Source: Deltaproteobacteria bacterium
GTDB taxonomy: Bacteria; Desulfobacterota; Binatia; UTPRO1
NCBI GenBank assembly: GCA_020848745.1
Contig: JADLHM010000125.1
Span: forward strand, 1-36,861
Direction of reading: 5' to 3'
Length of the DNA: 36,861 nucleotides
Shown: positions 1 through 36,861 of the stretch, in pieces
How positions within the stretch are numbered: the first letter of the stretch is position 1
Layout: each line of letters begins with the position of its first letter
Notes under the pieces: generated by a model
Told to the model about the DNA's origin: nothing
Database searches by the model: none
Seen by the model: the letters and a program-made list of their open reading frames with translations, nothing else
Translations under genes and position numbers: made by a program

Positions 1-1
1 A

Positions 2-304
<303 letters not shown>

Positions 305-393
305 CACTACAGGCTGCTCGGGTCTCGTTTGAGAGCGCTTGTAGCACGGCTACGGGGCTGTAGCGTCGTGAGGCCGGGAGTTCTGAGACTGCG

Positions 394-543
394 ATGATGA
401 GAGATCAGATCGAGGCGTACGTCGCCGAGGCCGAGAACGAGTACCGCGGGGTCGCCCCGGTCGTCGAGTTGCGGGTCCGGAGCCCGATGATAGAAAAGCG
501 CCGCCCACCGTTGCGAGCCGACTCGAGAGGAGACCCACGATGA
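394..543 (+). CDS. Possible 49-residue leader-like ORF overlapping the mcd start
   Basis: This short frame begins ATGATG and ends with a TGA that overlaps the ATG of the next gene (ATGA at 540-543), an arrangement typical of translational coupling. The first 30 or so codons have the high GC third positions of the neighbouring genes (MMRDQIEAYVAEAENEYRG is the start). The last third does not, and it covers the Shine-Dalgarno sequence of the next gene. No clear ribosome binding site precedes it, only a GGGAG about 15 bases upstream. I do not recognise a family. It could be a real small protein, a gene remnant or chance. Confidence 0.25.
   Translation: MMRDQIEAYVAEAENEYRGVAPVVELRVRSPMIEKRRPPLRADSRGDPR
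526..532 (+). promoter_or_regulatory. Shine-Dalgarno sequence of mcd
   Basis: AGAGGAG lies seven bases before the ATG at 540. It is the best ribosome binding site in this interval and fixes the start of the acyl-CoA dehydrogenase-like gene. Confidence 0.7.
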
Positions 544-2165
544 GCGCCGACGCTACCGCGACCCTGCTTGCCGCCCTCGACCGCGCCCTCGAAACCGTCG
601 TCGCCAAAGGCACCGCGCGGACGAACCAGGGCAAGGACATCGACGCGCACCAGCCGCAGGCCGAACGTGTCGCGTACTTCGCGACCGAGGTCCGCGCCGC
701 GAAGTGTCTCGCCGAATATGCGGCCGGGGAGGGCAGTGCCGAACCGCACATCGACGACATGGCACTCCTCTTCGCGGCTGAGATTGCGAGCAAGGCCGCG
801 GGCCAGCTCGATGCGCACGCCGACGATCTCGGCATCAATCCCGGCTTCATCGACGAAACGCTCGCGACGCCTGTCGTGCGCGCTGCGATCCGCGCCGGCA
901 TGGCCGACGCGCGCGTCACGGCGATCGGCCGCCGCCAGCTCGAGATCCGCGGTGTCAACAACAGCCCGGCCGACGAGCTCTCCGCGATGACCCGCGACGC
1001 CGTCCGCCAGTTCGCGACCACCGAGGTCGCGCCGCTCGCCGAGCACATCCACCGCCACGACGACCTCGTGCCCGACGCGCTCATCGGCAAGATGGCCGAG
1101 CTCGGCTACTTCGGCATGGCCGTGCCCGAGGCGTACGGCGGTGGCGGCATGGGGAACCTCGCGATGATCATCACGACCGAGGAGCTCTCGGCCGTGTCGC
1201 TCGCCGCCGCCGGCAGCTTGATCACGCGTCCCGAGATCCTCACCAAGGCGCTCGTGAAGGGCGGCACCGACCGCCAGAAGGCGCACTGGCTGCCCCCCAT
1301 CGCCGCCGGCAAGATCATGGTCGGCGTCTCGGTGACGGAGCCCGACATCGGTTCCGACGTCGCGTCGATCACCTGCCGCGCCGAGCCCGTCGAGCGCGGC
1401 GGCGCGAAGGGCTGGGTGGTGAACGGCGCGAAGGCGTGGTGCACCTTCGCCGGCCGCGCCAACGTGCTGGCACTCCTCGCGCGCACCGACCCCGATCCGA
1501 AGCTCGGCGCCAAGGGCCTCTCGCTCTTCATCGTGCCCAAGGACGTGTTTCCCGGCCACGCCTTCGAGATGCGCCAGCCGACCGGCGGTTCGCTCACCGG
1601 CAAGGCCGACGCGACGCCCGGCTACCGCGGCATGCACTCCTACACCCTCATGTTCGACAACTTCTTCGTGCCCGCCGAGAACCTGGTCGGCGAGGAGGGC
1701 GGCGTCGGCAAGGGCTTCTATCTGCAGATGGCGGGCTTCGCGGCCGGCCGCCTCCAGACCGGCGGCCGCGCGACCGGTCTCGCGCAGGCGGCGCTGCAGC
1801 GTACCTGCGAGTACGCGAACGACCGCAAGCAGTTCGGGAAGCCGATCGGCCAGTACGGCCTCACGCAGTACAAGCTCGGTCGCATGGCGACGCACATCGC
1901 GGCCGCCCGCCAGCTCACGTACACGGCGGCGCGCATGATGGACGAGAACGAGTCGATCGCCCTCGAGCCCGCCATGGCGAAGCTCTTCTCCTCGGATGTC
2001 GCGGTGTGGGTGACGCAGGAGGGCCAGCAGCTGCACGGCGGCTGGGGCTACGCCGAGGAGTTCCCGATCTCGCGCTACGTCGTCGACGCGACGGTGCTGC
2101 CGATCTTCGAGGGCGTGAAGCCGATCCTCGAGCTCAAGGTGATCGCGCGGAACCTGCTCGGCTGA
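540..2165 (+). CDS. mcd: (2S)-methylsuccinyl-CoA dehydrogenase-like acyl-CoA dehydrogenase
   Basis: A 541-residue FAD flavoprotein. Ordinary acyl-CoA dehydrogenases have about 380-400 residues. This one has an extra N-terminal region of about 150 residues before the catalytic part, which starts near residue 145 (LSAMTRDAVRQFATTEVAPL). That is the architecture of methylsuccinyl-CoA dehydrogenase, which oxidises (2S)-methylsuccinyl-CoA to mesaconyl-CoA in the ethylmalonyl-CoA pathway. Signatures seen are VSVTEPDIGSDVASI (FAD/substrate loop), YANDRKQFGKPIG and QLHGGWGYAEEFPISRYVVD. The likely catalytic base is Glu524 in the IFEG motif near the C-terminus. An AGAGGAG site precedes the ATG. Crotonyl-CoA carboxylase/reductase and a cobalamin adenosyltransferase of the same pathway lie at 17-19.6 kb, which supports the specific call. 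A long-form acyl-CoA dehydrogenase of other specificity is the alternative. Confidence 0.85.
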   Translation: MSADATATLLAALDRALETVVAKGTARTNQGKDIDAHQPQAERVAYFATEVRAAKCLAEYAAGEGSAEPHIDDMALLFAAEIASKAAGQLDAHADDLGINPGFIDETLATPVVRAAIRAGMADARVTAIGRRQLEIRGVNNSPADELSAMTRDAVRQFATTEVAPLAEHIHRHDDLVPDALIGKMAELGYFGMAVPEAYGGGGMGNLAMIITTEELSAVSLAAAGSLITRPEILTKALVKGGTDRQKAHWLPPIAAGKIMVGVSVTEPDIGSDVASITCRAEPVERGGAKGWVVNGAKAWCTFAGRANVLALLARTDPDPKLGAKGLSLFIVPKDVFPGHAFEMRQPTGGSLTGKADATPGYRGMHSYTLMFDNFFVPAENLVGEEGGVGKGFYLQMAGFAAGRLQTGGRATGLAQAALQRTCEYANDRKQFGKPIGQYGLTQYKLGRMATHIAAARQLTYTAARMMDENESIALEPAMAKLFSSDVAVWVTQEGQQLHGGWGYAEEFPISRYVVDATVLPIFEGVKPILELKVIARNLLG

Positions 2166-2195
2166 GCACGGTGTCGTCGTGATGCGACTCCCATT

Positions 2196-2333
2196 CGCCG
2201 GCGGGCGGGTGGGGGTCGCTCTTCGGCTCCTGGTTCCTGGAGCCCAGCCCTTACTGCCCGCCGGCGATTCTGCGCATCGGGGTCAAGGGAGCTGTCCGTC
2301 GCCTCAGGGCGACCCCCACCCACCCGGCGCCGG
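2196..2333 (+). repeat. Structured intergenic repeat, copy A1 (plus orientation)
   Basis: About 138 bp with G+C-rich terminal arms: 2207-2219 is the exact reverse complement of 2309-2321 (GCGACCCCCACCC), and pairing continues imperfectly outward. The interior carries a core around 2243-2266 (CCCAGC...A..GCCCGCCG) and a second block at 2279-2294 (GGGTCAAGGGAGCTG). Both recur in three other copies in this window. The reverse complement of 2433-2560 aligns with it over the whole interior. It does not look like coding sequence. Confidence 0.7.
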
Positions 2334-2432
2334 CCGCGCGTCGCACCGCACGCCGCCGCGCCCTGCCTCTGCTCGCCGCGCGCGGCTTCTTGTTCCTCGG
2401 CCTCTGCCTGGGCGCGCCGCGAGCGTTCGCGC

Positions 2433-2560
2433 CGCGGGGGTGGCGGGGCGTCTTGCGAGCGACAGACAGCTCGCTTGACCCCGCGCCATGGGGGTAGCGG
2501 CGGGCCCTGAGCGCTGGGCTCCAGCGGCCGGGAGCCGCAAGACGCCCCGCCACCCCCGCG
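2433..2560 (-). repeat. Structured intergenic repeat, copy A2 (minus orientation)
   Basis: Bases 2433-2457 and 2536-2560 form a perfect 25-bp inverted repeat around a 78-base interior. The interior, read on the minus strand, matches copy A1: the CCCAGCGC...GCCCGCCG core (2499-2518) and TCAAGCGAGCTG (2467-2478). A1 and A2 thus face each other across a spacer of about 100 bp. Between mcd (ends 2165) and the next gene's stop (2587) I see only this repeat pair and its spacer, with no convincing gene. Confidence 0.75.
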
Positions 2561-2586
2561 AGACCAACCTTCGATCGCGGCGCGCC

Positions 2587-3696
2587 CTAGAGGTCGTTGC
2601 GGTCGAACACTTCGAGATCGACCGTGGTCGTGTTGTTCTCCGGGTTCTGCGCGTCGTCGACGTCGGGGTCGGTGTCGAGCGCGACCGCGTTCACGTCGAA
2701 GGTGCAGCGAAAGGGGATCTTGGTCGACACCGAGATGACGTTCTCGAGCTTCACGGTCGCGACGACGCTCGCCTTGATCTTGCCGCCGAGCGGGACGTTC
2801 GCGGTCGCCTGGAGGCCGGGGGCGCCCGCGTCGGCGTCGAGCTGCGTCACGGCGCCGCCGCCGCACGAATTGCCGCTGATCGTGAGCTCGTACGGGCGGC
2901 TGACGGGGGCGATCGGACCGAACTCGACATTCGACACCTCGAGCTTGATCGTCTTGCTGCTCGTGGCGTCGCCGGTTCCGATGTTGACCTTGGTCGCTTT
3001 GGCGACCTTGATCAGGAGGTCGGGACCCTCGGCGCGCGTCGACGCGATGCCGTCCGCACCGGAATCGACCACGGCCTGGTTCGCGGTGCAGGCGTTGCCG
3101 ACGGGCACGAGCTGCACGTCGTCGCCGGCGCCGAAGTTGTTGGCGGTGGTGTCGGCGACGAGGTTCGGGCCGCAGAGCACGACGTCGGTGTTCGGCGCGG
3201 CCGTGCCGGCCGCGAGGAGCTGGACGTCGTCGCCGGCGGGCGCGAGTGTCTGGGCGACGCCGTCGGCGCCGGCGATCACGCACGGCGTGTTGGCCGGCGG
3301 AACGCCGATCGTGATGCCGCTCGGGTACGTGTCGTCGCCGCCGAGCGGGGTTTCGGGGATGCCGTTCGGCCCGGTGTCGACGACCACGCGGTTGGCGTTC
3401 TGGCAGGCGGCGCCGAGCGCGATCAGCTGGACGTCGTCGCCCGCGGCGACGCTCTCGACGATCTTGTTGGCCCCGCAGCGGATCTCGTTGCGATTCGGGG
3501 TCGCGCCGCCGACGGGGGCGGCCTGGATGTCGCCGGCCGCCGCGCTCGTATTGCAGAGGCCGTCGGCGCCGGTGTCGAAGACGATCGAGCTCTGCTGGCC
3601 GGTGCCGGGGGCGATCACCTGCTGGTCGGCGTGCAGCGGCGTCGCGGCAGAGAGGGCGACGAGCGCGTAGACGAGGGTGGAGCCGAGATGGCGCAT
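2587..3696 (-). CDS. Secreted protein with internal GDDVQL repeats, function unknown
   Basis: A 369-residue protein with a Sec signal peptide (MRHLGSTLVYALVALSAATPLHA, cleaved after ALHA-type residues). The start is fixed by GGAGGT five to six bases before this ATG; an in-frame ATG further upstream lacks a site. After the signal, about 190 residues consist of degenerate units of about 45-50 residues: a D-x-G-A/P-D/N-G-I/L turn, a short Thr/Ala linker, then a G/A-GDDVQL-x-x-x-G element. GDDVQL occurs exactly three times, and related GGDD and AAGDIQ variants mark further units. The last 150 residues look like a single beta-rich domain (LLIKVAKATKVNIGTG onward). It is transcribed divergently from the sulfatase, 129 bp away. 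The Asp-rich turns suggest metal binding or a beta-propeller-like fold, but that is inference and I recognise no family function. Confidence 0.8.
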   Translation of the reverse strand: MRHLGSTLVYALVALSAATPLHADQQVIAPGTGQQSSIVFDTGADGLCNTSAAAGDIQAAPVGGATPNRNEIRCGANKIVESVAAGDDVQLIALGAACQNANRVVVDTGPNGIPETPLGGDDTYPSGITIGVPPANTPCVIAGADGVAQTLAPAGDDVQLLAAGTAAPNTDVVLCGPNLVADTTANNFGAGDDVQLVPVGNACTANQAVVDSGADGIASTRAEGPDLLIKVAKATKVNIGTGDATSSKTIKLEVSNVEFGPIAPVSRPYELTISGNSCGGGAVTQLDADAGAPGLQATANVPLGGKIKASVVATVKLENVISVSTKIPFRCTFDVNAVALDTDPDVDDAQNPENNTTTVDLEVFDRNDL

Positions 3697-3825
3697 GGAG
3701 ACCTCCGGGCGCATGGCGTTGAGACCGCCGTACTCGACCGCGGGGCGTTGGCGCAACCGGATTCTACTTGCCTCCGCCGCGTTGCGCGCGTTACGACCGA
3801 GACGTCCCTGATCATGGAGGTTCCC

Positions 3826-5895
3826 ATGCGAGTCGCGCGTGCCGTCGGGTCTCTCTGGTGTCGGTTCCTCCTCGCCGCCGCCGTCGTGCTCGCGTCGGCG
3901 CCGCGCACCGACGCGGGGTGCACGACGAGTCAGGACGCCGGGCTGGTCCGCAGGGCCCTCAACCAGGGTATGCGCTGCGCCGACAAGCGCCTGCGCTCCG
4001 GCCCGTTCGCGACCTGCAACGTGACGTCGCCGCCCGCATGCGCCGGGACGCTCGTCGCGGACGCGATCGCGATCGCCTACGGGGCGAACCACCCGCCGGC
4101 GGCGGCGGTCGTCGACCGCAGCGGACTCCGCGACCAGCTGCGCTGCCAGAAGAAGATCGGCACCGCCGCCGCGAGCTACGTCGGGTCGAAGCTCAAGGAC
4201 CTCGCGAACGGCAAGGATCCGATCGAAGCCGAGGCGCGGGCCCGGAAGCAGCTCGACAAGCTGCCGACCTACTGCCTCGTCGACGTGCTCCAGGACCCGA
4301 GCACGATGCATGTGCCCTCGGTCGGACCGCAGTGCGCCGCCGCGGCGCCCGCGACGCCGGGCGCTCCGGCCGACGCGGCCGCGCTTCGCGATTGCCTCGG
4401 CACGCTGCTCGGCGTCTGGGTCGACCGCTACGGTCCGGATCCGCAGCCGCTGCGCCCGAACATCCTCTTCATCCTGACCGACGACCAGCGCTGGGACACG
4501 ACGGGCCCGGTGCACTCGCCGAGCGGCTCGACCGACGTGATGGCGCGGACGCGCGCCGAGCTCGCCGCCGGCGGCGTCGCGCTCACGCAGGCGTTCATCA
4601 CGACGCCGCTCTGTTGCCCGAGCCGGGCGAGCATCCTCTCCGGCCAGTACGCGCACCGGACGGGCGTCTACAAGAACGGCGGCAACAACGGCGGTGTCGA
4701 CGACTTCGAGTTCTCCGCGCCGGGTGTGCCGGGCCTCTCGGCCGACGCGCTCCCCGTCTGGCTGCAGGGCGCCGGGTACCGCACGAGCCTGATCGGCAAG
4801 TACCTGAACGGCTACGGGCAGCTCTGGCAGAGCGGCGACCCGCCGTACGTCCCGCCGGGCTGGACCGAGTGGCGCGGCATGAAGAACGTCGCGTTCTACG
4901 ACTACGTGATCGTCGAGCCCGACGGCCTGGGCGGCTACGGGGAGGTCTCGTACGGCAGCGCCGAGAGCGACTATTCGACCGACGTGCTGCGCGAGAAGGC
5001 CAAGGCCTTCATCAGCGCGAGCGTCGCGGCCGGCGAGCCCTTCTTCCTCTATCTCGCGTTCAAGGCGCCCCACCTGCCGCAGATCCCCGCGCCGCGCCAC
5101 GACGGACTCTTCCAGAGCGTCGCGCCGTGGCGCCCGCCGAGTTGGAACGAGGCCGACGTCTCGGACAAGCCGACCTGGCTCCAGGGCGAGCCGCTGCAGG
5201 ACGCCGCCGAGCTCGACCAGATCCGCATCGATCAGCTCGAGATGCTCCAGGCGGTCGACGAGGCGATCGGCGGCAACCCGAGCTTCGGCATCACCGGGAT
5301 CATGGAGCATCTGCGGAACCTCGGCGTCGCCGACGACACGCTCGTCGTGTTCTTGGGCGACAACGGGTGGCTCTGGGGCGAGCACCGCCTGCGCGGCAAG
5401 AATCAGCCCTACGAGGAATCGATCCGGTCGCCGATGCTCGTGCGCTATCCGAAGCTCGCGCCGCTGCCGCGCGTCGAGACGCGCTTCGCGCTCAACGTCG
5501 ACCTGGCCCCGACCTTCGCCGAGCTCGCGGGCGTCGGCGTGCCGATCGCGCAGGACGGTGCGAGCCTCGTACGAATCCTCGACGGCACGCAGGCCGCGGG
5601 CACCTGGCGCGCCGACGTCCTCGCCGAGGCGTGGCCGGGAAGCCATCCGTGGGCGCTCGTCCGCGAGGCGCAATGGAAGTACATCGAGATCCCGCTCACA
5701 CCGGGTGATCCGGCGACCGCGTTCGAGCGCGAGCTCTACGACCTCGACGCCGATCCGTACGAGCTCGCGAACGTCGCGGACGACGTTCAGAACGCGGCGC
5801 GCGCCGCGGCGATGGCGATGCGTCTCCGCGAGCTCCGTCCGAACTGGCCCGTAGACTCGGATCCGGAGGGCCCCGACCCGGCCGAGGACGAGTAG
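3826..5895 (+). CDS. Secreted formylglycine-dependent sulfatase with an N-terminal Cys-rich domain
   Basis: A 689-residue exported arylsulfatase-family hydrolase. The start is set by GGAGG five bases before ATG 3826, followed by a signal peptide (residues 1 to about 30). Residues 32-200 are a Cys-containing helical domain (QLRCQKKIGTAAASYVGSKL is its clearest part) that is not part of the sulfatase fold. The catalytic domain begins at RPNILFILTDDQRWDT, with Asp219/Asp220 as metal ligands. The CCPSRASILSG signature follows, in which Cys263 is the residue expected to be oxidised to formylglycine. Further on are FLGDNGWLWGEHRLRGKNQ and a C-terminal ELYDLDADPYELANV block typical of the family. 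The N-acetylglucosamine-6-sulfatase-like CCPSR variant suggests a sulfated glycan substrate, but specificity cannot be read from sequence. No formylglycine-generating enzyme is encoded nearby. Confidence 0.9.
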   Translation: MRVARAVGSLWCRFLLAAAVVLASAPRTDAGCTTSQDAGLVRRALNQGMRCADKRLRSGPFATCNVTSPPACAGTLVADAIAIAYGANHPPAAAVVDRSGLRDQLRCQKKIGTAAASYVGSKLKDLANGKDPIEAEARARKQLDKLPTYCLVDVLQDPSTMHVPSVGPQCAAAAPATPGAPADAAALRDCLGTLLGVWVDRYGPDPQPLRPNILFILTDDQRWDTTGPVHSPSGSTDVMARTRAELAAGGVALTQAFITTPLCCPSRASILSGQYAHRTGVYKNGGNNGGVDDFEFSAPGVPGLSADALPVWLQGAGYRTSLIGKYLNGYGQLWQSGDPPYVPPGWTEWRGMKNVAFYDYVIVEPDGLGGYGEVSYGSAESDYSTDVLREKAKAFISASVAAGEPFFLYLAFKAPHLPQIPAPRHDGLFQSVAPWRPPSWNEADVSDKPTWLQGEPLQDAAELDQIRIDQLEMLQAVDEAIGGNPSFGITGIMEHLRNLGVADDTLVVFLGDNGWLWGEHRLRGKNQPYEESIRSPMLVRYPKLAPLPRVETRFALNVDLAPTFAELAGVGVPIAQDGASLVRILDGTQAAGTWRADVLAEAWPGSHPWALVREAQWKYIEIPLTPGDPATAFERELYDLDADPYELANVADDVQNAARAAAMAMRLRELRPNWPVDSDPEGPDPAEDE

Positions 5896-5953
5896 GCGAG
5901 GTGGATCATTCCCAGGTCGCCGAGAAGCAGGAGCGGGGCGATGAGGCCCCGGC

Positions 5954-7159
5954 TCATGGAATGACGCCTTTCTCTTTGAGCGTGCCGATCGCCTCCCAGT
6001 CGTGGCCCAGCTCGAGCAGGATCTCCTCGGTGTGCTGGCCGCACTCGGGCGAGACGCCGCCGGGCGCCCATGGGGTGCCGGAGAAGTCGATCGGCGTCGC
6101 CACCATGCGCGCGGTGCCGCCCTCGGCGACGGGCACGTCGACCCAGCAGCCGGCCGCCTCGGCCTGCGGGTCGGCGATCACCTCGGTGGTTGTCTGTACC
6201 GGGGCCCACCACATGCCGGCGCGATCGAAGGCCTCGCCCCATTCGGCGAGCGTGCGGGTGGCGAAGAGAGCGTCCAGCAGGCCGATAAGCTCGGCGACGT
6301 TCTCGCGCCGCGCCCGCATGGTGGCGAAGCGGGGGTCTTCGAGCCACTCGGGTCGCTCGATGGCGCGCACCAGATCGGGCCAGTGCCGCTGGCCCTGCAG
6401 GCCGAGCAGCCAGAACCACTTCTCGTCCCCGGCGCGGTAGGCGCTGATCACCGGGTTGGGCGTTGCCTCGCGCGTCATCGGCGTGGCCTCGATGCCGAGG
6501 CGGAGCGCCGCGTTGGTGTCCCAGCCGAGCACGTAGACGCCGACGCGCAGGAGGGACGTGCTGACGAGCTGCCCGCGCCCGCTGCGCGCCCGCGCCAGCA
6601 GGGCCGCCGAGACGCCGCCGGCGAGCATCATGCCGGCGGTGTGATCGCCCATGGCGCCGCGTTGGAAGGGCGGGGGGGCGTCCGGCGTGGTGAGTGCGGC
6701 GGCGATACCGGCGCGCGACCAGAAGGCGCCGATGTCGTACGACGGGCGATCGGCGTCCGGCCCGTGCTGGCCGTAGCCGGTGACCAGCCCGTAGACGAGG
6801 CGCGGGTAACGCGCCGACAGGCCGGGCCAGTCGAGACCGAGCCGCGCCAGAGCGGCGGGACGCATGTTCGTCAGGAAGACGTCGGCGCGCGCGAGCAGCT
6901 GATGCGCGATGCGCCTGCCGTCCTCGCTGCCGAGATCGAGCGCGATGCTGCGCTTGCCGCGGTTGTCGAGCTCGAAGGGCGGGTTGGCGGGCAGCTCGAC
7001 GCCGGCGACCGTCAGGTACAAGCCGCGGAAGGGGTCGCCGTCGTGGGGTTCGATCTTCACCACGTGCGCGCCCCAGTCGGCGAGCACCGCACCGGCCGAC
7101 GGCCCTGCGACCCACAAGCCGAGATCGACGACCGTGACGCCTTCCAGGGGACCGGGCAT
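5954..7159 (-). CDS. Class III CoA-transferase (CaiB/BaiF family)
   Basis: A 401-residue cytoplasmic enzyme that moves CoA between carboxylic acids. The N-terminus MPGPLEGVTVVDLGLWVAGP and the following LADWGAHVVKIEPHDGDPFR are the family's CoA-binding start. The catalytic Asp is Asp172 in AMGDHTAGMMLAGG, matching the conserved position of the CaiB family. Length is normal (380-420). It is the last gene of the minus-strand run and starts 11 bp after the stop of a hotdog thioesterase gene, so the two probably act on the same acyl-CoA pool. The substrate is unknown; family members act in carnitine, bile-acid, oxalate and aromatic degradation. Confidence 0.88.
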   Translation of the reverse strand: MPGPLEGVTVVDLGLWVAGPSAGAVLADWGAHVVKIEPHDGDPFRGLYLTVAGVELPANPPFELDNRGKRSIALDLGSEDGRRIAHQLLARADVFLTNMRPAALARLGLDWPGLSARYPRLVYGLVTGYGQHGPDADRPSYDIGAFWSRAGIAAALTTPDAPPPFQRGAMGDHTAGMMLAGGVSAALLARARSGRGQLVSTSLLRVGVYVLGWDTNAALRLGIEATPMTREATPNPVISAYRAGDEKWFWLLGLQGQRHWPDLVRAIERPEWLEDPRFATMRARRENVAELIGLLDALFATRTLAEWGEAFDRAGMWWAPVQTTTEVIADPQAEAAGCWVDVPVAEGGTARMVATPIDFSGTPWAPGGVSPECGQHTEEILLELGHDWEAIGTLKEKGVIP

Positions 7160-7170
7160 GGCTCACCTCC

Positions 7171-7608
7171 TCAAGGCGCGACGGGCGCGTCGCCGCGCAG
7201 GAAGAATTTGCCGGTCGAGCGTGCCAGCCGCTCGCCGTCGCGGCGGATCTCCGCTTCGACCACCCAGTAGCGCGGGTGCGATCGATCGGTCACGACGGCG
7301 CTCGTCTCGAGCGGCGTCTCCACCGGCACCGGGCGCTCGTAGCGGACCGCCAGCTCGCCGGTGACGACCCGGCGATCGGCGGTGAAGAAGACGGCGGCGC
7401 AGGACATCTCGTCCAGTACGGCGGCGACGATGCCACCGTGCGCGATGCCGGGTGCGCCGTGGAAGCGGTCGCCGATGACGTGCCGGGACTCGATGCGCTC
7501 GCCGCGGCGGCGAAACCGGAGCCGGAGTCCGACCGGGTTCGCCGGCGAGCAGCCGAAGCAGCCGCCGTCTTCGGGAAAGGTCGCCTCGACGTCGTCGGGA
7601 AGCGGCAC
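7171..7608 (-). CDS. PaaI-like hotdog-fold acyl-CoA thioesterase
   Basis: A 145-residue hotdog protein if started at GTG 7608 (PLPDDVEATFPEDGGCFGC). Family motifs are the CFGCSPANPVGLRLRF entry and GIAHGGIVAAVLDEMSCAA, whose HGG and Asp/Glu lie in the active site of PaaI/4HBT thioesterases. The frame stays open upstream, and an ATG at 7686 would add 26 Arg/Gly-rich residues that look unlike the family, so I prefer the GTG. Neither start has a strong ribosome binding site. It likely hydrolyses acyl-CoA and is paired with the CoA-transferase downstream. Confidence 0.8.
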   Translation of the reverse strand: MPLPDDVEATFPEDGGCFGCSPANPVGLRLRFRRRGERIESRHVIGDRFHGAPGIAHGGIVAAVLDEMSCAAVFFTADRRVVTGELAVRYERPVPVETPLETSAVVTDRSHPRYWVVEAEIRRDGERLARSTGKFFLRGDAPVAP

Positions 7609-7732
7609 AGTCGAGGCTATGCCTCGGAGCCTCCGCCCGAGGCAACCCCGGGGAACCCGAGCGCCGCCCGGGCGCAGTGCGACCATGGACGCTCGTGCGA
7701 CGGGCGGGCGGCGCACCCGCATCGTCGCTGGC

Positions 7733-10700
7733 TCACCCGCGGCCTCCGTGACGACCCCAAGCCGTGCCGGGGCGCGATGCTCGCACGCGCGCCATCGTGT
7801 TCTCGAGCACGAGATACGCGGCCGGCACGACGAAGACCGTGAGCGCCGTGGAGAACACCACGCCGCCCGCGACGGCGATGCCGAGCGGGGCGCGCAGCTC
7901 GCCGCCTGCACCCGAGCCGATCGCGATCGGGAGGATGCCGACGACGGTCGAGATGGCGGTCATGAGAATCGGACGGAAGCGGGTGACCGAGGCCTCGAAC
8001 GTGGCGGTCGCGAGATCGCGGCCCTGCTCGCGCAGCTGATTGGCGAACTCGACGATCAGGATCGAGTTCTTGGTGACGAGCCCGATCAGCATGACGAGGC
8101 CGATCTGGCTGAAGAGGTTCAGCGTGGCGCCGGTCAGCCAGAGCGTGGCGAGGGCGCCCGTGAACGACAGCGCGACCGCGATCATCAAGACGGCCGGGTG
8201 CCAGACGCTCTCGAACTGCGCGGCGAGCACCAGGTAGATGATGACGATCGCGAGGAGATATGCGAAGGCGAGCGCGTTTCCCGACTCGTAGAAGTCTTCC
8301 GACTCGCCCGAGAACGTGAGGCGGTAGCCCGCTGCGTCGCCCGTCACCTCGGTGGCGAGCGCCCTGATGCGATCGAGCGAGGCGCCGAGCGGGACGCCGG
8401 GGAGGAGCGACGCCGAGAGCGTCGCGGAGCGCAGACGATCGAAGTGGGGGAGGCCGCGCGGCGCGGTCGACTCGCGCACCCGCACCACCGACTGGAGCGG
8501 GACGAGCTCGCCGTTCTTGCCGCGGACGTAGAGCTCGAGGAGCTCGCTCGGCCGACGCCGGAACGCCTCCTGGAGCTGCACCATGACCTTGTAGGTCTCA
8601 CCCTCGAGCTTGAAGCGTGAGAGATCGAGGCCGCCGAGGAGGATCTGGAGCGTCGAGGCGATGGTGCGTACCGAGACCCCGAGGTCGGCGGCGCGATTGC
8701 GGTCGATGTCGACCACGACCTGCGGCTTGTTGAGGACGAGGTCGCTCCGGACGTTGACGACGCCGGGAATCTCGCCGGCCCGCCGCGTGATCTCGTTCGC
8801 GAACACCGCGAGCTGCTGGACGTCGGGACCCTGGAGGACGAGCGAGATCGGCGTGGCGTCGAAGCTCGTGCCGAGCGACGGCGGGCTCAGCGGGAACGCC
8901 AGCATTCCGGCGACGCGGTGCAGCCGCGGGTAGAGCGTGCCGATGACGGCCTCTTGCGAGAGCGCGCGCGCTTCCCAGGGATCCAGGGTGACGAACATGC
9001 CGCCCCGGTTGACGGCGCCGGGACCGGCGTTGGCGAAGGCGACCACCGAAAAGGCCTTGGCGACGTTCGGCGCCGACTGGACGATCGCCTCGACCTCGCG
9101 CTGGTAACGATCGGTCTCGAGGAGCGTGGTGCCTTCGGGGGCTTCGGTGATGACGAGGATGTTGCCGCGGTCGGCGTGCGGCACGAACTCGCGCGGCAGG
9201 ACGTACAAGAGCCAGAGGCCGAGCGTGAACCAGGCGGCGCCGACGGCGAGGCAGACGCGGCGGCGATCGAGGGCGACGCCGAGGAGGCGGCGGTAGCCGG
9301 CGGTCAGGTGTTGCAGGGCCCGCTCGAGCCGGAGCTTGACGCCATGCTCGGCGCGGGCCGGGCGGACGAGCCGCGCGCACATCATGGGGGCGAGCGTGAG
9401 GGCGACGAAGCCGGAGATGGCGACGGCGGCGGCGACGGTGACGCCGAACTCGCGGAAGAGCCGGCCCGTCTGATCGGTGAGGAACGCGAGGGGAAGAAAC
9501 ACGGCGATCACCGAGACCGTGGTCGCGAGCACGGCGAACGAGATTTCCTGCATGCCCCGGTGTGCGGCCTCGCGCGGCGGCGTGCCCGACTCGACCCAGC
9601 GCGTGACGTTCTCGAGCACGACGATCGCGTCGTCGACGACCAGGCCGATCGCGAGCGTGAGCCCCATGAGCGTGAGCGTGTTGATCGAGAAGCCGAAGAG
9701 GTCGAGGAAGGCGAAGGTGCCGATCACCGAGACGGGAATCGCCACCGCGGGGACGAGGGTCGCGCGCAGGCTCCGCAGGAAGAGATAGATGACGGCGACC
9801 ACGAGCAGGATGGCCTCGAAGATGGTGCGGGTGACGTCCGCGACCGAGCGGCGAATGAACGTCGATTGATCGTAGGCGACGTCGAGCATCACGTCGGCGG
9901 GCAGCTCGCGGCGGAGCGCCTCGACCTCGGCGAGGACCGCGTCCGCGACCGCGACCGTGTTCGCTTTCGATTGCCGAACGACGCCGAGCGCGACCGACGG
10001 CTTGCCGTTGAAGCGGACGAAGTTGCGGTCGTCCTCGGGGCCGACCTCGACGCGCGCGACGTCGCCGAGGCGGATCGGCTCGCCGGCGCGCTCGGTGATC
10101 ACGAGCGCGCCGAACTCCTCGGCGCTCGCGACCTCGCCGAGGGTCCGGACGGTGAACTCGCGGCGCGCCCCCTCGATGCGTCCGGACGGCAAGTCGACGT
10201 TCTCGCGCGCCAGCGCCTGCTCGACCTCGGCGATCGTCAAATTCGCCGCGGTCAGGCGAACGTTGTCGATCCACACCCGCATCGCGTGCCGCCGCTCGCC
10301 CGCGATGATGATCGTCGCGACGCCGGGCAGCTTGCTCAAACGGTCCTTGAGCCGGGTCTCGGCGATCGTGGAGAGCTCGAGCTGACCGTAGCGCTCGCTC
10401 GCGAGCGCCATCCAGATGATGGGTGCGGCGTCCGCGTCGCTCTTGGCGACGACCGGGTCCTCGACCTCCTCGGGCAAGGTGCCGCGGACGCGGGCCACAC
10501 GGTCGCGCACGTCGTTGGCGGCGTCGTCGACGTTGCGTCCGAGGTCGAACTCGATCGAGATCTCCGAGACCTGCTCGCGGCTGAGCGAGGTCAGATGGCG
10601 GATGCCGTCGATGCCGACGAGCTCGTCCTCGAGCGGCTGGGTGACCGACGTCTCGACGACCTCGGGGGCGGCGCCGGTGTAGATCGTGGAGACCGAGACG

Positions 10701-10831
10701 ATCGGCGGGTCGACGTCGGGGAGCTCCCGGTTCGAGAGGCGCGGCAGCGCGATCACTCCGGCGAGCACGATCACGAGCGACAGCACCGTGGCGAGGACCG
10801 GGCGTTCGATCGAGTGACCGGAGATCCTCAG
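7733..10831 (-). CDS. RND-family efflux pump, inner-membrane permease (AcrB/MdtB-like)
   Basis: A proton-driven drug/solvent exporter of about 1032 residues, a normal AcrB length. The conserved N-terminus I-S-G-H-S-I-E-R-P-V-L-A-T-V-L-S-L can only be included if translation begins at CTG 10831, because the next in-frame start (GTG 10786) falls inside the first membrane helix. The CTG overlaps the stop of the adaptor gene as CTGA and has GGAG seven bases upstream. Other marks are RELPDVDPPIVSVSTIY, the charged TM4 pair in LAIGLVVDDAIVVLENV, and the second half-repeat with LVMLIGLVTKNSILIVEFAN. It forms a complex with the adaptor encoded just upstream. No TolC-type outer-membrane gene is present here. 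Confidence 0.92.
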   Translation of the reverse strand: MRISGHSIERPVLATVLSLVIVLAGVIALPRLSNRELPDVDPPIVSVSTIYTGAAPEVVETSVTQPLEDELVGIDGIRHLTSLSREQVSEISIEFDLGRNVDDAANDVRDRVARVRGTLPEEVEDPVVAKSDADAAPIIWMALASERYGQLELSTIAETRLKDRLSKLPGVATIIIAGERRHAMRVWIDNVRLTAANLTIAEVEQALARENVDLPSGRIEGARREFTVRTLGEVASAEEFGALVITERAGEPIRLGDVARVEVGPEDDRNFVRFNGKPSVALGVVRQSKANTVAVADAVLAEVEALRRELPADVMLDVAYDQSTFIRRSVADVTRTIFEAILLVVAVIYLFLRSLRATLVPAVAIPVSVIGTFAFLDLFGFSINTLTLMGLTLAIGLVVDDAIVVLENVTRWVESGTPPREAAHRGMQEISFAVLATTVSVIAVFLPLAFLTDQTGRLFREFGVTVAAAVAISGFVALTLAPMMCARLVRPARAEHGVKLRLERALQHLTAGYRRLLGVALDRRRVCLAVGAAWFTLGLWLLYVLPREFVPHADRGNILVITEAPEGTTLLETDRYQREVEAIVQSAPNVAKAFSVVAFANAGPGAVNRGGMFVTLDPWEARALSQEAVIGTLYPRLHRVAGMLAFPLSPPSLGTSFDATPISLVLQGPDVQQLAVFANEITRRAGEIPGVVNVRSDLVLNKPQVVVDIDRNRAADLGVSVRTIASTLQILLGGLDLSRFKLEGETYKVMVQLQEAFRRRPSELLELYVRGKNGELVPLQSVVRVRESTAPRGLPHFDRLRSATLSASLLPGVPLGASLDRIRALATEVTGDAAGYRLTFSGESEDFYESGNALAFAYLLAIVIIYLVLAAQFESVWHPAVLMIAVALSFTGALATLWLTGATLNLFSQIGLVMLIGLVTKNSILIVEFANQLREQGRDLATATFEASVTRFRPILMTAISTVVGILPIAIGSGAGGELRAPLGIAVAGGVVFSTALTVFVVPAAYLVLENTMARVRASRPGTAWGRHGGRG

Positions 10832-11904
10832 GGCCGCGCTCCGGGGCTTGCGGTCGGCTTCGCGTCGGCGGCGACGGCTTCCACGCCGATGCCCGGTGCG
10901 AGCTTGTTCGTGCCGGCGACGACGACCACGTCGCCCGCCCGCAGGCCGCTCGTCACCTCGACGATGCCGTGGCGGCGAAGGCCGAGCGCGACGTCCACCG
11001 GCACGGCCTTCTGCGCGGCGTCGATCCGCCAGACGAAGGCGCCGGTGCTGCCGTAGACGACGGCACTGTCGGGCACCGCCAGCACGTTCTCGCGCGTGCC
11101 GAGCCGAGCTTCGACCGTCGCGAAGAGGCCGGGACGGAGCGTCAGATCCGGGTTCGGGATCCGGGCCTTCACGAGCAGGCGGCGGTTCTGCGGGTTCAGG
11201 CTCGGCGCCACGAAGGAAATGGCTCCCGAGAAAACGCGGTCCGGGTACGGCGCGACGCGGATGTCGACCGGCACGCCGACGCGGGCGAGCGGCATCGCCA
11301 GCTCGGGGAGCTGGAAGGCGAGCTCGAGGTCGGCGATCGACTCGACCGTCACGAGGTCGTTCTCGGGCTCGATGCGGGCGCCGAGCGACACCAGCCGGTG
11401 GCCGGCGTACCCGTCGAACGGGGCGGTGATGCGCGTGCGGTCCACCGCGACACGCGCCACCTCGAGGCGGGCTCGCGCCGCCTCGAGCTGCGCGGTGGCG
11501 TCGTCGAGCTGGGAGGGTGCGACGATGCCGTCGTGCGAGAGGTCCTGCATGCGACGGTGGTTCGCGTCGGCGAGGCGGAGCGCCGTCTCGGCCTCGTGCC
11601 GGCGTGCGACCTGCTCGTCGTCGCGGAGGCGGAAGAGCAGCTGGCCGCGGTGCACGGCCTCACCCTCCCGGAACTCGATCGCGGCGACGATGCCCGACAC
11701 CTCGGACCGGACGGTGACCTGCTGCACGGCATTGAGCTGCCCGAGCAGGTCGGCTTCGTTGGCGAGCGCTCGCGGGGTGACGGTGACGACTTCGACGACG
11801 GGTGGCGGCGGTCCGGCCGGGGCGGTTTCGCCGGAACGGCTACAGCCCGAGAGCGCCAGCAACAGTCCCGAGACCGCCGCCGCGAAGGGGCGGCGCAGCC
11901 GCAT
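10828..11904 (-). CDS. RND efflux periplasmic adaptor lipoprotein (membrane fusion protein)
   Basis: A 358-residue HlyD/AcrA-type adaptor. ATG 11904 gives a lipoprotein signal MRLRRPFAAAVSGLLLALSGC with the lipobox LSGC, and AAGGA lies nine bases before it. An upstream in-frame ATG at 11988 would bury the signal and run into the end of the preceding gene. Domains in order: barrel-sandwich (VRSEVSGIVAAIEFREGEAV), helical hairpin (about residues 95-165), second lipoyl half (RTRITAPFDGYAG), beta-barrel and membrane-proximal domain (RENVLAVPDSAVVYG). The stop overlaps the putative CTG start of the pump gene by three bases, which ties their translation together. Confidence 0.92.
   Translation of the reverse strand: MRLRRPFAAAVSGLLLALSGCSRSGETAPAGPPPPVVEVVTVTPRALANEADLLGQLNAVQQVTVRSEVSGIVAAIEFREGEAVHRGQLLFRLRDDEQVARRHEAETALRLADANHRRMQDLSHDGIVAPSQLDDATAQLEAARARLEVARVAVDRTRITAPFDGYAGHRLVSLGARIEPENDLVTVESIADLELAFQLPELAMPLARVGVPVDIRVAPYPDRVFSGAISFVAPSLNPQNRRLLVKARIPNPDLTLRPGLFATVEARLGTRENVLAVPDSAVVYGSTGAFVWRIDAAQKAVPVDVALGLRRHGIVEVTSGLRAGDVVVVAGTNKLAPGIGVEAVAADAKPTASPGARP
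10839..10842 (-). promoter_or_regulatory. Ribosome binding site supporting a CTG start of the RND pump
   Basis: GGAG on the minus strand lies seven bases before CTG 10831. No ATG, GTG or TTG exists in frame near this position, so this site plus the CTGA overlap argues that the pump initiates at CTG by coupling to the adaptor gene. Confidence 0.45.
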
Positions 11905-11978
11905 CACTCGCGTTCCTTCGCTGGCGGTTCGTACCGGGCCAAGCCGGCGCGATCGCGCTGGTCCGATGCGTGCGGCGC

Positions 11979-13358
11979 TCACGGGCATGCGATCACGAAG
12001 ACGTCGGGCGCCGATTCCTCGGCGCGGACGCCGGCGAAGCGGCCGGTCAGCTGCTGCAGGCGGGCGATGCGGGCGTCCACCTCGGCGCGTGTCAGCGGCG
12101 GGAAGCGATGGGCGGTGTACACGGCGGAGTTCTTGTGGGCGTCGAGGCGGGCGTTCCGGAGCTTCTTCCGCCGTCGGCGGAGCGCGTCGACGCGGCTGCG
12201 GAGCCGGGCGGTCCAGGTCGGGACGGGAAGGGGCAGCGCGGCGAGCTCGGCGAGGCGGTCGACGATGCGCTCGGCCGCGAGGCGCCCCGAGAGCGCCGCG
12301 AGGTGGCGGTTCTTGAGCTCGGCCTGCCGCGCGAGCGCGGTCGCGCTCGGCGCGAGGGCGCCCGCGAGCGCCCGCTCACAGCCCGCGATCAGGTCGCGTG
12401 CGCTTTCGGCGGCGACCGAGAGCTCGTTCGGGAGCGCCAGGTCGAGATCCTCCTCGCGCCACGGTCGATACGCGAGCACGGGCGTGCCGAGGAGGTTCGC
12501 CTCGATCCCGGTCGTGCAGCCGTTGTGGAGGACGACCGCCGCGGCGAGGAGCCACGGTACGACGCTGCCCTCGTACAGCACCTCGACGTTCGGCAGGCCG
12601 GCCGCGGCCGCGCGCCAGGTCTCCGGGTTCTCGGCCGGATGGGGCCGCACCACGATCGCGCGCTCGGGGAACGCGCGCGCGAGCGCGGGCAACACGGCGC
12701 GGAATGCGTCGAAGAGCTTGCGTCGATGGGCGGCGAGGCGGCTCTGGAAGGCGTCCGCTTCCGGGTCGGACTCCGGCCGGCTCGCGGGCGCGACCGACCG
12801 CGCCTCGTGCGCGCCGTGGCGCGGCACGAAGTGGTTGACGCTCCCGAAGTTGCTGTTGATGAGAATGGGCCGGCCGAAGCGGGCTTCGACCGCACGCCGC
12901 TCGCCGTCGAAGAAGCCGCGGAGCTCGGGGCGCATGAGATCGACGCGCGCGTTCCCGGTCACGTGGATCGGCTGCGCCCGCCACGCCGGCGCGGCGCGCC
13001 AGTTGTCGGCGTTCGCCTCTCCCCACGCGAAGAGCTCCTCGGTGAGATCCATGACGGGCGCCGCGACGCGCGCCGCGAGGTAGCGCGCGCGCGAGTACCA
13101 GACGAGCCCTTCCTCGTCGAGCGCGACGACGCGGTGACCGAGCGCGCGCAGGATGCCCGTCATCTTGAGACTGCTCCGGAAGAGGTCCTTCGCGAGCCAC
13201 ACGGAGCGCGGCAACGCGGCGACCTGCAGATGGATGGCGGTGCGCGATCCCACCACCGTCCGCAGCCCCCGCTCGGCGGCGACGCAGGCGAGGAGGAGCT
13301 TGGCGTCGAACTCGCGGCTACGCGTCTCGGACGGGACGATCAGGCCGCTCGGACTCAC
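11979..13358 (-). CDS. Surface carbohydrate biosynthesis protein (GT-B-like)
   Basis: A 459-residue protein starting at GTG 13358, whose GTGA overlaps the stop of neuC. It resembles the surface-polysaccharide biosynthesis family with a glycosyltransferase-B-like fold. MSPSGLIVPSETRSREFDAK and LLACVAAERGLRTVVGS form the N-terminal Rossmann half. IVVRPHPAENPETW and LHNGCTTGIEANLLGTPVLA form the C-terminal nucleotide-sugar or glycerophosphate-transferase-like half. The last 90 residues are Arg/Lys-rich and helical. Its place as fourth gene after neuA-neuB-neuC suggests it uses or transfers the nonulosonic acid. I cannot tell transferase from polymer-handling function. Confidence 0.75.
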   Translation of the reverse strand: MSPSGLIVPSETRSREFDAKLLLACVAAERGLRTVVGSRTAIHLQVAALPRSVWLAKDLFRSSLKMTGILRALGHRVVALDEEGLVWYSRARYLAARVAAPVMDLTEELFAWGEANADNWRAAPAWRAQPIHVTGNARVDLMRPELRGFFDGERRAVEARFGRPILINSNFGSVNHFVPRHGAHEARSVAPASRPESDPEADAFQSRLAAHRRKLFDAFRAVLPALARAFPERAIVVRPHPAENPETWRAAAAGLPNVEVLYEGSVVPWLLAAAVVLHNGCTTGIEANLLGTPVLAYRPWREEDLDLALPNELSVAAESARDLIAGCERALAGALAPSATALARQAELKNRHLAALSGRLAAERIVDRLAELAALPLPVPTWTARLRSRVDALRRRRKKLRNARLDAHKNSAVYTAHRFPPLTRAEVDARIARLQQLTGRFAGVRAEESAPDVFVIACP

Positions 13359-14521
13359 CCGTCGTCCCTGAAAACGAGGCGCTTCTCGGAAGCGAGCGGC
13401 ACCTCGGCGAGCAGCGTCGCCATGCGCGCACCGGCATGGCCGTCGCCGTAGAAGTCGGTGCGGACCTCGCGCCGGTCGGCCATCGCGCTGCGCACGGCGG
13501 CGATGATCGCGTCCCGATCGTAGTCGACGTCGGTTACGTTCGTGCCGCGATCCCGTCCGGCCTGGCGGCTTCCGACGTTCACCGCCCGAACGCCGAGCCA
13601 CGAGCACTCCCGGATCGCGACGCTCGAGTTCCCGACGATGCAGTGCGCGCCCGCCAGCAGGCGGATGAAGTCCTCGGGTGGGAGGTTCTTGAAGAAGTGG
13701 ACGTTCGCGACGGCGTGGGTCTCGCGGTAGGCGCGGATGCCGCGCGAGGTGCCGTCGGAGCCGGCGTCGACGTTCGGCCAGAACCAGAGCGTCGGGAGCC
13801 CGAGCGCGTCGACTGCCTGCAACGTCTCTTCGACGTGGGCGCGGGCGCGCTCCCACTCGGTCGTCACCGGGTGCTGCAGCACGACCAGGTAGCCCCGCGA
13901 GAGGTCGAGGCGCGCGCCGACGCCGCCGAAGCGCCCGACCGTCCCGAGGTCGAGCGGCCCCTTGGCGACGGCCTCGCGCGCGAGGTCGATCGACGGGCAG
14001 CCCGTCACGAAGACGCGGTCGGGCCGCTCGCCCATGCGCACCACGCGCTCCGCCGCCGGCGCCGAGGCGACGAAGTGGACGTCGGCGAGCTTGGTGACGG
14101 CGTGGCGGACTTTCTCGTCGATCGAGCCCGTGATCTCGCCGCCCTGCACGTGGACGAGCGGGATGTTCATGTAGGCGGCGGCGATCGCGGTCGCGATCGT
14201 CTCGAAGCGGTCGGCGACCGTCACGACGGCGCTCGGGCGGAGATCGTCGAAGATCGTCGCCAGCTCGGCGAGACCGAGCCCCGTGCTCTTGGCGGAGGTG
14301 ACGGGGTGCTCGCCCTCGACGATCATGTAGACCTTGCGGTCGACGCGAAAGCCTTCGTCCTCGATGACCTTCACGGTGTTGCCGTAGCGGTCGAGGAGGG
14401 CCGAGGCGCCGACGACGAGCTGGAGCTCGAGGGACGGGTGGGCGCGGATGGCCGCAAGCGCGGTCCGGATGCGCGCGTAGCTCGGGCGCGCCGTCACGAC
14501 GACGCAGATCCGCCGCGTCAT
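13355..14521 (-). CDS. neuC: UDP-N-acetylglucosamine 2-epimerase, hydrolysing (NeuC-like)
   Basis: A 388-residue enzyme that would turn UDP-GlcNAc (or a related UDP-sugar) into ManNAc and UDP, the first step of sialic-acid synthesis. MTRRICVVVTARPSYARIRT is the family N-terminus. VADRFETIATAIAA, VHVQGGEITGSIDEKVRHA and CIVGNSSVAIRECSWLG carry the substrate-binding residues. Start and stop overlap its neighbours by 4 bp on both sides (ATGA with neuB, GTGA with the next gene), so it lies inside an operon. A legionaminic-acid pathway hydrolysing epimerase is the main alternative. Confidence 0.87.
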   Translation of the reverse strand: MTRRICVVVTARPSYARIRTALAAIRAHPSLELQLVVGASALLDRYGNTVKVIEDEGFRVDRKVYMIVEGEHPVTSAKSTGLGLAELATIFDDLRPSAVVTVADRFETIATAIAAAYMNIPLVHVQGGEITGSIDEKVRHAVTKLADVHFVASAPAAERVVRMGERPDRVFVTGCPSIDLAREAVAKGPLDLGTVGRFGGVGARLDLSRGYLVVLQHPVTTEWERARAHVEETLQAVDALGLPTLWFWPNVDAGSDGTSRGIRAYRETHAVANVHFFKNLPPEDFIRLLAGAHCIVGNSSVAIRECSWLGVRAVNVGSRQAGRDRGTNVTDVDYDRDAIIAAVRSAMADRREVRTDFYGDGHAGARMATLLAEVPLASEKRLVFRDDG

Positions 14522-15582
14522 GCGCCCTCGAGATCCTCGCAGGCGAGGAGCTGGTCGCGCGTGAGCGCACGGGCGAGGCGGCGGCCGAGGATGGTCGGCA
14601 GATCCTTCGGCGGGATGCCGGTTCCGGGCTTCTTCAGCGCTACGTGCTCGCGCGCGAGCACGGTCCCGGCCGGCAGGTCGCGGGCCGCGACGATGCTGCG
14701 CTGGAAGATGCCGCGCAGCGCCGCCACCTCGGCGGCGGCCGCGGCCTTGTCGACCGGATGCGCGCGCATCGTCTCGACGAAGCGCACGCCGCGCACCAGC
14801 TCGCGGAGCTCGTCGGTCGTGACCGACGCGATCACGTCGGGCCCGAACATCTCACGCGACAGCGTCACGTGCACCTCCACCATCTCGACCCCGTACGTCG
14901 CGGCGGCGATCGCCGGGAAGATCGTCGCCGAGTGGTCGGAGAGGCCGACCGCCGTCGCGTAGCGCGTGCGCAGCGCGTCGATCACCTCGAGGCCGACGTG
15001 CTCGGGCGGGCAGGGATAGCGCGAGCTGCACTGGAGGACGGCGAGCGGCGCGCCCGCGCGCTGCACGCGCGCCACGGCGGCGTCGAGCTCGTCCCACGTG
15101 CTCATGCCCGATGAGAGGATCACCGGCTGCCCGGTCGCGGCGCAGGCGTCGACGAGCTCGTCGTGCGTCACCTCGCCCGAGGCGATCTTCCAGCCGGCGA
15201 CCCCGACCCGCCGCAGCAGCGCGATCGACTCCAGCGAGAAGGGCGACGAGAGGAAGAAGAGGCCGCAGTCGTCGGCGTGCGTGCGCAGGCCCTCCCACTG
15301 CTCGGCCGTGAACTCCATACGGCGCCAGTAGTCGATGCGGCGGTCGTCCTGGAGGCTGAAGCGCTTCCGCCACGGCTCCGACGGCGTGCTCTCGGCGGCG
15401 GCGATGTGGGTCTGGAACTTCACCGCGTCGGCGCCGGTCTTGGCGATGGCGTCGATGAACGCGTGCGCCATCCCGAGGCTGCCGTCGTGGGCCTGCGCGA
15501 CCTCGCCGACGATCGTACACGCCCGCCCTGGGGCGGGATCGTGGAGCCAGGTCGGGCGGCGAGCCAGGGCGGAGTCGGTCAT
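14518..15582 (-). CDS. neuB: N-acetylneuraminate (nonulosonate) synthase with SAF domain
   Basis: A 354-residue synthase that condenses ManNAc (or an analogue) with phosphoenolpyruvate. The TIM barrel carries CTIVGEVAQAHDGSLGMAHA, GADAVKFQTHIAA, WKIASGEVTHDELV and ILSSGMSTWDELDAAV. The C-terminal 60 residues form an SAF/antifreeze-like domain (SIVAARDLPAGTVLAREHVA, KKPGTGIPP). It starts at ATG 15582, 11 bp after neuA, and its stop overlaps neuC as ATGA. Whether the product is Neu5Ac, legionaminic or another nonulosonic acid cannot be decided from the sequence alone. Confidence 0.9.
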   Translation of the reverse strand: MTDSALARRPTWLHDPAPGRACTIVGEVAQAHDGSLGMAHAFIDAIAKTGADAVKFQTHIAAAESTPSEPWRKRFSLQDDRRIDYWRRMEFTAEQWEGLRTHADDCGLFFLSSPFSLESIALLRRVGVAGWKIASGEVTHDELVDACAATGQPVILSSGMSTWDELDAAVARVQRAGAPLAVLQCSSRYPCPPEHVGLEVIDALRTRYATAVGLSDHSATIFPAIAAATYGVEMVEVHVTLSREMFGPDVIASVTTDELRELVRGVRFVETMRAHPVDKAAAAAEVAALRGIFQRSIVAARDLPAGTVLAREHVALKKPGTGIPPKDLPTILGRRLARALTRDQLLACEDLEGA

Positions 15583-15593
15583 CGCGCGCCAGC

Positions 15594-16307
15594 CTACGCC
15601 AGCCCGCGCGCGAGCAGAAGCTCCGCGAAGGCGAGGTCGAGCGGGTCGTCGACGTTCACCATCGGACCCTCGAGCACGACCCCGACGCAGTCGTGCTCGA
15701 CGATCCAGTCGTGGTCGAGGAGGGTGTCGCGGCGGACCGCGTAGCAGACGCCGTTGCGCGTGAAGCTCGCGGGGATGGTCTGTCGATTGGCGTGGCGCGC
15801 GCCCTCCGGGAGCACGAAGGAGAGTACGCCGTCGGCGCTTCGCCGCAGCGTCTTCTCGGGCGTGTAGTGGCCCGGCACCCGGCTCACCGTGGCGGCCGCG
15901 CGGTGATCCCCGTCGACGAGCGCGGTGATCGTGCGCTCCACGTCTTCGGCGCGCCGGAACGGCGACGTCGGTTGCAGGTAGATGGAGACGTCGAAGGACG
16001 CGCCGAAGACACGCTCGCTCTCGCGCCAGGCGTGCGCCCACACGGCCGCGCCCGTGCTCGCGTCGGTTGCGAGCTCGGGCGGGCGCATGAACGGGACGTC
16101 GAGCCCGTGCGCTCGGCCTTCCGCCGCGATCTCCGCGTCGTCGGTGCTGAGGACCGCACGATCGATCCACGCGAGAGCGCGCACGACGGCGCCCGTCCGC
16201 GCGATCAGGCTCTGTCCACCCACGTGCGTCAGGTTCTTGCGTGGGATGCCCTTGCTCCCGCCGCGCGCCGGCACCACCGCGAGCACGCGCCGACCCTGCC
16301 AACTCAC
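15594..16307 (-). CDS. neuA: CMP-N-acetylneuraminate cytidylyltransferase
   Basis: A 237-residue enzyme that activates the nonulosonic acid with CTP. VLAVVPARGGSKGIPRKNL is the CTP-binding signature at the N-terminus. AVLSTDDAEIA, IYLQPTSPFRRAEDV and FTRNGVCYAVRRDTLL follow in family order. The start is GTG 16307, preceded by GGAAAGG at suitable distance; no ATG lies closer to the signature. It is the first gene of the minus-strand run neuA-neuB-neuC-surface-carbohydrate gene. Its promoter should lie in the 165 bp shared with the divergent membrane methyltransferase gene. Confidence 0.9.
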   Translation of the reverse strand: MSWQGRRVLAVVPARGGSKGIPRKNLTHVGGQSLIARTGAVVRALAWIDRAVLSTDDAEIAAEGRAHGLDVPFMRPPELATDASTGAAVWAHAWRESERVFGASFDVSIYLQPTSPFRRAEDVERTITALVDGDHRAAATVSRVPGHYTPEKTLRRSADGVLSFVLPEGARHANRQTIPASFTRNGVCYAVRRDTLLDHDWIVEHDCVGVVLEGPMVNVDDPLDLAFAELLLARGLA

Positions 16308-16472
16308 GGGCGCCTTTCCCCGGGCAGGGAACGGCCACGAGCGCGGTGGTACGCAGGGGCGCGGTCCTGTCGCGTCCGCTCGGGGTGGATGAAAGGCCTG
16401 TCGCGCATCGACCCTCGGGTGTGCTACCGCAGCCGCGTCCGAAGCGAAAGCCGAAGGGAGGTCCCAGACGCC

Positions 16473-16946
16473 GTGCTCGCTCTTCGCGCGCTGCTCGCGG
16501 TCGTCGCGCTCCCGGGGGCGGCGACCGTCTTTCTGCCCTGGATGCTCTTGCGAATGAGCGGCGCGGATGCGCCGCCGTCCGCGGCCCGCGCGGCCGGAGC
16601 GACCCTCATCGCCGTCGGGGCGAGCGTGGTCGCGTGGTGCGTGGTCGACTTCGTGCGCGTCGGGCGCGGCACGCTCGCGCCGATCGACCCCCCGACCGTC
16701 CTCGTGCGTCGCGGGCTCTATCGCGTCGTCCGGAACCCCATGTACGTGGGCGTCCTCACGGTGCTGGTCGGCGAGGCGCTCGCCTTCGGTGCGTGGCCGA
16801 TCGCGGCGTGGGCCGTCTGCCTCGCCGTCGGCTTCCACGCGCGCGTCGTTCGCTACGAGGAGCCCGTGCTGCGCGCGACGTTCGGCGCCGCGTTCGACGA
16901 GTATTGCCGGCGCGTGCCGCGCTGGCTCCCGGCGCTCCGCGGCTGA
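16473..16946 (+). CDS. Isoprenylcysteine carboxyl methyltransferase-family membrane protein
   Basis: A 157-residue integral membrane protein, if started at GTG 16473 behind a GGGAGG site. Three or four hydrophobic segments are visible (ALRALLAVVALPGAATVFLP; AGATLIAVGASVVAWCVVDF; VGVLTVLVGEALAFGAWPI). The signature RGLYRVVRNPMYVGVL and the C-terminal Y-E-E-P-x-L-R-x-x-F-G-x-x-F-D-E-Y-C-R-R-V-P-R-W-L-P are diagnostic of the ICMT/PEMT-like methyltransferase family (S-adenosylmethionine-dependent). An upstream ATG (16389) is possible but would add a non-conserved leader. Bacterial members rarely have a known substrate. It converges on ccr with 33 bp between them. Confidence 0.85.
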   Translation: MLALRALLAVVALPGAATVFLPWMLLRMSGADAPPSAARAAGATLIAVGASVVAWCVVDFVRVGRGTLAPIDPPTVLVRRGLYRVVRNPMYVGVLTVLVGEALAFGAWPIAAWAVCLAVGFHARVVRYEEPVLRATFGAAFDEYCRRVPRWLPALRG

Positions 16947-16979
16947 GTCTTTCGCTGCGACCGCGCCGCGCGCCGACTC

Positions 16980-18233
16980 CTAGCGCGGCAGATCCTTCGT
17001 GCCCTTCTTCGGCGCGCCGACCAGGCACGCCATGTTTCCCGCCGGATGCTTGTTCTCGTACATCAGCTGGTGGGTGTGCGGGATCTGTTCGAAGGTGAAC
17101 GTCTCGCTGAGGCAGGGATCGACCTTGCCCGCGAGCACGAGGTCGTTCAGGCCCTTGGCCTGCTCGTCGTTTGCGAAGTGCGAGCCCTGGAAGCGCTTCT
17201 GGCGCATCCAGAGATAGCGGAGGTCGACGACGGCGTTGTACCCCGTCGTGCCGGCGCAGATCACGACCATGCCGCCCGTGTCGCAGACGAAGATCGACGT
17301 CGGCACGGTGTCCTCGCCGGGGTGCTCGAAGACGATGCGTGGGCTCCGCCGCTCGCCGAGCACGTCCCAGAGCGCCTTGCCGAAGGCGCGCGCGCCCGCG
17401 GCCCACTTGTCGTAGGCGGCGGTGTCCTTCCAGTGCGGCAACATGCCCCAGTGATCGAACTTCTTGCGGTTGATGCAGCCCTTGGCGCCGAGCTTCTCGC
17501 AGAAGGCGAACTTGTCCTCGCCGGATACGACCGCGACCGGGATCCCGCCCTGCGCCCTCACGATCTGGATCGCCATGCTGCCGAGGCCGCCCGACCCGCC
17601 CCAGACGAGCACGACGTCGTCCTTCCGGACGGTGTGCGGCGGCCACGCCATCAGCATGCGGTAGGCGGTCGCGCCGACGAGCATGTAGGCCGCGGCGGCT
17701 TCCCACGTGAGGTGCTTGGCCTTCGGCAGGCACTGGTGCGCCTGCACCTTGGTGAACTGCGCGAAGCTGCCCCAGTTGGTCTCGTAGCCCCAGATCTGGA
17801 AGCTCGGCGCGAACATCGGGTCGACGCCGGACTGCACGACCTTGTCGTCGCGACCCCAGACGCCGCAGTGGATCACGACCTCGTCGCCGACCTTCACGTT
17901 CTTCACGTCGGCGCCGACCTTGTAGACGACGCCCGACGCGTCGCTGCCGCCGATGTGGAAGCCGGTCGTGTCGCCGCTCTTGGCGTGCACCTTCACGACG
18001 TCGATCGGGATGCCGAGGGCGGCCCAGACGTTGTTGTAGTTCACGCCCGCGGCCATGACGCAGACGAGCACCTCGTCGGGCGCGATCTCGGGGACCGCGA
18101 CCTTCTCCACCCGGAACGCCTTCGTCGGCTCGCCGAAGCGGTCGGGACGGATGACCTGGGCGTACATCTCGGCCGGGACGTGGCCGACGGGGGGGATCTG
18201 ACCGATCTCGTAGAGGTCGCGCGTGTCGCTCAT
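16980..18233 (-). CDS. ccr: Crotonyl-CoA carboxylase/reductase
   Basis: A 417-residue medium-chain dehydrogenase/reductase that reductively carboxylates crotonyl-CoA to (2S)-ethylmalonyl-CoA with NADPH and CO2. The long N-terminus ([19 protein letters not shown]) and [18 protein letters not shown] are specific to this family. [13 protein letters not shown] holds Glu151 and [13 protein letters not shown] holds His352, which match the CO2-binding Glu and His known from Ccr; the Asn at 65-68 is the likely third. The NADPH loop is [20 protein letters not shown] stands nine bases before the ATG. It follows the adenosyltransferase and hydrolase genes on the same strand (97 bp gap), so co-transcription is plausible. 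Confidence 0.95.
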
Positions 18234-18329
18234 GAATGCCGTCTCCTGGAAGGGAATCGCTGGGCGTCGTCGAATGGGTCGGCGAAACTTACTCGACGTC
18301 CCGGCGCCGTCGCAAGCGCGCCGTCGCGC

Positions 18330-19010
18330 TCAGCGGCCGACGAATCCCAGGAACTCGTCGAGCGAGCCGAACCGCATGAAGAGGTTGCGGCGCTTCTCGT
18401 GGCCGATCGTCGAGGTCGGCCGGTCGGCGTAGTTGTGGCCGGGGTAGAGCACCGTGTCGTCGGGGAGCTTCCGGAGCGTATTCAGGCTCTCGTAGAGCTC
18501 GGCGGGATCGCTGCCGGGGAGGTCCGTGCGGCCGCAGCTGCCGATGAAGAGGGTGTCGCCCGAGATGAGGTTGCCGTCGACGAGGAAGCACTGCGAGCCC
18601 GGGGTATGTCCGGGCGTGTGGATGAACGTGAGCGGAACCTTGCCGACCTGGATTGCGTCGCCGGCGTCGACCGCCACCACGTCCGACGCGGAGAGATCGG
18701 AGACGCGCCCGACGTATCCCGCCTCGTGCTTGTTGATGTACGCCTTGATTCCGAGCCGGCCGACGAGCTCGGTCGCGCCGGTCACGCTCATACCCATGAA
18801 GCGGCCGCCGAGGTGATCGGGGTGGAAGTGGGTGACGAGCGCCTTCGTGATCGTGTAGCCGTCGGCCGCGGCGGCGTCGATGATCGCGTCGATCTCCCAG
18901 GCGGCGTCGACGACGGCGGCCTCGCGCGTCTCCGGATCGCCGACCAGGTACACGTAATTCTGCATCGGCCCGATCGCGAGCTGACGGAGATAGACCGGGA
19001 ACACGCTCAT
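18330..19010 (-). CDS. Metallo-beta-lactamase-fold hydrolase (glyoxalase II / persulfide dioxygenase-like)
   Basis: A 226-residue MBL-fold enzyme. Metal ligands are in VTHFHPDHLGG, the H-x-H-x-D-H motif. The second half has TFIHTPGHTPGSQCFLVDG, LISGDTLFIGSCGRTDLPG and LPDDTVLYPGHNYAD. This spacing fits hydroxyacylglutathione hydrolase and ETHE1-type persulfide dioxygenase; the CGRTDLPG block leans to the ETHE1 side. It begins at ATG 19010, whose ATGA overlaps the stop of the adenosyltransferase gene, with AAGGAA just upstream. A rhodanese gene 0.8 kb upstream would suit a sulfur-handling role, but the tight link is to cobalamin/ccr genes. Confidence 0.82.
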   Translation of the reverse strand: MSVFPVYLRQLAIGPMQNYVYLVGDPETREAAVVDAAWEIDAIIDAAAADGYTITKALVTHFHPDHLGGRFMGMSVTGATELVGRLGIKAYINKHEAGYVGRVSDLSASDVVAVDAGDAIQVGKVPLTFIHTPGHTPGSQCFLVDGNLISGDTLFIGSCGRTDLPGSDPAELYESLNTLRKLPDDTVLYPGHNYADRPTSTIGHEKRRNLFMRFGSLDEFLGFVGR

Positions 19011-19639
19011 GATTTCCTTTCGGCGGCGCGCTTCGGTGGTTTGCCCGCCGGCAGCGTGAGACCCTTTTCCCAGAGATACTCGGGCTCGCCGAGCCGGCGC
19101 GACATCCAGCGCGCGAGCACGAACAGGAGATCGGAGAGGCGGTTCACGTAGCCGAGCGTCGACTCGCCGACCGGCTCGCGCTTCATGAGTCGCAGGATGT
19201 CGCGCTCGGCGCGGCGGCAGACGGTGCGCGCCTGGTGCAGAAACGCGGCGATCGTACCGCCGCCGGGCAGGATGAAGGACTTCAGGGGCTCGAGATCCGC
19301 CTGGCACTCGTCGATCGTCCGCTCGAGCACTTGGATCTGCGCGGGGCCGATGCGGATCATCCCCTCCCACGCCACGTCGGGCGGGGTGGCGAGCTCGCTC
19401 CCGAGGTCGAAGAGCTCGTTCTGGAGCTGACGCAGGATCTGGTCGAGGCGCTTCGTCGCGGCGGACGGCGGCGCGGCGTCGTTGCAAGCGCGGACGATGC
19501 CGAGCACGGCGTTCAGCTCGTCGATCGTGCCGTAGCTCTCGATCCGCGGGTCGTCCTTCGGGACGCGCCGTCCGCCGACGAGGGCCGTCTCGCCCTTGTC
19601 GCCGCTGCGCGTGTAGACCTTGGTGATGCGGATCGCCAC
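19007..19639 (-). CDS. PduO-type cob(I)alamin adenosyltransferase
   Basis: A 210-residue enzyme that makes adenosylcobalamin from cob(I)alamin and ATP. ITKVYTRSGDKGETALVGG is the ATP-binding N-terminus. FILPGGGTIAAFLHQARTV, CRRAERDI and LGYVNRLSDLLFVLARW are the conserved PduO blocks. It starts at GTG 19639 with AGGAG eleven bases upstream, only 15 bp from a MITE-like insertion. Adenosylcobalamin is required by ethylmalonyl-CoA and methylmalonyl-CoA mutases, which explains its place before ccr. It overlaps the hydrolase gene by 4 bp. Confidence 0.93.
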   Translation of the reverse strand: MAIRITKVYTRSGDKGETALVGGRRVPKDDPRIESYGTIDELNAVLGIVRACNDAAPPSAATKRLDQILRQLQNELFDLGSELATPPDVAWEGMIRIGPAQIQVLERTIDECQADLEPLKSFILPGGGTIAAFLHQARTVCRRAERDILRLMKREPVGESTLGYVNRLSDLLFVLARWMSRRLGEPEYLWEKGLTLPAGKPPKRAAERKS

Positions 19640-19656
19640 GCTCGGACAGGCTCCTA

Positions 19657-19834
19657 GCCCGGATTATTCATGCGTTCTCGTCGCGAAAGTGCCGAGCGTG
19701 CGTCAGATCGGGCCGCGCGGAGGGCCGAACGACGCAGGCATGGTTCGACACCATGTCGAGGAGTGAGGCCCGAGCCCGGCCCGAGATGACGTGCGATTGG
19801 CGCTTGCAGTAGAGAACTCATGAATAATCCGGGC
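19657..19834. mobile_element. MITE-like element with 25-bp terminal inverted repeats
   Basis: Bases 19655-19679 and 19812-19836 are inverted repeats matching at 24 of 25 positions, beginning TAGCCCGGATTATTCATG. The element proper is 178 bp and starts GCCCGG; a TA on each side could be the target duplication, although the palindromic edge makes this ambiguous. The arms are much more A+T-rich than their surroundings, and the interior has no ORF of note but has a small hairpin (CATGGT/ACCATG, 19739-19755). It separates the adenosyltransferase start from the rhodanese stop. A non-autonomous transposon remnant fits best; a long bidirectional terminator is the alternative. Confidence 0.75.
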
Positions 19835-20241
19835 TAGCGCTTCGCGGTCACGTCCGTCGCGACCGGGAGGCCGGCGTCGCGCCAGCCGGGGATGACCACG
19901 CGACCGGTCTCGTCGCGGGCGCCGCCGAATCCGCCGCGGACGTTGGTCACGTCGGTGTAGCCCGCCGCGGCGAGGATCTCGGCGCCGCGTTGCGAGCGGC
20001 CGCCGGCCTGGCAACCGACGAGTAGCGGGGTGTCGCGGGCGAGCGCGCGCTGCACCGCGTCCACGAAATCGGGATTCGGGGTCGAGCCGCCGCCGCGGAA
20101 GAAGAGGACCGGGACGTTGATGGCGCCCTCGGGGTGCCCCGCCGCGAACTCTTCGGGGGTGCGGACGTCGAGATAGACGGCGCGCGGGTCGCGCTGCAGG
20201 GTCTCGTAGGCGTCGGGAGGCGTCGTCTGCCGGATCTCCAT
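19834..20241 (-). CDS. Rhodanese-like sulfurtransferase, single domain
   Basis: A 135-residue rhodanese fold. AVYLDVRTPEEFAAGHPEGA and NVPVLFF open the domain, and LLVGCQAGGRSQRGAEILAA contains the active-site loop with the persulfide-forming Cys (C-x-x-G-x-R). NVRGGFGGARDETGRV closes it. The start is ATG 20241 with GGAG close before it. The TAG stop lies within the terminal repeat of the MITE-like element, so the original C-terminus may have been altered. Two 14-bp direct repeats lie 43-75 bases upstream of the start. Possible roles are thiosulfate or persulfide sulfur transfer. Confidence 0.87.
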   Translation of the reverse strand: MEIRQTTPPDAYETLQRDPRAVYLDVRTPEEFAAGHPEGAINVPVLFFRGGGSTPNPDFVDAVQRALARDTPLLVGCQAGGRSQRGAEILAAAGYTDVTNVRGGFGGARDETGRVVIPGWRDAGLPVATDVTAKR

Positions 20242-20283
20242 GGGCTCCGTCTGTATCAGAGGCCGGGACGCAGCGTCACCCCA

Positions 20284-20316
20284 CGGCGCGACCTGGTGTC
20301 GTCGGCGCGACCTGGT
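20284..20316. repeat. Tandem 14-bp direct repeat upstream of the rhodanese gene
   Basis: CGGCGCGACCTGGT occurs at 20284-20297 and again at 20303-20316, a 19-bp period (just under two helical turns). It lies 43-75 bp upstream of the rhodanese ATG. The spacing would suit a regulator binding as two dimers, but no promoter elements are clear, so an operator is only a suggestion. Confidence 0.4.
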
Positions 20317-20369
20317 CACGTCCCGGTCCTGGCCACGCGCCTGCCGCGAGCGGCCCTGCGATCGGTGTC

Positions 20370-20506
20370 GCCGGCGGCCGGGTCCAGGATCGCTTCTACG
20401 GTCGCCGGGTCGCTGACACCCAGCGCGTAAGGCCCGCCGCAACCTCACTGCCCTGCGATCAAGCGAGGCGCGGCTCCCCGAAGCGATCCCCGACCCACTC
20501 GCCGGC
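20370..20506 (+). repeat. Structured intergenic repeat, copy B2 (plus orientation)
   Basis: A copy of the repeat family seen at 2.2-2.5 kb. GGATCGCTTC (20387-20396) is the reverse complement of 20480-20489, and outer GCCGGC blocks flank it. The interior carries CTACGGTCGCCGGG, CCCAGCGCGTAAGGCCCGCCG (20419-20439) and ATCAAGCGAGG. It aligns closely with the reverse complement of copy B1. The 601-bp stretch 20242-20842 holds no gene I can support: it contains the direct repeat above, copies B2 and B1, and a spacer. Confidence 0.7.
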
Positions 20507-20581
20507 GCTTCAAGCTCAGACGAAGCTCGACGGATGCGGTGCACGGATTCGTCGCGCACGTCGCCGCCCACGAAACGCGGT

Positions 20582-20607
20582 CGTTCCGAACACGGTCGGT
20601 CGGAACG
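20582..20607. repeat. Small perfect palindrome between repeat copies
   Basis: CGTTCCGA (20582-20589) pairs with TCGGAACG (20600-20607) around a 10-base loop. It sits in the spacer between copies B2 and B1 and could be an operator or a stem of a larger folded region. Confidence 0.35.
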
Positions 20608-20635
20608 CGGCCGGCACTGAACCCGATGGATGCAG

Positions 20636-20771
20636 CAGGCGGGCGGGTCGGGGATGGGTCCGGGGAGCCGCAGCTCGCGTATTGCGCAGGACGCAGAAGC
20701 TGCGGCGGGCTCTACGCGCTGGGCGGCAGTGGCCCGGCGACCGTAGGACCCCCCCCCGACCCGCCCGCCTG
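20636..20771 (-). repeat. Structured intergenic repeat, copy B1 (minus orientation)
   Basis: Bases 20636-20653 and 20754-20771 form a perfect 18-bp G+C-rich inverted repeat (CAGGCGGGCGGGTCGGGG). Read on the minus strand, the interior has CTACGGTCGCCGGG, CCCAGCGCGTAGAGCCCGCCG and GCGAGCTG, matching B2 closely and A1/A2 more loosely. B2 and B1 face each other with about 130 bp between them, the same layout as A1 and A2. Confidence 0.75.
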
Positions 20772-20842
20772 CGGCCACCGCTTCCGGTAGCCCTGCTGCG
20801 TGGGATCGGACCTCGACGCCACGCGGGATGTTCGCGTGCGGT

Positions 20843-21961
20843 TCAGTGCGCCGTCGCGTCGGTGAAGAGACGGAGATAGGCTTCGCGGCTCGCCGGGGGC
20901 AGACCGGCGAGCGCGAGGTTCTCCTCGACGTGGGCGCGGCGTCGCATGCCGACGAGCGCGGTGGTGATGCCCGGGGTCGAGCGCACGAACTGGAGCGCGC
21001 GCTGAGGGTCGGTCCGGCAGCCCTCCATGGCCTGGGCGAGCACGGCCGGCAGCGGGCCCGTGAGCTTCCCCTGCAGGAGACTCGCGCTCGCGATCACCGT
21101 CAGGCCGTGGTGATCCGCGGCTTCGACGAGCGAGCCGACGTGGTCGCCGACCGGTTGGTTGCGCGACGTGAGCGCTTCGGTCATCGCGAGGCTGCAGGGC
21201 AGCTGCACGACGCGAAAGTGGTGGGCGCGCCCCGCCGCGCTCGCCGCAAGCGCGACGAGGTCGGCGAGGGCGAGGGCATCGGCCGCGTCGGGCGCGACGC
21301 GGAACGCGTTCCAGGTGGCGACGCCGTAGCAGCCGATCGTGCCCGCGTCGACCGCCTCTTCGAGCACGCGGAAGGCGGCGCCGATCCGTGCCGTCACCTC
21401 GGCGCGCGGCACGGTGGCGAGCTGACTCTCCGGATTGTGGAGGTAGTACACGTCGATCCGCTCGACCTGGAGGTTGGCGCGGCTGCGGTCGATCTGGTGG
21501 CGCAGGTAGGCGGGCGCAAGCGTGTGGCCGCCGGCCAGCTCGTCCGCGGGCACGAGTCCGGGCGCGACGTACGCGTCGTGGAGCCAGCGCGCCGGCTCGG
21601 CCGGATAGCTGCCGTCGAAGGGCAGGTAGCCCGCCTTGCTGCACACGAGCACCTCGTCGCGTGCGACCGTGCCGTCCGCGATCGCCGCGGCCAACGCCCG
21701 GCCGACGGCGCGCTCGCTCCGCTGGGCGCGGTAGTTCGCCGCGGTGTCGACGACGTTGCTGCCGTGGGCGAAGGCGCTGCGGACGGCGTCGACGTAGAGT
21801 CCGTCGGTCGCCTCGTCGAGCGGACCGAGGTACGTGCCGATCCCGAGCGAGGCGACGGTCAGATCGCCGGGGCCCGCGCGGAAGTGCGCCGCGGGAAGCC
21901 GGCCGGCGAACCGGTCACGATACCGCCGGGTTCCGTCCGGGCTCGCGGCGCTCGTCGACAT
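20843..21961 (-). CDS. Aldo/keto reductase
   Basis: A 372-residue NAD(P)H-dependent oxidoreductase of the AKR superfamily. Catalytic positions are visible: Asp in NVVDTAANYRAQRSE (Tyr follows), Lys in VLVCSKAGYLPF and His in IDVYYLHNPESQ. LGIGTYLGPLDEATDG opens the barrel and TPGITTALVGMRRRAHVEEN is the cofactor-binding end. It is somewhat longer than the usual 320-340 residues because of an insertion around residues 115-150. AAGGAG stands four bases before ATG 21961. This start overlaps the 3' end of the upstream PAS-HisKA-REC gene by 47 bases, so translation may be coupled. The substrate is unknown. Confidence 0.88.
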   Translation of the reverse strand: MSTSAASPDGTRRYRDRFAGRLPAAHFRAGPGDLTVASLGIGTYLGPLDEATDGLYVDAVRSAFAHGSNVVDTAANYRAQRSERAVGRALAAAIADGTVARDEVLVCSKAGYLPFDGSYPAEPARWLHDAYVAPGLVPADELAGGHTLAPAYLRHQIDRSRANLQVERIDVYYLHNPESQLATVPRAEVTARIGAAFRVLEEAVDAGTIGCYGVATWNAFRVAPDAADALALADLVALAASAAGRAHHFRVVQLPCSLAMTEALTSRNQPVGDHVGSLVEAADHHGLTVIASASLLQGKLTGPLPAVLAQAMEGCRTDPQRALQFVRSTPGITTALVGMRRRAHVEENLALAGLPPASREAYLRLFTDATAH

Positions 21962-23120
21962 GCGACTCCTTCGGAAAGCAATGGGTGCGGATGATGCTCT
22001 TCAGGCGTTCGAGGTCGATCGGCTTCTTGTAGAGGACGCCGGTCGCGAGCCCGGCGAGCTTGCTGCGCTTGATGACGTGATCGTGGTCGTAGAGGTAGCC
22101 CGTCATCAGGATGACCGGCAGCCTCGGCGCGCGCTCCTTGAGATCCATGTAGAGGTCGTATCCGTCCATGTCGGGCATCACGACGTCGCTCACGACGAGG
22201 TCGAAGCGCTGGCGGGTCGCGATGTCGAGCGCGTCGAGGGCGGAGGTGGCGATCACGGCCGTGCAGCCTTGATGACGCAGGAGCTCTGCGAGCGACTGGC
22301 AGACGCCGAGGTCGTCGTCGACGACGAGGATCCTCAGCCCGGCGATCGACGGTACGCCGTCGTTGCTCGTCGCCGACGGCGCGGCGGGCGGCGGCGCCGC
22401 CGCGGACGCCTGGCGCAGATCGGTCATAAGGGTGCCGGGCAGGTACTGGCGCGTCTCGTACTCGTCGCCCGCGGCGAGCTCCTGGACCCGCCCGACGATC
22501 GCGTGGATCTTCGCGACCTCGCGCTGCACAGCCTCGAAGCGTTCGGCCTCGACCACCAGCTGCCCGTCGGTCGCCGTCCGGCGCACGAACTCCTCGATCA
22601 GCTCCATCGTGTTGGTGATGACCTCGAGCGGGTTGTTGATCTCGTGCGCCAGGCTCACGGCGAGTTCGCCGAGGGTGACCAGCCGGTCGCGCAGGCGGAT
22701 CTGGCGGAGGTCCTTGGCGAACCCGATCGACCCGACCTCGATCCCGGCCTCGTCGTAGGTGATCGAGCCCGAGATCGCCACCGGGATCTCCGTACCGTCC
22801 CTGGCGACGAACACGGTCTCGTAGTTCTTGACCGAGCCCGTGCAGCCGGCCTCCGACCCACGCATGGCCCGCATGACGTCGCGGGCGTGGTCCCGGGACT
22901 TGTAGACCCGCTGGACCGGCTTCCCGAGCACCTCCTCGGACGTGTAGCCGAGGGTCTGGCGCGCCCCGTCGTTGTAGAAGACGATCGCGCCCTGCCGGTC
23001 GACGGCGACGACGATGTCAGGGGAGTTTTCGAGAAGCTTCTCGAAATAGATGCGCGGCAGCGGCATCGAGCGTTCGGTACGCCGTCGCGAGCGAAGCTGC
23101 TCTCGAACGACGTTCGGCAT
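21915..23120 (-). CDS. PAS-HisKA-receiver protein without an ATPase domain
   Basis: A 401-residue signalling protein. A PAS domain spans about residues 23-140 (FEKLLENSPDIVVAVDRQGA, ARDGTEIPVAISGSITYDE). A HisKA dimerisation helix follows at 143-215 with AHEINNPLEVI, in which His159 is the phosphorylatable residue. A Pro/Ala linker leads to a receiver domain at 262-380, with acid pair Asp268/Asp269, phospho-acceptor Asp312 (SDVVMPDMDG) and Lys366. The HATPase_c catalytic domain expected between HisKA and REC is absent: only about 45 residues separate them and no N or G boxes are seen. Start is taken as ATG 23120; ATG 23066 is possible. It is divergent from the PilB-REC fusion gene, 115 bp away. 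Confidence 0.85.
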   Translation of the reverse strand: MPNVVREQLRSRRRTERSMPLPRIYFEKLLENSPDIVVAVDRQGAIVFYNDGARQTLGYTSEEVLGKPVQRVYKSRDHARDVMRAMRGSEAGCTGSVKNYETVFVARDGTEIPVAISGSITYDEAGIEVGSIGFAKDLRQIRLRDRLVTLGELAVSLAHEINNPLEVITNTMELIEEFVRRTATDGQLVVEAERFEAVQREVAKIHAIVGRVQELAAGDEYETRQYLPGTLMTDLRQASAAAPPPAAPSATSNDGVPSIAGLRILVVDDDLGVCQSLAELLRHQGCTAVIATSALDALDIATRQRFDLVVSDVVMPDMDGYDLYMDLKERAPRLPVILMTGYLYDHDHVIKRSKLAGLATGVLYKKPIDLERLKSIIRTHCFPKESHVDERREPGRNPAVS

Positions 23121-23235
23121 GTTAAGCCGCGTGCTCCGGAGGGTCAAGGTTGCGCGCCCGGTCGGCCGGCGCGTCAAGATTCTGACCGGCGCGGGTCTCA
23201 AGACGCCGTGCAAAGTGGCCGAGAATGTCACTGCG

Positions 23236-26200
23236 ATGAGCACGCCCGAACGGCTGGCCGGCGCCCGCGCCCTCCTGCGCTTCGTGGCGCGCCAGGGCCG
23301 ACTCAGCATGGAGGATGCCGCGCGCGTCGAGGGTCTCGTCGCGGACGGCACGTCCGTCCACGAGGTGCTCGAGCGCGAGGGGCTGATCGGTCAGAAGGAT
23401 CTGGCGCTCCTCCTCGCCGAGACGTTGCGCCTCCGCATCGTCGACCTCACGACGTATCCGCTCGACGCCAACGTGACGCGCGAGCTCAAGGAGGCGGTCG
23501 CGACCCGCTACGAGGTCGTGCCGATCGGCATCGATGCGCAGATGATCGAGGTCGTGACCGCGAACCCGCTCGATCTCGACGGCCTGAAGGCGGTGGAGTT
23601 CGCGACCGGCAAGCGCGTCCAGGCGGTCGTCGCGACGCAGGTCGAGGTGAAGGACGCGCTCGCTCACACCTATCGCCTCCAGGAATCCCTCGAGCAGTTC
23701 CTCCAGCTCGTGCCCGCCAGCGAGTCCCTGGTCGTGAACGAGCTCAGCGACGAGGGCGACGACCTGCGGACGGTCGCCGCCGACGCCGAGCTGCCTCCCG
23801 TCATCAAGCTCGCCGACAAGATGCTGATCGAGGGCATCAAGTCGCGAGCGAGCGACATCCACGTCGAGCCCGAGGGCGACTCGGTCCTCGTGCGCTACCG
23901 CGTCGACGGCATCCTCGAGGAGGCCTTTCGCTTCCCCAAGTGGATCCAGAACCCGCTCGTCGCGCGTCTCAAGGTGATGGCGAAGCTCGACATCACCGAG
24001 CGCCGTCTGCCGCAGGACGGCCGCATCCAGGTCCGTTACCTCGACAAGACGGTGGACATGCGGGTGTCGAGCCTGCCCGCCCAGCACGGCGAGAAGATCA
24101 CGCTCCGCATCCTCGACGCGAGCCAGGCCGTGAAGGCGCTCGATCGCCTCGGCTTCGCGGCCGGCGACCTGAAGCTCATGCGCGAGGCGGCGAAGAAGCC
24201 GCAGGGGATGATCCTCATCACCGGCCCGACCGGTAGCGGCAAGACGACCACCCTCTACGCGCTCCTGCGCGAGATCTTCTCGCCGAAGACCAACATCGTC
24301 ACGATCGAGAACCCGATCGAGTACCAGCTCAAGGGCATCAACCAGGTCGAAGTCAACGAGAAGCAGGGCCTGACCTTCGGCAGCGTGCTGCGGTCCGTGT
24401 TGCGCCAGGATCCCGACGTCATCCTGCTCGGCGAGATCCGCGACAAGGAAACCGCCGGGATCGCGTTCCAGGCGGCGAGCACCGGACACCTCGTCCTCAG
24501 CACCGTCCACACCAACGACGCCGCGGGCGCCGTGACCCGCCTCCTCGACCTCGGGCTCGAGCCGTACGCGATCGCGTCGGCGTTGAACCTGGTGGTGGCG
24601 CAGCGGCTCGTGCGGCAGCTGTGCCCGGCGTGCGCGAAGCCGATCGATCTCGATCCGGGGATGCGGTGCCAGCTCCACCTCGAGGAGGGCGCGACCGTGA
24701 AGCAGGCGGCCGGCTGCGCGCAGTGCCGGCACCAGGGCTATCGCTCGCGCATGGGCGTCTACGAAATGCTGCCGATGACGGGCGCGATCACCAAGCTGAT
24801 CGAGGCCGGCGCCGGCGAGAGCATGGTGCGCCAGCAGGCGCGCAGCGAAGGCGCGCACTCGATGCTGGAGGACGCGGTCGAGAAGATTCGCGCCGGCGTG
24901 ACCAGCGTCGAAGAGGTGCAGCGGGTCGTCCAGATCGCCGACGCCGGCAACGCGCAGTGTCCCGGGTGCCGCAAGGAGATCGCCGAGGACTACAGCGTCT
25001 GTCCGCATTGCAGCAAAGTGCTGCGCGCGTCGTGCGGCGGCTGCGCCAAGCCGCTGAACCCCGAGTGGGTGCGGTGTCCGTACTGCGGGGCTTCCTCCGA
25101 GGCGGATGGGGCTGCCTCCGTCGAGGCGCCCGCGGAACGGCGGAGCTTCAAGGCGCTGGTGGTCGACGACACGGCGACCATCCGCGACGTCGTCCGACAC
25201 ACGCTCGAGCACTCCGATCTCGGGCTCGCGGTCGTGACCGCCGAGGACGGTCCGCAGGCGCTCGAGATCGCGGGACGCGAGCGCCCCGACATCGTGATCC
25301 TCGACATCTCGATGCCCGGCATGGACGGATTCGAGGTGTGCCGCCGCCTGCGCTCCGAGATGCGGACGGCGTTCGTGCCGGTTCTCATGCTGACCGCCCA
25401 CGACAGCGAGGACGACGTCGCGCGCGGCTTCGGCGTGGGCGCCGACGACTACATGGTGAAGCCGTTCCGCCGCGAAGGGCTGCTCGCGCGCGTGAAGCGG
25501 ATCCTCGAGCGGACCTACGGCGGCCAGGCGGTCGGCGCGCCGCCGCTGCCGAACACGACGCGTGGCGCGGCGTCGGTGTCCGACGTGGAGGCGGTCGCGT
25601 CCGCGACGTCCCATGCCGCCGAGCCGAGCTCGGAGATCGCGGCGACGGTCGCCGCGCTCGCCGCCGAGCGCGATGCGCTCCGCGACGCCGTCGCCGCGAG
25701 CGGCGATCGTCTGGGAGCGCTCGTGGACCGGATCGACGAGCTGGCCGCGCGGGTCGGGGAGCTTGCGGCGCGCACCGAGGCGGTCGAGGCACGGCCGGTC
25801 GCGGCCCCGCAGCCCGATGCCCCCGGCGCAGCGCCGGCGCTCGACGAGATCCGCGGGCTCGTTGCCGCGCTGCGCGAGTCGCAAGAACGGCGCTTCGCCG
25901 AGCTCCGTGCCGACGGGGCGCGTGCGGCCGCGATCGCGGAGGAGGCGCTCGCGAGCGCGCGCGCCACGGCCGGCGCCGTGCCGCCGGCCGGGTTCGCCGC
26001 GATGATGAGCACGCTCGACCAGCTGCAGGGCGAGCATGCGGCGCTCGCGTCGGTCGTCCGGGCGGCAGCCGCGGCGAGCGAGGCCGCGGGCGGAGCGGAC
26101 GAGGAGTGCGAGCGCCGTCTGCGCGAGATGGGCGCCGAGGTCGCCGAGCTCCGGACCGCCACGGTCACGCTCGAAGAGGCGCTGCAAGGCGAGGCCCTCG

Positions 26201-27627
26201 CAACGACCGAGCGCGTGGCGCGCGAGCTCGCGGCGATGCGCCAGGACGTCGCGGCGCAGGACGAGCGGCGGGCGGAAGAGGCGCGGCGCCTGGCGAGCGT
26301 CGAGGACGCCGCGCAGCGGGTCGCGGGGGAGATCGACGCGGCGATCGACGCGGCGACGCGGCGGCTTCGAGAGGATCTGGCGGCGATCGAGCGCGGCGTC
26401 GCCGTGCGCGGCGGGGTCGATGCGGCGCTCGCGGGACGTCTCGAGACGCTCGCGCAGCACGTGGACGCGGTCGCGGCCGAGGCCGTCGCCGGACGGGAGC
26501 GCGAGACGGACCTGCGGCGTCGGGCCGACGACGCGACGACGTCGGTCGAGCGGCTCGGCGCAGCGGTGGAGGCGCTCCGCCACGACGTGGAGGAGGGCGG
26601 CCGGGCCGCGGTGGAGCTCGATGCGCGTCTGGGGCAGGGCGAACAGACGATCGGCGCGGTCCGGGGCGACCTCGCGGCCGCGCTCCATGCGGCGGGTCGC
26701 GATCGGGACGAGATCCACCGGCTGGCCGCGGCCGAGGCGGCGACGCGGGCGACCAGCGACGAGGCGCTCGGGACGGCCGAGCGGGGCGCGGCGGAGCTCG
26801 CCGCCCTGCGCGAGTCCATCGAGGCGCGATTCGGGCGCGGCGAGGAGGCGGCCGGCGAGCTCCGCGAGGCGATCGGCGCCCGTCAGGGAGCGCAGGAGCG
26901 TCAGCTGGTGCGGCTCATGTCGCGCGTCGCCGGGGCGCGGCGGGTGGCGGTCAAGGTCGTGCGGCGTGTGCGGGCCGCGGGTCGCGCGTCCGAGGCGCGC
27001 CTCGAGGCGCGCGAGGTGGCATGCGATCGCCGGATCACGGCGGTCCGCGAGGAGGCGCTCGCGGCGCTCGCGGACGCGCGGCGGGAACAGGCGGCGCTCG
27101 CCGCTCGCCTCGATGCCGTCGACGCGGCGCGCGCCGCGGGCGAGCACGAGGTCGACCGGCGGCTCGGCGCCGAGCTGGACGCGCTCAAGAGCGTGGTCGA
27201 GCGGCTCGACGGCGATCATCGGCGGCTCGCGGCCGACGTGGAGGAGCGCCTCCGCAACCTCATGCGAACCGCCGCCAACGGATTCGACGTCCAGCTCGCG
27301 CTCCTGCGCGGCAAGGTCGAGGTCCTCGCGCGGACCCTCCGCGATCAGATGCCGACGGACCCGGCCGTGCCCGCCGCCGAGGACGCGCTCCTCCACCACC
27401 GGCACGGGCTCATGGAGATGCTGCGCGATCAGCTCGCGACGCTGCGGGGCGGCGTCGAGTGGCGCCCGCAGCGGGTTCTCGACCTCCTGGTCGAAAGCTC
27501 GCTCGCGGCGGCGATCTCGCCGCTCCGGCGGGTGCTGCAGCTCGCGCAGGGCGCGACGTCCGAGCCGAAGGCGGTGGCCGATGCCGGCGCCGCCGACGTC
27601 ACGGACGAGTCAACATCACCTTCTTAG
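23236..27627 (+). CDS. PilB/GspE ATPase fused to double zinc ribbon, receiver domain and long coiled coil
   Basis: A 1463-residue fusion. Residues about 30-160 are a GspE/MshEN-type N-terminal domain. The secretion/pilus ATPase follows, with SRASDIHVEPEGDSVLVRYR, Walker A GPTGSGKT at 330-337 (Lys336), VILLGEIRDKETA (Walker B), STVHTNDAAGA and the tetracysteine insert starting C463-PAC466. Residues 575-617 form a double zinc ribbon: C575/C578/C589/C592 and C600/C603/C614/C617, each CxxC-x10-CxxC. A receiver domain spans 640-760 (Asp644/645, phospho-Asp690 in LDISMPGMDG, Lys742). Residues about 790-1385 are Ala/Glu/Arg-rich coiled coil, then a helical tail. Normal PilB is about 570 residues. 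The single uninterrupted frame speaks against an assembly error. It probably powers type IV pilus or type II secretion assembly under phosphorelay control; no pilin genes are here. Confidence 0.9.
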   Translation: MSTPERLAGARALLRFVARQGRLSMEDAARVEGLVADGTSVHEVLEREGLIGQKDLALLLAETLRLRIVDLTTYPLDANVTRELKEAVATRYEVVPIGIDAQMIEVVTANPLDLDGLKAVEFATGKRVQAVVATQVEVKDALAHTYRLQESLEQFLQLVPASESLVVNELSDEGDDLRTVAADAELPPVIKLADKMLIEGIKSRASDIHVEPEGDSVLVRYRVDGILEEAFRFPKWIQNPLVARLKVMAKLDITERRLPQDGRIQVRYLDKTVDMRVSSLPAQHGEKITLRILDASQAVKALDRLGFAAGDLKLMREAAKKPQGMILITGPTGSGKTTTLYALLREIFSPKTNIVTIENPIEYQLKGINQVEVNEKQGLTFGSVLRSVLRQDPDVILLGEIRDKETAGIAFQAASTGHLVLSTVHTNDAAGAVTRLLDLGLEPYAIASALNLVVAQRLVRQLCPACAKPIDLDPGMRCQLHLEEGATVKQAAGCAQCRHQGYRSRMGVYEMLPMTGAITKLIEAGAGESMVRQQARSEGAHSMLEDAVEKIRAGVTSVEEVQRVVQIADAGNAQCPGCRKEIAEDYSVCPHCSKVLRASCGGCAKPLNPEWVRCPYCGASSEADGAASVEAPAERRSFKALVVDDTATIRDVVRHTLEHSDLGLAVVTAEDGPQALEIAGRERPDIVILDISMPGMDGFEVCRRLRSEMRTAFVPVLMLTAHDSEDDVARGFGVGADDYMVKPFRREGLLARVKRILERTYGGQAVGAPPLPNTTRGAASVSDVEAVASATSHAAEPSSEIAATVAALAAERDALRDAVAASGDRLGALVDRIDELAARVGELAARTEAVEARPVAAPQPDAPGAAPALDEIRGLVAALRESQERRFAELRADGARAAAIAEEALASARATAGAVPPAGFAAMMSTLDQLQGEHAALASVVRAAAAASEAAGGADEECERRLREMGAEVAELRTATVTLEEALQGEALATTERVARELAAMRQDVAAQDERRAEEARRLASVEDAAQRVAGEIDAAIDAATRRLREDLAAIERGVAVRGGVDAALAGRLETLAQHVDAVAAEAVAGRERETDLRRRADDATTSVERLGAAVEALRHDVEEGGRAAVELDARLGQGEQTIGAVRGDLAAALHAAGRDRDEIHRLAAAEAATRATSDEALGTAERGAAELAALRESIEARFGRGEEAAGELREAIGARQGAQERQLVRLMSRVAGARRVAVKVVRRVRAAGRASEARLEAREVACDRRITAVREEALAALADARREQAALAARLDAVDAARAAGEHEVDRRLGAELDALKSVVERLDGDHRRLAADVEERLRNLMRTAANGFDVQLALLRGKVEVLARTLRDQMPTDPAVPAAEDALLHHRHGLMEMLRDQLATLRGGVEWRPQRVLDLLVESSLAAAISPLRRVLQLAQGATSEPKAVADAGAADVTDESTSPS

Positions 27628-28093
27628 GATCCTTCAGCCCGCCGAGCAGCTCGGACATGGACGTGCCGAGGTGCGGGTGGGTGACGTGCGGCGCGAGTTC
27701 CGCGAGCGGCATCAGCACGAAACGCCGCGCGTGCATCTCGGGATGCGGAATCTTGAGATTCTTCTTGTTGACCGTCTGGTTGTCGATGAGAAGGAGGTCG
27801 ATGTCGATGATGCGCGAGCCCCAGCGCTTGCCGGTGACGCGCTTGCGACCCATCGATTTCTCGATCGCGAGCGTCTGCTTCAGGAGCGCTTCGGGCTCGA
27901 GGTCGGTCTCGATCTCAAGGACGCTGTTGATGAACCAGGTCTTGGCGTTGCCGTGCGGCTCGCTCTCGTAGAGCGACGACGCCTTCACGATGCGCGTGCT
28001 CGGCAGCTCGGCCAGGCGCCCCTCGGCCTCGCGGACGTTCGCCTTGCGATCTCCGAGATTGGAGCCGAGACCCACGTAGACCCGATGCGCCAT
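27599..28093 (-). CDS. folK: 2-amino-4-hydroxy-6-hydroxymethyldihydropteridine diphosphokinase
   Basis: A 164-residue folate-pathway kinase that transfers pyrophosphate from ATP to 6-hydroxymethyl-dihydropterin. RVYVGLGSNLGDRKANV is the family N-terminus. YESEPHGNAKTWFINSVLEI, KRWGSRIIDIDLLLI (substrate and Mg binding) and IPHPEMHARRFVLMPLAELA follow. It is the last gene of the dap block, 43 bp after dapL. Its final 29 bases overlap the 3' end of the convergent PilB-fusion gene, so antisense read-through is likely. Length matches the family. Confidence 0.94.
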   Translation of the reverse strand: MAHRVYVGLGSNLGDRKANVREAEGRLAELPSTRIVKASSLYESEPHGNAKTWFINSVLEIETDLEPEALLKQTLAIEKSMGRKRVTGKRWGSRIIDIDLLLIDNQTVNKKNLKIPHPEMHARRFVLMPLAELAPHVTHPHLGTSMSELLGGLKDPKKVMLTRP

Positions 28094-28136
28094 CGTTGCT
28101 GTCGTGCTCCTCGCGTCCGGCCGAAGCCGGGAGCGC

Positions 28137-29306
28137 CTAGAGTTTGAGCGTCTTCAAACGTTCCACGGCTTCCGCGAGCCGCGGCGTTGCGACCGTCAGA
28201 CTGAAGCGGATGTACCCTTCGCCGGCGGCCCCGAACCCGCTGCCCGGGGTCGCGACGACGCCGACGTCCTGCAGGAGCTTGGCGACGAGGCTCGTCGACG
28301 TGAAGCCGCGCGGACAGGCGACCCAGACGTAGAAGGTGCCGCGCATGGGCTGCGCCGCGAGCCCGAGGCTCGCCAACGCCGGCAGGATCATGTCGCGGCG
28401 CTCGCGGTAGAGCTCGCGCATCTTCGCGACCGGCGTCTGGTCGCCGGTGAGCGCCGCGATGCCCGCTTCTTGCACGGCCTGGAAGATGCCGGAGTCGACA
28501 TTCGTCTTGACTTTGCCGAGGCCCGCGACGAGCGCGCGATTGCCGGCGGCGAAGCCGACGCGCCAGCCGGTCATGTTGTAGGTCTTCGAGAGCGAGTGGA
28601 ACTCGATCGCGAGGTCGCGCGCGCCGGGCGTCGCCAGGAAGCTCGGCGGCGGCTCGTCGAAGTAGATCTCGGAGTAGGCGTTGTCGTGGGCGACGATGAT
28701 GCCGTGGCGATCGGCGAAGGCGACGACGTCCGCGAAGAACTGGCGAGAGGCGAGGGCGCCGGTCGGGTTGTTCGGATAGCCGATCCACATGAGCTTGGCG
28801 CGCTTCGCGACCTCCTCCGGAATCGCCTCGAGGTCGGGGAGGAAGCCGTTCTCGGCGCGCAGCGGCATCGGGTAGACGGTGCCGCCGTTGAATTGCGTGC
28901 CGATCGAGTACACCGGGTAGCCCGGGTCGGGCACGAGAACGATATCGCCGGGATCGACGAAGGCGACCGCCATGTTGGCGATGCCCTCCTTGGAGCCGAT
29001 CAGCGACACGACCTCGGTTGCCGGATCGACCTGCACCGCGAAGCGCTTCTCGAGGTAGCTCGCGGCGGCGGCGCGGAAGCTCGGCATGCCCTCGTAGTCG
29101 GGATAGCGGTGGTTCGCCGGCCGGGTCGCGGCCTGCTGGAGGGCGGCCACGATGTGCGGAAACGTCGGGCTGTCGGGGTCGCCGATGCCGAGGCTTATGA
29201 GGTCGACGCCGCGCGCGGCGACCTCTTTCTTCATGCGGTCGATCTCGGCGAAGAGATACGGCGGCAGCTTGCGAATTCTCTCGGCAGGAAGGATACTTAC
29301 GGGCAC
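28137..29306 (-). CDS. dapL: LL-diaminopimelate aminotransferase
   Basis: A 389-residue class I/II PLP aminotransferase that converts tetrahydrodipicolinate directly to LL-diaminopimelate, bypassing the succinylase steps. SILPAERIRKLPPYLFAEID and LISLGIGDPDSPTFPHI are characteristic of DapL. WIGYPNNPTGALAS and SLSKTYNMTGWRVGF (PLP Lys) are the fold motifs. The start is GTG 29306 with AAGGAG nine bases upstream. The open frame continues to 29411, but that extension is not conserved-looking. Neighbouring dapA, dapB, dapF and lysA complete the pathway and support the DapL call over a generic aminotransferase. Confidence 0.9.
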   Translation of the reverse strand: MPVSILPAERIRKLPPYLFAEIDRMKKEVAARGVDLISLGIGDPDSPTFPHIVAALQQAATRPANHRYPDYEGMPSFRAAAASYLEKRFAVQVDPATEVVSLIGSKEGIANMAVAFVDPGDIVLVPDPGYPVYSIGTQFNGGTVYPMPLRAENGFLPDLEAIPEEVAKRAKLMWIGYPNNPTGALASRQFFADVVAFADRHGIIVAHDNAYSEIYFDEPPPSFLATPGARDLAIEFHSLSKTYNMTGWRVGFAAGNRALVAGLGKVKTNVDSGIFQAVQEAGIAALTGDQTPVAKMRELYRERRDMILPALASLGLAAQPMRGTFYVWVACPRGFTSTSLVAKLLQDVGVVATPGSGFGAAGEGYIRFSLTVATPRLAEAVERLKTLKL

Positions 29307-29456
29307 CGTCTCGCTCTCCTTCGTGACGACAGCGCGCCGCTCGAATCCACCAGCAGCCACGCGAAACCGATCGAAGAGCCGCTCCTTAGCCGAACACTCC
29401 CGCGAGCACAAGGCGGCTCTGCGATTCGTATATGCGGGCGCGTGGCCCGCGGCGCA

Positions 29457-30254
29457 CTACTCCCGTTCGATCAACAAGCTCTGCACCGAGCGGCCGATCG
29501 GACCGTGCTCGTCGTAGAGCCGGCTTTCGGCGAGGCCGACGCCGAGCGGGTCGGGGAGCGTCGTCGACTCGAGGGCAACCCACTCGCCGACGGGATGGCG
29601 GTGCAGGTAGATCGTGAGGTCGGGGTTGATGAAGCGATAGCCGTCGCGACGGCTCACCATCCAGCTGATGCCGTTTCCGAAGTCGGCGGCCGCGGCGACG
29701 CGTGAGAGCCGTGAGGTCGCCTCGCCGGCGACCAGCGGCACGCGGAGGCGGATCCAGGCGGTCGCCGGTCCCGGCTCCTCGAAGCTGCCGGCGACGAAGA
29801 GCATCTCGATCGCGCCGGAATGGAAGCCGGAGTACTGGACCTGCGCGGCCCACGGGGGCAGGCTCGCCACGCCGCTCGTCGGCGGCGGCGGGTGCCCGAC
29901 CGGCGCCGCGCCTTCCGGCAGCGGCACCCGCCCGCGCCGGAGGCGGAGCCCGCTCGCGCGTGCGACCTCGACGCCCGTGGCGGCGACGGCGAGCGACGCC
30001 TCCACGAGCTGCACCTTCTTTCCCGGGCGCGCGAGCCGCGTCGCGAGCCGGAGCGGCGCGATCGGAACGGGACGCAGGAGATCGACCGTGACCCGCACGA
30101 CGAGCATCGCGTCGCCGCCGTCGAAGCGCTCGATGGCGCGGGCCAGGAGGGCGGCGGGCGCGCCGCCGTGCTGCGCCTCGGGCGTCCACGGACCGCGTGC
30201 GAGATCGGTGGGGAGGACGACGTCGCCGTCCGCCACGAATACGGAATCGCTCAT
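29457..30254 (-). CDS. TesB-like acyl-CoA thioesterase family protein
   Basis: A 265-residue double-hotdog protein of the 4HBT_3/TesB-like thioesterase family. PWTPEAQHGGAPAALLARAI opens the first hotdog and WALESTTLPDPLGVGLAES-like sequence (VALESTTLPDPLG, then RLYDEHGPIGRSVQSLLIE) closes the second. It lies between dapB (53 bp upstream) and dapL (150 bp downstream) on the same strand but has no evident lysine role. The ribosome binding site is poor. It may be a hitch-hiker in the operon; the acyl-CoA substrate is unknown. Confidence 0.82.
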   Translation of the reverse strand: MSDSVFVADGDVVLPTDLARGPWTPEAQHGGAPAALLARAIERFDGGDAMLVVRVTVDLLRPVPIAPLRLATRLARPGKKVQLVEASLAVAATGVEVARASGLRLRRGRVPLPEGAAPVGHPPPPTSGVASLPPWAAQVQYSGFHSGAIEMLFVAGSFEEPGPATAWIRLRVPLVAGEATSRLSRVAAAADFGNGISWMVSRRDGYRFINPDLTIYLHRHPVGEWVALESTTLPDPLGVGLAESRLYDEHGPIGRSVQSLLIERE

Positions 30255-30307
30255 GGACGGGAAGACCTAACCGGGCGCCGGAGCTACCGCCAGAGGTGCG
30301 TTGCGCG

Positions 30308-31102
30308 TCAGAGGCCGAGAACGTCGCGCATGCCGTAGACGCCCGGCCGCTGCTTCGCGAGCCAGAGCGCCGCGCGAAGTCCCCCGCGCGCCAGGCACTC
30401 GCGGCTCTGCGCGCGGTGCGCCAACTCCAAGCGTTCGCCCGCGCCGAGGAAGTACACGGTGTGGTCGCCGACGACGTCGCCGCCGCGGACCGCGAGGACG
30501 CCAAGCTCCTCGTCCTGGCGCGGGCCGGGCTCGCCCTCGCGGCCGAATACGCCGCGGCCGGCGAGCGGCCGCCCCTGCGCGGCCGCCGCGACCTCGCCGA
30601 GGCGGAGCGCAGTGCCGCTCGGCGCATCGCGCTTCAGCTTGTGGTGGATCTCGACGATCTCGACGTCGAACGACGGCCCGAGTGCCGCGACCGCCTGCTC
30701 GATCAGGCGCTCGAGCACCGCGACGCCGACGCTCATGTTGGGTGCGATGACGCTGCGCGTGCGCGCGGCGAGCGTCTCGGCCTGCGCGCGCTCGTCGGCG
30801 GTGAAGCCGGTCGTGCCGACGACGATCGCCGCGCCCGTTTCGGCGGCGATCGCGAGGTGCTCGAGCGCCGCGGCGGGCGCGGTGAAGTCGAGGGTCACGC
30901 TGTTCGCGGGCGGGGCGTAGGCGTCGACGACCTTCACGCCCGTGGCCGCGACGCCGGCGAGCTCGCCCGCGTCGCGGCCGACCGCCGGATGCCCCGGCGC
31001 CTCGACGGCGGCCGCGAGGGTCGCGCCGGGATCTTCGAGCACGAGCCGGACGAGCAGCCGGCCCATGCGGCCGGCCGCGCCGCAGACGACGATCGGCGTC
31101 AT
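30308..31102 (-). CDS. dapB: 4-hydroxy-tetrahydrodipicolinate reductase
   Basis: A 264-residue NAD(P)H-dependent reductase, the second committed step of lysine/diaminopimelate synthesis. IVVCGAAGRMGRLLVRLV is the nucleotide-binding loop, VVGTTGFTADERAQ and VIAPNMSVGVAVL lie around the active site, and VEIVEIHHKLKRDAPSGTAL is the catalytic signature (His-His-x-x-Lys). Its ATG overlaps the dapA stop (ATGA). Length matches the family. Confidence 0.95.
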   Translation of the reverse strand: MTPIVVCGAAGRMGRLLVRLVLEDPGATLAAAVEAPGHPAVGRDAGELAGVAATGVKVVDAYAPPANSVTLDFTAPAAALEHLAIAAETGAAIVVGTTGFTADERAQAETLAARTRSVIAPNMSVGVAVLERLIEQAVAALGPSFDVEIVEIHHKLKRDAPSGTALRLGEVAAAAQGRPLAGRGVFGREGEPGPRQDEELGVLAVRGGDVVGDHTVYFLGAGERLELAHRAQSRECLARGGLRAALWLAKQRPGVYGMRDVLGL

Positions 31103-31995
31103 GACGCGAGCAGCCCGAGCCCGCGCAGCGCCGCGGCGAGCTCGGCGCGGCGTCCCGCGTGCGTCATGGCGACGAGCGGCAAGCGGAGTTCGTCGCGGCA
31201 GAGGCCGAGGAGCGACAGGCCGTGCTTCAGCGGGATCGGGTTGCTCTCGGTGAACGCCGCGCGCATGAGCGGGAAGAGCCGCCGCTGGATGGCGCGCGCC
31301 TCCACGAAGTCGCCGGCGAGCGCCGCGGCCGCGAGGTCGGCCATCTCGCGCGGGACCAGGTTGCCGATCGTCGTGATGACGCCCGCACCGCCGTTCGCGA
31401 TCACCGTGAGCGTCGTCGAGTCGTCGCCCGAATAGATCTCGAAGTCGTCCGGGACGGCGTGGACGACATCGAGCAGGTGGTCGAGCGCATCCGACTCCTT
31501 CAGGCCGATGATGTTCGGGTGCCGCGCCAGCTCGGCGATGGTCGGCGCCTCGATCGCGCGTCCGGTGCGGCCCGGAATGTTGTAGAGGATGATCGGGAGG
31601 TCGGCCTCGTCGGCGACCCGGAGGTAGTGGAGCTTCAGTCCCTCCTGCGTCGGGCGGTTGTAGTATGGCGAGATCATGAGGGCCGCGGCGGCGCCGGCCT
31701 TCTTTGCCTCGCGCGTCAGACGTACCGCCTCGGCGGTCGCGTTCGATCCCGTGCCGGCGATCACCGGCACGCGCCCGCGCGCTTGCTCGACGGCGAAGCG
31801 CACGACCTCGGCGTGCTCCTCGTGCGTGAGGGTGGCGGCCTCGCCGCTCGACCCGCAGGGCACGAGCGCGGAGGAGCCGCCGGCGATCTGGCGCTCGATC
31901 ATCGCGCCGAACGCCTTCCAGTCGATCGCTCCGTCGGCGAAGGGCGTGGCGAGAGCGACCATGGAGCCGGTGAACCGTGGAGGGCGTGTCGTCAT
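31099..31995 (-). CDS. dapA: 4-hydroxy-tetrahydrodipicolinate synthase
   Basis: A 298-residue TIM-barrel aldolase joining pyruvate and aspartate semialdehyde. The Schiff-base Lys is Lys166 in NIIGLKESDA. Tyr138 in ILYNIPGRTGR is the catalytic Tyr. The usual GTTGE motif reads GSSGE here (Ser49-Ser50), a conservative change at the Thr of the proton-relay triad. ISPYYNRPTQEGLKLHY is intact. It lies 22 bp after dapF and overlaps dapB by 4 bp. Other aldolases of the family (NanA, KDG aldolase) are possible in principle, but the operon decides for DapA. Confidence 0.93.
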   Translation of the reverse strand: MTTRPPRFTGSMVALATPFADGAIDWKAFGAMIERQIAGGSSALVPCGSSGEAATLTHEEHAEVVRFAVEQARGRVPVIAGTGSNATAEAVRLTREAKKAGAAAALMISPYYNRPTQEGLKLHYLRVADEADLPIILYNIPGRTGRAIEAPTIAELARHPNIIGLKESDALDHLLDVVHAVPDDFEIYSGDDSTTLTVIANGGAGVITTIGNLVPREMADLAAAALAGDFVEARAIQRRLFPLMRAAFTESNPIPLKHGLSLLGLCRDELRLPLVAMTHAGRRAELAAALRGLGLLAS

Positions 31996-32017
31996 GGGTA
32001 CCGTCCGTTGGCTGCGC

Positions 32018-32887
32018 TCAGACGCCGGCCGCGGCGTAGAGCTGTTCGAGATCGACGTCGGCGGTGAAGACCTCGGCCGCCGCGCCGGTCATGAAGACGT
32101 GGTCCGGCGCGATCGGAGCGCCGGGGGCGCGCCATTCGACCTCGAGGTCGCCCCCGCGGAGGTGGACGGTGGCGCGCCGGTCGGTCCGATCGGTCAGCAC
32201 GCCGGCGACGAGCGCGGCGCAGGCGCCGGTGCCGCACGCCATCGTCTCGCCCGAGCCGCGCTCCCACACGCGGAAATCCATGACCGTCCGCGAGCGGACG
32301 GCGACGAACTCGGTGTTCACGCGCTTCGGAAAGAACGGGTGGTGCTCGAACTGCGGGCCGATGCGCGGGAGGTCGAGGGCATCGACGTCCGGCACGAACA
32401 CCACGCAGTGCGGGTTGCCCATCGAGATGCAGGTGATCTCCCAGGTCATGCCCGCGACCTCGAGCGGCTGGTCGATGACGCGCCCCTCGTGTGCCACCGG
32501 GATGCGCGGGCCGTCGAGCACGGGCACCCCCATGTCGACGGTGGCGCCGATCGCGCGGCCGTCCGCTCCGACCGCGACCGTGATCGTCTTCGGTCCGTCG
32601 TCGGTGTCGATCCGCATCGGGTTCTTCGCACACCCCCGGTCGAAGACGTACTTGGCGACGCACCGGATGCCGTTCCCACACATCTCCCCGCGGCTGCCGT
32701 CGGCGTTGTACATCTCCATGCGGCAGTCGGCCCCGTCCGCGGGCCGCACCAGGATGAGCCCGTCGGAGCCGATGCCGTGATGGCGGCGCGCGACGGCGCG
32801 CGCGAGGCGGGGCGGATCAGCGACGACGTCGCGGTCCCGGCAATCGACGTACAGGTAGTCGTTGCCGATCCCGTGCATCTTGGTCAT
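32018..32887 (-). CDS. dapF: Diaminopimelate epimerase
   Basis: A 289-residue cofactor-independent racemase that turns LL- into meso-diaminopimelate. Two catalytic Cys are visible, in GEMCGNGIRCVAKYV and in GETMACGTGACAALVA. TKMHGIGNDYLYVDC is the N-terminal substrate loop. I take ATG 32887; a GTG at 32905 would add six residues and place the start directly behind the lysA stop, which is equally possible as neither has a strong ribosome binding site. It lies between lysA and dapA in one transcription direction. Confidence 0.94.
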   Translation of the reverse strand: MTKMHGIGNDYLYVDCRDRDVVADPPRLARAVARRHHGIGSDGLILVRPADGADCRMEMYNADGSRGEMCGNGIRCVAKYVFDRGCAKNPMRIDTDDGPKTITVAVGADGRAIGATVDMGVPVLDGPRIPVAHEGRVIDQPLEVAGMTWEITCISMGNPHCVVFVPDVDALDLPRIGPQFEHHPFFPKRVNTEFVAVRSRTVMDFRVWERGSGETMACGTGACAALVAGVLTDRTDRRATVHLRGGDLEVEWRAPGAPIAPDHVFMTGAAAEVFTADVDLEQLYAAAGV

Positions 32888-32908
32888 GCGGACCACGTCG
32901 CCCACGCG

Positions 32909-34162
<1,254 letters not shown>

Positions 34163-34381
34163 GCGGGTCCTCGGGTCGTGGTCAGGGCTCGGGCTCGGCC
34201 GCGGGCGGCCATCGGGAGACCATACGCTCCCGTGCGGGACGCCGCTAGTTTCGTGCGGCGGTTCGATCCGCAGGCGCATGCTGCATGGCTTCGACGGTTC
34301 TGGAAATCTCAGCCGCGCCAGCCTCGAACCGACGCTCTTCTCCGACGTGCGCGCGCCGAATAGATCCACGCGGCGCTTCGG

Positions 34382-34945
34382 ATGGCCCTCGATCTCGATG
34401 CCGGTTGTCTCTTGAAGGTGCTGTGTTCCGAGCCGGAGACGCTGCGGACGCTCGAGCTGATCGCGGAGGAAGATCGCATCGTCGTTTCCTCGCTCGCCAG
34501 GGTCGAGGCGCTCACGCCTCTCCACGGTCGGGTCGCCGGTGGTCACCTTTCGCGAGCAGGCGCCCGGAGGCTGGCCAAGCGGCTCGCCGCGCTTCTCGCG
34601 ACCGACCCGTACGAACCCATGAACGTTCCGGTGACGATCTACGACCTGGCGGTCGAACATGTCGCACCGTTCGCCCCGAACGACTACTGCCGTAGTCTCG
34701 ACCGACTGTACCTCGCCGTCATGGATGCGCTCCGGTTGCGCCGTCTTCTCACCAACGACGACGCGCAGGCACGCGTGGCCGAACGGCTGGATTTCGACGT
34801 CGTGTTTCCGCGCGGAGATCGAACTCGTTACGGGAAGAGGAGACGAAGTCCCGGGGAGGGCGAAGGTCCGAACGACTACGTGGCTACGGCGCGCGGTCGT
34901 CGGGGTTCGGACTCGGTGCCGGGGCGGACGGTGGGCTCCACGTGA
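34382..34945 (+). CDS. PIN-domain (VapC-like) putative ribonuclease
   Basis: A 187-residue frame whose first 144 residues look like a PIN domain. It opens with [14 protein letters not shown] (acidic Asp6), followed by [12 protein letters not shown] (Glu42), [15 protein letters not shown] (Asp107) and [15 protein letters not shown] (Asp126/127), ending FDVVFPR. These are the four acidic metal positions of VapC-like RNases. Residues 145-187 are a low-complexity tail that runs into the antisense end of the FN3 lipoprotein gene (overlap 34884-34945) and may not be native. No recognisable antitoxin lies before it. It points opposite to every neighbour and splits the argH-to-lysA gene order, so it may be a recent insertion. 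Confidence 0.65.
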
Positions 34946-35351
34946 TCTCGGCCGCTCCGGACGGTGCGCTGTAGTAGCCGTCGGTCGTGTAGGCGACGAT
35001 CCGGTAGTGGTACGTCGCGCCCGTGAGCAGCCTGGTGTCGACGTAGTCGAAGCGCTTCGCTTTCTGGAAGCGGCCGCGATCGGTCACGGGCACGCGCGCG
35101 ATCTCCTCGAAATTCGAGTTGTAGCGGTTCCGTTCGACGACGAAGCCGCCGAGGTCTTCCATATCGCTGCCGTCGACGTACTCGGTCGGCCGCGACCAGC
35201 GCACCAGGATGCCGCCCGACTGGCTGGCGAGCGAGAGCTCCTGCACCGCGCGCGGAGCGACCAGCTGCGGCGGCTTCGGCATCGTCTTCCGGCCGCAGGC
35301 GGGGAGCGCGAGGGCGAGCGCGAGGATCGTCAGTGCTGCCGCGCGCCGCAC
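34884..35351 (-). CDS. Small lipoprotein with a fibronectin type III domain
   Basis: A 155-residue lipoprotein. GTG 35351 gives the signal [19 protein letters not shown] with a lipobox and Cys19 followed by GRKTMPKPP. The remainder is one FN3-like beta domain ([50 protein letters not shown]). It starts two bases after the argH stop, so it is coupled to argH. In many proteobacteria a small LptM/YifL-type lipoprotein with a C-G-x-K-x-x-P start lies between argH or cyaY and lysA-dapF. This protein occupies that place and has a similar start, but the FN3 domain is unlike LptM. The role is therefore unknown. Confidence 0.78.
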
Positions 35352-35353
35352 CG

Positions 35354-36733
35354 TCAGAGTCCCCGGAGACGGCGCGCGACGTTCGCCGGCGCGGTGCCGC
35401 CGCCCGCGACGCGGCGGGCGAGCGCCGCGTCCTGCGACAGCCACTCGCGCACGTCCGACCCGAAGTGCTTCGAGAGCGCCTGCCACTCGCGGACGTTCAG
35501 GCTTTCGAGCCGCCGGTTCTCGGCGAGGCATTGCCGCACCGCCCGCCCGACGATGTGGTGCGCCTCGCGGAAGGGCACGCCTTTGGTGACGAGATAATCG
35601 GCGACGTCGGTGGCGAGGAGATAGCCTTCGGAGGTCGCCGCCTGCATGCGATCGGCATTCACGGTGAGCCGTGGCAGGAGCGCCGTCAGCACGGCAAGAC
35701 AACCCTTGATGGTGTCGGTCGTGTCGAAGAGCGGCGGCTTGTCCTCCTGGAGATCGCGATTGTAGGAGAGCGGCAGCGCCTTCATGATCGTCAGCATCGC
35801 GACGAGGTTGCCGTAGACCCGTCCCGTCTTGCCGCGCACCAGCTCCGCGACGTCGGGGTTCTTCTTCTGCGGCATGATCGAGCTGCCGGTCGCGAAGTCG
35901 TCGGGGAAGGTGACGAACCCGAACTCGCTCGCCGACCAGAGCACGAGCTCTTCGGCGAGCCGGGAGAGATGGGTCGCGGTGATCGCGCCGGCGGCCAGGA
36001 ACTCGACGATGAAGTCGCGCTCGGAGACGGCGTCGAGGCTGTTGGCCGCGACCTTGGCGAAGCGCAGCTCGCGCGCCACCTGCTCGGGGTCGATGGGGAA
36101 GGTCGTGCCGGCGAGCGCGCCGGCGCCGAGCGGCAGCACGTCGGCGCGCCGGCGGCAATCGGCGAACCGCTCGCCGTCGCGCTCGAGTTGCTCGTGGTAG
36201 GCGAGGAGATGGTGCGCGAACAGCACCGGCTGCGCGTGCTGGAGATGCGTGTAGCCCGGCATCACCACCTTCTGGTGTTTGCGGGCGAGCGCCACGAGCG
36301 CCTTCTGGAAGGCGGTGATGCTCTTCAGGATGTTGCCGATCTCGGCGCGCACGAAGAGCCGGAGGTCGAGCGCGACCTGGTCGTTCCGGCTGCGCGCGGT
36401 GTGCAGGCGGCCGCCCGCCGGGCCGATCTTCTCGATCAACCGGCGCTCGATCGCCATGTGGATGTCCTCGTCGCTCTGGCTGTAGGCGAACTCGCCGCTG
36501 GCGATCTCCTTCTCGATCTCGCTGAGTCCGCGCGCGATCTTCTTGCCGTCGGCGGCGGGGATGATGCCGCACGCGGTCAGCATGTGGCAGTGCGCGAGCG
36601 AGCCCGCGATGTCGTAGGGCGCGAGACGCTTGTCGACCTGGATCGAGGCGGTGAACTCCTCGACGATCGGCGCCGTCGCGGTGGCGAAGCGTCCCTCCCA
36701 GGGCTTCGACTTCTTGGTCGGCATGGGCGTCAC
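35354..36733 (-). CDS. argH: Argininosuccinate lyase
   Basis: A 459-residue lyase of the fumarase/aspartase superfamily that splits argininosuccinate to arginine and fumarate. [20 protein letters not shown] is the N-terminus. [13 protein letters not shown]-type residues ([13 protein letters not shown]), [38 protein letters not shown] and the signature [12 protein letters not shown] are intact. GTG 36733 overlaps the argG stop as GTGA; an ATG at 36724 is the alternative start. Length is typical (455-470). Confidence 0.95.
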
Positions 36734-36861
36734 TTTCCTCGCGCCGCGACGAGCGCCTGGATGCGGAGCCGGAGCGCGGAGAGGCGGATGAAGCCCTCCG
36801 CGTCGGCCTGGTTGTAGACGCCGCCCGCTTCGAAGCTCGCGATCGACGGGTCGTAGAGCGA
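36730..36861 (-). CDS. argG: Argininosuccinate synthase, C-terminal end (start outside window)
   Basis: The last 43 residues of an open frame entering from the right edge: [27 protein letters not shown] and [15 protein letters not shown]...FE...[11 protein letters not shown] is the conserved C-terminal tail of argininosuccinate synthase. It overlaps argH by 4 bp and catalyses the step before it, so the two form an operon. Confidence 0.93.

Follow-up and report, generated by a model that had tools for sequence, protein, structure and literature searches.

The closest described systems to the protein considered here are the PilB (TIGR02538; PDB 5tsh, 5tsg, 5zfr) and GspE (TIGR02533; PDB 1p9r, 4ksr) ATPases, the switching and placement of type IV pilus and type II secretion motors being mostly known as the work of separate proteins, including PilZ, FimX, FrzS, SgmX and MglA. 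An MshEN domain combined with a two-component receiver has been on record since 2016, in a paper whose accessible part makes no mention of a double zinc ribbon or a coiled coil joined to it (Wang et al., 2016; PMC5013675). A receiver followed by a coiled coil is found in FrzS of Myxococcus xanthus, where the coil is sufficient for polar localisation and the protein aids the polar recruitment of PilB (PMC11580455).

In the 36,861-nt stretch of DNA analysed here, hereafter the window, which comes from a soil or water bacterium, a gene on the plus strand (23236-27627) combines these parts in one chain. As originally predicted, it is a single uninterrupted frame, whose translation gives 1463 aa and a stop, and Pfam bears out the proposed domain order: 1) an MshEN domain (23428-23688, residues 65-151; PF05157, 2e-17), 2) a PilB/GspE-like T2SSE ATPase core (23788-24924, residues 185-563; PF00437, 5e-133), 3) a double zinc ribbon (DZR; 24958-25089, residues 575-618) with eight cysteines, and 4) a receiver (REC; 25156-25497, residues 641-754; PF00072 Response_reg, 6e-30), followed by a coiled-coil region (25624-27348, residues 797-1371) delimited by periodicity, the AlphaFold helix and composition. 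The Pfam DZR match (4.6e-6, 27.1 bits) lies slightly below the gathering score of 27.3, a cut-off that the DZR homologues of three relatives (G098, G036 and G101) exceed. The Walker A motif GPTGSGKTT (24223-24249, residues 330-338), the eight cysteines in two CxxC-x10-CxxC units, and the receiver's phosphoacceptor Asp690 (25303-25305) and Lys742 (25459-25461) are all where the original prediction had placed them. Together with Walker B, the Asp and His boxes and the usual CxxC...CxxC zinc site of the core (C463/C466/C494/C497), this places the protein in the T2SSE superfamily, and the AlphaFold model of the ATPase matches PilB (5tsh/5tsg) at about 2 Å over 380 residues. The model as a whole has a pTM of 0.49 and linkers with pLDDT <50, and the position it gives REC relative to the ATPase is unreliable.

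The frame stays open upstream to 23050, and the start first chosen is the right one, as conservation in two relatives, L029 and L030, sets in at MSTPE (23236); both ends of the gene are conserved in them. The GC content at codon positions 1, 2 and 3 (0.78/0.49/0.92) marks the frame as a coding gene. A very long antisense frame (23122-27405, -) was dismissed as a high-GC artefact, since the codon-position composition favours the plus strand.

The protein shares the MshEN domain, the ATPase core and the four-Cys zinc site with PilB, and the core fold and motifs with GspE. In contrast to PilB, it carries an added DZR, REC and coil, falls into a separate clade and is encoded outside any pil operon; as to GspE, its genome encodes separate GspE proteins. 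It scores below the NCBIfam equivalog cut-offs of both families, with 561.8 bits for PilB (TIGR02538, cut-off 675.65) and 545.8 bits for GspE (TIGR02533, cut-off 630.25). In a maximum-likelihood tree built from 41 ATPase cores, a DZR-tailed lineage, the window protein included, is set apart from the PilB and GspE clades by a branch with 99/98 support. Of the same genome's other ATPases, L003, encoded in a pilB-pilT-pilC operon, groups with PilB, while L001 and L002, the latter from a gspD-E-F operon, fall with GspE. The original assignment to PilB/GspE thus holds as far as a full ATPase of this type is concerned, but the protein is neither PilB nor GspE proper; on this phylogeny, it is a member of a third, DZR-tailed lineage of PilB/GspE-type ATPases.

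Within this lineage, the proteins with a C-terminal REC form one clade (100/99), the two proteins with an N-terminal REC (G098 and G036) branch as its sister with weak support (84/66), and the remainder are DZR-only proteins from across the phylum, with which L013 also groups despite having no DZR itself. The G098 and G036 proteins (on L111 and L116) have the same four domains without the coil, arranged as REC-MshEN-ATPase-DZR, so that REC stands at their N terminus and not, as in the window protein, after ATPase-DZR. A second, distant REC-MshEN-ATPase fusion is encoded in the window's own genome (L005, L114:10141-12885 on contig C14 of G000; 914 aa, REC at residues 189-300, no DZR); a long branch in a quick earlier tree, it was left out of the 41-core tree along with other long rows.

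The receiver is complete, as had been proposed: it retains the pocket residues of response regulators (D645/D646, D690, T720 and K742), by which it is predicted to be phosphorylation-competent, and its closest solved relative is the receiver of PleD (1.5e-32). It is also the slowest-evolving domain of the protein. In comparisons of the window with L029 or L030, dN/dS is 0.036-0.042 for REC, 0.10-0.19 for the ATPase core, 0.08-0.22 for the DZR, 0.34-0.77 for blocks of the coil and 0.24-0.31 for the C-terminal end.

The c-di-GMP input that MshEN supplies in related ATPases is probably absent here. The tandem c-di-GMP motif expected at the N terminus (RLG..., 53 residues) is degenerate in the window protein, which matches neither the relaxed pattern nor, at E-values up to 10, the NCBIfam model NF053729. 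With the relaxed pattern (tandem RLGxx..G....L...L..Q), 11 of 12 DZR-only proteins show at least one copy, as against none of seven proteins with a C-terminal REC. Three DZR-only proteins score 56-67 bits with NF053729 (cut-off 38), and six REC-tailed ones give no match to it at E-values up to 10. Imperfect motifs may still bind c-di-GMP, according to an earlier study (PMC5013675). The MshEN domain here is probably not a c-di-GMP reader, and control of the window protein by c-di-GMP was set back as a candidate by the negative motif test. As the REC-tailed proteins form one clade, the loss of the motif counts as a single evolutionary event, and the pattern therefore does no more than suggest that c-di-GMP input was swapped for REC input.

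The tail beyond the receiver consists to 24% of Ala, 13% of Arg and 11% of Glu. AlphaFold2 models residues 797-1371 as a near-continuous helix of ∼575 residues, at low confidence (mean pLDDT 58), and the hydrophobic residues (ILVMF) over 801-1340 recur with a period of 3.5 (z = 15 vs shuffles). Since a period of 3.6 has much the same power, as it does in any amphipathic helix, the test shows an amphipathic helix, of which a coiled coil is the natural reading. The long heptad-patterned tail of the original prediction is thereby upheld, but not its end at ∼1385: the helix extends to ∼1371 and is followed by a conserved segment (27457-27549, +; residues 1408-1438) that is near-invariant in L029 and L030. 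The last part of the coil (27217-27354, +; residues 1328-1373) is likewise near-identical in both, the remainder being 50-55% identical to L030. These two blocks suggest a binding site at the far end, and residues 1408-1438 may form a partner- or membrane-binding helix.

In its succession of a receiver and a long coiled coil, this half of the protein resembles FrzS, which also has a required C-terminal tail (PMC11580455, PMC1974792). In contrast to FrzS, whose pseudo-receiver lacks a phosphorylatable Asp and which is separate from the ATPase, the window protein keeps the conserved Asp690 and has receiver and ATPase joined in one polypeptide. The 60 best PDB matches of the window receiver do not include FrzS.

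Given the speed at which the coil evolves and the lability of its length across the clade, the protein could be an ordinary redundant paralogue that gained its domains by neutral fusion, with REC and coil adding little function. We regard this as quite improbable, as it sits poorly with a REC dN/dS of ∼0.04, a near-invariant C-terminal block, and the 704-709 aa kept after REC in three genomes (707 in the window, 704 in L029 and 709 in L030; 759 in L031) despite a coil identity to L030 of 54%.

A scan of 84,980 genomes for the same layout recovered the fusion in three separately assembled MAGs, L029, L030 and L031, which are 94%, 89% and 67% identical to the window over ATPase-REC. An assembly or sequencing artefact joining separate genes, which the in-frame position of a coil gene past a TAG stop in G056 (see below) might bring to mind, was rejected as extremely improbable, as the fusion recurs in these independent MAGs, each with a frame that runs across the junction without a stop and shows coding constraint on either side.

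In the part of the class that was sampled, eight relatives came to light; each has REC behind the ATPase on the same polypeptide, and the DZR is lost in one. The coil is much more variable: it is long and fused in four, reduced to a tail of ∼75 residues in one, encoded by a separate adjacent gene in two and absent from one (L032, in which the core is present). The order was sampled by six genomes, three of this genus (among them G102 and G103, apparently the genomes of L030 and L029), G100 (apparently that of L031), G101 and G099. The coil is present in all three genomes of the genus, and G100 also has the long fused frame; in G101, the ATPase-DZR-REC core is followed by only ∼75 residues, and in G099 we found no REC-tailed match. 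The fused-coil family forms a clade (95/85) in the maximum-likelihood tree.

In G056, from the same class, the ATPase-DZR-REC gene ends in TAG, and a coil gene of 222 aa, with its own GGAGG ribosome-binding site and a C-terminal hydrophobic, transmembrane-like helix, follows 15 nt downstream in the same frame. In G092, the coiled-coil gene encodes 547 aa, and its start overlaps the stop of the ATPase-REC gene (TGATG). The separate coil proteins of the two are alike (E = 5e-10), while their likeness to fused coils is weak (window-G092, E = 0.02; G056-L031, E = 3e-4), so that a shared origin would rest mainly on position. It seems that a neighbouring coil gene was taken into the chain a single time in this family, with a shortening in G101. 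Of the doubt attached to the original prediction, that relatives would encode the parts as separate genes and a sequencing error would account for the fusion, the first half proved partly justified, the coil being separate in G056 and G092 and a stub in G101, and the second is excluded. Judged by these sequences, ATPase-DZR-REC is the conserved core, which the four-part layout extends in a lineage-specific way.

The G092 orthologue (L011:1489-3750) has GPTGSGRTT in place of the Walker A motif (Lys to Arg), has Ala at the Walker B Asp, and lacks four further residues as well as the DZR. Full length, with REC and the adjacent coil gene, it is a probable pseudo-ATPase, and its losses would make motor activity dispensable in some lineage. 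This orthologue speaks for reading the protein as a regulatory hub and not a motor, with the ATPase ring as a nucleotide-dependent hexameric platform that gathers six receivers and coils, and with recruitment or signalling, not pilin polymerisation, as output. The stronger constraint on REC than on the ATPase points the same way, as does the genomic setting of DZR-only and REC-tailed genes, which mostly stand alone among housekeeping genes. The G092 gene may, however, itself be decaying, the remaining REC-tailed proteins keep their ATPase motifs and have a slowly evolving core, and one relative, G101, lies beside prepilin genes; we consider a hub unlikely, while giving it more weight than any other alternative.

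The divergent neighbour of the window gene, P0002 (21915-23066, -; 383 aa from Met96 of the frame), encodes a PAS-HisKA/DHp-receiver protein with an intact HEINNP H-box and receiver, in which the domain search found no HATPase_c. DHp domains without a kinase domain can serve as phosphotransferases or phosphatases, as in Spo0B, ChpT and the EnvZ DHp, and by analogy P0002 may be a relay partner of either kind. It adjoins the ATPase gene in L029 and L030 as well, that is, in three genomes of one genus with a syntenic region, and is not beside the ATPase gene in L031, G056 or G092. No complete kinase gene lies next to the window gene, whereas one adjoins the ATPase gene in the cousins G098, G036 and G077.

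On its other side, the gene overlaps the convergent folK (27599-28093, -) by 29 nt at its 3' end, an overlap also seen in L029 and L030. Beyond it lie lysine/DAP genes (28137-34660, -), encoding an LL-DAP aminotransferase, an acyl-CoA thioesterase, DapB, DapA, DapF and a DAP-decarboxylase-like (LysA-like) protein; like folK, these are housekeeping genes. A further neighbour is an aldo/keto reductase gene. No pilus or secretion genes occur within the window, and the gene is not located in a gsp operon.

Some relatives have more telling surroundings. In G098 (L111:7928-12285) and G036 (L116:8229-12753), genes for an MglA GTPase (PDB 3t12 match, 2.5e-44), a histidine kinase and the REC-MshEN-ATPase-DZR protein stand side by side, possibly as a polarity and pilus control operon; in the window's genome, MglA finds a weak match only. 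In G077 (L121:6825-10718), a DZR-lineage ATPase without the DZR is followed after ∼25 nt by a REC-PAS-HisKA-HATPase-REC gene. In G101 (L135:997-6121), the ATPase-DZR-REC gene is divergent from a prepilin-like gene cluster with a GspH/FimT-type prepilin (4.7e-8), a weakly matching PilX-like gene (0.005) and, by inspection of the prepilin motif alone, a PilW-like gene and a PilV-like reading.

The GspH-domain prepilin of G101, together with an ATPase core about equally near the PilB and GspE profiles, would suit a motor dedicated to a type II-like secretion system or a pseudopilus, in which REC and coil control secretion and not surface motility. As no gsp genes were found near the REC-tailed orthologues examined, and the T2SS operon of the window's genome has its own GspE, which exceeds the equivalog cut-off, such a motor seems improbable to us, if less so than redundancy.

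We tentatively prefer a different explanation, which we hold to be a real possibility falling just short of probable: that the protein is a REC-gated assembly ATPase of a pilus or pseudopilus, positioned by its FrzS-like REC/coiled-coil half. We prefer it because the ATPase motifs are complete and the model superposes on PilB hexamer subunits, and because REC is under the tightest constraint and the C-terminal-REC members are a single clade within the DZR lineage. A two-component role is favoured by the repeated ties of the lineage to two-component genes (G098, G036 and G077), and a link to pili by the prepilin genes beside the orthologue of one relative, G101. The separate coil genes of G056 and G092, the distribution of the c-di-GMP motif and the FrzS precedent count in its favour as well. 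Against this explanation speak the lack of pilus and secretion genes in the window of a genome that has its own GspE and pilB-pilT-pilC operons, the restriction of the prepilin link to one relative, the lost ATPase residues of G092, the position of MglA beside the N-terminal-REC cousins and not the window protein, the missing kinase domain of P0002, and the weak likeness of the fused coil to the separate ones.

A REC-gated assembly ATPase of this kind would be a two-component response regulator with a hexameric PilB/GspE-type assembly ATPase as its output, whose ring would either power a type IV pilus or pseudopilus machine or compete for its cytoplasmic base. Each subunit's receiver, once phosphorylated at Asp690, would change how the ring assembles, hydrolyses ATP or docks, a control that would stand in for the c-di-GMP input provided by the N-terminal domain of related ATPases; in this relay, P0002 is a candidate phosphotransferase or phosphatase. 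The coil, probably once a separate neighbouring gene, would bundle the six tails and tether the ring at the pole or envelope, much as FrzS acts in trans for PilB recruitment in Myxococcus. As to its history, it is conceivable, if somewhat doubtful, that within this third lineage, marked by the DZR, one branch exchanged c-di-GMP for phosphorylation input and then absorbed a separate, FrzS-like targeting coil.

Each of the parts was known already, and their combination in one chain is apparently undescribed. The novelty claimed for the layout stands in so far as the literature searched, which leaves most subscription papers outside, holds no description of it, nor of the DZR lineage, REC-DZR-ATPase chains or the coil fusion. 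The DZR lineage, a branch of these ATPases apparently without a name, turns up repeatedly in the sampled phylum. In a motor with the proposed history, signal reception, motor activity and subcellular placement would be covalently joined. Carrying its own switch and tether, such a motor would allow a direct biochemical test of the gating of a pilus-type hexamer by receiver phosphorylation.
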